Assembly: GCF_008710705.1 (NCBI RefSeq)
Contig: NZ_VYRZ01000001.1
Location: 1,178,001 to 1,242,000 of the forward strand
Length of the DNA: 64,000 bases
Direction of reading: 5' to 3'
Source: Microbacterium radiodurans
GTDB taxonomy: Bacteria; Actinomycetota; Actinomycetes; Actinomycetales; Microbacteriaceae
In this document: in pieces, positions 1-64,000 of the stretch
Position numbering within the stretch: the first letter of the stretch is position 1
How the letters are laid out: every line of letters starts with the position of its first letter
The notes under the pieces: model-generated
What the model saw: the letters and a program-made list of their open reading frames with translations, nothing else
The model's database searches: none
Told to the model about the DNA's origin: nothing
Translations under genes and position numbers: made by a program

Positions 1-57
1 GCCGAGAAGGCGAAGGAGGCCCTCGAGGCCGCCGGCGCCACGGTCACCCTCAAGTAA
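1..57 (+). CDS. rplL: 50S ribosomal protein L7/L12, C-terminal end (partial)
   Basis: The window opens inside a gene; frame 1 encodes 18 residues ending GATVTLK before a TAA stop at 55-57. The EKAKEALEAAGA helix followed by a final beta strand is the typical end of the L7/L12 C-terminal domain, the ribosomal stalk protein that recruits translation GTPases. The start and most of the gene lie upstream of the window. A strong hairpin follows 25 bases later. The call rests only on this short tail, but the tail is highly characteristic. Confidence 0.85.
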   Translation, partial: AEKAKEALEAAGATVTLK

Positions 58-82
58 TCCCCCGCTCTCGCTCGAGAGCAGC

Positions 83-117
83 ACGATGGCCCCGGATGCT
101 GCATCCGGGGCCATCGT
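83..117. terminator. Hairpin terminator between rplL and lacI-family gene
   Basis: Perfect 16-bp inverted repeat (83-98 with 102-117, loop CTG). It lies between the rplL stop and the stop of the convergent regulator gene, so it can serve both directions. There is no T-run, as is common in high-GC actinobacteria. Confidence 0.8.
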
Positions 118-166
118 CGTATCCGCGGCACTCCTGCGGGCCGCCGCACGAGGGTGCGCCCCGCGC

Positions 167-1207
167 TCAGTCGCGCGCGAGCCCGGTGTCGGACACCATG
201 ACGCCCTCGCGCCCCGGCACGGGCGCCGTCGAGCTTCGGACCACCAGGCGCGCCTGCAGCCGTTCGGTCGACGGGGCGAGATCCGGGTCGCCCAGGTGCG
301 CGCACAGGAGCCGAGCCGCAGCGGCGCCCTGCTCGCGCGGATTCTGAGCCAGAGTCGTCAAGGCGAACATCTCCGCGTACTCATGATCGTCGATGCCGAC
401 GACGCTCAGCGCGGCCGGCACGGGGATGCCGAGTCGACGGGCCGCGATCATCGCTCCGATCGCGACCTCGTCGCAGACCGCGACGAGGGCTGTCGGCCGC
501 TCGCGCAGGTCGCCGAGGAGGTCTACGGCGGCGGCGTACCCGCCCGGAAGCGACGTGAGAGCGGCGACATGCCGGGGGAGCAGGCCGGCCTCGCGCATCG
601 TGTCGCGGTATCCCTCGAGACGGATGGCGTCGACGCTCGGGCCGCGCCCGTCGCCGGCGCCCCCGACGAACACCACATCGGTGTGGCCGAGCGCGAGCAG
701 ATGCTCCGTCGCTCGTCGCGCCGCATGCAGGTCGTCGATCGCGACCGAGGTCGTTCCCTCGCCGCCTCCGATCACGCTGACGACGGGGCGCCCGATCGAG
801 ACGAGGCGCTCGAGCTCGTGATCGTCGGGTTCGAGCCCGACGGCGATGAGACCGTCGAAGCGCTGGCGCGCGAGGAAGTCCTCGAACACGCGTGCGCGCC
901 CCTCCGTGCCGGGACGGGCGTCGTAGAGCGTGAGGTCGAGGCCCTCGCGGAGGAGCACCGACTGGATCCCCTCGAGCACCTCGGCGAAGAACCAACGGGT
1001 CAGGTAGGGCATCACGACCCCCACGGCGCGCGTGCGTCCCGTCGCGAGACTGACAGCGCTCGTCGACGGAACGTAGCCGAGCGCGTCGGCGGCCGCGCGG
1101 ACGCGGCGGCGCGTCTGGTCCGAGACCTGCGAGCTGCCGGAGAGGGCGCGGCTGGCGGTCGCCTTCGACACGCCGGCGCTGCGGGCCACGTCTGCGATCC
1201 CGGTCAT
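167..1207 (-). CDS. LacI-family transcriptional regulator
   Basis: 346 residues, the usual LacI/GalR length. Residues 1-50 form the helix-turn-helix and hinge helix (GIADVARSAGVSKATASRALSG, then VSDQTRRRVRAAADALGYVP), followed by a periplasmic-binding-protein-like sugar sensor domain (residues 60-340). The start ATG has a good ribosome site (GGAAGGAGA). The gene is divergent from a sugar ABC importer, so it most likely represses that operon until a sugar ligand binds. Two similar operator-like palindromes lie in the shared intergenic region, one near this gene's start, suggesting autoregulation. The effector sugar cannot be read from sequence; an alpha-glucoside or related oligosaccharide is plausible from the transporter type. 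Confidence 0.93.
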   Translation of the reverse strand: MTGIADVARSAGVSKATASRALSGSSQVSDQTRRRVRAAADALGYVPSTSAVSLATGRTRAVGVVMPYLTRWFFAEVLEGIQSVLLREGLDLTLYDARPGTEGRARVFEDFLARQRFDGLIAVGLEPDDHELERLVSIGRPVVSVIGGGEGTTSVAIDDLHAARRATEHLLALGHTDVVFVGGAGDGRGPSVDAIRLEGYRDTMREAGLLPRHVAALTSLPGGYAAAVDLLGDLRERPTALVAVCDEVAIGAMIAARRLGIPVPAALSVVGIDDHEYAEMFALTTLAQNPREQGAAAARLLCAHLGDPDLAPSTERLQARLVVRSSTAPVPGREGVMVSDTGLARD

Positions 1208-1249
1208 GGGTCTCCTTCCGTTCGGCGGCGTCGTTGCGAGGCCGAGTCC

Positions 1250-1261
1250 GGAACCGGTTGC
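1250..1261. promoter_or_regulatory. Candidate LacI operator O1 (lacI-proximal)
   Basis: GGAACCGGTTGC, a near palindrome of LacI-family type, 43 bases upstream of the regulator start. It matches the second site at 1409-1420 at 10 of 12 positions, giving a shared GGAANCGGTTNC pattern. Position suggests autoregulation or looping. Confidence 0.5.
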
Positions 1262-1372
1262 GGCGTCATTGTGGCACGGTCATCGACACCGACGCTAGGC
1301 GCCGATACCGAGTCGAGACAATTGTGAGAGCGATACCACAGCGATCGGTTACGCAGTCGTTATCCGAGCTGG

Positions 1373-1402
1373 TTGAGCCGCGCCGGATCCGTACTCTACG
1401 GT
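1373..1402 (+). promoter_or_regulatory. Candidate promoter of sugar ABC operon
   Basis: TTGAGC (1373-1378) and TACGGT (1397-1402) with an 18-base spacer. The predicted transcription start falls near 1409, exactly where the second operator begins. A small GGGTCCC/GGGACCC inverted repeat (1447-1453/1460-1466) sits in the leader just before the ribosome site. Confidence 0.45.
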
Positions 1403-1408
1403 GGAGCC

Positions 1409-1420
1409 GGAAACGGTTCC
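1409..1420. promoter_or_regulatory. Candidate LacI operator O2 (importer promoter)
   Basis: GGAAACGGTTCC, a near-perfect palindrome of the LacI/GalR class. It overlaps the predicted transcription start of the importer operon, a classical repression position. Confidence 0.65.
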
Positions 1421-1484
1421 ATACCACCCACGCACCACAGTGGACGGGGTCCCGAGGACGGGACCCACTCGATGAGGAGGACAC

Positions 1485-2816
1485 ATGAAGACCATTCCAC
1501 GCCGCGCCCTCGCGTTCGGTTCGCTGATCGCCGTCGGCGGTCTCGCGCTGGCGGCCTGCAGTGGCGGCCCCGGTTCGACCAGCGGCGGCGGCAGCAGCGG
1601 CGGCGGCGAGGGTGACACGGAGGTGACCGTCTACGGCACGATCTCCGACACCGAGGCCGAGCTGCTCGAGCAGTCCTGGGCCGACTGGGAGGAGGAGAAC
1701 GGGATCGACATCGTCTACGAAGCCTCCAAGGAGTTCGAGACGCAGATCCCGGTCCGCGCCCAGGGTGGCAACGCTCCCGACCTGGCGATCTTCCCGCAGC
1801 CCGGACTCATGCGCGACATGGCCGAGGCCGGCTACCTCAAGGAGGCGCCGCAGACGGTCATCGACAACGTGGAGGAAGGCTGGTCCGACGACTGGGCCGC
1901 CTACGGCCAGTACGACGGAACGCAGTACGGCGCGCCGCTCATGGCGAGCGTCAAGGGCTGGATCTGGTACTCGCCCTCGACCTTCGCGGAGAACGGCTGG
2001 GAGGTGCCCACCGACTGGCAGGGCCTGCTCGATCTCACCGCGCAGATCCAGCAGTCCACCAGCACTGCCCCGTGGTGCATCGGCTTCGGCTCGGACGCCG
2101 CCACCGGCTGGCCGGGCACCGACTGGATCGAGGACATCGTCCTCCGTCAATCGGGCACCGATGTCTACGACCAGTGGGTCGCGAACGAGATCCCGTTCAC
2201 GTCGCCCGAGATCTCCTCGGCGTTCGAGGAGTTCGGCAAGATCGCCCTCAACGCCGACTACGTCAACGCCGGCTTCGGCGGTGTCGACACGATCGTCACG
2301 ACGCCGTTCGGCGACCCGGCGACCGCGCTCGTCCAGGGCAGCTGCGCTCTGCACCACCAGGCCTCGTTCTACGACGGCTTCATCACGGATGCCGGTGGCA
2401 CGGTCGCCGAGGACGGCGACATCTGGGCCTTCCTGACCCCGCCGTTCGAGTCCGGTGCGACGGGCAACGTCGTGACCGGCGGCGGCGAGATCGTCGGCGC
2501 GTTCAGCGACGACGAGGCTACGCAGAAGGTGCAGGCGTACCTCTCCAGCGCCGACTGGGCCAACTCGCGCGTCAGCCTGGGCGGCGTCATCTCGGCGAAC
2601 AAGGGCCTCGACCCGGCGAACGCGTCCAGCGAGATCCTGACCGAGGCCATCACCATCCTGCAGGACCCCGCCACGACGTTCCGCTTCGACGCCTCCGACC
2701 TGATGCCGTCGGCCGTCGGCACCGGGACGTTCTTCAAGGGCATGAACGACTGGGTGAACGGAACGCCCCAGGCCACGGTGCTCGAGCAGATCGAAGGCGG
2801 CTGGCCCTCCAGCTGA
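1485..2816 (+). CDS. Sugar ABC transporter substrate-binding lipoprotein
   Basis: 443 residues. It has an N-terminal lipoprotein signal: basic MKTIPRR, a hydrophobic core and lipobox LAAC with the acylated cysteine at residue 25, followed by a Ser/Gly-rich linker. The rest is a family-1 extracellular solute-binding protein that would capture a sugar outside the membrane and deliver it to the two permeases downstream. The ATG is preceded by GAGGAGG at ideal spacing. It is the first gene of the operon and is followed by a strong hairpin, consistent with higher expression than the permeases. Resemblance is to alpha-glucoside-type (AglE-like) binding proteins, but the ligand is inferred. Confidence 0.92.
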   Translation: MKTIPRRALAFGSLIAVGGLALAACSGGPGSTSGGGSSGGGEGDTEVTVYGTISDTEAELLEQSWADWEEENGIDIVYEASKEFETQIPVRAQGGNAPDLAIFPQPGLMRDMAEAGYLKEAPQTVIDNVEEGWSDDWAAYGQYDGTQYGAPLMASVKGWIWYSPSTFAENGWEVPTDWQGLLDLTAQIQQSTSTAPWCIGFGSDAATGWPGTDWIEDIVLRQSGTDVYDQWVANEIPFTSPEISSAFEEFGKIALNADYVNAGFGGVDTIVTTPFGDPATALVQGSCALHHQASFYDGFITDAGGTVAEDGDIWAFLTPPFESGATGNVVTGGGEIVGAFSDDEATQKVQAYLSSADWANSRVSLGGVISANKGLDPANASSEILTEAITILQDPATTFRFDASDLMPSAVGTGTFFKGMNDWVNGTPQATVLEQIEGGWPSS

Positions 2817-2822
2817 CCGCAC

Positions 2823-2852
2823 GGCGGGGCCGTCCTCCGGGACGGTCCCGCC
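2823..2852 (+). terminator. Intercistronic hairpin (attenuator / mRNA stabiliser)
   Basis: 13-bp stem with one G-U pair (2823-2835 with 2840-2852, loop TCCG), just after the binding-protein stop and before the first permease. In binding-protein-dependent operons such hairpins commonly raise binding-protein message relative to permease message. Confidence 0.6.
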
Positions 2853-2915
2853 TCTCCCACCTCCTGCTCCGCCCCCACCTCCGTCGAGTCCGACGACGCG
2901 CTCGAAAGGACACCC

Positions 2916-4049
2916 ATGCGCGACTTCTTCCAATGGCTGAGCACCATCTCGCCCTGGCTCGAGATCCCGATCATCATCGGCGTCTTCCTCGCCGTGGTCG
3001 GTCTCATCCTGTTCCTCGTCGAGATCGCCCCGCGCAGCGGGCGGGTCTACACGGGCGTCCGGCTGGCGGCCTGCGTCGCCGCTCCGGCGCTGGTGCTGTG
3101 GCTGCTGCAGTCCTATCAATGGGCGATCATCGCGGCCGCGTTCCTCGGTCTGCTCCTCTTCTTCCTCGACATGCGCGCCAAGCACGGCGCGGGGTCGCTG
3201 TTCCAGCTGCTCGCCTTCCTCTCGCCCGCGGTGCTGCTGCTCCTGGTCGGCCTCATCGTGCCGGCCATCCAGACCACGGGTCAGGCCTTCTTCAACCGCA
3301 ACGGCCAGGAATTCGTCGGTCTCGAGAACTTCATCTGGATCTTCACCCAGCCGCAGGGGCTCCGCGTCGTCCTCAACACGATCGTCTGGGTCGTCATCAC
3401 CCCGGTCGTCTCGACGATCGCCGGTCTCGCCTACGCGTACTTCATCGATAAGGCTCGCGGTGAGAAGTACTTCAAGATCCTGGTCTTCCTTCCGATGGCG
3501 ATCTCGTTCGTGGGAGCCTCGATCATCTGGCGCTTCATGTACACCGTGCGTCCCGCCGGTCAGGAGCAGATCGGCTTCCTGAACCAGGTCATCGTCTGGC
3601 TCGGCGGGCAGCCGATCAACTTCCTCGCCCTCGAGCCCTGGAACACCCTGTTCCTCATCGTGGTGCTCATCTGGGTGCAGACCGGTTTCGCCATGGTGAT
3701 CCTGTCGGCGGCGATCAAGGGCGTTCCGACCGAGCAGCTCGAGGCTGCCGAGCTCGACGGCACCAACGCCTGGGAGCGCTTCATCAACGTGGTGGTGCCC
3801 GGTATCCGCGGCTCGCTGGTCGTCGTGCTCACCACGATCGCCATCGCGTCGCTGAAGGTGTTCGACATCGTCCGGACGATGACCGCCGGCAACTCGAACA
3901 CATCCGTCATCGCGAACGAGATGTTCACTCAGATGCGCAGCTTCGAGCAGGGACGCGCCGCCGCCTTCGCGGTCGTGCTGTTCGTCCTGGTGCTGCCGCT
4001 GGTGGTCTACAACGCGGTTCAGCTCAAGAAGCAGCAGGAGGTGCGCTGA
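2916..4049 (+). CDS. Sugar ABC transporter permease (AglF-like, extended N-terminus)
   Basis: 377 residues, longer than the usual 290-300 of MalF-type CUT1 permeases. Three extra hydrophobic segments (about 17-36, 48-66, 69-85) precede the core six-helix permease. The cytoplasmic EAA loop that contacts the ATPase is intact near residues 274-298 (EQLEAAELDG, then a VVVPGI end). The start ATG follows CGAAAGGACACCC. It overlaps the second permease by one base (TGATG), implying translational coupling. With the lipoprotein and second permease it forms the membrane part of an importer. No ATPase gene is adjacent, so a shared MsiK-type ATPase encoded elsewhere is probably used. Confidence 0.92.
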   Translation: MRDFFQWLSTISPWLEIPIIIGVFLAVVGLILFLVEIAPRSGRVYTGVRLAACVAAPALVLWLLQSYQWAIIAAAFLGLLLFFLDMRAKHGAGSLFQLLAFLSPAVLLLLVGLIVPAIQTTGQAFFNRNGQEFVGLENFIWIFTQPQGLRVVLNTIVWVVITPVVSTIAGLAYAYFIDKARGEKYFKILVFLPMAISFVGASIIWRFMYTVRPAGQEQIGFLNQVIVWLGGQPINFLALEPWNTLFLIVVLIWVQTGFAMVILSAAIKGVPTEQLEAAELDGTNAWERFINVVVPGIRGSLVVVLTTIAIASLKVFDIVRTMTAGNSNTSVIANEMFTQMRSFEQGRAAAFAVVLFVLVLPLVVYNAVQLKKQQEVR

Positions 4050-5020
4050 TGAGCGCCGTCACACCGATCGACCTTCCCGTCGACGCCGAGACGAAGAAGG
4101 CCCTCACCCGAGGCGAGCGCAAGGCCGAACGCGGCGTGAGCGCGGGCGCGAAGAAGCGCCTGTCATCGCGCGGGGCCACCATCGCCGCCCTCGTGATCGC
4201 GGTGCTGTGGACCCTGCCGACCTTCGGCCTGTTCATCTCGTCTTTCCGGCCGCAGGAGCTCATCCAGTCCACGGGCTGGTGGACGGTGTTCACCAACTGG
4301 GGCTGGACGCTCGACAACTACGCCACCGCCCTCCAAGCCGGCAACAGCCAGCTGAACATGGCCGGCGCGTTCGTCAACTCGATCGCAATCACGCTCCCCG
4401 CGACGGTCATCCCGATCTCGATCGCGCTGCTCGCGGCCTACGCCTTCGCGTGGATGGAGTTCCGCGGTCGCAACATCCTCTTCGTGCTGATCTTCGCGCT
4501 GCAGATCGTGCCCATCCAGATGGCGCTCATCCCGCTCCTGCAGCTGTTCTCGGGCGGCTCGATCTTCGGGGTGCCGGTCATCCAGGGCATCGGACAGGCC
4601 GGTTACGCCCAGGTCTGGCTCGCGCACACGATCTTCGCGCTGCCGCTCGTGATCTTCCTGCTGCACAACTTCATGTCGGAAATCCCGCGCGACGTCATCG
4701 AGGCGGCCCGCGTCGACGGTGCCGGCCACGGCCAGATCTTCTTCCGGATCATCCTGCCGCTGACCATGCCGGCGATCGCCTCGGTCGCGATCTTCCAGTT
4801 CCTGTGGGTCTGGAACGACCTGCTCGTGGCCCTGATCTTCGCGGACGGCAACGTCGCGCCGATCACGAAGCTCCTCGCGGAGATGACGGGAAGCCGCGGT
4901 CAGGACTGGTACCTCCTCACGGCCGGCGCCTTCATCGCGATCGTCATCCCGCTCGCCGTGTTCCTCTCCCTGCAGCGCTTCTTCGTCCGAGGCCTGCTGG
5001 CGGGCTCGACGAAGGGCTGA
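4049..5020 (+). CDS. Sugar ABC transporter permease (AglG/MalG-like)
   Basis: 323 residues: a basic cytoplasmic tail of about 43 residues, then six predicted membrane helices. The EAA motif (VIEAARVDGAGH, ending IILPLTMPAI) lies in the last third, as in MalG-type subunits. It starts by one-base overlap with the upstream permease and ends before a strong terminator, so it is the last gene of the importer operon. No glycosidase or ATPase follows. Confidence 0.92.
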   Translation: MSAVTPIDLPVDAETKKALTRGERKAERGVSAGAKKRLSSRGATIAALVIAVLWTLPTFGLFISSFRPQELIQSTGWWTVFTNWGWTLDNYATALQAGNSQLNMAGAFVNSIAITLPATVIPISIALLAAYAFAWMEFRGRNILFVLIFALQIVPIQMALIPLLQLFSGGSIFGVPVIQGIGQAGYAQVWLAHTIFALPLVIFLLHNFMSEIPRDVIEAARVDGAGHGQIFFRIILPLTMPAIASVAIFQFLWVWNDLLVALIFADGNVAPITKLLAEMTGSRGQDWYLLTAGAFIAIVIPLAVFLSLQRFFVRGLLAGSTKG

Positions 5021-5040
5021 CACCCGGAGTCCCCTCCATG

Positions 5041-5086
5041 CGACGAGGCCCCGGCGACGATCCATCTGGTCGCCGGGGCCTCGTCG
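5041..5086. terminator. Terminator of ABC importer operon / SDR gene
   Basis: Perfect 18-bp inverted repeat (5041-5058 with 5069-5086, 10-base loop) between two convergent genes, so probably bidirectional. Confidence 0.85.
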
Positions 5087-5102
5087 TCGTGTCCGGCGCG
5101 GG

Positions 5103-6104
5103 TTACTGCACCGACCAGCCGCCGTCGGAGGCGAGGACGGCGCCGTTGATGTTGACGGCGTCGTCGGAGAGCAGGAAGGTGATGGATGCCGCGAGCTCCT
5201 CGGCTGTGGCCACCGTCGGAATCTGGGCCTGGAACGGCCGCAGGCGCGCCGAGCCTGCCTCGGACACGTTCGGCGGGAACGGGATGCCGGTGGCGACGCC
5301 CCCCGGCGCGACGGCGTTGACGCGGATGCCGTGCGGCCCGTACATGAAGGCCGCCGACCGGGTGAGCCCCACCACCGCGTGCTTCGAAGCGGTGTAGGCG
5401 TTGCCCGACGCGTTCCCGCGCAGCGCCGCCTCGCTGGCGACGTTGACGACGGCGCCGCGGCCGGCGGCGATCATCGTCGGCAGAACCGCCCGGGTCAGCT
5501 TGAACGCTCCGGTGAGGTTGACGCCGATGACCCGGTCCCACATCTCGTCCGTGGTCTCGTGCAGCGGCGAGAAGTCGTCGTTGATCCCGGCGACGTTGGC
5601 GAGAGCGTCGATGCGCGCACCGGCGGCTGCGACGATCGCGTCGACCGATTCCTGGCGAGTGATGTCGCCCGCGACAGTCGTCACGTCGGCCTCGCCGAGC
5701 GAGGCGGCGAGCTCGCCGAGCCGCTCCGCGGATATGTCGACCGCGATGACTCTGCCGCCTTCGCGCGCGACGCGTGACGCGGTGGCGCGTCCGATGCCCG
5801 AGGCGGCGCCTGTCACGACGACGGTCCTGCCGGCGAAGCGTCCGGGCACGATGCGCTCCTGCCACCCGCCGGGCTCCGTCTCCTCCGGCGCGACTCCGCC
5901 GTTCGCCTGCAGCACCAGGTCGTCGACCACTGCCTGGGGCATCTTCCCCTGGCTGAGCGCGACGAGCTGCTGCAACGGGAGCCCGCGCACCGGCGCGAGC
6001 GTGTCGACTCCGACTCCCGCCTGTGCGAGCAGCTGACCGATGAGCGGCCCACCGGCGGGGTCGTCTATCCAGTCGCCGATGGGGGAGGAGGCGGTGAGGG
6101 CCAT
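5103..6104 (-). CDS. Short-chain dehydrogenase/reductase with N-terminal extension
   Basis: 333 residues from the ATG at 6104, which has AGGAAAGGA upstream; a longer in-frame start at 6143 has no such site. Residues about 85-333 are a classical SDR: TGAASGIGRAT nucleotide-binding motif, NVAG-type strand, catalytic Ser region (NVASE), YTASK active-site Tyr/Lys, and a C-terminal SDGGW. The first ~75 residues are not part of the SDR fold; they carry a GDWIDDPAGGPL segment resembling the tail seen after some actinobacterial family-3 glycosidases (recalled similarity, unverified). Divergent from a MarR gene, with a perfect palindrome over its promoter. The substrate is unknown. Confidence 0.85.
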   Translation of the reverse strand: MALTASSPIGDWIDDPAGGPLIGQLLAQAGVGVDTLAPVRGLPLQQLVALSQGKMPQAVVDDLVLQANGGVAPEETEPGGWQERIVPGRFAGRTVVVTGAASGIGRATASRVAREGGRVIAVDISAERLGELAASLGEADVTTVAGDITRQESVDAIVAAAGARIDALANVAGINDDFSPLHETTDEMWDRVIGVNLTGAFKLTRAVLPTMIAAGRGAVVNVASEAALRGNASGNAYTASKHAVVGLTRSAAFMYGPHGIRVNAVAPGGVATGIPFPPNVSEAGSARLRPFQAQIPTVATAEELAASITFLLSDDAVNINGAVLASDGGWSVQ

Positions 6105-6142
6105 GTCGATTCCTTTCCTGCGTCCGTCGTCGGACGCGAACA

Positions 6143-6157
6143 TTAGCCTCAGGCTAA
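6143..6157. promoter_or_regulatory. Perfect palindromic operator between SDR and marR genes
   Basis: TTAGCCT-C-AGGCTAA, a 7+1+7 perfect inverted repeat. On the minus strand it abuts a TAATGT hexamer that could be the SDR -10 box; on the plus strand it lies about 45-60 bases upstream of the marR start. This is a typical binding site size for a MarR dimer controlling both genes. Confidence 0.7.
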
Positions 6158-6201
6158 GCGATTCCGCCGGTGCGCGGCATCCTTTCGATTAGCGTGTGAC
6201 C

Positions 6202-6654
6202 GTGACGGATGCGGCGACCACGGCGGCTCGGGAGCGCATCGAAGCGCTGACCCTGGCGATCTCGGTGCGCTCGCTCCCACGCATGGTCGGTTCGCTCCTC
6301 GAGACGAACCTGACCATCACGCAGCTGAAGACGCTCACGGCGATCGTCGTCGCCGAGTCGGCGACCGCGAGCGCGCTCGCCGAGCAGTTCGCGGTGTCGC
6401 TTCCGACGATGTCGAAGCTCATCGACCGATTGGTCGAGCAAGGGCTCGTGGAGCGGGTCACCGATCTCGACGATCAGCGCGTGCGACGCGTGCGACCCAC
6501 GCCGCTCGGGCGCGAGGTCTTCGGTCAGGTCGTCGGTCCGCGGCCGGCTCTCGGCGTCGATGTGCTGGCGGGACTGGATCTCGAGGAGCTCGTGGCTCTC
6601 GAGGTGGGGATGCGAGCCGTCAACCGCGAGCTCCAGCGTCTCGCCGCGCGCTGA
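6202..6654 (+). CDS. MarR-family transcriptional regulator
   Basis: 150 residues from GTG 6202 (another GTG lies at 6196). I prefer 6202 because a TAGCGT -10 hexamer (6190-6195) sits exactly 6 bases upstream and no Shine-Dalgarno is present, which fits a leaderless transcript. Winged helix-turn-helix: TASALAEQFAVSLPTMSKLIDRLVEQGLV recognition region split around residues 55-85, then the wing VTDLDDQRVRRVRPT. Helical dimerisation ends flank it. Divergent from the SDR gene; likely represses it through the palindrome at 6143-6157. Confidence 0.88.
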   Translation: MTDAATTAARERIEALTLAISVRSLPRMVGSLLETNLTITQLKTLTAIVVAESATASALAEQFAVSLPTMSKLIDRLVEQGLVERVTDLDDQRVRRVRPTPLGREVFGQVVGPRPALGVDVLAGLDLEELVALEVGMRAVNRELQRLAAR

Positions 6655-6772
6655 CCCCGGCGGCCGACGTTCTGTCAACACCCTCGGTGATGGACCGGCG
6701 CGTGCGTAGCGTCGCTGTCTCGACAGGACGTTCGCGCATCCGCGGCCGTCCGCGCGACGAAGGAGCGCACGC

Positions 6773-6949
6773 ATGACGACCTCGGAAGACGATCGATACG
6801 ACGACCGCGAAGACGAGCCGGGGGATCAGCCCGATTCCGGTCGTGAGGCGGCGGGAACGCACGGTGCGGTCGATCGCGAGGATCCGCCCGGGCCCGACAC
6901 GACGACGGATGCGGACGGCGACCCGCTCGACAACCCGTCCGGAGGGTGA
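6773..6949 (+). CDS. Small acidic disordered protein
   Basis: 58-residue ORF with a good ribosome site (GAAGGAG, 8 bases before ATG). It is almost entirely Asp, Glu, Gly, Pro and Thr, with no hydrophobic core, signal or known motif, so probably intrinsically disordered. Its composition and end (DPLDNPSGG) resemble another small acidic protein 3 kb downstream (9912-10127). It precedes a stress-type flavin/PLP-fold protein gene and may share its transcript. Function unknown; codon use and ribosome site support it being real. Confidence 0.55.
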   Translation: MTTSEDDRYDDREDEPGDQPDSGREAAGTHGAVDREDPPGPDTTTDADGDPLDNPSGG

Positions 6950-7053
6950 TCTCCCGCCGGCCGACCGGTGACCCACCGAGCCCCGCGGTGTCAAGACGAC
7001 GCGCGGCGACGCCGTGCGGTGCGAGGGTGGAGCACCCCGACGAAGGAGAGACG

Positions 7054-7545
7054 ATGACCGAGGCATCGCACGACGACGACCCCCGCACGACCCTGACCGA
7101 GTTGCTGCCGGATTTCCGCTTCGCCATGGTCACGACGACCGACGGCGACGGCAAGCTCACGTCGCGTCCGCTGACGGTGCAGGAGGCCGAGTTCGACGGA
7201 GACCTGTGGTTCATCGTCGGGCGCGGCAGTTCGGTCGTCGAGCACGTCCGGAGCCGCCCGGGAGTCGGCGTGTCGCTCAGCACCAACGACGCTTGGGTGT
7301 CGCTCGCCGGCGACGCCGAGGTCGTGGACGACCTCGGCCGGCTTCGCGACTTCTGGTCGAACGCGGTCGACGCGTGGTTCCCCAAGGGTCCGGAGGACCC
7401 CGAGGTCACGCTCCTGAAGGTCGGTGCGGTGTCGGGCCAGTACTGGAGCAGTGCGGGCGGCCGGATCGCGACGCTCGTCGGGCTGGTGAAGTCGAAGCTG
7501 ACCGGTGAGCCGTACGAGGGATCGAGCGGCAAGACGGAACTCTGA
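7054..7545 (+). CDS. Pyridoxamine 5'-phosphate oxidase-fold general stress protein
   Basis: 163 residues from ATG 7054, preceded by GAAGGAGAG. The sequence has the split beta-barrel flavin-binding pattern of general stress protein 26 family: FAMVTTTDGDGKLTSRPLTV near the start, DLWFIVGRGS, then WVSLAGDAEVV and a C-terminal VGAVSGQYWSSAG. Such proteins bind FMN or related cofactors and are often induced by stress; the reaction is not established. It stands between an acidic mini-protein and a convergent hydrolase, separated from the latter by a terminator. Confidence 0.87.
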   Translation: MTEASHDDDPRTTLTELLPDFRFAMVTTTDGDGKLTSRPLTVQEAEFDGDLWFIVGRGSSVVEHVRSRPGVGVSLSTNDAWVSLAGDAEVVDDLGRLRDFWSNAVDAWFPKGPEDPEVTLLKVGAVSGQYWSSAGGRIATLVGLVKSKLTGEPYEGSSGKTEL

Positions 7546-7570
7546 GCTCGCCGATCCTCGACGTGAGCAC

Positions 7571-7603
7571 GAACGGGGCGCCCCTTGAGAGGGCGCCCCG
7601 TTC
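7571..7603. terminator. Bidirectional terminator
   Basis: 13-bp perfect stem (7571-7583 with 7591-7603, loop CTTGAGA) between convergent stress-protein and hydrolase genes. Confidence 0.85.
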
Positions 7604-7617
7604 GCTGTGCGCGGTGC

Positions 7618-8454
7618 CTACTTCGCGAGGAAATCCAGTAGCGCCGCGTTGAACTCGTCGGCGTGGCTGACGTTGAGCCCGTGAGGCGCATCCGTCACGA
7701 CCACGAGCTCGCTGCCGGCGATCGCCTCGTGCGTGCGCTTGCCCGAGCCTTCGAACGGCACGGTCGCGTCGCCGTCGCCGTGGATGATCAGGGCGGGAAC
7801 CGTGATCGCCGGCAGATCCTCACGGAAGTCCGTCGTGCCGAAGGCCTCCATCGACTTGAGCGCCGCGTGGTGATCCGCCTGGCGCGTCAGTGCGAGGGCC
7901 TCCTGCCGCTGCTCCTCGGTCACCTTGAGGACGCCGTCGACCGAGAAGAAGTCGGTGACGAAGCCGTCGTAGAACGACGGCTCGTCAGACTTCAGGCCGT
8001 TCTCCATGCTGTCGGCGGCCTCCTGGGTCAGCGGTCCGTCGGGGTTGTCAGCCGTGTGGGCCAGGTAGGGCGGAACAGCCGCGGCGAAGACGACGCTGCG
8101 GACTCGCTCCTGTCCGTGATTGGCGATGTAGCGAGCCACCTCGCCCCCGCCCATCGAGAAGCCGACGAGCGTCACGTCGCGCAGGTCCAGCGTGTCGAGG
8201 ACTGCCGCGAGATCCTTCGCGAAGGTGTTGTAGTCGTACCCCGACCGCGGCTTGTCGCTCTGTCCGAATCCCCGGCGATCGTAGGCGACGACGCGATAGC
8301 CGGCCGCGGTGAGTGCAGGGATCTGCTCCGACCAGGATGCGCCCGACAGAGGCCAGCCGTGGATGAGCACGACCGGCCGGCCCGAGCCGCCGGTGTCGTG
8401 GACGTGCAACTCGATGTCGTTGAAGAGGCCCTTCTGGGCGGTGATGTCAGTCAT
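7618..8454 (-). CDS. Alpha/beta hydrolase (non-heme chloroperoxidase-like)
   Basis: 278 residues from ATG 8454; an ATG 33 bases upstream is also possible and neither has a strong ribosome site. Alpha/beta-hydrolase features: HGWPLSG oxyanion region, DRRGFGQSDKP, nucleophile elbow GFSMGGG, acid in HGDGDATVP and the catalytic His in DAPHGLN. This pattern is that of small esterases and cofactor-free haloperoxidases; the physiological substrate is not predictable. It lies just downstream of, and on the same strand as, a MarR gene, so both may be co-transcribed or co-regulated. Confidence 0.88.
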   Translation of the reverse strand: MTDITAQKGLFNDIELHVHDTGGSGRPVVLIHGWPLSGASWSEQIPALTAAGYRVVAYDRRGFGQSDKPRSGYDYNTFAKDLAAVLDTLDLRDVTLVGFSMGGGEVARYIANHGQERVRSVVFAAAVPPYLAHTADNPDGPLTQEAADSMENGLKSDEPSFYDGFVTDFFSVDGVLKVTEEQRQEALALTRQADHHAALKSMEAFGTTDFREDLPAITVPALIIHGDGDATVPFEGSGKRTHEAIAGSELVVVTDAPHGLNVSHADEFNAALLDFLAK

Positions 8455-8540
8455 GCCGCCATGATCGTCGCGCACCGGGGTGTTCATCGAGCTGTTGACG
8501 GTTCACTCGTCCGCGACTAAGCGCGATCCGGTAATTCGAG

Positions 8541-9029
8541 TCAGCGCTGCAAGGATGCAGCGGGCGCCACGGAGTCGACGGCCTCCTGCATCCGGGTGAG
8601 GAAGTCGATGACGGCGGCGGTGGCTTCGGGTGTCGTGTTGGCGGCCACGTCGTGCATCCGGTCGTGCATGGCGGCGAGCGTGGCGCGCACCTCCTCGTCG
8701 GCGCGCTCAGTGGGTTCGAGATACACGCTGCGGCGGTCGCTGGGGTGGGGGACCCGCCGCAGGTAGCCGGAGCTCTCGAGGCGGTCGAGCAGACTCGTCG
8801 TGCTCGCCGTCGAGATCCCGAGGTATTTGGCGACGTCGCCGGGTTTCACCTGCAGACCACGGCGCTGCGCGCGCAGGAGCTGACGCACGACGAGAAGCTC
8901 GTTCTCGCCCATCGACATCGACTCGCGCGTGCGTCGACGCATCGCCGCCTCGGCAGCCTGATACAGACGCAGCGCCTCGAGGGCGCTCGTCGTGCGCTGG
9001 CGCTCGTCGTCGTAGAAGAACCCGGTCAT
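8541..9029 (-). CDS. MarR-family transcriptional regulator
   Basis: 162 residues; ATG preceded by GGGAGG. Central winged helix-turn-helix: VKPGDVAKYLGISTASTTSL then LDRLESSGYLRRVPHPSDRRSVYLEPT (about 60-110). It is divergent from the DUF7882-like gene and upstream of the hydrolase on the same strand. An imperfect palindrome centred on CATATG (around 9070) overlaps its own promoter region. It probably regulates itself, the hydrolase and perhaps the divergent genes, in response to an unknown ligand. Confidence 0.9.
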   Translation of the reverse strand: MTGFFYDDERQRTTSALEALRLYQAAEAAMRRRTRESMSMGENELLVVRQLLRAQRRGLQVKPGDVAKYLGISTASTTSLLDRLESSGYLRRVPHPSDRRSVYLEPTERADEEVRATLAAMHDRMHDVAANTTPEATAAVIDFLTRMQEAVDSVAPAASLQR

Positions 9030-9060
9030 GTGAACCTCCCGATCACTCGATCGTGGCTTT

Positions 9061-9085
9061 AGCTTAACATATGTCTAACTTGACG
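9061..9085. promoter_or_regulatory. Candidate MarR operator and divergent promoter region
   Basis: Imperfect palindrome around CATATG (9068-9073; arms AGCTTAA/TCTAACT, 7 of 10 positions pair). TTGACG at 9080-9085 could be the -35 box for the plus-strand gene. This AT-rich patch stands out from its GC-rich surroundings. Confidence 0.4.
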
Positions 9086-9145
9086 AGATACTTGTACACC
9101 TAGTAGCGTTCAGGACAAGTCATCCACCACCTGTGAGGAGCCACC

Positions 9146-9502
9146 ATGGGACAGCTGTTCTACGGCAACGCGATCGCCCCCATCGAGATGCCCGACCGGC
9201 TCCTCGCGCACATCAAGGTGCTGGCTGCGACGAAACTGCGCCGGTCCGAGAGTTTCACGCTGACGCTGAAGCACGCGCCCGGTCGGGGAGGGCGCGAGAC
9301 CCTCTGGCTGCAGCCGTCGATCCCGCTGCGGTTCGTCTTCGCGAGCGCCGAGAACGAGAAGCTGGACTCCAATCTCCTCACCGAGATGGCACGGGCTGCG
9401 AGCTCGTCCGCCGGCCTGAGCGTCGACATCGACGCAGACGAGGCCATGGAGTCGGCAGGCATCCGCGCCGGTGAGCGGCGGGAACTGGCGGCCGCAGCAT
9501 GA
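9146..9502 (+). CDS. DUF7882-like small protein
   Basis: 118 residues; ATG preceded by GTGAGGAGCC. The start MGQLFYGN, followed by IEMPDRLLAHIKVLAATKLRR and ESFTL, matches a small actinobacterial family (DUF7882 as I recall it), sometimes mis-annotated as ATP-dependent DNA ligase because such a fragment resembles a ligase end. It has none of the ligase catalytic motifs. No signal or membrane segment. Its end overlaps the next gene by 4 bases (ATGA), so the two are translated together. Function unknown. Confidence 0.75.
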   Translation: MGQLFYGNAIAPIEMPDRLLAHIKVLAATKLRRSESFTLTLKHAPGRGGRETLWLQPSIPLRFVFASAENEKLDSNLLTEMARAASSSAGLSVDIDADEAMESAGIRAGERRELAAAA

Positions 9503-9855
9503 GCACGATCGCCGAAGCGCGCCCGACCGAGACGGTCCGGGCGCTGAGCGCCCGCCGCATCACGTGGTCGACCGTCGCGCCCGGCTTCTATGTCGCCTCG
9601 ACAGACGGCGAATTCATCGGTTCGGTCGACACGTCGCCGGACGGCCACTTCATTGCGATGGACGGCCAGTCGACCCCGATCGGCCGATACGGCACGCTCA
9701 AGGATGCGCAGCAGTCGCTGCTCACGACGACCGCTCCGGGGAATGTCGCGCGGCGCCGGCGTACACGACGCCACCTGCGCATGACGGCGACGGCGTCGGG
9801 CGCCGTGGCCGGAGCCCTCGCGCTGACAGCGGGAGCACTCGCACCGTTCATCTGA
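9499..9855 (+). CDS. Hypothetical protein with C-terminal membrane segment
   Basis: 118 residues, coupled by ATGA overlap to the upstream gene. The N-terminal two thirds contain a compact beta-rich segment (WSTVAPGFYVASTDGEFIG, then GRYGTLKDAQQSL) that may be a small nucleotide- or ligand-binding fold. A very basic patch (RRRRTRRHLR) precedes one hydrophobic helix at about 97-116, giving a tail-anchored topology with the N-terminus inside. I do not recognise a characterised family. Confidence 0.7.
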   Translation: MSTIAEARPTETVRALSARRITWSTVAPGFYVASTDGEFIGSVDTSPDGHFIAMDGQSTPIGRYGTLKDAQQSLLTTTAPGNVARRRRTRRHLRMTATASGAVAGALALTAGALAPFI

Positions 9856-9911
9856 TGACCGACGACGCTGCTGATCGATCGATCCGCAGCCAGGGTGAGA
9901 AGGAGGAAGAG

Positions 9912-10127
9912 ATGTCCGACAACGGTACGCATCGCGACACGGATGACAACGCCTACGAGGGTCCGGACGTCGAGGTCCCGACGAGCGAAGCGGATGCCGA
10001 CGGCACCCGCGAGCCCGGCGGCCTCGGATCCGATGGGACGATCCCCGCCGACCCGGACGGCGTTGCCGCCGGCCACACCGGGACGGCGTCGACGTTCGAG
10101 CCCGAAGAGGACGAACAGGCTCGATGA
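9912..10127 (+). CDS. Small acidic disordered protein
   Basis: 71 residues with a strong ribosome site (GAAGGAGGAAGAG before ATG). It is rich in Asp, Glu, Gly, Thr and Pro, without hydrophobic core, and probably disordered. It resembles in composition the 58-residue protein at 6773-6949. It follows the DUF7882-like pair by 56 bases and ends before a strong terminator, so it is likely the last gene of that transcript. Function unknown. Confidence 0.65.
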   Translation: MSDNGTHRDTDDNAYEGPDVEVPTSEADADGTREPGGLGSDGTIPADPDGVAAGHTGTASTFEPEEDEQAR

Positions 10128-10173
10128 CGTGCGGCATCCGGGCCGGCGCGGGTTCCGGAGCCGCTCACCTGAA

Positions 10174-10207
10174 GAAGAAGCCCGACGCCTCGGCGTCGGG
10201 CTTCTTC
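10174..10207. terminator. Bidirectional terminator with A/T tracts
   Basis: 16-bp perfect inverted repeat (10174-10189 with 10192-10207); GAAGAAG and CTTCTTC outer arms give pyrimidine-rich tails in both directions. Lies between convergent genes. Confidence 0.88.
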
Positions 10208-10220
10208 TCCGTTCTGGATG

Positions 10221-10430
10221 TCAGGCGCCGAGCTTCTTCGACGCGCGATGAGCGGCCGAATCGACGACCTTGCGAGCCCGCTTGCGCGCCTTCCGGAGCG
10301 ACGGGTCGTCCCAGAGGTGCTTCGCGGCGTGACTGATGTCGCGGTAGCGGGCGCGGCCCGCCTTCGCGCCGGCGACATAGGCGCCGACGCCGACAACGGC
10401 GAGGAGCAGGACGGTCGTGGGCTTGGGCAT
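10221..10430 (-). CDS. YtxH-like single-span membrane protein
   Basis: 69 residues from ATG 10430 (site GAGGGAGA upstream); the longer reading frame upstream lacks a ribosome site. One hydrophobic helix at residues 6-22 (LLLAVVGVGAYVAG) followed by an AKAGRARYRD stretch and a basic, helical tail (RKARKRARKVV). This matches YtxH-domain small stress proteins, often found with general stress genes. Role in the cell is not established. Confidence 0.72.
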   Translation of the reverse strand: MPKPTTVLLLAVVGVGAYVAGAKAGRARYRDISHAAKHLWDDPSLRKARKRARKVVDSAAHRASKKLGA

Positions 10431-10530
10431 GGGGTCTCCCTCGTAACGGTGACCGCCCACGCTACGTATCCGCCCGGATGGCGGCACGCCCTTGACAATC
10501 ACCCCGCCGGCAGGGGGTTCGCACGCTCGA

Positions 10531-11607
10531 TCATGCGGGGACGCTGAACGTGGCGCCTTCGTAGCTCCACACGTTCGGCCAGCGGGCGATCACCCCGTCG
10601 CGCTCATCTGCGCTCGCCGTGTAGAAGTGCTTGCGCGCACCGGCGCTCCAGAACCGGTGGACGGGGCGCGCGCCCGAAACCGCGGTGTTCGCGGGGTAGA
10701 CGTGGAAGGCGGGACCCTCGTAGCGCCAGATTCCGGGCCAGCGTGCGATGACGGCGTCGCGTTCACCGCCGTCGGCCGTGTAGAAGTGGCCGTTGTACTG
10801 GTCGCTCCAGAACCGGAACAGCGGCACGCTGCCCTCGATCGGCGCCGCGAAGGCCCGGTACGCCTCGCCCTCGTACGACCAGATGTCCGGCCAACGGCTC
10901 GAGACGGCATCCCGCTCGCTCGCGCTCGCCGTGTAGAAGTGGCCCTGATAGCGCGAACTCCAGAATCGGTAGACGGGCGTGGTGCCGGGCGTGCCACTGC
11001 CGACGAGCGGTGCGGTCTCCACCAGCCACGCGGGATTCCACACCGTCCCGGTCCGATGAGGTCCGGAGAAGATGGCCAGGTGCAGGTGCGCGTTGGCGAT
11101 CGTCCGTGGCCGCACGTCTCCCGTGTTGCCGGTGCGTCCCAGGGGCGAGAAGCGGAGCACGCGCTGTCCGACCGTGACGGCGGTGCTGCCGCGCTCGAGG
11201 TGGAGGTACTCCGAGCGGACTCCCGCGGCGTGCTGAACGACGACGAAGACGCCGCGGCTGACATCACCGTCGTCGCCGACGGCGGTGACGGTGCCGTCGG
11301 CCACCGCGAGCACGGACGTGCCCACACGAGGGCTCGCGTAGTAGTCGGCGCCGATGTGGCCGCTGTAGGTCGCGCCGGGGTAGCCGTCGACACCGGAGCC
11401 GCGGTCGCCCCGGGTGGTGAAGGGGTATCCCCAGACGATCGGCAGCGCCGCGTGTTCGGCGGGGGTCGCGACCCGGTAGGTCAGGGCTCGAGCGGGCGCT
11501 GCGCCGGCGAGGACGACCGCGCCGGCGGCCACCGACCCGATGAGGAGGGATCGCCGCGAGACCACCGGACGTTCTCCCCGGCGCGGGCTCTCCTCGTTCA
11601 CGGACAC
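10531..11607 (-). CDS. Tat-exported M23 peptidase with three C-terminal repeats
   Basis: 358 residues from GTG 11607, chosen because a TAGGTT -10 box ends 7 bases upstream (leaderless pattern). Twin-arginine signal SRRSLLIGS at 17-25, hydrophobic core, APARA cleavage site near 42. Residues about 60-220 are an M23 (LytM-type) metallopeptidase with the zinc motifs HIGAD and HLHLAIF, normally cutting peptidoglycan cross-links. The C-terminus has three ~43-residue repeats, each with FWS, a GHFYTA/KHFYTA block, ERD and a WxYEG end, as in DUF5648-type wall-binding or lectin-like modules. Presumably secreted and active on the cell wall. Confidence 0.85.
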   Translation of the reverse strand: MSVNEESPRRGERPVVSRRSLLIGSVAAGAVVLAGAAPARALTYRVATPAEHAALPIVWGYPFTTRGDRGSGVDGYPGATYSGHIGADYYASPRVGTSVLAVADGTVTAVGDDGDVSRGVFVVVQHAAGVRSEYLHLERGSTAVTVGQRVLRFSPLGRTGNTGDVRPRTIANAHLHLAIFSGPHRTGTVWNPAWLVETAPLVGSGTPGTTPVYRFWSSRYQGHFYTASASERDAVSSRWPDIWSYEGEAYRAFAAPIEGSVPLFRFWSDQYNGHFYTADGGERDAVIARWPGIWRYEGPAFHVYPANTAVSGARPVHRFWSAGARKHFYTASADERDGVIARWPNVWSYEGATFSVPA

Positions 11608-11744
11608 GACAGTGAACCTAACAGGATGCTGCGCCGATGCGGAGTGCCCGCCGAGGTTCGGAGCGAGCCGTCGCGCAACCCCGTCGCCGGAACCCGGGCG
11701 GGGGAGTAGGCAGTGAGCGGCACCGGAGGGAAGGAGACGGCGAG

Positions 11745-11924
11745 ATGCCGAAGGGCGATGTCGAGACATTCTGCGACGACGGCGTGTGGCGCAACCGGAT
11801 CGTGGGCGGCGGAACGTTCGTCGAGCGTTTCGCGCGCCGCTCCGACGCGCTCGCGGCAGCGCGGGAGATCGCGCGCGAACGTCGCGTCGCGCACTCGGTC
11901 AGGACGCAGGATCCGCCGAGCTGA
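11745..11924 (+). CDS. DUF2188-like small protein
   Basis: 59 residues; ATG preceded by GAAGGAGACGG. Pattern MPKGDVETF, WRNRIVGGGTF, ARRSDALAAAREIARER matches DUF2188 proteins, which read input as short strands followed by one helix. The 3' end overlaps the convergent TetR gene by 26 bases. Function of the family is unknown. Confidence 0.72.
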   Translation: MPKGDVETFCDDGVWRNRIVGGGTFVERFARRSDALAAAREIARERRVAHSVRTQDPPS

Positions 11925-12543
11925 CGCCGGGGGCGGCCTCCGCCACCAGCCGGGCCGCATCGTGCAGGCCGAGAGCCGCCAGCGCGGACGCCGTGGTCTG
12001 GTGCACGAGGGTGTCGCCGACGGGGCTTCCCAGCGGCAGAAGGACCCGGGCCAGCACCGGACCGAGGAGGACGTCGCAGACGTACTCCTCGTCGACGGCG
12101 GCTCCGCTCAGTTCGCCTCGTTCGATCGCTCGTGCGATGGCGACGGTCACCTGTCCTCGTCGTGGCGCGATGAACTCGGCGCCGTATCGGGGGAGCAGGT
12201 CCGGATGCGCGCGGGCGGCTTCCAGCATCCCGACGATGCTGTTGCGCATGACCGGATGCGCGAGCATCTCGATCTCTTCGTGCTGCATCGCGAGGAAGTC
12301 TCCGGCGATGGTGCCCGTGTCGAACGCCTGACCGGCGCCGAAGCGCGTCTTGAGCACCTCGAGGGCGAGGTGGGCGACGCTCGGGAATCGCCGGTAGAAG
12401 GTCGGGCGGGTGGTTCCGACCTCGGAGACGAGGCCGTCGACGGTGAGCGCGGAGAATCCACGCTCGGACATCGTTCGCTCAGCGGCGACGATCAGGGCAT
12501 CGGTGATGCCAGCGGTGGGCGGGCGCCCCACTCTGTTCGGCAT
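11899..12543 (-). CDS. TetR-family transcriptional regulator
   Basis: 214 residues. N-terminal helix-turn-helix at residues 12-58: ALIVAAERTMSERGFSALTVDGL, then VSEVGTTRPTFYRRFPS, the typical TetR recognition helix. The C-terminal ligand and dimerisation domain is helical and unassignable. The transcript looks leaderless: TACAGT is followed by 6 bases and the ATG. Its target is not obvious, as neighbours on either side are a small DUF2188 gene and the CNNM operon. Confidence 0.9.
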   Translation of the reverse strand: MPNRVGRPPTAGITDALIVAAERTMSERGFSALTVDGLVSEVGTTRPTFYRRFPSVAHLALEVLKTRFGAGQAFDTGTIAGDFLAMQHEEIEMLAHPVMRNSIVGMLEAARAHPDLLPRYGAEFIAPRRGQVTVAIARAIERGELSGAAVDEEYVCDVLLGPVLARVLLPLGSPVGDTLVHQTTASALAALGLHDAARLVAEAAPGVSSADPAS

Positions 12544-12582
12544 TCGGCAACTGTAACAACCGAGTCTGCCGGGGACGGCGCA

Positions 12583-12723
12583 TCAGGATGGCGAGGCGGG
12601 GCGCCAGGTCGAACGTCGGCGTCGGCCGCGTCGCGCGGCGCCGGATCGCCGGAATCGCGCGATCGTGGCGCCGACGACCGCGATGAAGCCCCCCAGGATC
12701 ACCTGCAGCACCGCATCCTCCAT
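12583..12723 (-). CDS. Doubtful small membrane ORF
   Basis: 46 residues from ATG 12723: one hydrophobic helix (VLQVILGGFIAVVGATIA) followed by a very arginine-rich tail. No ribosome site is visible and no family is recognised, so this may be a chance ORF in GC-rich sequence. It is listed because a helix plus basic tail is a common small-protein layout and the space is otherwise empty. Confidence 0.25.
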   Translation of the reverse strand: MEDAVLQVILGGFIAVVGATIARFRRSGAARRGRRRRSTWRPASPS

Positions 12724-12868
12724 CCCGGTCGTCGGCCGTGCGGCACCCCCATGCCGCAGGGCAACATTACAGGGATGCACGTAATCGCGTGTGAGTCCGG
12801 GACGATCTCCCACCCGGAAGCGGCTATTGTGTGACTGCCCACCCGTGCCCTATCGAGAAAGAACACCC

Positions 12869-12949
12869 GTGAGCAGTCGCCGCGCCTCCACCGACCAGGA
12901 GGGTCGATCTTCGTACCCCCTCGTATCGAGAGGGGGTGAATTCGAATGA
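12869..12949 (+). CDS. Possible 26-residue leader peptide overlapping the CNNM gene
   Basis: GTG at 12869, preceded by GAGAAAGAA, opens a 26-codon frame whose TGA (12947-12949) overlaps the ATG of the next gene in an ATGA arrangement. The frame reads through a hairpin that contains the downstream ribosome site, so its translation could control that gene. Peptide composition is unremarkable (Ser/Arg/Gly/Glu). Coding status is inferred only from this geometry. Confidence 0.35.
   Translation: MSSRRASTDQEGRSSYPLVSRGGEFE
12915..12937 (+). promoter_or_regulatory. Hairpin sequestering the CNNM ribosome site
   Basis: 8-bp perfect stem ACCCCCTC/GAGGGGGT (12915-12922 with 12930-12937, loop GTATCGA). 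The 3' arm contains the Shine-Dalgarno GAGGGGG, 9 bases before the ATG at 12946, so folding would hide it. Confidence 0.55.
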
Positions 12950-14379
12950 TCGAAGCAGTCCTCACACTGCTGCTGGGAATCCTGCTGACGCTGGCGATCA
13001 TCGCCGCCTGCGGATTCTTCGTCGCGCAGGAGTTCGCGTACATGTCCGTCGATCGCTCGCGCATGACCGCGCGAGCCGAGAAGGGCGATGCCCAGGCCAA
13101 GCGCGTGCTCGCGATCACCAAGCGCACGTCGTTCATGCTGTCGGGTGCTCAACTCGGCATCACCGTCACCGGCCTGCTCATCGGCTACGTCGCCGAGCCG
13201 CTGATCGGCGAGTCGATCGGCACGCTGCTCGGCGGCGTCGGCATCGACCCCGCTGTCTCGGTCGTGATCGGAACCGTCGGAGCCCTGCTTCTCGCCACCG
13301 TCGTCACCATGATCTTCGGCGAGCTGTATCCGAAGAACCTCGCGATCGCGAGCCCCGAGCCGCTCGCCCGTGCGCTGGCCGTGCCGACGCGCATCTACCT
13401 GCTCCTCTTCGGCTGGCTGATCACCGTCTTCGACGTCGCCGCCAACGCGCTGCTGCGCCTCGTGCGCATCGAGCCGCTCGAGGATGTCGACGAGAGTGCG
13501 ACCGCGCGTGATCTCGAGGCGATCATCGAGGAGTCCCGCGTCAGCGGCGACCTGCCCGACGATCTGTCGATGATCATCGACCGCATCCTCGACTTCCCGC
13601 AGCGTGACGTCGAGCACGCGATGGTGCCGCGCTCGCGCGTGGATTCGATCGCCGCCACGACGACGATCGGCGAGGTCCGCACGCTGATGGCGACCGGCCA
13701 CACCCGCTACCCCGTCATCGGTGAGGAGGACGACCCGGTCGGCGTCGTCGAGCTCATCGATCTCCTCCGCGGCGACTACGCCGACGAGGCGCCGGTGTCG
13801 ACGGTCATGCGCGAGGCCGTCGTGCTTCCGACGACGATGCAGCTGCCCGTCGCGCTCGACCGCATGCGGCAGACCCGCAACGAGCTCGCGTGCGTCGTGG
13901 ACGAGTACGGCAACTTCGACGGCATCCTCACCATCGAGGATCTGACCGAAGAGGTCATCGGAGAGATCTCCGACGAGCACGATCTGGAGGTCATCGAAGT
14001 CGTGACCGTCGGAGAGGACCACTGGTCGCTCCCCGGCGACGTCCACCTCGACGAGGTCGAGCGTCTCATCGGGCACGATCTGCCCCGCGACGACGCCGAG
14101 ACGATCGCGGGTCTCGTCATCAGTGCGTTCGGAGACCTGCCGCCCGAGGGTGCGACCGTGCGCATCGATCTGCCCGAGCGTGCCGGTGAGACGGTGCAGG
14201 GGCTCCGCATCGAGCGCTGGCTCGACGTCGAGGTCGTCGAGATCGCCCGCCTGGTGCCGTCGCGACTCGTCATCCGCCTGCACGAGCTCGACCACGACGA
14301 GCAGGATGCCGACGAGAACGGCAACGAGGACGAGTCCGCCACCGAAGCGGCCGCCGCGAACGAGGAGGTGGCCCGATGA
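12946..14379 (+). CDS. CNNM/CorC-type membrane protein (DUF21-CBS pair-CorC_HlyC)
   Basis: 477 residues. Residues 1-180 form a DUF21 (CNNM) membrane domain with about four helices and the GELYPKNLAI motif. A CBS pair follows (about 205-330; MVPRSRVD, HTRYPVIGE, then ACVVDEYGNFDGILTIEDLTEEVIGEI split), then a CorC_HlyC domain (350-430) and an acidic tail. The family is linked to magnesium or cobalt efflux; the hemolysin name is historical. It is coupled by ATGA to a paralogue lacking the last domain. Its ribosome site lies in a hairpin. Confidence 0.9.
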   Translation: MIEAVLTLLLGILLTLAIIAACGFFVAQEFAYMSVDRSRMTARAEKGDAQAKRVLAITKRTSFMLSGAQLGITVTGLLIGYVAEPLIGESIGTLLGGVGIDPAVSVVIGTVGALLLATVVTMIFGELYPKNLAIASPEPLARALAVPTRIYLLLFGWLITVFDVAANALLRLVRIEPLEDVDESATARDLEAIIEESRVSGDLPDDLSMIIDRILDFPQRDVEHAMVPRSRVDSIAATTTIGEVRTLMATGHTRYPVIGEEDDPVGVVELIDLLRGDYADEAPVSTVMREAVVLPTTMQLPVALDRMRQTRNELACVVDEYGNFDGILTIEDLTEEVIGEISDEHDLEVIEVVTVGEDHWSLPGDVHLDEVERLIGHDLPRDDAETIAGLVISAFGDLPPEGATVRIDLPERAGETVQGLRIERWLDVEVVEIARLVPSRLVIRLHELDHDEQDADENGNEDESATEAAAANEEVAR

Positions 14380-15404
14380 ACGGGTGGATGGTCGCGATCG
14401 TCACGACGATCCTCATCATCGCGAGCGCGTTCTTCGTCATCGTCGAGTTCTCGCTGCTCGCCGCGCGTCGCCACCGGCTCGAAGCCGAGGCCGACCGCAG
14501 CGCCTCGGCGCGTGCCGCCCTCCGCGGCGTGAACGAGCTGACCGTGATGCTGGCCTTCGCGCAGCTCGGCATCACCGCGTGCACCTTCCTGCTGGGCGCC
14601 GTGACGAAGCCGGCGATCGACTACGCCCTGTCGCCCGTCTTCGAGCAGTGGGGGCTGCCGTACGTCCTGGCCGACATCATCGCGTTCATGCTCGCGCTGA
14701 TCGTCGTCACCTTCCTCCACCTCGTCATCGGCGAGATGGCGCCGAAGTCGTGGGCGATCGCGCATCCCGAGACGGCGGCGAAGGCCACCGGCATCCTGGC
14801 GCGCGGTCTCACCTGGCCGCTGCGTCCCTTCCTGCTGTGGATCAACCACATCGCGAACCGGCTCGTGAAGGCGTCCGGCGTCGAGCCCGTGGAGAAGGCC
14901 GCCGCGGGTGGTCAGGACGCCGACACCATCCGCGAGATCGTGGCGCACTCGAAAGCCGTCGGCACGCTCGAGGAGCAGTACTCCGAGCCGATCGCGCGAG
15001 CGATCGCCCTCGGCACGCTGACCGTCGGCGACATCGTCCGCACCGACCGGGTGCCGACGTCGGTTCCGGCGTCGGCGACGGTGGCGGACGTCCAGGCCGT
15101 CGCGGCGTCGTCGAGCCACCTGCGCATCCTGGTGGGGTCGGGGGCGACGAGTCGTGTCGCCCACGTCCGCGACACGCTCGCGGTCGACCCGGCCACGCCC
15201 GCCGCCCAGATCGCCCGTGATGCGCTCGTGGTCGCCCCGGACGCGTCGGCCTACGACGCTCTGGCGCGCATGCGCCGCGGGCATGTCCAGCTCGCGACCG
15301 TCGTCGAGGGCGATCGCCTGCTCGGCGTCGTCACGCTGGACGATCTGCTGCGCGAGGTGCTGCCCGGCGCCGCCGAGGCGGAAGAGCAGGTCGTCGTCAG
15401 CTGA
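14376..15404 (+). CDS. CNNM/DUF21-CBS membrane protein, short paralogue
   Basis: 342 residues, starting in a 4-base overlap with the preceding gene. A DUF21 membrane domain (1-170; GEMAPKSWAIAHPE signature) is followed by a CBS pair (about 205-335; GVVTLDDLLREVLPG end). The CorC_HlyC domain of the upstream protein is absent, the usual arrangement for the second member of actinobacterial DUF21 gene pairs. The two proteins probably act together, possibly as a hetero-oligomeric divalent-cation transporter. A strong terminator follows. Confidence 0.9.
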   Translation: MNGWMVAIVTTILIIASAFFVIVEFSLLAARRHRLEAEADRSASARAALRGVNELTVMLAFAQLGITACTFLLGAVTKPAIDYALSPVFEQWGLPYVLADIIAFMLALIVVTFLHLVIGEMAPKSWAIAHPETAAKATGILARGLTWPLRPFLLWINHIANRLVKASGVEPVEKAAAGGQDADTIREIVAHSKAVGTLEEQYSEPIARAIALGTLTVGDIVRTDRVPTSVPASATVADVQAVAASSSHLRILVGSGATSRVAHVRDTLAVDPATPAAQIARDALVVAPDASAYDALARMRRGHVQLATVVEGDRLLGVVTLDDLLREVLPGAAEAEEQVVVS

Positions 15405-15416
15405 GTCGACCCACCG

Positions 15417-15454
15417 AGCGCGGGGTGGTGCGGACGGTCGCACCACCCCGCGCT
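15417..15454 (+). terminator. Terminator of the CNNM operon
   Basis: 16-bp perfect stem (15417-15432 with 15439-15454, loop GACGGT), 13 bases after the stop codon. Confidence 0.85.
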
Positions 15455-15539
15455 GCGTCGGGTCCGGCATCCCCGCGTCGTCTCCCGCGCGCTGCCGACC
15501 GCAGGTGACAGGGGCTGTCGCGATCGGCAGACTGTCGGG

Positions 15540-15956
15540 ATGACCCTTCGTCGCCGGTCCCTTCTTCCGATCGCTCTCGCGGGCGCCATCGTCGGCCTCG
15601 CCGGCTGCGCGTCAGCCGACGCTGAGTTCGCCGTCCTCGACAGCGAAGCCGGGCCGGAGGACATCCTGCCCAGCGCATTCGAGGAGCCGCGTGAGAGCGC
15701 GACGGTCGACGACGAGACCATCCGGTTCGTCGGGGAGAACGGCGACACATCTCTGTGGATCGCCCGATCGACGGAATCGGATTCCGGCATGTGCCTGCTC
15801 GTGCATCCGGGCGGCGGTGACGCGTTCATCGGATGCGGCGACGCGACCGGTGTGACGGTCAGCGACGGCGAGGAGACGTACGCTCTGGTCGCCGACGGCG
15901 CCTCGGCGCCCGGCGACAGCACGCAGATCTCGGAGAACGTCTACGCGCTCGGATGA
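15540..15956 (+). CDS. Hypothetical lipoprotein
   Basis: 138 residues. Basic start MTLRRRSLLP, hydrophobic core and lipobox LAGC with cysteine at residue 23 predict an acylated surface protein. The mature part is acidic and has two cysteines (CLLVHPGG and IGCGDATG, about 20 residues apart) that may form a disulfide. A CAGACT box 6 bases before the ATG, with no ribosome site, suggests a leaderless transcript. No known domain recognised. Confidence 0.8.
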   Translation: MTLRRRSLLPIALAGAIVGLAGCASADAEFAVLDSEAGPEDILPSAFEEPRESATVDDETIRFVGENGDTSLWIARSTESDSGMCLLVHPGGGDAFIGCGDATGVTVSDGEETYALVADGASAPGDSTQISENVYALG

Positions 15957-16004
15957 GCGGCGCTCGCACGCGCACCTGACGGTCGGATCGACCGGATGAT
16001 GATG

Positions 16005-16077
16005 TGCCCCCGACTGGAATCGAACCAGCGACCTTTGGTACCGGAAACCAACGCTCTATCCCCTGAGCTACGGAGGC
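16005..16077 (-). tRNA. tRNA-Arg (anticodon CCG)
   Basis: 73-base cloverleaf on the minus strand: acceptor GCCTCCG/CGGGGGC with one G-U, D arm GCTC/GAGC, anticodon stem TTGGT/ACCAA with loop TTCCGGT giving anticodon CCG (codon CGG), T loop TTCGATT, discriminator A. CCA is not encoded. Confidence 0.95.
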
Positions 16078-16141
16078 GTACCGATCGAGCGTACCACCCG
16101 GTCCGACCCGGTCCCGACCGCTGCCGCGTGGCGCACCGGGC

Positions 16142-16948
16142 TCAGCGGCCGAGGGGATCGGCGGCGACGTCGGCGGCGACGACCGGGGGAGCGGTGATCG
16201 CCGAGACGGCGTCCGCAAGGCGCTGGGCGAGGTAGCGATGCCCGCCGGTCGACGGGTGGTCTCGCCCGATCTCGCTCGTGTCGATCACGTCGAGGTAGTT
16301 CCCCGGCGTGATCCAGTCGTCCGCGATCGGCGAGATGTACCACCAGCCGCGAACGCCGGCGCGCTCGCGCAGGTCGCGATCGATGCGCGCGGTCTCGGCC
16401 TCGACCGGGAGCACCTGCGGCGCGGGACCGAGGACGACGATCTGCGCCCCGGGATAGATGCGGGCGAGGTCGTCCCACGCGGCATCCACCGCCTCCGCGT
16501 AGCCGGAGGCGCCCTGCTTGCGATCGTTGATCGATCCCTGGACGATCACGAGATCGGGGGCGACCGCGGGGTCGAGCGCGGCGATCCGGTCGCCGAACGA
16601 GGGGCCGTCGATGCCGGGCTTGAGATAGCCGCTGCCGCGGACGCCGTCGACGACCGTGGTCCAGCCGGCCTCCTCGGCGATGACGTACGCATAGCCGAGC
16701 GCGGGATCGGATGCCGCCGAGCCGTAGGTCCAGGAGTCGCCGAAGATCAGGACGGTCGGGTTCTGCGGGAGCACGAGGGATGCCGGCGCGGTCACGGCGT
16801 CGTCGCCCGCGGCGACGGGAGCCGCCGGCTCGACCGGGGAGGCCCACGGTCGCCACGCGACGGCAGCCACCACGGCGATCGCGGCGACGGCGACGGCGGC
16901 GACCGCCCACGACGTCCGCCGGCGGGAAGGAGTCGGTCGCGCGCGCAC
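16142..16948 (-). CDS. SGNH/GDSL-family hydrolase, membrane-anchored or secreted
   Basis: 268 residues from GTG 16948, with a TACGCT -10 box 6 bases upstream (leaderless pattern). An N-terminal basic stretch and one hydrophobic helix (about 14-32) suggest a membrane anchor or signal. The catalytic blocks of the SGNH superfamily are present: GDSW (nucleophile Ser, about residue 71), the Gly block (VRGSGYL), GSIND (Asn), and the late DHPSTGGH with catalytic His. Such enzymes are esterases or acetyltransferase partners acting on lipids or wall sugars. The substrate is unknown. Confidence 0.87.
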   Translation of the reverse strand: MRARPTPSRRRTSWAVAAVAVAAIAVVAAVAWRPWASPVEPAAPVAAGDDAVTAPASLVLPQNPTVLIFGDSWTYGSAASDPALGYAYVIAEEAGWTTVVDGVRGSGYLKPGIDGPSFGDRIAALDPAVAPDLVIVQGSINDRKQGASGYAEAVDAAWDDLARIYPGAQIVVLGPAPQVLPVEAETARIDRDLRERAGVRGWWYISPIADDWITPGNYLDVIDTSEIGRDHPSTGGHRYLAQRLADAVSAITAPPVVAADVAADPLGR

Positions 16949-17082
16949 ACGCCGAGCGTATGCCAGGAATCGCGGGATCGGAACGGCCGATTGTCAAGAG
17001 GTTGCGGTGCGTATGGCGAAGGGTTCGGTGGGTGCCCATCCCGCGTTCACAGCGAGCACTCAGGAATCGATAGGGTCGTGCC

Positions 17083-17598
17083 GTGCTCAGAATCACCCCA
17101 TCGCGTTCCGTCCGTCTCGTCGCCACCTCCGTCGCGGCCGTCGCCGCCGGAGTCCTCCTCCTGAGCGGATGCTCGCTGCCCGTCCCCGGGCAGGCTCCCG
17201 TGCGAGACGAGTCCGGAGCCATCACCGAATCGAACGATCGCACCGACGTCTTCGCGCTGCGCGTCGGCGACTGCCTGCTCGACGCGGGTTCCGCCACCGA
17301 GGTCACCGACACCCCGACGGTGCCGTGCGGCGAGCCGCACGACTACGAGGTGTTCCACTCCGCCGACCTCTCGGGCGACGAGTTCCCCGGCGCCGAGGCC
17401 GTCGGGGCCGAAGCCGACCAGATCTGCTACGACGCCTTCACGCCGTTCGTCGGCACCGCCTACGAGGAGTCGGTGCTGGAGTTCGACTACTACATGCCGA
17501 CCGAGGGCAGCTGGGAGGCCGGCGACCGTGAGATCCTCTGCCTCGTCTACGACACGCAGGCTCAGGTGACGGGCGGGCTCGCGGGCGTCGCTCGCTGA
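17083..17598 (+). CDS. Septum-formation-family lipoprotein
   Basis: 171 residues, GTG start, with TAGGGT placed 6 bases upstream (leaderless). Lipobox LSGC with cysteine at residue 30. The mature region has the pattern of the septum_form family: FALRVGDCLLD, VPCGEPHDYEVFHS and a later CYDAF and EILCLVYD, with four cysteines likely paired. The family name comes from a single association with cell division; true function is uncertain. Confidence 0.82.
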   Translation: MLRITPSRSVRLVATSVAAVAAGVLLLSGCSLPVPGQAPVRDESGAITESNDRTDVFALRVGDCLLDAGSATEVTDTPTVPCGEPHDYEVFHSADLSGDEFPGAEAVGAEADQICYDAFTPFVGTAYEESVLEFDYYMPTEGSWEAGDREILCLVYDTQAQVTGGLAGVAR

Positions 17599-17692
17599 CC
17601 GCTCGGGCGGACCTCGCGCCTCGGGAGACGCCCACGGCGGCCGGATCGCCGTGGGCGCGCCCGCCCCGTCCGCCGCGTGCGAGGATTACCCG

Positions 17693-18514
17693 GTGCCGCG
17701 CCTGCTGACCGCTGAACTCGACCTCCAGATGAGCGGTCCCGTCGACGTGATCCTGCAGATCGCCGCTGCGCGCAGGCTGCCCGTCGCCGAAGAGCGGCTG
17801 ACCTTCTCGGTGGGTGACGCCGAGCTCGAGGCGACGGAGATCGAGGATGCGGCGGGCAACCGCATCCATCGTCTCGTCGGCGTCCCGGGCACGGTCGCCG
17901 TCCGCTACCGCGCGGTCGTCCCCGACGCCGCGCCCAGCCTCGTTCGTGCCGATCCGCCCTCGGCGGGGCTCGACGCCATCACCTACCTCCGGCCGAGCCG
18001 CTATGCGCAGTCCGACGAGGTCTTCGCCCACGCGCGCCGGCAGTTCCGCGGTCTCAGCGGAGCCGACCTCATCACCGCCGTGGGCGACTACGTGTCGGCG
18101 AGCACGAGCTACAGCCCGGGCCTCAGCCTCGGCACCGACTCGGCCGTGACCACGCTCGCGAGCGGCCACGGGGTCTGCCGGGACTACGCTCACCTCGTCA
18201 TCGCCCTGCTGCGCGCCCTCGACGTGCCGGCGCGCTACGCCGCCTGCTATGCGCCGGGCCTGCGGCCCATGGACTTCCACGCCGTCGCCGAGGCGTACCT
18301 GGACGGATGCTGGTATGCGATCGACGCGACGCGACTGGCGAACCGGCGCGGGCTCGTCCGCATCGCCACCGGACGCGACGCGGCCGACTGCGCCTTCCTC
18401 AGCTACTACGGCGGTAACATCGCCCTCACCCACCTTCGCGTGGACGCCGCGTCCGACGGGCCGTCGTTCGACCCCGCCGCGGATGATTCCGCCGAGCTCA
18501 TCTCGATCGCCTGA
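17693..18514 (+). CDS. Transglutaminase-like domain protein
   Basis: 273 residues from GTG 17693, chosen over the upstream in-frame codon because homologues begin near MPRLLTAELDLQM and a GAGGAT hexamer lies 6 bases upstream. N-terminal beta region (1-90) then a transglutaminase core with the catalytic triad: Cys in GHGVCRDYAH, His in DFHAVAEAY, Asp in AIDATR. Proteins of this layout are cytoplasmic and may cleave or transfer amide bonds; substrate unknown. Probably monocistronic. Confidence 0.85.
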   Translation: MPRLLTAELDLQMSGPVDVILQIAAARRLPVAEERLTFSVGDAELEATEIEDAAGNRIHRLVGVPGTVAVRYRAVVPDAAPSLVRADPPSAGLDAITYLRPSRYAQSDEVFAHARRQFRGLSGADLITAVGDYVSASTSYSPGLSLGTDSAVTTLASGHGVCRDYAHLVIALLRALDVPARYAACYAPGLRPMDFHAVAEAYLDGCWYAIDATRLANRRGLVRIATGRDAADCAFLSYYGGNIALTHLRVDAASDGPSFDPAADDSAELISIA

Positions 18515-18568
18515 GAGCCCCCGTCGCCGTCTCGCGGGGCGAGGCGGCGACCGTAGACTTGTCGGGCT

Positions 18569-20236
18569 ATGAATCCCGACGCCCTCGCCGAAGCCCTGCT
18601 GTCCGTCGCCGCCCCGCTCCTCGAGGCGCGACGCCCCGGTGCGGGCGAGGGCCTCACCGCCGCCGACTTCGTGTTCGAGCGGCCGAAGAACCGCGACCAC
18701 GGCGACTGGGCGTCCAACGCCGCGCTGAAGCTCAGCAAGGCAGCCGGAACCAACCCGCGGGAGCTGGCCGCCGAGATCGCCGCCGCACTCGCCGAGACGC
18801 CGGGCGTGGCATCCGTCGACGTCGCCGGTCCCGGGTTCATCAACATCCGACTGGATGCCGCGGCCGCTGGCGCGCTCGCGCGTGAGATCGTCGAGGCGGG
18901 CCCGGAGTTCGGCCGCAACGACAGCCAGCTCGGCAACAGCATCAACCTCGAGTTCGTCAGCGCGAACCCCACCGGCCCCATGCACATCGGTCACACCCGG
19001 TGGGCCGCGCTCGGCGACGCGATCGCGCGCCTTCTGCTGGCGAGCGGGGCTGAGCTCGTGCGCGAGTTCTACATCAACGACGCGGGCGCGCAGATGCAGC
19101 GGTTCGGCCGGTCGGTGCTCGCGAGCGCGAAGGGCGAGCCCACCCCCGAGGACGGCTACCCCGGCGCCTACATCGACGACCTCGCGCAGCGGGTGCTCGC
19201 GGCCCGGCCCGATCTGCTCGATCTGTCTCAGGACGAGCAGGAGCAGGTCTCGCTCGACCTCGGCTACGAGCTCCAGATGGCCGATCTGAAGGATTCGCTC
19301 GAGAAGTTCAACGTCCACTTCGACGTCTTCTTCAGCGAGCGGCTGCTGCACGCCACCCCGGCCGACGGCGGACCGAGCCTCGTCGACCAGGCCGTCGACC
19401 GGCTGCGGGTGCAGGGCCACGTGTTCGACCTCGACGACGCCGTGTGGGTGCGCACGACCGACTTCGGCGACGACAAGGACCGCGTCATCCGCCGCTCCAA
19501 CGGCGAGTACACATACTTCGCGGCGGACGCGGCGTACTACCTGAACAAGGGCGACCGCGGCTTCGCGCACAAGATCTACCTGCTGGGCGCCGATCATCAC
19601 GGGTACGTCCATCGGCTGAAGGCGCTCGCGGGTGCCGCCGGCGACGATCCCGAGAAGGACATCGAAGTGCTCATCGGGCAGCTCGTGTCGGTCAACGGCG
19701 CACGTCTCTCGAAGCGCGCGGGCAACATCATCGAGCTCGACGACCTGCGCGAGTGGCTCGGCACCGACGCGCTCCGCTACTCGCTCGCCCGTTACCCCGC
19801 CGATTCGCCGCTCACGCTCGACCCCGAGGTCCTGCAGAAGCGCACGAACGACAACCCGGTCTTCTACGTCCAGTACGCCCACGCGCGCACGCACAACGTC
19901 GCCCGCAACGCGGCCGACTCGGGCGTCGCGCGCGATGCCTTCGCGCCCGAGCTGCTCGACCACGAGACGGAGTCGGCGCTGCTGGGCGCGCTGCAGGAGT
20001 TCCCGCGCGTCGTCGCGTTCGCGGCCGAGCTGCGCGAGCCGCACCGCGTCGCCCGCTATCTCGAGGAGCTCGCGAGCCTCTACCACCGCTGGTACGACAA
20101 CTGCCGCGTCACGCCGCTCGGCGACGAGGAGGTCACCGACCTGCACCGCACGCGGCTGTGGTTGAACGACGCGACGGGTCAGGTGCTGCGAAACGGACTC
20201 GACCTCCTCGGGGTCAGCGCGCCCGAGCGGATGTGA
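18569..20236 (+). CDS. argS: Arginine-tRNA ligase
   Basis: 555 residues, normal for bacterial ArgRS. N-terminal Add1 domain (1-100), class I catalytic core with the HIGH signature as MHIGH (138-142), the KMSKS-equivalent LSKR (380-383), and a C-terminal DALR helical domain ending GLDLLGVSAPERM. It charges tRNA-Arg with arginine in the cytoplasm. A TAGACT -10 box lies at 18554-18559, giving a very short or absent leader. The stop overlaps the start of the DUF2993 gene (GTGA), so the two are co-transcribed. In many actinobacteria argS heads the lysA-hom-thrC-thrB block; here other genes are inserted between. Confidence 0.97.
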   Translation: MNPDALAEALLSVAAPLLEARRPGAGEGLTAADFVFERPKNRDHGDWASNAALKLSKAAGTNPRELAAEIAAALAETPGVASVDVAGPGFINIRLDAAAAGALAREIVEAGPEFGRNDSQLGNSINLEFVSANPTGPMHIGHTRWAALGDAIARLLLASGAELVREFYINDAGAQMQRFGRSVLASAKGEPTPEDGYPGAYIDDLAQRVLAARPDLLDLSQDEQEQVSLDLGYELQMADLKDSLEKFNVHFDVFFSERLLHATPADGGPSLVDQAVDRLRVQGHVFDLDDAVWVRTTDFGDDKDRVIRRSNGEYTYFAADAAYYLNKGDRGFAHKIYLLGADHHGYVHRLKALAGAAGDDPEKDIEVLIGQLVSVNGARLSKRAGNIIELDDLREWLGTDALRYSLARYPADSPLTLDPEVLQKRTNDNPVFYVQYAHARTHNVARNAADSGVARDAFAPELLDHETESALLGALQEFPRVVAFAAELREPHRVARYLEELASLYHRWYDNCRVTPLGDEEVTDLHRTRLWLNDATGQVLRNGLDLLGVSAPERM

Positions 20237-21063
20237 CGGACGTGAGCGGTCAGACGCAGCCGACGCTTCCGCTTCCGGAGGCCGCGTCGCCCGCGTCCTC
20301 GCCGAGGCGGCGCCGCGGCTGGATCGGCTGGCTGATCGCGATCGTGATCGTCGTCGGCCTCGCGATCGTGGCGTGGTTCGTCGCCGAGCACATCACCCGC
20401 GACATCCTGACCCGCACGGTGCGCGAGCAGGTCATCACGCAGCTCGCCCTGCCCGAGGACCAGCAGGTCGACGTCGGATTCGACGAGCCCGTGCTGCCCC
20501 AGGTCATCGGCGGCCGCCTCGATCGCCTCGACGTGTCGAGCGACGCGGTTCCGCTCGGCGACGTGGTCGCCGACGTGTCGGTGCGGGCGCGGGACGTGCC
20601 GATCCGCGTGGATGCCGGTGACATCGGCTCGGCCGAGGCGACCATCACATTCGGCGAGGATCAGCTGCAGACGCTGCTCGCCCAGGTCGAGGGCGTGCCC
20701 GAGGCGGGGCTGACGCTCGTGCCGCCGGACGTGCGGGTGGAGGCGGACCTCTCGCTGTTCGCCCTGACCGTTCCGCTCGGCATCGATCTCACGCCGAGCG
20801 CCGTCGACGGCGACATCGTCCTCACGCCTGCGGTCGTCCGGATCGGGGGAGCGGAGCTGACGACGGAGGGGCTGCGCGACCGGTTCGGCTCGGCGGCGGA
20901 TGCCGTGCTCCGCGACTATCCGATCTGCATCCGCGATCGGCTTCCCGCCGGACTGACTGTGCGCGAGGTCCGCGTCGAGCGAGCCGCCCTGGTGGCCGAG
21001 GTCGACGTAGACGGTGCGATCATCCGCGATCCGGCCCTGCAGGCGAACGGCACCTGCGCCTGA
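20233..21063 (+). CDS. DUF2993 (LmeA-like) membrane-anchored protein
   Basis: 276 residues from GTG 20233, which overlaps the argS stop by 4 bases. Pro/Ser-rich cytoplasmic start, basic RRRRG, one hydrophobic helix (about 33-54), then an external beta-rich domain with DUF2993 features (paired GGRLDRLDV, VRARDVPI, and a late LPAGLTVREVRVERAALVAEV split). LmeA-type proteins are periplasmic and linked to lipid or lipoglycan maturation in mycobacteria; role here is inference. An inverted repeat spans its stop codon. Confidence 0.85.
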   Translation: MTDVSGQTQPTLPLPEAASPASSPRRRRGWIGWLIAIVIVVGLAIVAWFVAEHITRDILTRTVREQVITQLALPEDQQVDVGFDEPVLPQVIGGRLDRLDVSSDAVPLGDVVADVSVRARDVPIRVDAGDIGSAEATITFGEDQLQTLLAQVEGVPEAGLTLVPPDVRVEADLSLFALTVPLGIDLTPSAVDGDIVLTPAVVRIGGAELTTEGLRDRFGSAADAVLRDYPICIRDRLPAGLTVREVRVERAALVAEVDVDGAIIRDPALQANGTCA

Positions 21064-21111
21064 GCGGTCGCGCCGCTCGCGTACGCCCCTGCGCCGGCGG
21101 CGGACCGCTCA
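21061..21111. terminator. Inverted repeat spanning both convergent stop codons
   Basis: TGAGCGGTC (21061-21069) and GACCGCTCA (21103-21111), 9 bp perfect. Each arm contains a stop codon of one of the two convergent genes. Possible bidirectional terminator with a 33-base GC-rich loop that can fold further. Confidence 0.5.
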
Positions 21112-21621
21112 GTGGCCGTGCGCGAGCAGCAGTGCGATCGCGACGGCTGCGACCAGCGCGAGCAGCAGCGTGGATGCCACGAGCCGCTGCCCGAGGCTGA
21201 GTCCCGAGCGCGCGCTCGCCAGCAGCACGATCCCCACGAGGACGAAGGCGTCGATGCCCATGCCGATGAGGAGGGCGGCGTTCAGCGTGAGAACGCCGGA
21301 CAGTGCCAGCAGCAGCGCCAGGAGGGGGAGCGACGCCGTGCCGAGAGCGACCGCGGCCGTGCGCCCCATGACGGCCAGCTCGCGACCGCGCGGAAAGGCG
21401 CGGTGCCCGATCTGATGGGCGATGACCTCCGCGACGAAGCCGGCGGCCGCGATCGCGAAGATGCCGACCGCGAGCGCGAAGATCGACTCGCCCGCCGTCA
21501 CGTGCTCGGCGGTGTAGAGCCCGGCCAGGATCGCGAGCCCGGTGACCGTGGCGTAGATGCGCTCCTTGAGCGCGCCGATCCGCTCGTCGAGCCCGGCTCG
21601 ATGCGTTCCGTCGTTGCCCAT
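21109..21621 (-). CDS. Hypothetical multi-span membrane protein
   Basis: 170 residues; ATG preceded by GGAGGTCG. A short hydrophilic start (residues 1-22) is followed by about five hydrophobic helices with a conserved-looking histidine cluster in the first loop (AEVIAHQIGHRAF, about 64-76). Ends with LLLAHGH. I do not recognise the family; His-rich loop suggests possible metal binding but that is speculation. Convergent with the DUF2993 gene and divergent from the YdeI-like gene. Confidence 0.78.
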   Translation of the reverse strand: MGNDGTHRAGLDERIGALKERIYATVTGLAILAGLYTAEHVTAGESIFALAVGIFAIAAAGFVAEVIAHQIGHRAFPRGRELAVMGRTAAVALGTASLPLLALLLALSGVLTLNAALLIGMGIDAFVLVGIVLLASARSGLSLGQRLVASTLLLALVAAVAIALLLAHGH

Positions 21622-21660
21622 GGCGACCTCCTGCGCCAGGCTACAAGCGAGGAGTCGCAG

Positions 21661-22230
21661 ATGACCGAAGCATCACCGACGCCGCTGATCGTCGCCGACC
21701 GCGCCGCGTGGCGCGCCTGGCTCGATGTGAACGAGCACGTCTCCGACGGTGTGCAGCTCGTCCTGGCCAAGAAGGGCGTCACCGATCCGACCTCGCTCAC
21801 ATATGCGGAGGCGCTCGACGAAGCGCTCTGCAGCGGCTGGATCGACGGTCGGCGCAATGCCCGCGACGCATCGACCTTCCTGCAGATGTACACGCCGCGC
21901 CGTGCCCGCTCGATCTGGTCGCGGCGCAACGTCGAGATCGTCGCGGCGCTGATCGACGCGAGGCGGATGCGCCCGCGCGGGCACGCCGAGATCGAGCGGG
22001 CACGAGCCGACGGTCGCTGGGAACGCGCCTACGCCGGGCCGGCGACCGCGCAGGTCCCGGACGATCTGGCGGCAGCGCTCGCCCTCTCGCCGACGGCCGG
22101 GCAGCGGTTCGCGGCGCTCGGTTCGGCCGAGCGATACTCGCTGCTGCATCCGATCCTCACCGCAGCGTCGCCCGCGACGCGCAGAGCCCGCGTCGAGCGG
22201 GCCCTTGCGCGGCTCGGTGCGCGTGAGTGA
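21661..22230 (+). CDS. YdeI/OmpD-associated (OmdA) family protein
   Basis: 189 residues; ATG preceded by GCGAGGAGTC. The early block LTYAEALDEALCSGWIDG then a YTPRRARSIWSRRNV block are hallmarks of the YdeI/OmpD-associated family, with a C-terminal OmdA helical region (YSLLHPILTAA, ATRRARVERALARL). Family members are cytoplasmic and have been linked to bacteriocin protection or stress, without a proven biochemical role. Confidence 0.86.
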   Translation: MTEASPTPLIVADRAAWRAWLDVNEHVSDGVQLVLAKKGVTDPTSLTYAEALDEALCSGWIDGRRNARDASTFLQMYTPRRARSIWSRRNVEIVAALIDARRMRPRGHAEIERARADGRWERAYAGPATAQVPDDLAAALALSPTAGQRFAALGSAERYSLLHPILTAASPATRRARVERALARLGARE

Positions 22231-22340
22231 AGAGCGACGCCCCTGATCAGGTCCCGCACGGACCATGTCGTCGGTGAGTTGTCCACAGATCGAGGTTATG
22301 TTCTCATGTCGCGTCGGTGCCGGATGGCACGATGTAGTAC

Positions 22341-23681
22341 ATGGGGACGAACCGATCGAGCAGCGACGAGGAGTCGTGGGCGCGCATCCGCGCCGAACTC
22401 GACGGCGCTGTGGAGGTGTTGCGGGCTCGGGATGCCGCGGAGATCGCGCACCTGCGCAAACTCGCCGTCCTCGGCCGTGAAGCCCTGTCGATGTCCCGCC
22501 GGAACGGACTGCTCGGCCGCGAGACGGACATGCAGCTCCGGGCGGTGGCGGCGGAGTTCGCGGCGATCGCGCGGTGCGGGGACCGGCGGGTGCAGAACGA
22601 GATCGGCCGGGCGCTGGAGATCGTCGATGCGAACCCGCTCGTCCTGGTCGCGTGGGAGGACGGCCGGCTGACGGCCAAGCATGTCGACGATGTGGTGAAG
22701 CTGGGTCGGAACATCCCCGACGAGAACCACGACGAGTGGCAGGAAGCCGCGATCGCCGTCGCGGAACGCGATGTCCCGGCGCGGGTGCATCCGGCGTTGG
22801 AGTCGTTGGCGCAGCATTTCACGGCCCGGACGTTCACGGAACGTCACAAAGCCGCTGTGGCCGACCGGGGTGTGTACCTGCGGGACCTCGGCGACGGGAT
22901 GTCCGAGCTCACCCTGCGCGGGGCGACCACCCTGCTGCTCGCGATCGATGACCGGCTCAACCAGATGGCCGTGTCGACGATCGACGCCGCGAAGGAAGCA
23001 GCCGCCGAAGCGCGGGCCGCAGGTGATGAACACGAGCCCGACACCCGCACCCGCCAGCAGGTTCGGGCGGACGTGCTGTGCGATCTCGGCCTCACCGGCG
23101 GACCCGCAATAGACCCCACGCACGGTGTCGATGGGAAGACCTCGCTCGGCGCGATCCGCGCCCGGGTGCAGCTCGTTGTGACGGCCGACACCCTCTCCGG
23201 CAAGGACGACCGTGCCGCGGAGCTCGTCGGCGCCGGACTCATCGACGCCGACACCGCCCGGACCCTCGCCGGAGACGCCACCCTGTGGGACCGGGTCTCC
23301 CTCGACGCGACCACCAAGACCGTGACGCACGTGGACCAGTACCGACCACCCGCGGCACTGCGGAGGATGCTGCAAGCCCGTGACCGGCACTGCCGGTGGC
23401 CGGGATGCCACCTGCCCGCGATCCGCTGCGAACTCGACCATTCCATCGACCACGCCCTCGGCGGGCCGACGTGCGAGTCGAACCTGTGCAGCCTGTGCCA
23501 ACGGCACCACTCGATGAAGCAGTTCGCCGACTGGCTCGTGGTCCAGCTCGGTGGCGGGGTGATCCAGTGGACGTCCCCGACGGGACGGGGCTACCGGGAG
23601 GATCTCCCGGTCCCGTCGGTGTGCTTCACCCCCGAGTTCGTCGCGGACCGGCCGCCACCCGAACCCCCGCCACCCTTCTGA
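22341..23681 (+). CDS. DUF222 domain / HNH endonuclease-like protein
   Basis: 446 residues. Residues 1-330 match the DUF222 domain (ESWARIRAELDGAVEVL start, SRRNGLLGRET, AWEDGRLTAKHVDDVV). Residues about 345-400 are an HNH nuclease module: CRWPGC, CELDHSIDHALGG, NLCSLCQRHHSMKQ, with zinc-binding Cys pairs and the catalytic His. A proline-rich tail ends the protein. Such genes are multi-copy in Microbacteriaceae genomes; role is unresolved and could be mobile-element related. Neighbours on both sides are housekeeping genes, and no repeats or integrase were seen. Confidence 0.9.
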   Translation: MGTNRSSSDEESWARIRAELDGAVEVLRARDAAEIAHLRKLAVLGREALSMSRRNGLLGRETDMQLRAVAAEFAAIARCGDRRVQNEIGRALEIVDANPLVLVAWEDGRLTAKHVDDVVKLGRNIPDENHDEWQEAAIAVAERDVPARVHPALESLAQHFTARTFTERHKAAVADRGVYLRDLGDGMSELTLRGATTLLLAIDDRLNQMAVSTIDAAKEAAAEARAAGDEHEPDTRTRQQVRADVLCDLGLTGGPAIDPTHGVDGKTSLGAIRARVQLVVTADTLSGKDDRAAELVGAGLIDADTARTLAGDATLWDRVSLDATTKTVTHVDQYRPPAALRRMLQARDRHCRWPGCHLPAIRCELDHSIDHALGGPTCESNLCSLCQRHHSMKQFADWLVVQLGGGVIQWTSPTGRGYREDLPVPSVCFTPEFVADRPPPEPPPPF

Positions 23682-23779
23682 CATCCCACCCCGCCCGAGG
23701 GTCGTGCGAGCGCAGTGAGAAGAAGATCGCAGCGAGGTCGCCGGACGTCACGCGGACGAGGCCGGTGCAGGGTGTGTCC

Positions 23780-23785
23780 TAGACT
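23780..23785 (+). promoter_or_regulatory. Candidate lysA-hom-thrC-thrB promoter (-10 TAGACT)
   Basis: TAGACT, 62 bases before the lysA GTG; no convincing -35 box. The intervening leader is short for an attenuator and no leader peptide or riboswitch was recognised. Confidence 0.4.
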
Positions 23786-23847
23786 GGCGGCACCGTCGCG
23801 GCCCCGTCTGCCGGACGGTCGAAACGCTCTTCCCGATTGGTGCTCCC

Positions 23848-25257
23848 GTGTCCGCGTCCGACGTCCGCCCCGCCGTGCCGGAATGGCTCCTCGTCCCCGA
23901 CGATGCGAATGCGCTCGTCGAGGCCGTGTGGCCGCCCGAAGCCGCTCGCGGCGACGACGGAGTGCTGACCATCGGCGGCGCCCCGGTCACCGACCTCGCG
24001 CAGCGGTTCGGCACTCCGCTCTACGTCTTCGACCAGGATGCCGTCATGGCGCAGGCCCGCCGGGTGCGCGCCGCGTTCGACGCCGCCGCCGAGCGCCATG
24101 GCACGACCGCGCGCGTCTATTACGCGAGCAAGGCCTTCTTGAGCACCGAGGTCGTCCGCTGGGTCACCGCGGAAGGACTCGCGGTCGACGTCGCGACGGG
24201 CGGGGAGCTCGCCGTCGCCCTCGCCGCCGGTGCCGACCCCGCGCGGATCGGCCTCCACGGCAACAACAAGTCGCGCGTCGAGCTCGCTCGCGCCGTCGAG
24301 CTCGGCGTCGGCTCCGTGATCGTCGACAGCCTCGTCGAGATCGACCGCCTCGCCGAGATCGCCGCGGAGCGCGGCGCCGTCCAGCCCGTGCTGGTCCGCG
24401 TCAACAGCGGCGTCCACGCCGAGACCCATGACTTCCTCGCGACGGCGCACGAAGATCAGAAGTTCGGATTCGCTCTGACCGACGCCGACGCGGTGGTCGC
24501 CCGCATCCGCGAACTGCCGTCGTTGCGCTTCCTGGGTCTGCACTGCCACATCGGCTCGCAGATCTTCGGCACCGCGGGCTTCGCCGAGTCCGCCTCGCGA
24601 CTCGTCGAGGTCCACGCGCGCCTGCTGACCGGCGGTGACGTCCCCGTCCTGAACCTCGGCGGAGGCTTCGGCATCGCCTACACGAGCGTCGACGACCCCA
24701 CCGACATCGAGGACCTCGCCGACGGTATCGTCGACGCCGTCGCTCGCGAGTGCGCCGAGCGCGGCATCCCGCTCCCGATCCTCGCATTCGAGCCCGGTCG
24801 CGCGATCGTCGGCCGAGCGGGCATCACGCTCTACGAGGTCGGCACGACCAAAGCGGTGCGGGTCGCCGACGATCTGACGCGGCTGTACGTCAGCGTCGAC
24901 GGCGGCATGAGCGACAACGCGCGTCCGGCGCTCTACGGTGCCGCGTACTCGGCGCGCATCGCGAGCCGCACGAGTGCCGAGCCGGCCGCCCTGACGCGCG
25001 TCGTCGGCCGCCACTGCGAGTCGGGCGACATCGTCGTCGACGCCGAGTACCTGCCCGGCGACGTCGCCCCGGGCGACCTGCTGGCCGTGCCGGCGACCGG
25101 CGCATACTGCTTCTCGCTCGCGAGCAACTACAACTACGTCCCCCGCCCGCCCGTCGTCGCGGTCTCGAACGGCCTCGCCCGGGTGATCGTGCGCGGCGAG
25201 ACGATCGACGATCTGCTCGCGCGCGACGCGGGCATCCTCACCGAAGGAGCCGAATGA
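23848..25257 (+). CDS. lysA: Diaminopimelate decarboxylase
   Basis: 469 residues, GTG start. Fold-type III PLP enzyme: PLP lysine K95 in YYASKAF, then glycine-rich HIGSQIF and LNLGGGFG, and the late CESGD and AYCFSLASNYN active-site blocks from the partner subunit. It converts meso-diaminopimelate to L-lysine, the last lysine step. First gene of a coupled block: its stop overlaps the hom start by 4 bases. A TAGACT -10 candidate lies 62 bases upstream, with a ~56-base leader. Confidence 0.96.
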   Translation: MSASDVRPAVPEWLLVPDDANALVEAVWPPEAARGDDGVLTIGGAPVTDLAQRFGTPLYVFDQDAVMAQARRVRAAFDAAAERHGTTARVYYASKAFLSTEVVRWVTAEGLAVDVATGGELAVALAAGADPARIGLHGNNKSRVELARAVELGVGSVIVDSLVEIDRLAEIAAERGAVQPVLVRVNSGVHAETHDFLATAHEDQKFGFALTDADAVVARIRELPSLRFLGLHCHIGSQIFGTAGFAESASRLVEVHARLLTGGDVPVLNLGGGFGIAYTSVDDPTDIEDLADGIVDAVARECAERGIPLPILAFEPGRAIVGRAGITLYEVGTTKAVRVADDLTRLYVSVDGGMSDNARPALYGAAYSARIASRTSAEPAALTRVVGRHCESGDIVVDAEYLPGDVAPGDLLAVPATGAYCFSLASNYNYVPRPPVVAVSNGLARVIVRGETIDDLLARDAGILTEGAE

Positions 25258-26573
25258 CGGACTACCGCCGCCTGCGCGTGGCCCTGCTCGGAGCCGGCGC
25301 CGTCGGCTCGCAGGTCGCCGCGCTGCTGCTCAAGCACGGAGACGAGCTCGCCGATCGGGCCGGAGCCGCCCTCGACCTCGTCGGCATCTCGGTGCGCGAC
25401 CTCGATGCGCGGCGCGACGTCGACCTGCCGCGCGAGCTGCTGACGACCGACCCGGAGCCGCTGCTCGTCGGGGCCGACATCGTCATCGAACTCATGGGCG
25501 GCATCGAGCCGGCGCGGACCAGCATCCTGCAGGCGATCGGCGCCGGAGCCGACATCGTGACGGCGAACAAGGCCCTCCTCGCCACTCACGGGCCGGAGCT
25601 CTTCGAGGCGGCCGACCAGGTGGGCGCGTCGATCTACTACGAAGCCGCCGCCGCCGGTGCGATCCCCATCATCCGACCGCTGCGCGATTCGCTCGCCGGC
25701 GACCGCGTCCAGCGCATCATGGGCATCGTCAACGGCACGACGAACTACATCCTCGACCGCATGGACCGCGAGGGCTCCGATTTCGCCGACGTGCTCGCCG
25801 ACGCGCAGGCGCTGGGATACGCCGAGTCCGACCCGACCGCCGATGTCGAGGGCTACGACGCGGCGCAGAAGGCGGCCATCCTCGCCTCGCTCGCTTTCCA
25901 CACCGCCGTGCCGCTGAGCGCGGTGCACCGCGAGGGCATCACGCGGATCGACGCCGACATGATGGATGCCGCCCGCAAGGCCGGCTACGTCATCAAGCTG
26001 CTCGCGGTGTGCGAGCGCCTCGCCGATGCCGAGGTCTCGCCGTCGGGCGAGTCGATCTCGGTGCGGGTGTACCCCGCGCTCGTTCCGCGCGAGCATCCGC
26101 TGGCGAGCGTCCACGGCGCCAACAACGCCGTGTTCGTGCAGGCCGAGGCCGCGGGCGACCTCATGTTCTACGGAGCCGGCGCCGGCGGCGTGCAGACCGC
26201 ATCCGCCGTTCTGGGCGATGTCGTCTCGGCCGCGCGCCGACACATCGCCGGCGGGGTCGGAGTGGGGGAGTCGACGCGCGCGAATCTCCCGGTCGTGCCG
26301 ATCGGGCACGTCGTGACCCGCTACCAGATCACGCTCGAGGTCGAGGATCGCCCCGGCGTTCTCGCGGCCGTCGCGGGCGTCCTCAGCGACGGGCGCGTGT
26401 CGATCGCGACGCTCGAACAGACCATCGTCACCGGAGACGACGCGCAGACGGCGCGCCTGGTGATCGGAACCCACACGGCACGCGAGCAGGACCTCAGCGA
26501 CACCGTCGACGCACTCGGTGCGAGCGGCGTGGTCCAGCGGGTCGTCTCGGTGCTGCGGGTGGAAGGAGACTGA
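25254..26573 (+). CDS. hom: Homoserine dehydrogenase
   Basis: 439 residues, coupled to lysA by ATGA. N-terminal NAD(P)-binding domain ([10 protein letters not shown], 11-20), catalytic domain with the [11 protein letters not shown] and [19 protein letters not shown] blocks, and a C-terminal ACT regulatory domain (from about 350; [19 protein letters not shown]) that binds threonine for feedback control in this family. It reduces aspartate semialdehyde to homoserine, the branch to threonine and methionine. Confidence 0.97.
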
Positions 26574-26574
26574 C

Positions 26575-27660
26575 ATGGCACATGTTTGGCAGGGAGTCCT
26601 GCGCGAGTTCGCCGACCGGCTGGACGTCACCGACGCGTCGACCGTCGTGAGCCTGGGCGAGGGCGGCACGCCGCTCGTGCACGCCCGCGAGCTCTCGCGC
26701 ATCACCGGTGCCGACGTCTGGGTGAAGTTCGAAGGGATGAACCCGACGGGCTCGTTCAAGGACCGTGGCATGACGGTCGCTCTCTCGCGCGCCGTCGAGC
26801 ACGGTGCGAAGGCCGTGATCTGCGCATCGACCGGCAACACCTCCGCCTCGGCCGCGGCCTACGCGGCGCATGCCGGGATCACCGCGGCGGTCCTCGTTCC
26901 CGAGGGCAAGATCGCGATGGGCAAGCTGAGCCAGGCCGTCGCGCACGGCGGCACGCTGATCCAGATCCGCGGCAACTTCGACGACTGCCTCGAGATCGCG
27001 CGCGAGCTCGCCGACAACTACCCGGTGCACCTGGTGAACTCGGTCAACCCCGACCGCATCGACGGTCAGAAGACCGCCGCGTACGAGGTCGTGTCGCAGC
27101 TCGGCGACGCGCCGGACTTCCACTTCATCCCGGTGGGCAACGCGGGCAACTACACCGCCTACTCGCGCGGCTACCGCGAGGAGTCCGCTCGCGGCGCCTC
27201 GACCCGCGTTCCGCGGATGTTCGGCTTCCAGGCGGCCGGTTCGGCGCCTCTCGTCCGCGGCGAGGTCGTGAAGAACCCCGACACGATCGCCACGGCGATC
27301 CGCATCGGCAATCCGGCCTCGTGGGACCTCGCCCTCGAGGCGCGCGACGCGACCGACGGCTGGTTCGGCGCGATCGACGACGACCGCATCCTCGCGGCGC
27401 AGAAGCTGCTCGCGAGCACTGCCGGCGTCTTCGTCGAGCCCGCCTCCGCGATCTCGGTGGCCGGCCTGCTCGATCGTGCCGAGGCCGGCGTCGTGCCCGC
27501 GGGCGCGAAGGTCGTGCTGACCGTCACCGGTCACGGCCTCAAGGATCCGCAGTGGGCGCTGCGCAACCCCGACGGGACCGACGCCGAGCCCATCGTCGTC
27601 GACGCCACCACGAGCGAGGTCGCCTCCGTCCTCGAGCTCGCACCGCAGGCGTCGGCGTGA
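26575..27660 (+). CDS. thrC: Threonine synthase
   Basis: 361 residues; ATG one base after the hom stop, with the site GGAAGGAG inside the hom end. Fold-type II PLP enzyme with PLP lysine K62 in TGSFKDRGM and the phosphate-binding GNAGN loop. Length matches the short actinobacterial ThrC class. It converts O-phosphohomoserine to L-threonine. Its stop overlaps the thrB start by 4 bases. Confidence 0.97.
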
Positions 27661-28586
27661 CCCGATCGGTCGCGGTTCGGGTGCCGGCGACGAGCGCCAA
27701 CCTCGGCCCCGGTTTCGACACCCTCGGTCTCGCGCTGAGCGTGTACGACGAGCTGATCGTGACCCAGCTCGACCGGCCCGGCCTCGAGATCGCCGTCTCG
27801 GGCGAAGGCGCGGACGATGTGCCGACGGATGCGTCGCACCTGGTGGTGCGCGCGATGGCGTACGCGTACGAGGCGTTCGGCCGGACGCTTCCCGGCATCC
27901 GTCTCGAGGCGGTGAACGCGATCCCGCACGGCCGGGGCCTGGGCTCGTCCGGTGCGGCCGTCGTCGCGGGGCTGCTCGCCGCCAAGGGCCTTCTCGCGGG
28001 CGAGGTCGAGATCGGCGAGGACGCCCTGCTGCGCCTCGCGACCGAGCTCGAAGGCCACCCCGACAACGTCGCGCCCGCGCTGTTCGGCGGATTGACGATC
28101 GCGTGGGTCGACGAGCGCGGCCCGCAGCACAAGAAGCTCCTCGTGCACCGCGGTGTCGCGCCCCTCGTGTTCGTTCCCGAGTTCACGATGTCGACGTCGG
28201 TCGCCCGCGGACTCGCTCCGCTGCAGGTCACGCGCGAGGATGCCGTCTTCAACCTCTCGCGCTCGGCGCTGCTGATCGCGGCGCTCACGCAGAGCCCCGA
28301 CCTCCTGCTCGCGGCCACCGAGGACAAGCTGCACCAGTCGTACCGGGCTCAGGCGATGCTCGAGACCGATCGGCTCGTCCGTGCGCTGCGCGCGGAAGGT
28401 TTCGCGGCCGTCGTCTCGGGTGCGGGACCCAGTGTGCTCGTGCTCGCCGACGGTCCCGGACGCCGCCTCCTCGCGGCCGAGATCGCCGCTGATATCACGG
28501 AAACGCCGTGGGACGCACGCATGCTCGCCGTCGATGTGCGGGGTGGTATGGTGAGGGACCATACGGAGGGTTCCACGTCACCGTGA
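27657..28586 (+). CDS. thrB: Homoserine kinase
   Basis: 309 residues, coupled to thrC by a GTGA overlap. GHMP kinase: ATP loop GRGLGSSGA at 92-100, N-terminal [13 protein letters not shown] and late [10 protein letters not shown]. It phosphorylates homoserine with ATP to make the ThrC substrate. The 3' end of the gene contains a TATGGT hexamer within a palindrome that is probably the rho promoter. Confidence 0.97.
28547..28563 (+). promoter_or_regulatory. Candidate rho promoter with palindrome
   Basis: TATGGT-GAGGG-ACCATA, a perfect 6+5+6 palindrome inside the end of thrB. TATGGT would be the -10 box, giving a ~180-base rho leader (28559-28739) that is C-rich in its middle and could allow Rho to attenuate its own transcription, as reported for rho genes in other bacteria. 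Confidence 0.45.
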
Positions 28587-28739
28587 TCTGAGCCTCCGTC
28601 GCAATTCTGCGAATCACCGCGAACACACCTGATCCACGCCCCGCGCGTCCAGCCGGAAGAGCGTGCCAGGTGCGATGACGCCCGCCGTGGACGGGGTCGG
28701 ACGCGGTTCTGCCACATCCACTGTGCAAGAGGAGAACTC

Positions 28740-30884
28740 GTGGAGTCCAACTCCGAGAACCCGACCGTCGACGAGACCGTCGACGTCCCCGCCGCCGACG
28801 AGACCATCGTCGACGACACGACCGCGGCTGAGAGCGTCGACTCCGCTCCCGCCGAGGAGACGGCGCCCGAGGCCGCCGCGCCGGTCGAGGAGACCGCGGC
28901 CGCACCCGTCGAGGACGCCGCCCCCGCCGTCGAGGCCGACGCCCCCGCCGTCGAGGCCGAGAAGCCCGTCAAGGCGCCGCGCAAGCGTGCACCCCGTCGC
29001 GCGAAGAGCACCGACGTCCCCGCCGAGAAGCCCGTTGATGCCGCGGACGCTTCGCCCACCGCCGAGGCTCCCGCCGCCGAGACCGCGGCTGCCGAGGTTC
29101 CCGCCTCCGAGGCTCCCGCCGCCGCCGCCGAGACCGCGGCTGCCGAGATTCCCGCCGCTGAGGACGCGCCCGCCGCCGAGGATGCGCCGGCCGCCGAGGA
29201 GGCGCCGAAGAAGCCGGCGCGCGGCCGCGGCCGCGGCCGGAACGCCAAGAAGGACGCGGCCGTCGACGCCGCCGACGACGCAGCTCCCGCCGCCGAGACG
29301 ACGCCCGCCGCCGCTGAGGCCGCTGAGGCCGCTCCCGAGACCGTGTCGGACGCTGAGACCTCGGCCGAGAACGAGAGCACGACCGCATCGGGGTCCGACT
29401 CCGACGACAGCGCCCCCGGCGCCGAGGCGGGCGAGGGTGAGTCGACCGGCCGCAGCCGGAGCCGCAGTCGGAGCCGAAACCGCAACCGCAACAAGGAGAA
29501 CGGCCAGGGCGGTTCCGCCGGCGGCCAGCAGAACGGCAACCAGGGCCAGCAGAACGGCAACCAGGGCCAGCAGAACGGCAACCAGGGTCAGAACCAGAAC
29601 GGCCCGGCCGACGACGACGACAACGCCGGGAACGGACGGGGCCGTCAGCGCAACAAGCGCCGCGGCCAGACCGGTGGCGGCGACGAGTTCGAGACCGAGA
29701 TCAACGAGGACGACGTCCTGGTTCCGATCGCGGGCGTGCTCGACGTGCTCGACAACTACGCCTTCGTGCGCACGACCGGATACCTCCCCGGCACGCAGGA
29801 CGTCTACGTCTCCCTCGGCCAGGTCAAGAAGTACAACCTCCGCAAGGGCGACGCCGTCGTCGGCGCGATCAAGCAGCCGCGCGAGGGTGAGCAGTCCGGG
29901 CGCCAGAAGTACAACGCGCTCGTGAAGGTCGACTCGATCAACGGCCTGTCGGTCGACGATGCCGCGACGCGCGTCGAGTTCGGCAAGCTCACGCCCCTGT
30001 ACCCCCAGGAGCGGCTGCGTCTCGAGACCGGTCCCGAGAAGCTCACTCAGCGCATCATCGACCTCGTCGCGCCGATCGGCAAGGGACAGCGCGGCCTCAT
30101 CGTGGCACCGCCGAAGGCGGGCAAGACGATCGTCCTGCAGCAGATCGCGAACGCCATCGCGCACAACAACCCCGAGGTCCACCTCATGGTCGTGCTCGTC
30201 GACGAGCGCCCCGAAGAGGTCACCGACATGCAGCGCACGGTGAAGGGCGAGGTCATCGCCTCGACGTTCGACCGCCCCGCCGAGGACCACACGACGGTCG
30301 CCGAGCTCGCCATCGAGCGCGCGAAGCGCCTCGTCGAGCTCGGCCGCGACGTCGTCGTGCTGCTCGATTCCATCACGCGCCTCGGACGTGCCTACAACCT
30401 GTCGGCCCCGACCTCGGGTCGTGTGCTGACCGGTGGCGTCGACGCCTCCGCGCTGTACCCGCCCAAGCGCTTCTTCGGCGCCGCGCGCAACATCGAGAAC
30501 GGCGGCTCGCTGACGATTCTCGCGACGGCGCTCGTCGAGACCGGATCCAAGATGGACGAGGTCATCTTCGAGGAGTTCAAGGGCACCGGCAACAGCGAGC
30601 TGCGCCTGTCGCGCCAGCTCGCCGACAAGCGCATCTTCCCCGCCGTCGACGTCAACGCGTCGTCGACGCGTCGCGAGGAGATGCTGCTCTCGGCCGACGA
30701 GGTCAAGATCACCTGGAAGCTCCGCCGCGCGCTCGCAGGCCTCGACCAGCAGCACGCACTCGGCGTCATCCTCGACAAGCTCAAGGAGACGCAGTCGAAC
30801 GTGGAGTTCCTCGTGCAGATGCAGAAGTCGATCCCCGCTGCCGGCGGCGGCCACGGCAACGGGCACGAGAACTGCATCCGCTGA
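28740..30884 (+). CDS. rho: Transcription termination factor Rho, with long disordered insert
   Basis: 714 residues, much longer than E. coli Rho (419). GTG start preceded by AAGAGGAGAA. Residues 1-~320 are low-complexity: Ala/Glu/Pro-rich, then an Arg/Ser stretch ([15 protein letters not shown]) and GQQNGNQ repeats (about 260-290). The cold-shock RNA-binding domain follows (from ~330), then the RecA-like motor with P-loop APPKAGKT (~456-463), [12 protein letters not shown] and a conserved C-terminus. Rho is a ring helicase that ends untranslated transcripts. Extended N-termini are typical of high-GC actinobacteria and raise RNA affinity. Confidence 0.96.
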
Positions 30885-30886
30885 TC

Positions 30887-31963
30887 GTGTTCGAGTCCGT
30901 CCGGGCGCTGATCGACGAGCACCGCGCGGTGCAGGAGGAGCTCTCCGACCCCGCGGTGCACGCCGACGCGGCCCGAGCGAAGCGCGTCAACCGGCGCTAC
31001 GCCGAGCTCTCGCGGATCGTCGCGGCCCACGACGCGTGGGTCGCGGCATCCGACGACCTCGACGCGGCTCGCGAGCTCGCGCGCGAGGACGATGCCTTCG
31101 CCGCCGAGGTGCCGGCCCTCGAGGAGGGCCTGCAGGCGGCCCAGGAGAAGCTCCGCCGCCTGCTGATCCCGCGTGATCCCGATGACGCACGCGATGTGAT
31201 CATGGAGATCAAGCAGGGGGAGGGCGGCGCCGAATCGGCGCTGTTCGCCGCCGACCTGTTGCGGATGTACGTGCAGTACGCCGCCTCGAAGGGCTGGAAG
31301 ACCGAGCTCCTGGAGCGCAACGAGTCCGATCTGGGCGGCTACAAGGACGTTCAGGTGGCGATCAAGGGATCCTCGTCGGACCCCGCCCAGGGCGTGTGGG
31401 CTCACCTCAAGTACGAGGGCGGCGTGCACCGCGTCCAGCGGGTGCCGGCCACCGAATCGCAGGGGCGGATCCACACCTCTACGACGGGCGTGCTCGTCTT
31501 CCCCGAGGTGGACGAGCCCGAAGAGATCCACATCGATCCGAATGATCTCAAGATCGACGTCTTCCGCTCGTCCGGGCCGGGTGGTCAGTCCGTCAACACG
31601 ACCGACTCCGCCGTGCGGATCACCCATGTCCCGACCGGCATCGTCGTGTCGATGCAGAACGAGAAGAGTCAGCTGCAGAACCGCGAGGCGGGCATGCGCG
31701 TGCTCCGTGCCCGGCTGTTGGCGAAGCAGCAGGAGGAGCGGGATGCCGCGGCATCCGACGCCCGTCGCTCGCAGATCCGGGGCATGGACCGGTCGGAGCG
31801 CATCCGCACCTACAACTTCCCCGAGAACCGCATCGCCGATCACCGCACGGGGTACAAGGCCTACAACCTGGATCAGGTGATGGACGGCGCTCTCGCCCCG
31901 ATCGTCGAGAGCTGCATCGCCGCCGACGAAGAGGCTCGTCTAGCCGCCCTCGCCGAGGACTGA
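30887..31963 (+). CDS. prfA: Peptide chain release factor 1
   Basis: 358 residues; GTG two bases after the rho stop. The catalytic GGQ loop ([17 protein letters not shown]) is near residue 232, and the RF1-type codon-recognition region and C-terminal [12 protein letters not shown] block are present. It releases peptides at UAA and UAG. It is probably co-transcribed with rho. Its usual partner prmC is not next to it but 1.75 kb downstream, beyond the convergent cysKE pair. Confidence 0.96.
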
Positions 31964-31977
31964 TCCCTCGCCCTCAT

Positions 31978-32043
31978 CCGTCGACTCGCCAGATTCTGCT
32001 GGTCCGACGGCCCCCGCACCCGCTGTTTGCGGCGAGTCGACGG
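31978..32043. repeat. Long inverted repeat between prfA and cysE (possible REP-like element)
   Basis: CCGTCGACTCGCC (31978-31990) and GGCGAGTCGACGG (32031-32043), 13 bp perfect, with a 40-base centre containing CCAGATTCTGCTGG and CGCTGTTTGCGG. It is the only clear long palindrome outside simple terminators and may be a dispersed intergenic element that also ends transcription from both sides. Confidence 0.5.
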
Positions 32044-32063
32044 GGCAACGGCGGGCGGGGGAG

Positions 32064-32636
32064 TCAGATGTGGTACTCGGGGGCGGTCAGGATCGCGCGG
32101 GTGTCCTCGCCCTCGCGGCGGGCGCGCGGGCGCGCGGGCACCCCGACGAGCACCGAGTCCGCGGGTGCGTCTTTCGTGACGACCGCGTTCGCCCCCACGA
32201 CGCTGCCCGCGCCGATCGTGATCGGGCCGAGGATCTTCGCGCCGGCCCCGACGGCGACGCCGTCCCCGAGGGTCGGATGCCGCTTTCCGGCGTGACGGGT
32301 GCGACCGCCGAGCGTGACGCCGTGATAGAGCATCACGTCGTCGCCGACCACGGCGGTCTCGCCGATGACGACACCCATCCCGTGGTCGATGAAGAACCGG
32401 CGGCCGATCGTTGCGCCAGGGTGGATCTCGACCCCGGTGACCAGCCGGGTGAGCTGCGACCCGGCGCGCGCGAGGAAGCGCGCGCGCCGGAGCCACAGCC
32501 GGTGCATGACACGGTGCGACCACACGGCGTGCAGCCCGGGATACAGCAGCGCGATCTCCAGACCGCTGCGCGCCGCGGGGTCCCGCAGCTTCGCGGCGGC
32601 CAGGTCTTCGCGGATGCGTGCTCCCAGGCTCATCAT
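32064..32636 (-). CDS. cysE: Serine O-acetyltransferase
   Basis: 190 residues, the short EpsC/CysE class. The C-terminal half is a left-handed beta helix of hexapeptide repeats ([21 protein letters not shown], then [21 protein letters not shown] split), with catalytic His and Asp in the DHGMG area. It acetylates serine with acetyl-CoA. The start overlaps the cysK stop by one base (TGATG), and the two proteins form the cysteine synthase complex in many bacteria. MMSLG start; the second ATG is also possible. Confidence 0.95.
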
Positions 32637-33589
32637 CAGTCTTCGCGCAGGCCCTCGAACAGCGGCGTGGAGAGGTAGCGCTCACCGAACGAGGGGATGA
32701 TCACGACGATGTTCTTGCCCTCGGCCTCGGGACGGGCAGCAACCTGCAGGGCCGCCCAGACGGCGGCGCCCGAGGAGATGCCGACGAGGATGCCCTCCTT
32801 CGTGGCGACCTCGCGTGCGACGCGGATCGCATCGTCGAAGGTGACGTCCTGAACCTCGTCGATGACCCCCTGATCGAGGATCGGCGGGATGAAGTTCGGG
32901 CCGATGCCCTGGATCTTGTGCGGACCCGGCTTGCCCTCCGTCAGGAGGGGGGAGTCCTTCGGCTCGACGGCCACGACCTTCGCGTCGGGCACGCGCTCCT
33001 TCAGGACCTGTCCGACACCCGTGATGGTGCCGCCCGTGCCGATGCCGGCGACGAAGTAGCCGACCTGGCCGTCGGTGTCGCGCAGGATCTCCTCGGCCGT
33101 CGTGCGGCGGTGCACCTCGGGGTTCGCCTCGTTCGCGAACTGCTTCGCGAGCACGGCGCCCGGCGTCTCGGCGGCGATCTTCTCGGCCTCCGACACGGCG
33201 CCCTTCATACCGAGGGACGGGTCGGTGAGGACGAGCTCCGCGCCGTAGGCCTTCAGCAGCAGGCGGCGCTCCATCGACATCGACGAGGGCATGGTGAGGA
33301 TGACGCGGTAGCCGCGGGCGGCACCGACCATCGCGAGCGCGATGCCCGTGTTGCCGCTCGTCCCCTCCACGATCGTGCCGCCGGGCTGCAGTGCGCCGGC
33401 CTTCTCCGCGGCGTCGACGATCGCGATGCCGAGGCGGTCCTTGACCGACGATGCGGGGTTGTAGAACTCGAGCTTGGCGAGGATCGTGCCGGGCAGGCCC
33501 TCGCTGACACGATTCAGGCGGACCAGCGGGGTGTTGCCGTACGCGGTGGTGATGTCGGGGTGGATGCCGTGGGTGACCGGATCGGACAT
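32636..33589 (-). CDS. cysK: Cysteine synthase A (O-acetylserine sulfhydrylase)
   Basis: 317 residues; ATG preceded by GAAAGGCAGAC. PLP lysine K50 in NPASSVKDR, the substrate loop TSGNTG, phosphate loop GTGGTITG, and the late SSGAA block. It makes L-cysteine from O-acetylserine and sulfide. First gene of a cysK-cysE operon on the minus strand, with a TAGGCT -10 candidate at 33643-33648. This operon sits between prfA and prmC, which are normally adjacent. Confidence 0.96.
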
Positions 33590-33675
33590 GTCTGCCTTTC
33601 GGGAGTTGCGTGCGGTGCCGCGGGGCGGCCGGAGTCGGCTTCAGCCTATTGTCGCGGGTGTGCGCGAGCGCTGAA

Positions 33676-33704
33676 TGTGACGAATGCGTCCGCCTGACTA
33701 GGCT
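33676..33704 (+). promoter_or_regulatory. Candidate prmC promoter
   Basis: TGTGAC (33676-33681), 17-base spacer, TAGGCT (33699-33704), placing the transcript start within 5 bases of the prmC ATG at 33716; short leader without a ribosome site. Confidence 0.55.
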
Positions 33705-33715
33705 GGTCGGCGCCC

Positions 33716-34597
33716 ATGACGACCCCAGCCGATCCCGCCCTGCGACTCGACGCCCTCGTGCGCGAGGCCGCGGACGTCCTCGCCGCCGCCGGCGTGCCGA
33801 CCCCGGAGGTCGATGCCGACCTGCTCGTCGCGCACGTCCTCGAGACCGGACGGGGGCAGCTCGCGGCTGCCCGCCTCCGCGGCGACGGGGTCGCGGGTGA
33901 GCAGGTCGAGCGCATCCGCGCCCTCGTCTCGCGCCGGGCTCGGCGGGAGCCGCTGCAGCATCTGACCGGCACCGCCGCGTTCCGACACCTCGAGCTGAAC
34001 GTCGGACCCGGGGTCTTCGTGCCGCGGCCCGAGACCGAGATCGTCGCGCAGATCGCCATCGACCTCCTCCGCGCCGTCGCGGCACCGGAACCCGTCGCCG
34101 TCGACCTCGGCACGGGCTCGGGGGCGATCGCCCTGGCGCTGGCCACCGAGGTGCCGCACGCCCGGGTGTTCGCCGCCGAGAACTCCGCCGACGCGTACGC
34201 CTGGACGACGCGGAACTTCGCCGCCGTCGCCGCCCCGAACGCCCACCTCGCATTCGCCGACCTCGAGCACGCCTTCCCCGAGCTCGACGGCACGGTGTCG
34301 GTGCTTGTCTCGAATCCGCCGTACGTGCCCGACGAGGCGATTCCGCGCGATCCCGAGGTGCGCCTGTTCGATCCGCCGGCCGCCCTGTACGGCGGTCCGG
34401 ACGGGCTCGACGTCGTCCGCGTGCTCTCGCGCGTCGGGCAGCGCCTCGTGCACCCCGGCGGGTCGATCGTCATCGAACACGGCGAGCTGCAGGGGGCGGC
34501 GATCCGCGGCATCCTCACCGGCGACGGCTGGACCGCGGCCGCGACGCACCCGGATCTGACGATGCGCGACCGGACGACGACGGCCGTCCGCTCCTGA
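33716..34597 (+). CDS. prmC: Release factor glutamine methyltransferase
   Basis: 293 residues. N-terminal helical substrate domain (1-75), then a SAM-dependent methyltransferase fold: VDLGTGSGAIALALA for SAM and the catalytic NPPY at 201-204. It methylates the glutamine of the GGQ motif in release factors. Probably the head of the prmC-tsaC-wecA transcript; separated from its substrate gene prfA by cysKE. Confidence 0.95.
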   Translation: MTTPADPALRLDALVREAADVLAAAGVPTPEVDADLLVAHVLETGRGQLAAARLRGDGVAGEQVERIRALVSRRARREPLQHLTGTAAFRHLELNVGPGVFVPRPETEIVAQIAIDLLRAVAAPEPVAVDLGTGSGAIALALATEVPHARVFAAENSADAYAWTTRNFAAVAAPNAHLAFADLEHAFPELDGTVSVLVSNPPYVPDEAIPRDPEVRLFDPPAALYGGPDGLDVVRVLSRVGQRLVHPGGSIVIEHGELQGAAIRGILTGDGWTAAATHPDLTMRDRTTTAVRS

Positions 34598-34631
34598 ACC
34601 CGCGGCGCGGGCGCCGTAGACTGGGGCCGAC

Positions 34632-35363
34632 ATGTCTCCCGTTTTCGACTGCCGCGATGAGACGCAGGTTCTCCCCGGCATGCGTCAGGCGCGCCAGGCC
34701 ATCGGCCGCGGCGACGTCATCGTCATGCCCACCGACACCGTCTACGGCGTCGCCGCCGACGCCTTCAGCGCGTCGGCCGTCGCCAAGCTGCTCGCCGCCA
34801 AGGGGCGGGGACGCCAGTCGCCGCCGCCGGTGCTCGTGGCCGGGATCGCGACGATGCGCGCGCTCGTCGCCGAGGTGCCCGAGCCGGTCGAACGCCTCGT
34901 CGAGGCGTTCTGGCCCGGGGGACTGACCATCGTCCTCCCCGCACAGCCATCGCTGTCGTGGGACCTCGGCGAGACGCACGGCACCGTCGCGGTCCGCATG
35001 CCCGCCGACCGTTTCGCCCTCGAGCTGCTCGAGGAGTGCGGCCCGCTCGCCGTCTCCAGCGCCAATCTCACCGGCAAGCCGGCCGCCATCTCGATCGACG
35101 ACGCGATCGGGATGCTGGGAGACAGCGTCTCGGTCTACCTCGACGGCGGCGTGGTCGCCACCGGCGTCGCCTCGACCATCATCGATGCGACGCCGCTCGT
35201 CGGACCCGACCCGCAGCCGGTGCGCGTCCTCCGAGACGGCGCGGTCAGCCGCGAGGCCCTCCGCGACATCCTCGGCGATCTGCTCGAACCCGACGCCGAG
35301 CCGGAGCATCCGGAGGCGGCCAACCGGACGCCGGGCCCGGATCCGGCCGGCAGCAGCGCGTGA
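34632..35363 (+). CDS. tsaC: L-threonylcarbamoyladenylate synthase (Sua5/YrdC family)
   Basis: 243 residues. Core YrdC features: PTDTVYGVAADAF (33-45), a modified KRxxGQ-like stretch (KGRGRQSPPPVLV), FWPGGLTIVLP and SSANLTGKPA. It makes threonylcarbamoyl-AMP from threonine, bicarbonate and ATP for t6A in tRNA. A TAGACT box lies 9 bases before the ATG with no ribosome site. A C-terminal ~35 residue acidic tail is extra. Its stop overlaps the wecA-like start (GTGA). Confidence 0.93.
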   Translation: MSPVFDCRDETQVLPGMRQARQAIGRGDVIVMPTDTVYGVAADAFSASAVAKLLAAKGRGRQSPPPVLVAGIATMRALVAEVPEPVERLVEAFWPGGLTIVLPAQPSLSWDLGETHGTVAVRMPADRFALELLEECGPLAVSSANLTGKPAAISIDDAIGMLGDSVSVYLDGGVVATGVASTIIDATPLVGPDPQPVRVLRDGAVSREALRDILGDLLEPDAEPEHPEAANRTPGPDPAGSSA

Positions 35364-36517
35364 GGCTGTACCTCGCCACCTTCGTCGTGACCGCCCTCCT
35401 GACCTTCGGGCTGACGTGGGCGGTGTGGCGCGTGAGCCTCCGGTACAAGCTGTACCCCGGCATCCGCGAGCGCGACGTGCACAAGACGCCGACGCCCCGC
35501 CTCGGCGGGGTCGGCATGTTCCTCGGGGCCGCCGCCGTCATCCTGACGTCGTCGCAGATCCCGTTCTTCGCGATCTTCTGGGCCGAGCCCGAGCCGATCT
35601 GGGCGATCCTCGGCGCGACCGCCCTCATCGTCGCCGTGGGCGTCGCCGACGATCTGTGGGACCTCGACTGGCTCATCAAGCTCGGCGCGCAGTTCCTCGC
35701 GGCCGGCATCATCGTGGGCTTCGGGGGAGTGCAGCTGTACTCGCTCCCGATCGGCGGGCAGACGGTGGTCTCCAGCGCCGCGAGCTTCACGATCTCGGTG
35801 TTCTCGATCGTGATCGTGATGAACGCCGTCAACTTCATCGACGGTCTCGACGGTCTGGTCGCCGGCGTCGCACTCATCGCGAACGGCGTCTTCTTCACCT
35901 ACACCTACCTGCTCGGACGCGACTTCGGCGGCAGCAGCTACAGCAACCTGGCGTCGTTCCTCGCCGTCGTCCTGCTCGGGGTCTGCGCGGGCTTCCTGCC
36001 ACTCAACTGGAACCCGGCCAAGCTCTTCATGGGCGATTCCGGCGCGCTCATGATCGGCCTGCTGATGGCGTCGTCGGCCATCCTCGTGACCGGAACCCTC
36101 GTGCCGCCGACCGGCGATAACGACGTCTTCGGGCGCTCGCAGCTGCTCGGCGCCTTCATCCCGATCCTCCTGCCGGTGGTCGTCGTGCTCCTGCCGCTGC
36201 TCGATTTCGGCATGGCGGTGCTGCGGCGCATGTCGCGCGGCAAGTCGCCGTTCTCTCCCGACCGGAAGCACCTCCACCACCGCATGCTCGACATGGGGCA
36301 CAGCGACCGTGACGCCGTGCTGGTCTTCTACGCCTGGACCACGATCGTCAGCCTCTCCGTGCTCCTGATGTACATCGGCACGACAGCCGCCTGGCCGGGC
36401 GACTACCTGTTCGGCGCCGGCTTCCTGGTGGTCGGCGTCATCGCCTGCATCGTCGTGACCGTCATCCCCGCCCGACCCACCCGACCCGCCCCGATCCCGA
36501 AGGAGCCCGTCCCGTGA
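35360..36517 (+). CDS. wecA: MraY/WecA-family undecaprenyl-phosphate sugar-1-phosphate transferase
   Basis: 385 residues with about eleven membrane helices. Diagnostic blocks: HKTPTPRLGG, VADDLWDLDW (Mg-binding Asp pair), NAVNFIDGLDGL, FMGDSGAL and the cytoplasmic KHLHHRMLDMGHS histidine motif. It transfers a GlcNAc-1-phosphate-type unit to undecaprenyl phosphate, the first step for wall glycopolymers. It lies between tsaC and the ATP synthase operon in actinobacteria and is coupled to both neighbours by 4-base overlaps. The sugar specificity is inferred from the family. Confidence 0.92.
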   Translation: MRLYLATFVVTALLTFGLTWAVWRVSLRYKLYPGIRERDVHKTPTPRLGGVGMFLGAAAVILTSSQIPFFAIFWAEPEPIWAILGATALIVAVGVADDLWDLDWLIKLGAQFLAAGIIVGFGGVQLYSLPIGGQTVVSSAASFTISVFSIVIVMNAVNFIDGLDGLVAGVALIANGVFFTYTYLLGRDFGGSSYSNLASFLAVVLLGVCAGFLPLNWNPAKLFMGDSGALMIGLLMASSAILVTGTLVPPTGDNDVFGRSQLLGAFIPILLPVVVVLLPLLDFGMAVLRRMSRGKSPFSPDRKHLHHRMLDMGHSDRDAVLVFYAWTTIVSLSVLLMYIGTTAAWPGDYLFGAGFLVVGVIACIVVTVIPARPTRPAPIPKEPVP

Positions 36518-37023
36518 CTTCTCCCGTCCCCGACTCCCGTTCCACGCCCGACCCGTCGGGCCGCCACAGCATCTCGAGCACTCCGCTGCTGCGCGCCTCC
36601 CTTCTGTGGGGTCTCGGCGTCGGCCTCGTGATCGCGGGCGTCATGGCGCTCATCGGCTTCTTCGTCGCCGGTGGCGAGGGCGCGGCCAGCGGCGCGCTCG
36701 GCGCCCTCGTCGGGGTCATCTTCCCGGCCTTCACCGCGCTCAGCATCCTTCTCGGCAACCGCTGGTACGGACACCCGCAGTGGCTGCAGATCTTCTTCGC
36801 GGTGGTGCTGGGCGGCTGGCTGCTCAAGTTCGTGCTGGTGATCATCGCCCTGCTCGTCCTGTTCCAGGTCGACTGGCTCGTGCGCGGCATCTTCGCCCTG
36901 GCCGTCATCGTCGCCGCCGTCGCCTCGCTCGCCGTCGACATGGTCGTCCTCAGCCGGATGCGGCTCTCGGGGGCATCGGACGTCACCCTTCCGACCGCGG
37001 AGTCGCTGCGGGACCAGGAATGA
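36514..37023 (+). CDS. AtpI-like membrane protein
   Basis: 169 residues, GTG start overlapping the wecA stop by 4 bases. A polar start (1-28), then four hydrophobic helices (about 30-52, 57-75, 90-113, 120-145). Position just upstream of atpB and size match the small AtpI-type proteins of ATP synthase operons, but the sequence is diverged, so the identity rests mainly on context. It could assist assembly of the c-ring or ion homeostasis. Confidence 0.72.
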   Translation: MTSPVPDSRSTPDPSGRHSISSTPLLRASLLWGLGVGLVIAGVMALIGFFVAGGEGAASGALGALVGVIFPAFTALSILLGNRWYGHPQWLQIFFAVVLGGWLLKFVLVIIALLVLFQVDWLVRGIFALAVIVAAVASLAVDMVVLSRMRLSGASDVTLPTAESLRDQE

Positions 37024-37179
37024 TCGGCCGACCGATTAGGAAGACGGTGAAGGTTTGATAGTGTGGGAGTACACTCTGCGGCTGGTGGGCAGTGGCGACA
37101 CTGAGGCCCCGCTGGAGTTGTTCTCTTCTGACCCTCACCGAGCTAGTCACGGCTGGCCCGAGAAGCTGGAGCCAACACG
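37024..37179 (+). promoter_or_regulatory. Leader region of the ATP synthase operon
   Basis: 156 bases without a gene. Contains TTGATA (37055-37060) and TACACT (37070-37075) and an overlapping GATAGT; the spacing of the first two is too short for a standard pair, so the exact promoter is unsettled. A weak ribosome site (GGAG) lies 8 bases before the atpB TTG. No riboswitch recognised. Confidence 0.4.
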
Positions 37180-38269
<1,090 letters not shown>

Positions 38270-38301
38270 TCCCGACCGCGACCCACAGATAAGGAGACAG
38301 G

Positions 38302-38859
38302 ATGCTGAAGGCTCTTGTCACGCTTGCCGCGGAGGAGGGGGGATCGGACCAGATCCCGATCCTTCCGGCGTACTACGACATCATCTGGTCGGCGGTGTGC
38401 TTCGTCGTCATCATCTTCGTCGTCGTGCGCTACGCGCTGCCGCGCCTGAACACGGTGCTCGACGCGCGCAGCGCCGCCATCGAGGGCAACATCGCGAAGG
38501 CGGACGAGGCCCAGCGTGCTGCTGAGGCGGCGCTCGAGGAGTACACCGCCCAGCTCGCCGAGGCCCGCAAGGAAGCCGGCGAGATCCGCGACGCGGCGCG
38601 CGAGGACGGTCGCAAGATCGTCAGCGACGCCAAGCAGAACGCCTCGGCCGAGGCCGAGCGCCTGACCGCCGCGGCCCACACCCAGATCGAAGCCGAGCGC
38701 CAGGCCGCGGCAGTCTCGCTCCGCAGCGAGGTGGGCACGCTCGCACTCGACCTCGCCGGCGGCGTCATCGGCGAGACCCTGTCGGACGACGCGAAGGCCC
38801 AGGCCGTCGTCGACCGCTTCCTCGCCGAGCTCGAGACCTCCGAGAAGGCGTCGAACTGA
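38302..38859 (+). CDS. atpF: F1Fo ATP synthase subunit b
   Basis: 185 residues. One N-terminal membrane helix (about 24-46) followed by a long charged coiled coil (Ala/Glu/Arg-rich, 55-180) that reaches up to the F1 head. Site AAGGAGACAGG before the ATG. Peripheral stalk subunit; its stop overlaps the atpH start by one base. Confidence 0.95.
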   Translation: MLKALVTLAAEEGGSDQIPILPAYYDIIWSAVCFVVIIFVVVRYALPRLNTVLDARSAAIEGNIAKADEAQRAAEAALEEYTAQLAEARKEAGEIRDAAREDGRKIVSDAKQNASAEAERLTAAAHTQIEAERQAAAVSLRSEVGTLALDLAGGVIGETLSDDAKAQAVVDRFLAELETSEKASN

Positions 38860-39647
38860 TGGGCAGCGCGACCACTCAGGCACTCGCCGCGACGACGGCA
38901 GCCGTCGGCGAGACCGGCGGGCTGACGCTCGACGTGTCCGGCGAGCTGTTCGTCGCCGCGCGGGCTCTGGCGGACTCGTCGCAGCTGAGCGGCGCGCTGA
39001 CGGACAAGGCGGCGTCGCCGCAGGCCCGCGACGCGGTCGTCTCCGGTGTGTTCGGATCGACCCTCAGCCCGCAGGCCGTGTCTCTGCTGCGGACGGCTGT
39101 CGCGCAGCGGTGGTCGTCGGTCGACGACTTCGTCGACGCCGTCGAGGAGCTCGCGATCCGCGTGGCCGCCGTCGCCGACACCGGCGACGTCGAGAACGAG
39201 CTGTTCGGCGTGCTCCACACGGTCGCGGCGAACCCCGACCTGGAGCTCGCGCTGGGCAGCCGTCTCGGCGACAACGCGTCGAAGGGCGCGCTCGTCGAGC
39301 GCCTGCTCGATGGTCGCGCCAGCGCGGCGACGCGTCTGATCGCCTCGGCGATCGTGCAGCGGCCGCGGGAGCGTCGGGTTCGCCAGCTCCTCGACCGCGC
39401 CATCCGCATCGTCTCGAGCCAGCGGGGTCGCGTCGTGGCGACGGTCCGCGCGGCCGCACCGCTGAGCGATCAGCAGCGGGTACGACTGACCGAGACGCTC
39501 TCGAGCCGCTACGGCACCGTCGTGTCGCTCAACCTGCTCGTCGACCCCGCGGTCGTGGGCGGGCTGCGGATCGAGATCGGCGACGACGTCATCGACGCCA
39601 CCGTCGCCTCCCGCCTCTCCGATCTCCGCCAGCGACTGGCGGGCTGA
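38859..39647 (+). CDS. atpH: F1Fo ATP synthase subunit delta
   Basis: 262 residues, longer than the ~177 of E. coli but normal for actinobacteria. N-terminal helical bundle (30-110) and the conserved C-terminal block VRAAAPLSDQQRVRLTETLS and DPAVVGGLRIEIGDDVIDAT, which contacts subunit b. It links the peripheral stalk to the alpha subunits. Confidence 0.95.
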   Translation: MGSATTQALAATTAAVGETGGLTLDVSGELFVAARALADSSQLSGALTDKAASPQARDAVVSGVFGSTLSPQAVSLLRTAVAQRWSSVDDFVDAVEELAIRVAAVADTGDVENELFGVLHTVAANPDLELALGSRLGDNASKGALVERLLDGRASAATRLIASAIVQRPRERRVRQLLDRAIRIVSSQRGRVVATVRAAAPLSDQQRVRLTETLSSRYGTVVSLNLLVDPAVVGGLRIEIGDDVIDATVASRLSDLRQRLAG

Positions 39648-39719
39648 CCCACTTCCCGCCCGCTGGGGCGGACCGGCCGGACGCATCCGGACCCACAGAC
39701 TCAGGACCGAAGGAACACC

Positions 39720-41360
39720 ATGGCAGAACTGTCCATCAGCCCGGATGTCATCCGTGACGCGCTGAAAGACTTCGTCGCCGCGTACGAGCCCACCGGGGCC
39801 GCCGCGACCGAGGTCGGCACCGTCGTCGACGCGGCCGACGGAATCGCCCACGTCGAGGGTCTGCCCGGCGTCATGGCGAACGAGCTCGTCCGCTTCGATA
39901 ACGGCGTCGAGGGCCTCGCGCAGAACCTCGACGAGAACGAGATCGGCGTCGTCGTCCTCGGTGACTTCGCGGGCATCCAGGCCGGCCAGAAGGTCACCCG
40001 CACCGGCGAGGTGCTCTCGGTCGGCGTCGGCGAGGGATACCTCGGTCGCGTCGTCGACCCGCTCGGCAGCCCGATCGACGGTCTCGGCGAGATCGCGACC
40101 GTCGGCCGCCGCGCCCTGGAGCTGCAGGCGCCCGGCGTCATGCAGCGCAAAAGCGTGCACGAGCCGATGCAGACCGGCATCAAGGCGATCGACGCGATGA
40201 TCCCGGTCGGCCGCGGTCAGCGTCAGCTGATCATCGGCGACCGCCAGACCGGCAAGACGGCGATCGCGATCGACACGATCATCAACCAGAAGGCGAACTG
40301 GGAGTCGGGCGACGTCAACAAGCAGGTCCGCTGCATCTACGTCGCCATCGGCCAGAAGGGCTCGACCATCGCCTCGGTGAAGGGCGCGCTCGAAGAGGCC
40401 GGCGCCATGGAGTACACCACCATCGTGGCGGCTCCGGCATCCGACCCCGCGGGCTTCAAGTACCTCGCCCCCTACACCGGCTCGGCCATCGGTCAGCACT
40501 GGATGTACGAGGGCAAGCACGTCCTGATCATCTTCGACGACCTGTCGAAGCAGGCCGAGGCCTACCGTGCCGTCTCGCTGCTGCTGCGTCGTCCGCCGGG
40601 CCGCGAGGCGTACCCCGGCGACGTCTTCTACCTGCACTCGCGTCTGCTCGAGCGCTGCGCGAAGCTCTCGGACGAGCTCGGTGCGGGCTCGATGACCGGT
40701 CTGCCGATCATCGAGACGAAGGCCAACGACGTCTCGGCCTACATCCCGACGAATGTGATCTCGATCACCGACGGCCAGATCTTCCTGCAGTCGGACCTCT
40801 TCAACGCGAACCAGCGTCCCGCGGTCGACGTGGGCATCTCGGTGTCGCGCGTCGGCGGTGACGCTCAGGTGAAGTCGATCAAGAAGGTCTCGGGCACGCT
40901 GAAGCTCGAACTCGCCCAGTACCGGTCGCTCGAGGCGTTCGCGATGTTCGCCTCAGACCTCGACGCCGCCTCGCGTCGCCAGCTGGCCCGCGGCGCGCGT
41001 CTGACCGAGCTGCTCAAGCAGCCGCAGTACTCGCCGTACCCGGTCGAGGAGCAGGTCGTCTCGATCTGGGCCGGCACGAACGGCAAGCTCGACACGATCG
41101 AGGTCGAGGACGTCCTGCGTTTCGAGCGCGATCTGCTCGACTACCTCGGCCGCAGCACGTCGATCCTGCAGAAGCTGCGCGACACCAACGTGCTCAGCGA
41201 CGACATCGTCGCCGAGCTCGAGACGGTGGTCGACGAGTTCGTGCTCGAGTTCCAGGGCGGCAAGGGCCAGGCGATCAACAAGCCGGGCCGCGAAGATGTC
41301 GCTGCCGCGGGGGCCGAAGACGTGAACCAGGAGCAGATCGTCAAGGGCCGCCGCGCCTGA
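39720..41360 (+). CDS. atpA: F1Fo ATP synthase subunit alpha
   Basis: 546 residues. Beta-barrel start, nucleotide domain with P-loop GDRQTGKT (173-180), [11 protein letters not shown], and the [13 protein letters not shown] block that includes the arginine finger. Non-catalytic nucleotide-binding subunit of the F1 hexamer. ATG preceded by GAAGGAACACC. Confidence 0.98.
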
Positions 41361-41379
41361 CGCGGAGGACGACACACTT

Positions 41380-42282
41380 ATGGGCGCACAACTCCGGGTC
41401 TACAAGCAGAAGATCAGTTCTGCTCAGACGACCAAGAAGATCACGAAGGCGATGGAGCTCATCGCGGCTTCGCGCATTCAGAAGGCGATGGGTCGCGTCC
41501 GCGCGTCCTCTCCCTTCGCGCGGGCCGTGACGCGTGCCGTCTCCGCGGTGGCGACCCACTCCGACGTCGAGCACCCGCTGACGACCGAGCGCGAGACGAT
41601 CCGCCGCTCCGCGGTGGTCATCTTCGCCTCCGACCGCGGCCTCGCCGGCGCGTTCAACTCGCAGATCCTCCGTGAGGGTCTCGAGGTGGCCGAGCTGCTG
41701 CGCTCGCAGGGCAAGGAAGTGGATTACTACCTCATCGGCCGCAAGGCCGTCGGGTACTTCCAGTTCCGACGCATGCGTGCCGCAGGGGAGTGGACGGGCG
41801 ACACCGACACCCCGCACTTCAGCACCGCCGAACAGGTCGCGGGTGCCCTTCTGGACGCCTACGCCCAGGGCGGCGAAGACGGCGGCGTCGACGAGATCCA
41901 CCTCGTCTACAACCGTTTCGTCAGCATGATGACGCAGACCCCCGAGTCGGTCCGACTGCTGCCGCTCGAGGTCGTCGAAGCGGATGCCGACAGTGCCGCC
42001 ACGTCGCCGGTGTACCCGCTGTACGAATTCGAACCCGACCCCGAGACGGTGCTCGACGCGCTGCTGCCGGTGTACGTCCAGAGCCGCATCTTCAACGCGC
42101 TGCTCCAGTCGTCCGCTGCGAAGCACGCCGCGACCCAGAAGGCGATGAAGTCGGCCAGCGACAACGCCGACAAGCTCATCACCGACTACACCCGCCTGCG
42201 CAACAACGCTCGCCAGGCCGAGATCACTCAGCAGATCGCCGAGATCGTCGGCGGCGCCGACGCCCTGGCGTCGGGCAAATAA
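41380..42282 (+). CDS. atpG: F1Fo ATP synthase subunit gamma
   Basis: 300 residues. The two terminal helices of the central rotor shaft are recognisable: [14 protein letters not shown] at the start and [21 protein letters not shown] at the end. The middle contains the Rossmann-like globular part ([13 protein letters not shown]). It rotates inside the alpha3-beta3 head. Confidence 0.97.
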
Positions 42283-43749
<1,467 letters not shown>

Positions 43750-43750
43750 C

Positions 43751-44008
43751 ATGGCTCTGACGGTCACGCTCGTCTCCGCTGAGGCGGAGGTCTGGTCCGG
43801 CGAGGCGACCCTCGTCGTGGCCAAGACGGTCGAGGGCGAGATTGGCTTCATGGCTGGTCACGAGCCGGTCCTGGCGATCCTGGCCGAGGGCCAGGTTCGC
43901 ATCACCCAGCCGGGTGGGGCCAAGATCGTCGCCAACGCGCAGGACGGCTTCCTGTCGATGGAGGGCGACGAGCTCACCATCGTCGCCGGCAACGCCGCTC
44001 TGGCCTGA
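43751..44008 (+). CDS. atpC: F1Fo ATP synthase subunit epsilon
   Basis: 85 residues. Only the N-terminal beta-sandwich domain is present (VSAEAEVWSGEA, EGEIGFMAGHEPVLAIL); the C-terminal regulatory helices of E. coli epsilon are missing, as in many actinobacterial short forms. Starts one base after the atpD stop. Last gene of the operon, followed by a strong terminator. Confidence 0.95.
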   Translation: MALTVTLVSAEAEVWSGEATLVVAKTVEGEIGFMAGHEPVLAILAEGQVRITQPGGAKIVANAQDGFLSMEGDELTIVAGNAALA

Positions 44009-44019
44009 CGACAGCACGA

Positions 44020-44057
44020 CGCGAGAGACCACACCCGAGCGGGTGTGGTCTCTCGCG
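44020..44057 (+). terminator. Terminator of the ATP synthase operon
   Basis: 17-bp perfect stem (44020-44036 with 44041-44057, loop GAGC), 11 bases after the atpC stop. Confidence 0.9.
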
Positions 44058-44075
44058 TTGAGGGGAGATGATCGG

Positions 44076-44825
44076 ATGCTGGTGCTCCTGCCGCCCTCCG
44101 AGACGAAGCACGCGGGCGGCGACGGCGGGCCGCTCGATCTGTCGGCGCTGGCCCTGCCCGCGCTGCTTCCGCAGCGCCGTGCGACCGTCGACGCGCTCGT
44201 CGCGTTGTCGGAGGATCCGGTGAACGCGATGCGGGTCCTCAAGCTCAGCGCCCGCCAGCACGGCGAGGTCGCCGTGAACGCCGCCGTGCCCACGGCGCCG
44301 ACGATGCCCGCGATCGATCGGTACACCGGCGTCCTCTACGACGCGCTCCATGCCGGGACCCTCGACGCCGCCGCGCGTCGGTGGTCGGGGGTTCACGTGA
44401 TGATCCAGTCGGCCCCCTTCGGACCCATCGGAGCGCTGGACCCGATTCCGGCCTACCGACTGGCGGCCGGGACGTCGGTGCCCGGCATCCCGGCCCTCCG
44501 TCGTCACTGGGCGGAGGCGTCGACGGCGGCGCTGGCTGCGGCGCGCCCGGACTTCATCCTCGACCTGCGCTCGGAAGCGTATGCGGCTCTCGCGCCGGTG
44601 CCGGCGTCCGTGCCCTCCGCGTTCGTACGGGTCGTGACCCCGGGGGAGGACGGCGCGGTCCGGGCGCTCAACCACTTCAACAAGCACGCGAAGGGCGCGT
44701 TCACCCGCGCGCTCGCGCAGTCCCGTCCGCGCGTGGGCTCGCGCGCAGGACTGTTGCGGTGGGCGGAGTCGTCCGGCTGGTCGCTTCGCGAGGGGGCAGC
44801 GGGCGAACTCGACCTCGTGGTCTGA
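44076..44825 (+). CDS. yaaA: YaaA/UPF0246 family peroxide-stress protein
   Basis: 249 residues from ATG 44076 (site GAGGGGAG upstream). The family signature is clear: LLPPSETKHAGG at the start, RYTGVLYDAL, QSAPFGPIGALDPIPAYRL, then DLRSEAY and FNKHAKGAFTRAL. E. coli YaaA lowers free iron during peroxide stress and binds DNA; the role here is inferred by family. Confidence 0.92.
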   Translation: MLVLLPPSETKHAGGDGGPLDLSALALPALLPQRRATVDALVALSEDPVNAMRVLKLSARQHGEVAVNAAVPTAPTMPAIDRYTGVLYDALHAGTLDAAARRWSGVHVMIQSAPFGPIGALDPIPAYRLAAGTSVPGIPALRRHWAEASTAALAAARPDFILDLRSEAYAALAPVPASVPSAFVRVVTPGEDGAVRALNHFNKHAKGAFTRALAQSRPRVGSRAGLLRWAESSGWSLREGAAGELDLVV

Positions 44826-44939
44826 CGGGATCAGAAACGGCCTGCGCACGTCCCACAGCCGATTCCCGGTTTTCGCTACCATGAGCGGCGAACGCCGACG
44901 CGAGCGCGTCGATGCGGGTCACGACTGAGGAGGTCGTTC

Positions 44940-45665
44940 ATGCCGGATTACTACGACGGTGGTGGTGCGGGCGCAGGAGCCATCCTCGCCCTCTTCCTCG
45001 TCATTCTGCCGATCATCTTGATCCTCGCCCTCGCCGGCTACCTGATCAGCTCGTTCTTCTTCATGAAACTCTTCGAGAAGGCGGGCGTGCAGGGGAAGTG
45101 GCGCGCGTGGGTGCCGGTCTACCGCGAGATGGTCTTCGCCAAGCTCGGCGATCTGTCGCCGTGGGTGATGCTCGGCGCGATCCTCATCGGCAGCATCCTG
45201 GGAAGCTCGACGAGCGCGTTCGGCATCGGGTTCATCTTCTACCTGCTCCCGATCGCCGCGCTCGTGATGGCGAGCTACCGCGTCGGGCTCAAGCTCGGCA
45301 AGGACTGGCCGCTGCTTCTCCTCTACCTGATCCCGACGCTCGGCCAGTTCATCTGGCTCGGCATCGCGGCGTTCTCGCACTCGCGCTGGAACCCGCACGT
45401 GGCCCCGTCGCCCTGGCGGACGTCGTTCCTGCGCGACACGACCGTGTGGCAGGGCATCCCGGCGCAGCCGGACGCCGGTGCCGCCCCCGCTGCCGGAGCG
45501 TACGGCGCTCCGGACACGTACGCACCCCCGGCGGGAGGCGCCCCGCTCTCGCCCGCCGGTGCGTACCCGCCGCCCGCCGCGCCCGCTGCGCCGCCCGTGC
45601 CGCCGTCGGCGTCGCACCCGCCGACGACCGAGCCGCCTGCCCCGGACGGCACGCCCCGTCCCTGA
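44940..45665 (+). CDS. DUF5684-like membrane protein with Pro/Ala-rich tail
   Basis: 241 residues; ATG preceded by GAGGAGG. Four hydrophobic helices (about 14-41, 72-96, 100-115, 122-140), with the family-like GVQGKWRAWVPVYREMVFAKLG segment in the first loop and the GLKLGKDWPLLLLYLIPTLG helix split. From 165 the protein is a Pro/Ala/Gly-rich, probably disordered cytoplasmic tail. Function unknown. Confidence 0.82.
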   Translation: MPDYYDGGGAGAGAILALFLVILPIILILALAGYLISSFFFMKLFEKAGVQGKWRAWVPVYREMVFAKLGDLSPWVMLGAILIGSILGSSTSAFGIGFIFYLLPIAALVMASYRVGLKLGKDWPLLLLYLIPTLGQFIWLGIAAFSHSRWNPHVAPSPWRTSFLRDTTVWQGIPAQPDAGAAPAAGAYGAPDTYAPPAGGAPLSPAGAYPPPAAPAAPPVPPSASHPPTTEPPAPDGTPRP

Positions 45666-45673
45666 CGGGATCA

Positions 45674-45713
45674 TCGGGACCCTCGCGCGACGCGGGGGTC
45701 CCGAGTCCTTTTT
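45674..45713 (+). terminator. Intrinsic terminator with T-run
   Basis: 13-bp stem with one mismatch (45674-45686 with 45692-45704) followed by CCTTTTT at 45707-45713; the only classical hairpin plus T-run in the window. Confidence 0.85.
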
Positions 45714-45730
45714 GCGCGTAGCGTTGACCC

Positions 45731-46714
45731 ATGGACAACGCAGTGCCCACGCGCCGTCTCGGCGCCTCCGGTCTCCTCGTCTCCGCCGTCGGGCTCGGCT
45801 GCAACAACTTCGGCCGTGCCGGCACCGTCACCGAAGAGCTCGACGGCACGATCGCCGTCATCGATGCCGCCTTCGACGCGGACGTCACCCTCTTCGACAC
45901 GGCCGACATCTACGGCAAGGAACCCGGTCTGTCCGAGACGCTGATGGGGGAGGCCCTGCGGGGGCGCCGCGACCGGGTCGTGCTCGCGACGAAGTTCGGC
46001 CACGAGGCCGTCGACGTCGGCATCCCCGGGGCGAAGGGCTCACGGTCCTACATCCGCCGCGCCGTCGAAGCGTCCCTGGGTCGTCTCCAGACGGACTGGA
46101 TCGACCTCTACCAGATGCACACCCCCGACCCGCAGACCCCGATCGAGGAGACCCTCGACGCGTTGACCGAGCTCGTCCGCGAGGGGAAGGTCCGCTACAT
46201 CGGTCACTCGAACTTCACCGGATGGCAGATCGCCGAGGCCGAGGCTGTCGCCCGTGCCCGGGGCGACGTCCCCTTCGTGTCGGCGCAGAACCACTACAGC
46301 CTGCTCGTGCGCGGCGCAGAGCGCGAGGTGCTTCCGGCGGTGCGACGCTACGACCGGGGCTTCCTGCCGTACTTCCCGTTGCACAACGGTCTGCTCACCG
46401 GGAAGTTCTCGCGCGACCACGCACCGGCCGGAAGCCGCATCGCGCGGCAGCGACCACAGCTGTGGCGGGACGCGCCGTGGGAGGCGCTCGAGGCGTTCGA
46501 CCGGTTCTGCGACGAGCGCGGCGTGACGATGCTGCAGGCGACCGTCGGGTGGCTGCTCGCCCAGCCGGCGCTGACCAGCGTGATCGCCGGCGCAACCAGC
46601 CCGCAGCAGGTGTCCGGGAACGCTGCGGCGGCCTCGGCGTGGCATCCCGACGCCGACGACATCGCGACCATCGACGCGCTCTTCCCTCTCCCCGCCGATC
46701 CGGCCGCCGGCTAG
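45731..46714 (+). CDS. Aldo/keto reductase
   Basis: 327 residues. The AKR catalytic tetrad is visible: Asp in FDTADIYG, Tyr of the same block, Lys in LATKFGHE, His in YQMHTPDP, with VQNHYSLL-type and GWLLAQPALTSVIAGAT NADPH-binding blocks. A TAGCGT box lies 6 bases before the ATG, without ribosome site. Substrate unknown; AKR11/14-like subfamily by eye. Confidence 0.9.
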   Translation: MDNAVPTRRLGASGLLVSAVGLGCNNFGRAGTVTEELDGTIAVIDAAFDADVTLFDTADIYGKEPGLSETLMGEALRGRRDRVVLATKFGHEAVDVGIPGAKGSRSYIRRAVEASLGRLQTDWIDLYQMHTPDPQTPIEETLDALTELVREGKVRYIGHSNFTGWQIAEAEAVARARGDVPFVSAQNHYSLLVRGAEREVLPAVRRYDRGFLPYFPLHNGLLTGKFSRDHAPAGSRIARQRPQLWRDAPWEALEAFDRFCDERGVTMLQATVGWLLAQPALTSVIAGATSPQQVSGNAAAASAWHPDADDIATIDALFPLPADPAAG

Positions 46715-46790
46715 CAGGGGCGCCCGGCCGCGGGTGCGTCTACTAGAGTGTGTGACACGCCGTTCCGCCGATGAAAGAAGTGTGACCTCC

Positions 46791-47636
<846 letters not shown>

Positions 47637-47702
47637 GCGGTCGGGTCCGCGTCCCGCGAACGGCCGGAGTCGCGTCGGGTCCTCGCGCGGTTGTATCGAC
47701 GG

Positions 47703-50549
47703 ATGCAGTCCGACGCCGTCGATGACCCGATCGCCCTCCCGCCGCGACCCGTGGCGCCCCCGCGTCCCCCGTTCCCGCTGTGGGCCGCCGTCGTGCCGAC
47801 GCTCGGCGCCGTCGTGCTGTGGCGCGTCTCGGGATCGGCGACCGTGCTGTGGTTCGCGGCGCTGGGTCCGCTCGTCGCGATCGCGACGCTGATCGACGCG
47901 CGATGGGCGCGCCGCCGCGCTCGGCGGCGGGCTCGTCGCGCCGACGACGCCCTGCTCGCCGAACTCGAGCTCGAGATCGGACGCCGCCACGACCGTGAGC
48001 GTCGCGAGCGGTGGCGGAGCACTCCCGACGTCCATCGCTTCCTGCGCGCGCACGATGACATCTGGCGCGCCGGCACCCGTCGCGGTGAGGTGATCGTCGT
48101 GGGGGCCGGCGATTCGCCCTCCGCCGTGCGGATGGATCGAACGGAGGCAGCCGCGGCGGGGGATGGTGACAGAGGCGCGGACGTCGAACGCCGCCGCCGC
48201 CTGAGACGCCAGGCGGCCGTCCTGCGCGACGCTCCGATCACGGTCCCGCTTCGAGCGGGCATCGCCGTCGTAGGCCCCGCAGCGGTGGCCGGCTCCATCG
48301 CGCGCGCCCTCGCGGCGCAGGTCTGCCTGGCGCTTCCGCCCGGGGCGCTCGAGGTGCGGAGCGAGGAGAGCGAGTCGTGGATGCGCGAGCTTCCCCAGGC
48401 GGGGTCGAGGGGAGCCGCCGTGCTGTGGCTGGGATCGGACTCGGCTCCCGAGGGCGCCGATGTCCCGATCGTCCGCGTCGATGGCGGGATGCCGATCCCG
48501 CCGCGCTGCGCGGCGGTGATCCGCGTGCGGAGCCTCGAGGAGGTCGAGCTCGATCACGAGGGGGCGACCGTCCCCATCCGGCCTTCCTACCTGGCCCGTG
48601 ATCGCACCGGGGAGGTGGCGGAGGCTCTCCGCCTCCGGGCGAGCGCGGTGCGGGATGCGGCCCCCGGGGCGCCCTCGTTCGCGGAGCTGTCGACCGTTCC
48701 CTCGCACGGTCTCACCGCCGCGATCGGCGCGGACCGCGAGGGGCTCGTCGCCGTCGACCTCGTCGCCGACGGCCCCCACGCCGTCGTCGTCGGGGTCACC
48801 GGATCGGGCAAGAGCGAACTGCTGTGCACCTGGGTGGCCGCGATGGCGCAGCGCCGGGGCCCCGACGAGGTGAGCTTCCTCCTCGTCGACTTCAAAGGCG
48901 GCAGCGCCTTCGATCCGCTGCGACCGCTCCCGCACGTGGCGGGCGTCGTCACCGACCTCGACGATGCCGCCACCGAGCGCGCCATCGCGAGCCTCGCCGC
49001 CGAGATGCGCCGCCGCGAGCGTGCACTGGCCGCGGCCCGGGTGCGTGACATCGCCGATCTCGACGGGGCGCTCGCACGGCTGGTCGTGGTCGTCGACGAG
49101 TACGCCGCGCTCGTCGCCGCGTATCCGGCTCTCGCCTCGACGTTCGCCGACGTCGCCGCCCGCGGGCGCGCGCTCGGCATCCACCTGGTGCTCGCGACGC
49201 AGCGCGCGGCCGGCTTCCGGGACGCCGTCCTCGCGAACGCGCCGCTGCGCATCGCACTCCGTGTGACGGACGCGGCCGACTCGCGAACGGTGATCGGCTG
49301 CATCGATGCGGCGACGCTCCCCGGCGGGATCACCGACCGGGGCACGGCACTCGTGCGAGGCCCGGCCGACAGTGCTCCCCGAACCGTCCGCGTGAGCCGC
49401 TGCACGGCAGAGGACATCGCCGCGATCGCCGCGACATGGCGCGAGCGCGGCTCGGTGCCGGCGCACCGCCCGTGGCTCCCGGCTCTGCCGACGCACCTCC
49501 CGCTCCCGGCACTGCTGCCGACCGACGGCATCGCGCTCGGCCTCGTGGACGAGCCGGGGGAGCAGCGGCAGCGCACCGCGCTCCTCGGGGACGGTTCGGG
49601 CCTGTCGGTCGTGGGGCGCTCGGGCGCGGGGCGCACCACTGTGCTGCGGACGATCGCGGCGCAGCTGCCCGCCGAACGGGTCGTCGTGATCCCCGCGGAC
49701 GACCTCGAGGCGGCATGGGACGCGGTGACGGACCTTCCGACGCGCCGGCGGGGCGACGTCGTTCTGGCGGACGACATCGACCTGCTCTTCGCCCGCCTTC
49801 CCGCCGAGTACGCCGCCGAGGCGGCGGAGCGCCTCGAGCTGTGCGCGCGCGAGGCGCGGGGGCGCGGCATCCGTCTCGTCCTGGGTGCGCAGCGACTCTC
49901 GGGTGCTCTCGTGCGGGTCGTCGATCAGCTGCCCGCGCGGGCGATCCTCGCGACGACGTCCGCGGCCGAGCGGGTCGCTCTCGGTGGACGCTCGGCGGAC
50001 CACTCGGACCGGATGCCTCCCGGGCGCGGTCATCTCGACGGCGAGCTCATCCAGTTCGCCGTCGTCGACGACGACCGCACCGGGTTCTCGGCGCAGCCCG
50101 TCGGCGCCGCGACGCCGCCCTGGCATCCCGACGGCCCCGTGGCGCTCGTCGCCCCGGCCGGGACGGCGACCCGCAGCACGCTCGCCGCCTGGGAGGAGCG
50201 GGGGGCATCGACAGGCGCGCTCGCCGCCGCGACCGGCGCCGATGCCGCCGCGCAGGTCGTATGGGGTGCGCCCGAGGCGTGGGTCGGACGCTGGCAGGTC
50301 TTCTCGGCCGCGCATCCCGACAGTCGGCTCGTCGTGGACGCCGCGTGCGCCCCCGACCTGCGGCTGATCACCGGACGGCGCACGCTGCCTCCCTATGCGG
50401 CGCCCGGGGCGGGACGTGCCTGGCTGTTCGGGGTGGACGGCTCCGTCTCACGGGTGACGTTGCCGCGCGAGGCGGCGTCGACAGCCCCGCCGGCGGGCGG
50501 AACCACGCGACGAGATCGACGCTTGCGCGCCGAGGATCCGCGGGCCTAG
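47703..50549 (+). CDS. FtsK/SpoIIIE-type ATPase, EssC/EccC-like, two ATPase modules
   Basis: 948 residues from ATG 47703. Two membrane helices (about 23-60), then a basic RRARRRARR stretch and a coiled region, the EssC/EccC layout. First ATPase: Walker A GVTGSGKS (364-371), LLVDFKGGSAFDPL, LPHVAGVVTDLDD, Walker B LVVVVDEYAAL (~458-468) and LVLATQRAAGF. Second module (from ~635) is degenerate: GRSGAGRT and VVLADDIDLLF. Classic EccC has three modules. No WXG100, EccB, EccD or EsxA-like gene is nearby. It may drive an incomplete or dispersed type VII-like secretion route, or have another role. Confidence 0.85.
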   Translation: MQSDAVDDPIALPPRPVAPPRPPFPLWAAVVPTLGAVVLWRVSGSATVLWFAALGPLVAIATLIDARWARRRARRRARRADDALLAELELEIGRRHDRERRERWRSTPDVHRFLRAHDDIWRAGTRRGEVIVVGAGDSPSAVRMDRTEAAAAGDGDRGADVERRRRLRRQAAVLRDAPITVPLRAGIAVVGPAAVAGSIARALAAQVCLALPPGALEVRSEESESWMRELPQAGSRGAAVLWLGSDSAPEGADVPIVRVDGGMPIPPRCAAVIRVRSLEEVELDHEGATVPIRPSYLARDRTGEVAEALRLRASAVRDAAPGAPSFAELSTVPSHGLTAAIGADREGLVAVDLVADGPHAVVVGVTGSGKSELLCTWVAAMAQRRGPDEVSFLLVDFKGGSAFDPLRPLPHVAGVVTDLDDAATERAIASLAAEMRRRERALAAARVRDIADLDGALARLVVVVDEYAALVAAYPALASTFADVAARGRALGIHLVLATQRAAGFRDAVLANAPLRIALRVTDAADSRTVIGCIDAATLPGGITDRGTALVRGPADSAPRTVRVSRCTAEDIAAIAATWRERGSVPAHRPWLPALPTHLPLPALLPTDGIALGLVDEPGEQRQRTALLGDGSGLSVVGRSGAGRTTVLRTIAAQLPAERVVVIPADDLEAAWDAVTDLPTRRRGDVVLADDIDLLFARLPAEYAAEAAERLELCAREARGRGIRLVLGAQRLSGALVRVVDQLPARAILATTSAAERVALGGRSADHSDRMPPGRGHLDGELIQFAVVDDDRTGFSAQPVGAATPPWHPDGPVALVAPAGTATRSTLAAWEERGASTGALAAATGADAAAQVVWGAPEAWVGRWQVFSAAHPDSRLVVDAACAPDLRLITGRRTLPPYAAPGAGRAWLFGVDGSVSRVTLPREAASTAPPAGGTTRRDRRLRAEDPRA

Positions 50550-50559
50550 CGTGCACCTT

Positions 50560-52104
50560 GTGACAACCTCACCCATCGACATGCGACGGGCGGAGGGCAA
50601 GGGGCTGGCAGCGGGGACGCTGGGACTCTGGGGATCCACCGTCATCGGACTCGCCTCCACCGCGCCCGTGTACTCGCTCGTCGCCACGCTCGGCTTCGTC
50701 GTGCTGGCCGTCGGCGCACAGGCGCCGATCGCCTTCATCGTCGCCTTCATCCCGATGCTGTTCATCGCCTTCGCCTACCGTGAGCTGAACAACGCCGTGC
50801 CCGATTGCGGCACGGCGTTCACCTGGGGGACGAAGGCCTTCGGCCCCTGGGTCGGCTGGATGGCCGGCTGGGGCGTCGCGGTGGCCGGGATGGTCGTGCT
50901 GGCGAACCTCGCGCAGGTCGCCGGCATCTACTTCTGGTCGCTCTTCGGCGACGGGTCGCTGGGCGAGAACGTCCCGCTGGTCACCGCCACCGGCGTCGTC
51001 TTCATCGCGCTGATGACGTATGTGAGCTGGCGCGGGGTCGAGATCGGCGAGCGACTCCAGAACGTGCTGCTCGCGATCCAGTACCTCCTGCTGGGAGTGT
51101 TCGTGGTCTCGGCGCTCTGGCACTTCTTCTCCGGCACGGCGCCCGCCGCGACCGCATTCTCGTGGGAGTGGCTCAACCCGTTCGCCTTCACCGAGTGGAG
51201 CGGGTTCGTCCAGGCGATCCTGCTCGCCCTCTTCATCTACTGGGGCTGGGACACCTGCCTCGCCCTCAACGAGGAGACGCGCGATCCGAAGCGGATCCCT
51301 GGACGTGCGGCGGTGCTGACGACGATCATCCTCCTCGTCACCTACGTGGGTGTGACCATCTCGGCCATGATGTACGCCGGCCTCGGCGATGGTCCCACGG
51401 GGCTCGGCAACGAGGACATCGCCGACGACGTCTTCCTCGCGCTGAAGGACGGACTCCTCGGTCCGTTCTCGTGGGCGCTCGTCGTCGCGGTGATGATCTC
51501 GGCCATCTCGTCGACCCAGACGACGATCCTGCCGACAGCTCGCGGCACTCTCGCGATGGCCGCCTACCGCGCGCTGCCGAAGGCGTTCCGCACGGTGCAC
51601 CCCGTGTACAAGACCCCCTCCGTGTCCACCCTCGTCGGCGGCACCGTCGCGATCGTCTACTACGTCGGCATGACGCTCATCAGCGACAACATCCTGCAGG
51701 ATTCGATCCTTTCGCTCGGGCTGGCGATCGCCTTCTATTACGCGCTCACCGGCTTCGCGTGCGTCTGGTACTTCCGCCGCGAGCTCCGTCGGTCCGCGCG
51801 GGACCTCGTCGTGAAGGGGCTCCTTCCCCTCCTGGGCGCTCTCATGCTCACGTACGCGTTCGTGCAGTCGGCGATCGACATGGTCGACGTCGACTACGGC
51901 TACACGGTGCTCTTCGGCATCGGCGGCACGTTCGTCCTCGGCATCGGGTCGCTCGCGCTCGGGGTCGTCCTGATGGTCCTCTGGTATCTCTTCCCGCGGT
52001 CGAAGCCCTTCTTCCGCGGCGAGAGCCTCAATCGCGACACCGAGGTGCTCGTCCCGGACGAGCCGCTCGAATTCCCGCGATCGGTCGACGGCGGACGGAG
52101 CTGA
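50560..52104 (+). CDS. APC-family amino acid permease
   Basis: 514 residues from GTG 50560, with TAGCGT ending 7 bases upstream (leaderless); a GTG at 50551 is the alternative. About twelve to fourteen membrane helices, with the N-terminal GLASTAPVYSL unwound-helix motif typical of amino acid-polyamine-cation transporters and a YWGWDTCLALNEE block at helix 6. It imports an amino acid or amine; its companion downstream is a saccharopine-dehydrogenase-like enzyme, so a lysine-type or diamino substrate is plausible but unproven. Confidence 0.88.
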   Translation: MTTSPIDMRRAEGKGLAAGTLGLWGSTVIGLASTAPVYSLVATLGFVVLAVGAQAPIAFIVAFIPMLFIAFAYRELNNAVPDCGTAFTWGTKAFGPWVGWMAGWGVAVAGMVVLANLAQVAGIYFWSLFGDGSLGENVPLVTATGVVFIALMTYVSWRGVEIGERLQNVLLAIQYLLLGVFVVSALWHFFSGTAPAATAFSWEWLNPFAFTEWSGFVQAILLALFIYWGWDTCLALNEETRDPKRIPGRAAVLTTIILLVTYVGVTISAMMYAGLGDGPTGLGNEDIADDVFLALKDGLLGPFSWALVVAVMISAISSTQTTILPTARGTLAMAAYRALPKAFRTVHPVYKTPSVSTLVGGTVAIVYYVGMTLISDNILQDSILSLGLAIAFYYALTGFACVWYFRRELRRSARDLVVKGLLPLLGALMLTYAFVQSAIDMVDVDYGYTVLFGIGGTFVLGIGSLALGVVLMVLWYLFPRSKPFFRGESLNRDTEVLVPDEPLEFPRSVDGGRS

Positions 52105-52106
52105 CC

Positions 52107-53336
52107 ATGACCATGCGCATCCTCATCATCGGAGCGGGCGGGGTGGGATCGGCCGCCGTGCGGCTCGCCGTCCGCCGCTCGTTCTTCGAGGCCCTCGTCG
52201 TCGCCGACTACGACCCGGAGCGCCCCCAGCGGCTCATCGCCGACATGGGGGACGATCGCCTGCTCGCCGCTCAGGTCGACGCGTCGTCGGCGGACTCGGT
52301 GGCCGCGCTCATCCAGGAGCACGATGCGACCCATGTGCTGAACGCGGTCGACCCGCGTTTCGTCATGCCGATCTTCGAGGGCTGCTTCCGGGCGAAGGCG
52401 ACCTACCTCGACATGGCTATGAGCCTGTCGCGCCCGCACCCCGACGAGCCGCACGCGAAGACCGGCGTGAAGCTCGGCGACGAGCAGTTCGCCGTCTCAG
52501 CCGAGTGGGAGGATGCCGGTCTCCTCGCGCTCGTCGGCATGGGCGTCGAACCGGGGATCTCCGACGTGTTCGCGCGATACGCCGAGGACGAGCTCTTCAG
52601 CGACATCGAGAGCCTCGGCGTGCGCGACGGCGCCAACCTGGTCGTGGCGGGGTACGACTTCGCCCCGTCCTTCTCGATCTGGACGACGATCGAGGAATGC
52701 CTGAACCCCCCGATCATCTTCGAGAAAGAGCGCGGCTGGTACACGACCGAGCCGTTCTCCGAGCCGGAGGTCTTCGACTTCCCCGAGGGCATCGGCGCGG
52801 TGGAATGCGTCAACGTCGAGCACGAGGAGGTGCTCCTCATGCCGCGCTGGACGCGGGCGCGTCGGGTCGACTTCAAGTACGGTCTGGGCAACGAGTTCAT
52901 CGAGGTCCTGAAGGTGCTCCACAAGCTCGGTCTCGATCGGACCGACCCGGTGAGCGTGAAGGGCGTCTCGGTCTCGCCCCGGGACGTCGTGGCCGCGTGC
53001 CTGCCGGATCCCGCCACGCTCGGCGACCGGATGACGGGCAAGACCTGCGCGGGCGTCGTCGTCACCGGGACCGGCAAGGACGGCGCACCGCGGTCGAGCT
53101 ACCTGTACCACGTCGCCGACAACGAGCACACGATGCGCGAGTACGGCTCGCAGGCCGTCGTGCTGCAGACCGCGCTCGGGCCGGTCATCGCGCTCGAGCT
53201 GCTCGCAACGGGCGTCTGGTCGGGGTCGGGCGTGCTCGGACCCGAGGCCCTCCCGGCGACGCCGTTCCTCGACCTGCTCGCCGCGCCGGACGGCTACGAC
53301 TCGCCCTGGGGTATCCAGGAGCTGCCGACGTCCTGA
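52107..53336 (+). CDS. Saccharopine dehydrogenase-like oxidoreductase
   Basis: 409 residues; ATG 3 bases after the permease stop (second ATG at 52113 possible). N-terminal Rossmann motif IIGAGGVGSAAVRLA, NAVDPRF, then a middle domain with a GVEPGISDVFARY block; C-terminal EALPATPFLDLL. This matches the saccharopine dehydrogenase NADP-binding family, which includes lysine-1-dehydrogenases. It probably oxidises an amino acid brought in by the coupled permease. Convergent with ald, 16 bases apart. Confidence 0.88.
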   Translation: MTMRILIIGAGGVGSAAVRLAVRRSFFEALVVADYDPERPQRLIADMGDDRLLAAQVDASSADSVAALIQEHDATHVLNAVDPRFVMPIFEGCFRAKATYLDMAMSLSRPHPDEPHAKTGVKLGDEQFAVSAEWEDAGLLALVGMGVEPGISDVFARYAEDELFSDIESLGVRDGANLVVAGYDFAPSFSIWTTIEECLNPPIIFEKERGWYTTEPFSEPEVFDFPEGIGAVECVNVEHEEVLLMPRWTRARRVDFKYGLGNEFIEVLKVLHKLGLDRTDPVSVKGVSVSPRDVVAACLPDPATLGDRMTGKTCAGVVVTGTGKDGAPRSSYLYHVADNEHTMREYGSQAVVLQTALGPVIALELLATGVWSGSGVLGPEALPATPFLDLLAAPDGYDSPWGIQELPTS

Positions 53337-53352
53337 CGCGGCGACGCCGGGC

Positions 53353-54468
53353 TCAGGCGAGAACGTCGTCGACGGAGGTCGCCGGCATCCCGTGCGCCGC
53401 GGCGACGCCGGCGCTCGCGAGCGATCCGCTCGTGGTGTTGAGCCCGGCCGCGAGCGCGGCGTCGCCGCGCATGGCATCGCGCCATCCCCGCGCGGCGATC
53501 GCACGGACGTAGGGGAGCGTCGCATTCGTGAGAGCCGCCGTCGAGGTGTGCGGCACCGCGCCGGGCATGTTGGCGACGCAGTAGAAGACGCTTCCGTGGA
53601 CGCCGAACGTCGGGTCGGCGTGCGTCGTGGGCCGGGTGTCGGCGAAGCATCCGCCCTGGTCGACGGCGATGTCGACGAGGACGGAGCCCGGCCGCATCCG
53701 AGCGACCGTATCGTTCGTCACGAGCTTCGGCGCCTTCGCGCCCGGGATCAGGACGGAGCCGACCACGAGGTCGGACCCGACCACGGCGCGCTCGAGATCG
53801 AGAGGATTCGATGCCGCGGTCTTCACGCGTCCCTGGAAATGGTCGTCGAGGAAGCGCAGCCGCTGGATGTTCGTGTCGAAGATCGTGACGTCGGCGCCCA
53901 GTCCCGCCGCGATGTAGGCGGCGTTCGCACCCGCGACGCCGCCGCCGATCACGGTGACGGCGGCCGGGCGCGTTCCGGGGACGCCCGACATCAGCAGGCC
54001 GAGACCGCCCGCCGAGCGCATCAGCGTCGAGGCTCCCACCATCGGAGCCAGTCGGCCGGCCACTTCGCTCATGGGTGCCAGGAGCGGCAGCCCACCGCCG
54101 GGAAGCTGCACCGTCTCGTAGGCGATGGCCGTCACGCCGTCTGCCAGCAGCCGATCGGTGAGCGGTCGGTCGGCAGCCAGGTGCAGATAGGTGAACAGGA
54201 CCACGTCGTCGCGGAAGCGGTGGTACTCCTCGGCGATCGGCTCTTTGACCTTCAGCACCAGCTCCGCACGGCCCCAGACCTCGTCGGGGTCGTCGATGAG
54301 GATCGCGCCGGCCTCGGCGTACTCGGCGTCGGGCATCGATGAGCCCGTCCCCGCGCCGCGTTGGACGACGACCTCATGACCGGCCGCGGTCAGGTCGTGC
54401 ACGCCCGACGGCGTGAGCGCGACGCGGTACTCGCTGTTCTTGACCTCGGTGGGAACGCTGATGCGCAT
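53353..54468 (-). CDS. ald: Alanine dehydrogenase
   Basis: 371 residues, the standard length; ATG preceded by GGAAAGGAC. Active-site Lys in LVLKVKEP (about 74) and His in YLHLA (about 96), NAD-binding GGGVAGANAAYIAAGLGADV split, and the ADTRPTTHADPTF block. It interconverts L-alanine with pyruvate and ammonia using NAD. It follows the asparaginase gene on the same strand after 34 bases, so the two may form an operon for amino acid breakdown. Confidence 0.95.
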   Translation of the reverse strand: MRISVPTEVKNSEYRVALTPSGVHDLTAAGHEVVVQRGAGTGSSMPDAEYAEAGAILIDDPDEVWGRAELVLKVKEPIAEEYHRFRDDVVLFTYLHLAADRPLTDRLLADGVTAIAYETVQLPGGGLPLLAPMSEVAGRLAPMVGASTLMRSAGGLGLLMSGVPGTRPAAVTVIGGGVAGANAAYIAAGLGADVTIFDTNIQRLRFLDDHFQGRVKTAASNPLDLERAVVGSDLVVGSVLIPGAKAPKLVTNDTVARMRPGSVLVDIAVDQGGCFADTRPTTHADPTFGVHGSVFYCVANMPGAVPHTSTAALTNATLPYVRAIAARGWRDAMRGDAALAAGLNTTSGSLASAGVAAAHGMPATSVDDVLA

Positions 54469-54502
54469 GGCAGTCCTTTCCGCGCTCCCTCGTGAGGAGC
54501 AG

Positions 54503-55492
54503 CTACACCGTCGGCCGGATGATGCCGACGTCCTGTCCGCCGCCGAGCACGGTCAGCGGAAGCTGGGCGATGACCGGCGCGACGCGCGCGGCCTCGAGGG
54601 CTCCGGCGCGGACGAGCAGCGTCAGCGCGATGGCCGTGGCCGCGCGGCCGGAGCCGTCGAGCACCTTCAGCGCCGCCGTCGTGCCATCGGGCGCCACCAT
54701 GACCAGGACGCCCTCCGCGCCCGTCTTGGCGAACACCCCGAGCCGCTCGATCGCGACGGTGTCGGGCCGCCCGGGGCCGTCGATCGTCCACGGGTGCTCG
54801 CGGACGGCGCGAACGAGGGCGCCGGCCAGGCGGTGCAGGGCGAAGGGCGAGCGCTCGGACGAGGTGCCGATCCGCTGGATGGCGCGTCCGAGGGCGAGCA
54901 GGCTCATCGCGTAGACGGGCGCGCCGCATCCGTCGATCGCGGTCGCCGCCACCCTCGCGCCGGTGAGCCGCTCGACCACCTCGCGGGTGTGGACCTGCAG
55001 CGGATGGTCGGGCGAGAGGTAGCCGGCGGTGTCCCAGCCGTTCGCGACGCAGGCGGTGAGCATGGCGGCGTGCTTGCCCGAGCAGTTCATGCGGATGCGC
55101 GAAGGCGAGCCGAGGTCGCGGACGAGCTCGTCGCGCGTCTTCGTGTCTCCGGGCCAGGCGGGCGGGCAGCCGAGGTCGTCCTCGCCGAGGCCGACGTCGT
55201 GGAGCATGCCGCGCACGACGTCGACGTGGCGGTCGGTGCCGGCATGGCTCGCCGTCGCGAGGCCCAGGCGCTCGCCCTCCAGCGAGGCGCCCGCCGTCAG
55301 CGTGGCGAGGGCCTGCAGGGGCTTCAGCGTCGAGCGGGGGAGGATGAGGGCATCCGCGTCTCCGAGCGTGCGGAGTGCGGTGCCGTCGGGTGCGAGGACC
55401 ACGGCGGCGCCGGCGTGACGCGACTCGACGAAGCCGCTGCGCTCGACGACCGCGAGTTCGACGGCGGCGGGAACGGCGATGGTCTGCGGCAC
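54503..55492 (-). CDS. L-asparaginase II-type protein
   Basis: 329 residues, GTG start with TAGGCT exactly 6 bases upstream (leaderless). Matches the asparaginase II family (PF06089): RSTLKPLQAL, LGLATASHAGTDRHV, MNCSGKHAAML, DGCGAPVY and the late LGGGQDVGI. It hydrolyses asparagine to aspartate and ammonia; it is not the classical type I/II fold of E. coli. Divergent from osmC-like gene, upstream of ald. Confidence 0.9.
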   Translation of the reverse strand: MPQTIAVPAAVELAVVERSGFVESRHAGAAVVLAPDGTALRTLGDADALILPRSTLKPLQALATLTAGASLEGERLGLATASHAGTDRHVDVVRGMLHDVGLGEDDLGCPPAWPGDTKTRDELVRDLGSPSRIRMNCSGKHAAMLTACVANGWDTAGYLSPDHPLQVHTREVVERLTGARVAATAIDGCGAPVYAMSLLALGRAIQRIGTSSERSPFALHRLAGALVRAVREHPWTIDGPGRPDTVAIERLGVFAKTGAEGVLVMVAPDGTTAALKVLDGSGRAATAIALTLLVRAGALEAARVAPVIAQLPLTVLGGGQDVGIIRPTV

Positions 55493-55542
55493 TCCGTCAG
55501 CCTACCGTCGGGCACCCCTCCCCGGCGTGTCAGACTGGCGGC

Positions 55543-56013
55543 ATGCTGGGTGTCCACGACTACGCCGTCCGTGCCGAATGGACCGGGAACCGCGGAACCG
55601 GGACGAGCGGATACCGCGACTACGACCGATCCGTCACGCTGACGGTCGCGGGCAAGCCCGAACTGCTCGCCTCGAGCGACAAGCCGTTCCGGGGTGACGC
55701 GAGCCGGTGGAACCCGGAGGATCTGCTCGTGTCGGCGCTCGCCGAGTGCCACCTGCTGTCATACCTGCACGCGTGCGTCCAAGCGGGTGTCGTCGTCGTG
55801 TCCTACGCGGACGAGGCCACCGGTGTGATGCGCGAGGACGGCCGCGGCGGCGGGGCCTTCACGGAGGTCGTGCTGCATCCGAGAGTCGTCGTCGCCGACG
55901 CGTCGATGGTGGATGCCGCGACCGCCGCGCACGCTCAGGCGAACTCCTGGTGCTTCATCGCGAACTCGGTGAACTTCCCGGTGCGGCACGAGCCCACGAT
56001 CGCCGTCGGCTGA
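55543..56013 (+). CDS. OsmC-family peroxide/stress protein
   Basis: 156 residues from ATG 55543, 6 bases after CAGACT. OsmC fold features: an early WNPEDLLVSALAECH helix containing the catalytic cysteine and, about 60 residues later, ANSWCFIANSVNFPV with the second. The pair forms the peroxidase active site of OsmC/Ohr proteins that detoxify organic hydroperoxides in the cytoplasm. Convergent with plsC. Confidence 0.9.
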   Translation: MLGVHDYAVRAEWTGNRGTGTSGYRDYDRSVTLTVAGKPELLASSDKPFRGDASRWNPEDLLVSALAECHLLSYLHACVQAGVVVVSYADEATGVMREDGRGGGAFTEVVLHPRVVVADASMVDAATAAHAQANSWCFIANSVNFPVRHEPTIAVG

Positions 56014-56040
56014 GGGACGGACGTCGGATCGCCCGCCGGG

Positions 56041-56835
56041 TCAGCGCCGCTCGTGGGGGAGCGCCTGCTTGATGCGCTCGACGGTGTTCTGCGGCGGCGC
56101 CTCGTTGTAGGCGTTCGCGAGCTCCTGACCCGACAGTGCGTGGATGGCGGCCATGATCTCGTCCGTCGCACCGCGGCGGGCGCGTCCGGAGTCGGCCGCG
56201 CCGTGATGGGAGAGGTCGATCGGAGCGCCGAAGCGCACCGTCACGCGCGGGCGCATCCTCGGGAACTTCGCGCCGACCGGCATGATCTCGCTCGTCCCGA
56301 TGAGGCCGACCGGAACGACGGGCGCGCCGGTCTGGAGCGCGAGGAACGCGACTCCGGTGCGGCCCTTGTAGAGCCGGCCGTCGAGGGACCGGGTGCCCTC
56401 GGGGTAGAGCGCGGTCGACCAGCCCGCCTCCAGCATCCGCTTCTGCTGATCGAGGGCGTCGAGGGCTGCCTGTCCGGCGCCGCGTCGCACCGGGAAGGCG
56501 CCGGCGGCGAAGAAGAACTCGCGCGACAGCCAGCCTCGGACGCCCGTGCCCTCGAAGTAGCTCGACTTCGCGAGGAAGCGCACCGGCCGGGGCGAGGCCA
56601 TCGGGATGATGAAGGAGTCGATGAATGACAGGTGGTTGCTCGCGATGATCACGGCGCCCTTGCGCGGGAAGTGCTCGCGGCCCTCGATGCGCGGGCGGTA
56701 GAGCATGCGAGCGAGGGGTGCGAGCACCCAGCGGCCGATGACGTACGTCAGGCCGATGCCGGGAACGGCCTCGGCGAGGTCCGGCTCGGCCTCGCCGGGC
56801 GCGTCGCTCGTCGGCTCGGCCTGGTCGGAGTTCAC
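56041..56835 (-). CDS. 1-acyl-glycerol-3-phosphate acyltransferase (PlsC family)
   Basis: 264 residues, GTG start with TAGCCT 6 bases upstream. Acyltransferase motifs: NHLSFID (H-x4-D catalytic pair, about 67-73), an FPVRRG block, YPEGTRS and the VPVGLIGT lipid-binding region. It acylates lysophosphatidic acid in membrane phospholipid synthesis. A ~25 residue acidic N-terminal tail precedes a short hydrophobic helix. Convergent with osmC-like gene. Confidence 0.9.
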   Translation of the reverse strand: MNSDQAEPTSDAPGEAEPDLAEAVPGIGLTYVIGRWVLAPLARMLYRPRIEGREHFPRKGAVIIASNHLSFIDSFIIPMASPRPVRFLAKSSYFEGTGVRGWLSREFFFAAGAFPVRRGAGQAALDALDQQKRMLEAGWSTALYPEGTRSLDGRLYKGRTGVAFLALQTGAPVVPVGLIGTSEIMPVGAKFPRMRPRVTVRFGAPIDLSHHGAADSGRARRGATDEIMAAIHALSGQELANAYNEAPPQNTVERIKQALPHERR

Positions 56836-57050
56836 CAGACGAGGCTACTGCGGTTTGCATACCGGGGCGGACATGTCGGCGTCCGGCCAGAAGTGACCGA
56901 ACGAACCTCGCGACTCGATCGATCCCGCGCCGATCGATCCGCCGCCGAGGCTGGACTCGCGCGAAGTGGATCGACTCGCGGGCTTCTCAGCCCGTACCGA
57001 ACGTCGTGGGGGAGGATGGCAGCATCCATCTCCCGAACGAAGAGGTTTCC

Positions 57051-58028
57051 GTGCGTCTGCGACCGTTCGCCGTCCTGTCCGTCTTCGCCGTCTCGGCGCT
57101 CGCCCTCGCGGGGTGCGCGAGCGGGGACGAGCCGACCGAATCGCCCAGCCCGAGCGGCGGCGACGCCTCGTCGCAGTGCCTCGTCGACGCGCAGCCGGGC
57201 GACGCGTCTAACAGCATCGACGTCACCGGCTCGGCTCCCGACCTGACGGCGACCGTCCCGGCGAACCTCGAGCCCGCCGACATCGAGCGGACCATCACGA
57301 CGACCGGTGACGGCGAGGATCTCGCCGCCGGAGATCTCGTCTCGGGGTCCTACTCGATCTACGACGGCGCGACGGGAGACCTGCTCGAGTCGTCCGCCGA
57401 CACGTCGCCCGACGACTCGGGACTCGTCCCGATGCTCCTCGATCCGCAGCAGTACTCCGTGTTCGTCGCCGCGCTCGAGTGCGCCCCGCTCGGCTCCACG
57501 GCGGCGCTCGCGATCCCGGGTTCGGCGTTCGGAGAGGGGCGGTCGACCGTCGCCATCGTGGCCGAGGGAGTCGAGAAGCTCCCGACGCGGGCGAACGGCG
57601 CGGAGCAGGCTCCCGTGGACGGGATGCCGACGGTCGAACTGGCCGAGGACGGCGCGCCGACCGTCACGCTTCCGGGCGGCGATGCGCCGACCGAGGTTCA
57701 GCTCGCGAACCTCCAGGTCGGCGACGGCGCGACCGTCGAGACCGGCGACATGGCTTTCGTGAACTACACCGGCGTGAAGTGGTCGGACGGCACGGTCTTC
57801 GACTCCAGCTGGGATCGCGGCCAGCCGACCGCGTTCCCCACCAACGGTGTCGTCGCGGGCTTCCAGCAGGCGCTCGAGGGTCAGACGGTGGGCTCGCAGG
57901 TGCTCGTCGTGATCCCCCCGGCCGCGGGCTACGGTGCGAGCGAGGGCAACGAGCTCCAGAACGAGACCCTCGTCTTCGTCGTCGACATCCTCGGCGTGCA
58001 GCGCGCGCCCGAAGGCACCGTCGGCTGA
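57051..58028 (+). CDS. FKBP-type peptidyl-prolyl isomerase lipoprotein, tandem domains
   Basis: 325 residues from GTG 57051 (AAGAGG upstream), giving a proper signal peptide; the upstream ATG adds a hydrophilic start. Lipobox LAGC with Cys at 22, then a Ser/Pro linker. Residues about 80-190 form a degenerate FKBP-like domain; residues about 205-318 form a good FKBP domain (VGDGATVETGDMAFVNYTG, DGTVFDSSWDRGQP, VVAGFQQALEGQTVGSQVLV, IPPAAGYGA). It would help fold exported proteins. Just upstream of dxr. Confidence 0.9.
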   Translation: MRLRPFAVLSVFAVSALALAGCASGDEPTESPSPSGGDASSQCLVDAQPGDASNSIDVTGSAPDLTATVPANLEPADIERTITTTGDGEDLAAGDLVSGSYSIYDGATGDLLESSADTSPDDSGLVPMLLDPQQYSVFVAALECAPLGSTAALAIPGSAFGEGRSTVAIVAEGVEKLPTRANGAEQAPVDGMPTVELAEDGAPTVTLPGGDAPTEVQLANLQVGDGATVETGDMAFVNYTGVKWSDGTVFDSSWDRGQPTAFPTNGVVAGFQQALEGQTVGSQVLVVIPPAAGYGASEGNELQNETLVFVVDILGVQRAPEGTVG

Positions 58029-58066
58029 GCGAGAGCGCCGCACGCACCGCTCGTTAGGCTGACGGC

Positions 58067-59152
58067 ATGCGACGCGTCGTCATCCTCGGCTCCACCGGCT
58101 CGATCGGCACGCAGGCGCTCGACGTCATCGCGGCCAATTCCGACCGATTCGAGGTCGTCGGCCTCGCGGCCGGGGCGAATCGGGAGCTGCTCGCCGAGCA
58201 GGCGGTGCGCTTCGGCGTCTCGGAGACGGCGCTGGGCGCCGCCGACGCCGAGCTCCTCGTCCGTGCGGTCGACGCCGATGTGGTCCTGAACGGCATCACC
58301 GGCTCCGTCGGCCTCGGTCCCACCCTCGCGGCGCTCGAGACGGGGCGCGCGCTCGCCCTCGCGAACAAGGAGTCGCTCATCGTCGGGGGCGAGCTCGTCA
58401 CCGCCCTCGCTGCGCCCGGACAGATCGTTCCGGTCGACTCGGAGCACTCCGCCATCGCGCAGGCGCTGCGCTCGGGACGGGATGCCGAGGTGCGCCGGCT
58501 CGTCCTGACGGCGTCGGGCGGTCCGTTCCGCGGTCGGTCGGCCGCCGATCTCGGCGCCGTGACGCCGGCGGAGGCGCTCGCCCACCCGACGTGGGACATG
58601 GGGCGCGTCGTCACGACGAACTCGGCGACGCTGGTGAACAAGGGGCTCGAAGTCATCGAGGCGCACCTGCTGTTCGGCGTCGACTACGGCCGCATCGACG
58701 TCGTCGTGCACCCGCAGTCGGTCGTCCACTCGATGGTCGAGTTCGTCGACGGCTCGACCATCGCGCAGGCCTCGCCGCCCGACATGCGTCTGCCCATCTC
58801 GCTCGGGCTGGACTGGCCGAACCGTATCGCCGGGGTCGGGGCGCCGATCGACTGGACCGTCCCGACCGCGTGGACCTTCGAGCCGCTCGACGAGGCGGCT
58901 TTCCCCGCCGTCTCGCTCGCCAAGCAGGTCGGGCGCGCGGGGCGCACCTATCCCGCGGTCTTCAATGCCGCGAACGAGCAGGCGGTCGAGGCCTTCCACG
59001 CCGGGGCGCTCCGCTTCCCCGACATCGTCGCGACCATCGCGCGCACGATCGACGCGCACGAGCCGCCGTCGCAGCTCACCCGGGAATCGCTCGCCGGGGC
59101 CGAGCAGTGGGCTCGCACGGCGGCGGACAGCCTCATCGCCGACCGCACCTAG
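58067..59152 (+). CDS. dxr: 1-deoxy-D-xylulose 5-phosphate reductoisomerase
   Basis: 361 residues, slightly short of the usual 390-400. NADPH motif [10 protein letters not shown] at 6-15, [13 protein letters not shown], metal and substrate block DSEHSA, and the late [10 protein letters not shown] helix. First committed step of the MEP isoprenoid pathway. TAGGCT lies 6 bases before the ATG (leaderless). Followed by a hairpin terminator shared with the convergent pflA gene. Confidence 0.96.
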
Positions 59153-59159
59153 CCTCCCG

Positions 59160-59192
59160 GCGCCTGCGACCGCCCTGCGCGGTCGCAGGCGC
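59160..59192. terminator. Terminator between dxr and pflA
   Basis: Stem of 14 bp (59160-59173 with 59179-59192, loop CCTGC), between the dxr stop and the expected pflA stop at 59197-59199. Confidence 0.82.
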
Positions 59193-59196
59193 GCGG

Positions 59197-60007
59197 TCAC
59201 AGCGCCGGCAGCCCCTGCGCGCTGAAGCGCGCGCACCCGCTCGACCATCGCGGCATCCGGTGTCTCGCGTCCGGCGAGGGGATACGGGATGCCGAGGCGC
59301 TCCCACTTCGACGCCCCCATCTGGTGGAAGGGGAGCACCTCGACCCGCTCGACGTTCGGCCAGCGTCGTGCGATCCGCGCCACCGCGTCGACGTTGGCCG
59401 GCTCGTCTGTCAGCCCCGGCACCAGGACGAACCGGATCCACGCCGCGACACCGCGCTCGGCCAGCCGGTCGCCGAAATCGATCGTGGGCTGAAGCTCGCG
59501 CCCGGTGACCGCCCGGTAGGTCTCGGGGATGCCGGACTTCACGTCGAGCAGGACGAGGGAGAGGTCGTCGAGCAGCTCATCGGATGCCGCGCGGCCGAGA
59601 TTGCCCGACGTGTCCAGCGCCACGGTGATGCCGAGCTCGGCCGCCGACCGTGCCAGTCGCGTGACGAAGGCCGCCTGCTGCAGGGGTTCGCCGCCCGAGA
59701 TCGTGAGCCCGCCGCCGGTCGCGCGGAAGATCGGGCGGTAGCGCCGCAGGCGCGCCACGACGTCCTCGAGAGCGGTGTCGGAGCCGTCGCGCCGGCGCCA
59801 GGTGTCGGGGTTGTGGCAGTACTGGCAGCGCAGCGGGCAGCCGGCGAGGAAGAGGGTCATCCTGGTGCCGGGGCCGTCCACGGAAGTGACGAGCTCCCAG
59901 GAGTGCACGCCGGCGCTCGACCCGGACCGTCTCGCGATGAGACGGTCTCGACGGGCCGAGTCCGGCTCGGTCGTGCGCGGCGCTGCCGGCACCAGGACGG
60001 CGGGCAC
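59197..60007 (-). pseudogene. pflA: Pyruvate formate-lyase activating enzyme, frameshifted near its 3' end
   Basis: Radical-SAM enzyme: GTG start, CxxxCxxC cluster CPLRCQYC (C57, C61, C64), GGGLTISGGEPLQQ, and DVKSG. It installs the glycyl radical on PflB. The frame stays intact to about 59223 but then has no stop and would run on antisense to dxr until 57929, giving 692 residues. In the +1 frame the tail reads AQGLPAL and stops at 59197-59199, right before the terminator. A one-base insertion in a CTTCAGC context would explain this; loss of only the last few residues may leave activity. Sequencing error is possible. Confidence 0.82.
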
Positions 60008-60011
60008 GGGT

Positions 60012-62294
60012 TCAGACCCCCGCGTGGAAGGTGCGGCTGAGGACGTCGAGCTGCTGCTCGCGTGCCAGGCGCACGAAGTTGACCGCGTAGCCCGAGACGC
60101 GGATGGTCAGCTGCGGATACTTCTCGGGATTCGCCATCGCGTCTTCGAGCGTCGCCCGGGTGAGGACGTTGACGTTCAGGTGATAGCCCCCCGAGCCCAT
60201 CTGCGCATCCAGCAGTCCGACCAGGTTGTCGACGCGTTCGGCGGCCGTGCGGCCGAGACCGGCGGGGGTCACCGTGGTCGTGAGCGAGATGCCGTCCTGC
60301 GCCTGGTCGAACGGCAGCTTCGCGACCGAGAGGGCGGCGGCCAGCATCCCGTGCGTGTCGCGTCCGTTCATCGGATTCGCTCCCGGGGCGAAGGGCGCGC
60401 CCGCGCGTCGGCCGTCGGGAGTGTTGCCGGTGGCCTTGCCGTAGACCACGTTCGAGGTGATCGTCAGCACCGACTGCGTGTGCACGGCGTCGCGGTAGGT
60501 CTCGTGCCGACGGACCATCGTCATGAACTCCGCCACGAGGTCGCGCGCGATGTCGTCGACGCGGTCGTCGTCGTTGCCGAAGGCGGGGAAGTCCCCCTCG
60601 ACGAGATAGTCGACGATGAGGCCGGTGGCGTCGCGAACGGGTTCGACGCGCGCGTATCGGATCGCCGAGAGCGAATCCGCGGCGACGGAGAGGCCGGCGA
60701 TGCCGCACGCCATCGTCCGCAGCACGTCGCCGTCGTGCAGCGCCATCTCGAGGCGTTCGTACGCGTACTTGTCGTGCATGTAGTGGATGCAGTTCAGAGC
60801 GTCGACGTACGTCTCGGCGAGCCACTCCATCATCGTGCGGAAGCGTTCGCGCACGTCGTCGTAGTCGAGGATGCCGTCGGCCACCGGGGCGCTCGGCGGA
60901 GCCACCTGGGCGCCGCTCACCTCGTCGCGGCCGCCGTTGATGGCGTAGAGCAGCGTCTTGGCGAGGTTCACCCGCGCCCCGAAGAACTGCATCTGCTTGC
61001 CCACGGTCATCGGAGACACGCAGCACGCGATCGCCGCGTCATCGCCGCAGAGACCGCGGATGTGCTCGTCGGATTCGTACTGGATCGATGACGTGTCGAT
61101 CGACACCTGGGCGCAGAACCGCTGGAATCCGGCGGGGAGGTCGTCGCTCCACAGGACGGTGAGATTCGGTTCGGGCGCGGGACCGAGGTTGTACAGCGTC
61201 TGGAGGAAGCGGAATGCGGTACGCGTGACGAGGGGGCGTCCATCCTGGCCGAGCCCGCCGATCGACTCGGTGACCCAGGTGGGGTCGCCCGAGAACAGTT
61301 CGTCGTACTCGGGTGTGCGGAGGAAGCGGACGATGCGCAGCTTGATGACGAGGTCGTCGATGAGTTCCTGGGCGTCGACCTCGCTCAGCAGCCCGGCCGC
61401 GAGGTCGCGCGCGATGAACACGTCGAGGAAGGCGGTGTTGCGGCCGAAGCTCATCGCGGCGCCGTTCTGCTCCTTGACCGCGCCGAGGTAGGCGAAGTAG
61501 AGCCATTGCACGGCCTCGCGGGCGTTCTCGGCGGGACGCGTGATGTCGGATCCATAGGATGCGGCCATCGCCGCGAGCTCCTGAAGGGCCCTGACCTGTT
61601 CGGCGTTCTCCTCGCGCGCGCGGAGGACGTGCTCGGAGGAGCGGGTCGCGTCGAGAGCACGGCGTTCGCGTCGCTTGGCGTCGATGAGGGCGCGCGTGCC
61701 GTAGAGGGCGACCCGGCGATAGTCGCCGATGATGCGGCCTCGGCCGTAGGCGTCGGGCAGACCGGTGATGATGTGGCTGTTGCGGGCGCGGCGGACGTCG
61801 GGGGGATAGACGTCGAACACGCCGTCGTTGTGCGTCTTGCGGTACGTCGTGAAGACGGTCTCGAGCCCGGGGTCGACGGGGTATCCGTAGGTCTCGAGCG
61901 CGCCCTTCACCATGCGCCACCCGCCGTAGGGCATGATCGCGCGGCGCAGCGGTGCGTCGGTCTGCAGCCCGACGATCAGGGTGTCATCGCGGCAGATGTA
62001 CCCGGGGCCGTGCGAGGTGATCGTGGCGGGGGTGTCGGCATCGACGTCGTAGACGCCGCGCTCGCGCTCGACGGGGAACATCTCGGACAGGTGGTTCCAG
62101 ACCGACAGGGTGCGCGTCGTCGGGCCGGTGAGGAAGCTCGCGTCGCCCGTATAGGGAGCGTAGTTGCGCTGGATGAAGTCGCGGACGTCGATCCCGTCCT
62201 GCCAGGGTCCGGGGACGAACCCGTCCCAGGCGGTGGGCGCCGCGTCGTCCGGGACGCCGGCGGTCGGGGCTGGGGTGGAGATGACTGTGCTCAT
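60012..62294 (-). CDS. pflB: Formate C-acetyltransferase (pyruvate formate-lyase)
   Basis: 760 residues, the normal PFL length; ATG follows GAAGGACCTCC. Catalytic cysteine pair CC at 424-425 (AIACCVSPM) and glycyl-radical motif RVSGYAV with the radical glycine at 735. It cleaves pyruvate to acetyl-CoA and formate under anaerobic conditions. Four bases before pflA, so co-transcribed. Unusual in a Microbacterium-like organism that grows mainly aerobically. Confidence 0.96.
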
Positions 62295-62456
62295 CGGAGG
62301 TCCTTCGTCCGTGTCGGAAGGCCCGCCGATCGAGCGGACGAGGCGAGGTGTGCGCCTGCCGCGACGTGCCTGATCGCGACGCTACGCCCGTGCGCCACCG
62401 ACGTCGGATTCGTGCACGGAGGCTACAGCGATCCCGCGGTCGACCGATTTTCCACA

Positions 62457-62469
62457 GTGGTCAGACCAC
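62457..62469. promoter_or_regulatory. Palindrome upstream of pflB
   Basis: GTGGTC-A-GACCAC, 6+1+6 perfect, 163 bases before the pflB start and at the murE-like stop. On the minus strand it lies between TTGACC and TGTGGA with a 17-base gap, so an operator in a pflB promoter is plausible. Family of the regulator not identified. The remaining 62295-62456 shows no gene. Confidence 0.4.
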
Positions 62470-62475
62470 AACGGG

Positions 62476-64000
62476 TCAATCGGAGTACGGCACGGCCCAG
62501 CTCGGTTCGGGCACCGGCCAGCCGGCGTCGCGCAGCGCGCGTCGCGCCAGCTCGCGGGCCGAGTACGGCGTGCGCTGCCCGCGGATGTCGCGGTAGTCCT
62601 GATGGCCCGGACCCGCCCACAGGATCGCGTCGCCGTCGCCCACGAGCTCGACCGCGGCGACGATCGCGCGCTCGGGCGGCGAGAACTCGCGGATGTCGCC
62701 GTCCGGCCGAGCCCGCCGCGCGCCCTCGATGAGCGTCGCGCGGATCGCATCCGGGTCCTCGAAGCGCGGGTGATGGTCTGTCACGACCAGGATGTCGCTG
62801 CCGAGCACGGCCGTGGCTCCCATGTCGTGCCGTTTCGTCTTGTCGCGGTCGCCGTCGGCGCCGAAGACCATGACGACGCGGCCGGGCGTCACGCGGCGGA
62901 CGGCGGCCAGGGTCTTCTCGAACGCGTCGGGGGAGTGCCCGAAGTCGACGTAGACCGCTGGACCGCGCTCGCCGGAGACCAGTTGCGTCCGGCCCGGGAG
63001 GTGGGCGTCGATGCGCTCGCCGTCGAGGGTCCGGCGGACGAGATCCCAGGAGTACCCGGCTTCGAGCAGCATCACGATGGCGAGACCCGCGTTGGCCGCC
63101 ATGTGCTGACCGATCACCGGCACCGTCGTCGTCAGGGTCCGGCCGTCGGTCGAGGTCAGACGGAAGGCGGTGCCGTCCTGCCGCTCGTCGACGATCTCCA
63201 CCGTCCAGTCGGCGGTGGCAGCGGGGTCGTGCGCGATCGCCGGCGTCACGATGGTCACGACGGGGATCTCGGCGCGGGCGACGATGTCCGCGCCGGCGGC
63301 CGAGTCGAGGCAGACGACACCGCGGCGTGCGCGGTCGGGCCGGAAGAGCGGCAGCTTCGCCTCGAAGTACTCGGCCATGTCGGTGTAGTCGTCGAGGTGA
63401 TCGTGCGAGAGGTTCGTGAACCCGGCGACGTCGAAGACGACACCGTCGACGCGGTGACGGGTGAGAGCCTGCGCACTCACCTCGACGGCGACCGCGTCGA
63501 CGCCGCGTTCGCGCATGAGGGCGAGGAGGGCATGGAACTCGGACGCCTCGGGAGTGGTCAGACGGGAGACGATGACCTCTCCTGCGATGTGACGCTCCGC
63601 CGTCGAGGAGAGCCCGGTGACGGCGCCCACCTGCCGGAGGATCCCCTCGAGCAGGTGCGACACGCTCGTCTTGCCGTTCGTGCCCGTCGTCCCGAGCAGG
63701 AGGGGCAGGTCGTCGTCGCGGCCGGTGCCGTAGACCCAGGCCGACAGCTCCCCGAGGGCCGCCCGGGGATCGGGGACGACGACGACCGGCACGCCGGCAT
63801 TCGCGGCGATGCCCGCGCCCGCGTCGTCGGTGACGATCGCGACCGCGCCCTGCGACACCGCCTGGGCGGCGAACTCGGCGCCGTGGCGATTCACGCCGCG
63901 GATGGCCACGAACGCCTCTCCGGCGCGGAGATCGGCCGTGGCGAGCGTGATGCCGGTGACGACGACGCCCTCGCCGTCGCCCGCGATGCGTCCGCCGACG
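62476..64000 (-). CDS. murE: MurE-like Mur ligase (5' end outside the window)
   Basis: Partial: 508 codons visible, reading through the window end upstream. MurE layout: an N-terminal UDP-binding part (TADLRAGEAFVAIRG, HGAEFAAQAV), P-loop LLGTTGTNGKTS, HLDDYTDMAEYFEAKLPLF, and a C-terminal domain. The usual DNPRxE motif is DHHPRFED, and the usual GKGHE is AGPGHQDY. It would add the third amino acid of the wall peptide; the altered motifs may reflect the non-DAP residue of Microbacteriaceae type-B peptidoglycan, or a paralogue. Convergent neighbours none; same strand as pflBA. Confidence 0.88.
   Translation of the reverse strand, partial: VGGRIAGDGEGVVVTGITLATADLRAGEAFVAIRGVNRHGAEFAAQAVSQGAVAIVTDDAGAGIAANAGVPVVVVPDPRAALGELSAWVYGTGRDDDLPLLLGTTGTNGKTSVSHLLEGILRQVGAVTGLSSTAERHIAGEVIVSRLTTPEASEFHALLALMRERGVDAVAVEVSAQALTRHRVDGVVFDVAGFTNLSHDHLDDYTDMAEYFEAKLPLFRPDRARRGVVCLDSAAGADIVARAEIPVVTIVTPAIAHDPAATADWTVEIVDERQDGTAFRLTSTDGRTLTTTVPVIGQHMAANAGLAIVMLLEAGYSWDLVRRTLDGERIDAHLPGRTQLVSGERGPAVYVDFGHSPDAFEKTLAAVRRVTPGRVVMVFGADGDRDKTKRHDMGATAVLGSDILVVTDHHPRFEDPDAIRATLIEGARRARPDGDIREFSPPERAIVAAVELVGDGDAILWAGPGHQDYRDIRGQRTPYSARELARRALRDAGWPVPEPSWAVPYSD

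Follow-up and report, generated by a model that had tools for sequence, protein, structure and literature searches.

A putative stop-loss frameshift at the 3′ end of pflA in a Microbacterium genome

The gene of the pyruvate formate-lyase activating enzyme, pflA, appears to leave its ancestral reading frame just ahead of its stop codon in the window, the whole stretch of 64,000 nucleotides of Microbacterium radiodurans DNA analyzed here. The favored explanation, held at a probability of roughly 70%, is a real, lineage-specific net deletion of two bases within a GC palindrome, which would have produced a stop-loss frameshift of pflA. The features at the center of this reading are the following.

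59234..60007, minus strand: pflA body, residues 1-258, a radical-SAM pyruvate formate-lyase activating enzyme with the motifs GCPLRCQYCHNPD and SGGEPLQQ
59226..59227, minus strand: indel junction, a net two bases short of close relatives, where pflA quits the ancestral frame
59197..59226, minus strand: remnant of the ancestral pflA 3′ end, +1 frame, F-S-A-Q-G-L-P-A-L-TGA
57929..59226, minus strand: run-on of the pflA frame, crossing the intergenic hairpin and antisense to all of dxr; no conserved coding region

Translation of pflA begins with a GTG codon at 60007 on the minus strand. The body of the protein contains a Pfam Radical_SAM match and scores 277.6 bits against the NCBIfam PFLA equivalog TIGR02493, above the cut-off of 231.75, of which C-terminal length past residue 258 is no part. 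The three cysteines of the CxxxCxxC radical-SAM cluster motif (C57, C61 and C64) are each kept in 64 of 64 genomes. The C-terminus is where the protein departs from its family: the normal length is 12-15 residues past residue 258 and here it is 434, making the product a broken or altered member of TIGR02493. The open reading frame extends over 692 codons, from 60007 to its first stop at 57929, as anticipated by a first-pass annotation that described a radical-SAM frame without a stop running antisense to dxr.

Loci for comparison were the best 80 of 535 from named genomes and all 64 strong matches (E below 1e-80, including the window's own) among the 366 genomes of the genus searched. The 146 loci examined contain three copies of the window's own locus and 143 others, or about 137 without duplicates, six seeming to repeat contigs under a second identifier. 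Past query residue 258, the 143 non-own loci have 12 residues in 134 cases, 13 in three, 14 in five and 15 in one, and all 63 congeners end after 12; the three copies of the window's locus continue for 434. The first-pass annotation had proposed a frameshift just before the pflA stop, a proposal that homologues with the same long frame would have undermined. None of the 143 non-own loci shares that frame, and within the sampled loci the frameshift is confined to the genome of the window. No other genome among the 366 of the genus is a close relative of this one (best protein identity 82%). An exact 25-base pattern has no match in viral_contigs, a set from which records close to this genome may be missing. 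No title found in the literature on Microbacterium and PFL, the PFL-AE C-terminus, non-stop mRNA or quasipalindromes names this allele.

The ancestral end of the gene can still be read in the neighboring frame. There, as had been noticed earlier for AQGLPAL and its TGA, the +1 frame runs ...RFSAQGLPAL* with the stop codon at 59199-59197. Scored against the tails of 11 relatives, FSAQGLPAL exceeds all 49,330 nine-residue +1-frame stretches taken from 149 genes sampled in this genome, as well as all 820 stretches standing directly before a +1-frame stop. It is the displaced end of pflA and no chance match. Compared with FAARGLTVY of the nearest relatives, it shows 4 of 9 identities. The earlier statement that only the last eight or so residues change is correct if this TGA is used; without a shift, it fails, as the pflA frame adds the 434 residues after Val258.

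The size of the indel follows from spacing. The stretch that starts at Val258 and closes with the stop codon measures 39 nt in all 23 close relatives' loci (19 of them distinct) and 37 nt in the window. A single extra base had been suggested initially; gaining one base moves the frame exactly as losing two does (modulo 3), which explains why that frame reading seemed correct. The spacing instead points to two bases lost. The parsimonious event would be a net two-base loss at 59226/59227, spanned by the 0-frame CTT codon at 59227-59225. An alternative event, a one-base gain accompanied by the loss of one codon, is possible. The junction falls within a further feature.

59217..59232, no strand assigned: palindrome GCGCGC-4 nt-GCGCGC spanning the indel junction, a possible mutation hot spot

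In the minus-strand reading, this palindrome is GCGCGC-TTCA-GCGCGC. Palindromes of the type (GCGCGC arms with a loop of 3-6 nt) number 14 in 400 kb of this genome, that of the junction included, against 3 over an equal length (400 kb) in a congener. Template-switch mutation is described for palindromes of this type (PMC7202029), and a template switch at the GCGCGC palindrome might have been the source of the deletion.

The strongest competitor to a real deletion, unlikely although far from negligible, is a sequencing or assembly error, in which case the real gene would stay in the ancestral frame and carry a short tail ending ...FSAQGLPAL. The GC palindrome across the junction is a plausible place for a miscall, and the change is a singleton among the loci examined. 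The PflA body is also fully conserved: within residues 25-255, the 63 congeners are invariant at 91 positions, and the PflA of the window differs at none of these. The same holds in 56 of the 64 genomes, so that the body is ordinary in this respect. A long-lived loss of function would have let the body decay. Its intactness would thus speak against a long-standing loss of PflA function and counts to that extent against a real deletion.

The tail bears on the same question from the other side. Read in the abandoned frame, it retains F, A, G and L, each the commonest residue of its column, as the error reading would have it. Its mean identity to the 63 congeners is nevertheless 3.92 of 9, the lowest of 64 (the next being 5.02), and it is without the C-terminal Y/F/H that characterizes 63 of 63 congeners. 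At body identities of 80-85%, the tails of other pairs average 7.06 of 9, with 7 of 360 at 4 or fewer, and the window's seven pairs average 3.57 with none above 4, figures that come from few residues (nine) and from pairs that are not independent. The tail is therefore more divergent than the body predicts. A read error predicts a normal tail and leaves the residues of an unread frame unchanged, so the divergence would indirectly favor a real deletion over a read error. The tail may have diverged before the frameshift, because the lineage of the window is long not only in pflA (0.24) but also in pflB (0.15) and dxr (0.19). A two-base loss outside a homopolymer is, in addition, not the commonest read error, which counts against a sequencing artefact.

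A screen for other frameshifts in the assembly also weighs against error. By tblastn, 400 kb of this genome, or 13% of it, were compared with 400 kb of a congener, in a design blind to any shift that leaves the match unsplit and the C-terminal length unaltered. Split matches initially gave four candidate ORFs in the window's genome and eight pairs (seven ORFs) in the congener. Reading by eye covered all four of the former, which are spurious high-G+C ORFs or out-of-frame fused ORFs, and five of the eight congener pairs. A codon-position filter then left 171 orthologue-like ORF pairs, or 150 in the reverse comparison, and the two split-match candidates that survived it were read as spurious. 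Among the 171 pairs, a C-terminal excess over 40 residues is found in one ORF of this genome, pflA; a second ORF, with an excess of 37 residues, is not gene-like in appearance, and 0 of the congener's 150 pairs show an excess over 25. For 11 of the 171 pairs, the aligned frame contains a stop, either early on or internally. Four of these, when read, look like non-genes or like ORFs joined on their upstream side to non-coding or unrelated sequence; the other seven, whose stop lies within about 40 residues of the match start, were taken unread for misplaced starts. Widespread assembly error is therefore rejected: pflA is the sole convincing C-terminal shift among the 171 sampled pairs, and the assembly is not riddled with such indels.

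The ribosome could in principle repair the frame during translation, an idea regarded as quite improbable. In corrective or programmed +1 frameshifting, peptidyl-tRNA-Leu would slip from CUU_C to UUC and translation would end at the TGA, yielding PflA of near-normal length. The CTT across the junction does provide CUU_C, the codon is rare in this genome (153 of 5,632 Leu codons), and the PflA body is under full constraint. CUU is moreover given as the shift codon of bacterial prfB (CUU_U) and of yeast Ty1 (PMC5009743). Set against this, the next codon is neither a stop nor rare, being the common Gln codon CAG (1,372 versus 45 CAA), no Shine-Dalgarno-like stretch is seen by eye upstream of CUU, and the sequence surrounding the site folds no more stably than its shuffles do (z -0.24). 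The shift would be needed in one genome only, as 0 of the 143 non-own loci need one, and among the 64 tails none is so unlike the rest as the one it would restore. With no homologue sharing the site and a common codon in the A site, programmed frameshifting was rejected as the leading idea. Very improbable as well is a freshly arisen corrective frameshift, in which the rare CUU made at the junction would let ribosomes slip +1 and still produce the constrained body with a near-normal tail, so that the genome tolerates the deletion; if true, it would be a new corrective frameshift caught in a free-living actinobacterium.

The last alternative concerns the region between pflA and its neighbor.

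59160..59192, no strand assigned: perfect 14-bp inverted repeat between convergent pflA and dxr, a presumed terminator without a U-tract
58067..59152, plus strand: dxr, convergent neighbor, intact, 361 aa

A genuine new C-terminal domain in the 434-residue run-on is rejected with near certainty: the frame is open over 692 codons, but matches to Pfam or NCBIfam families at E 0.001 extend no further than residue 267, the run-on is absent from all homologues examined, and of 20 relatives' loci 6 (4 of 16 distinct) have the antisense phase over dxr fully open and the others do not. Since pflA stops normally in those relatives, such an open phase can arise merely from the codons of dxr. Of 23 relatives' loci, 21 have dxr next to pflA. 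The open antisense phase of dxr is likely a high-G+C artefact, and could mislead ORF callers. The arms of the inverted repeat (59160-59173 and 59179-59192) stand just beyond the +1-frame TGA, and the 51 nt from 59150 to 59200 fold at -40.4 kcal/mol (z -4.6). Of the hairpin terminator that had been reported after the TGA, the hairpin itself is perfect over 14 bp; its action as a terminator is presumed, because a scan of 58900-59500 on both strands found no hairpin with a T run after it.

A real two-base deletion would have a limited set of consequences. With the final ~10 codons of pflA and its TGA shifted into another frame, translation would miss the ancestral stop and enter the intergenic hairpin. 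If the transcript ends at the hairpin, the mRNA would have no in-frame stop, and ribosomes would be rescued by tmRNA/SmpB. Transcriptional read-through would instead give a protein of ~690 residues with a meaningless antisense-dxr tail. In either form, non-stop or run-on, the activity of PflA would probably be lowered and need not be abolished, leading perhaps to lower PFL activation. We infer the reality of the deletion, along with its origin, the end of transcription and the effect on activity.

The enzyme that would bear these effects is encoded next to pflA.

60012..62294, minus strand: pflB, pyruvate formate-lyase, intact, 760 aa, the substrate of PflA

pflA lies directly downstream of this gene. 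A search of the genome with PF02901 finds PflB and nothing else, no NRDD match for NrdD was found there, and the NrdG model matches only PflA itself, below cut-off. For these reasons, PFL would probably be the only enzyme to suffer from an altered PflA. In the genus, strong PflA matches have a patchy distribution, with 64 of 366 genomes carrying one, and they tend to occur together with NrdD: 58 genomes have both PflA and NrdD, 6 have PflA only, 5 have NrdD only and 297 have neither. The genome of the window, with pflA and pflB yet no NRDD match, is one of the six PflA-only genomes. Loss of the anaerobic module was considered as a cause of the shift and rejected, since the other five PflA genomes that lack NrdD keep an intact pflA end; the missing anaerobic ribonucleotide reductase is thus context and no predictor of the shift.

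If real, the allele would be a natural experiment on two questions: whether PflA needs its conserved C-terminal tail, and how bacteria deal with a metabolic gene whose stop is gone. If it is an error, a single-genome shift beside a stop needs checking before annotation. The case is an ordinary mutation or an error, and either way no new kind of system.

Three known systems offer points of comparison. The first is the handling of stop-loss or non-stop mRNA by tmRNA-SmpB. The window is alike in that the ancestral stop is missed and that the genes of tmRNA and SmpB are both present in its genome; the system is known here from these genes, and the transcript end and the rescue are what we infer. 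The second is prfB (PMC5009743), which likewise has CUU at its shift site, and in the window a +1 reading reaches the ancestral stop. The window differs from prfB-type shifting in having no stop in the A site, no Shine-Dalgarno-like stimulator seen and no conservation. The third is PflA (PFL-AE) itself, represented by TIGR02493 and the E. coli chains 3c8f and 8fo0. With it the window shares the match above cut-off, the cluster motif, the adjacency to pflB and all 91 genus-invariant positions of the body. The difference lies in the last 12 residues and the stop, which have left the frame in the window; the chain from E. coli ends 13 residues past the aligned part, unlike the run-on of the window.
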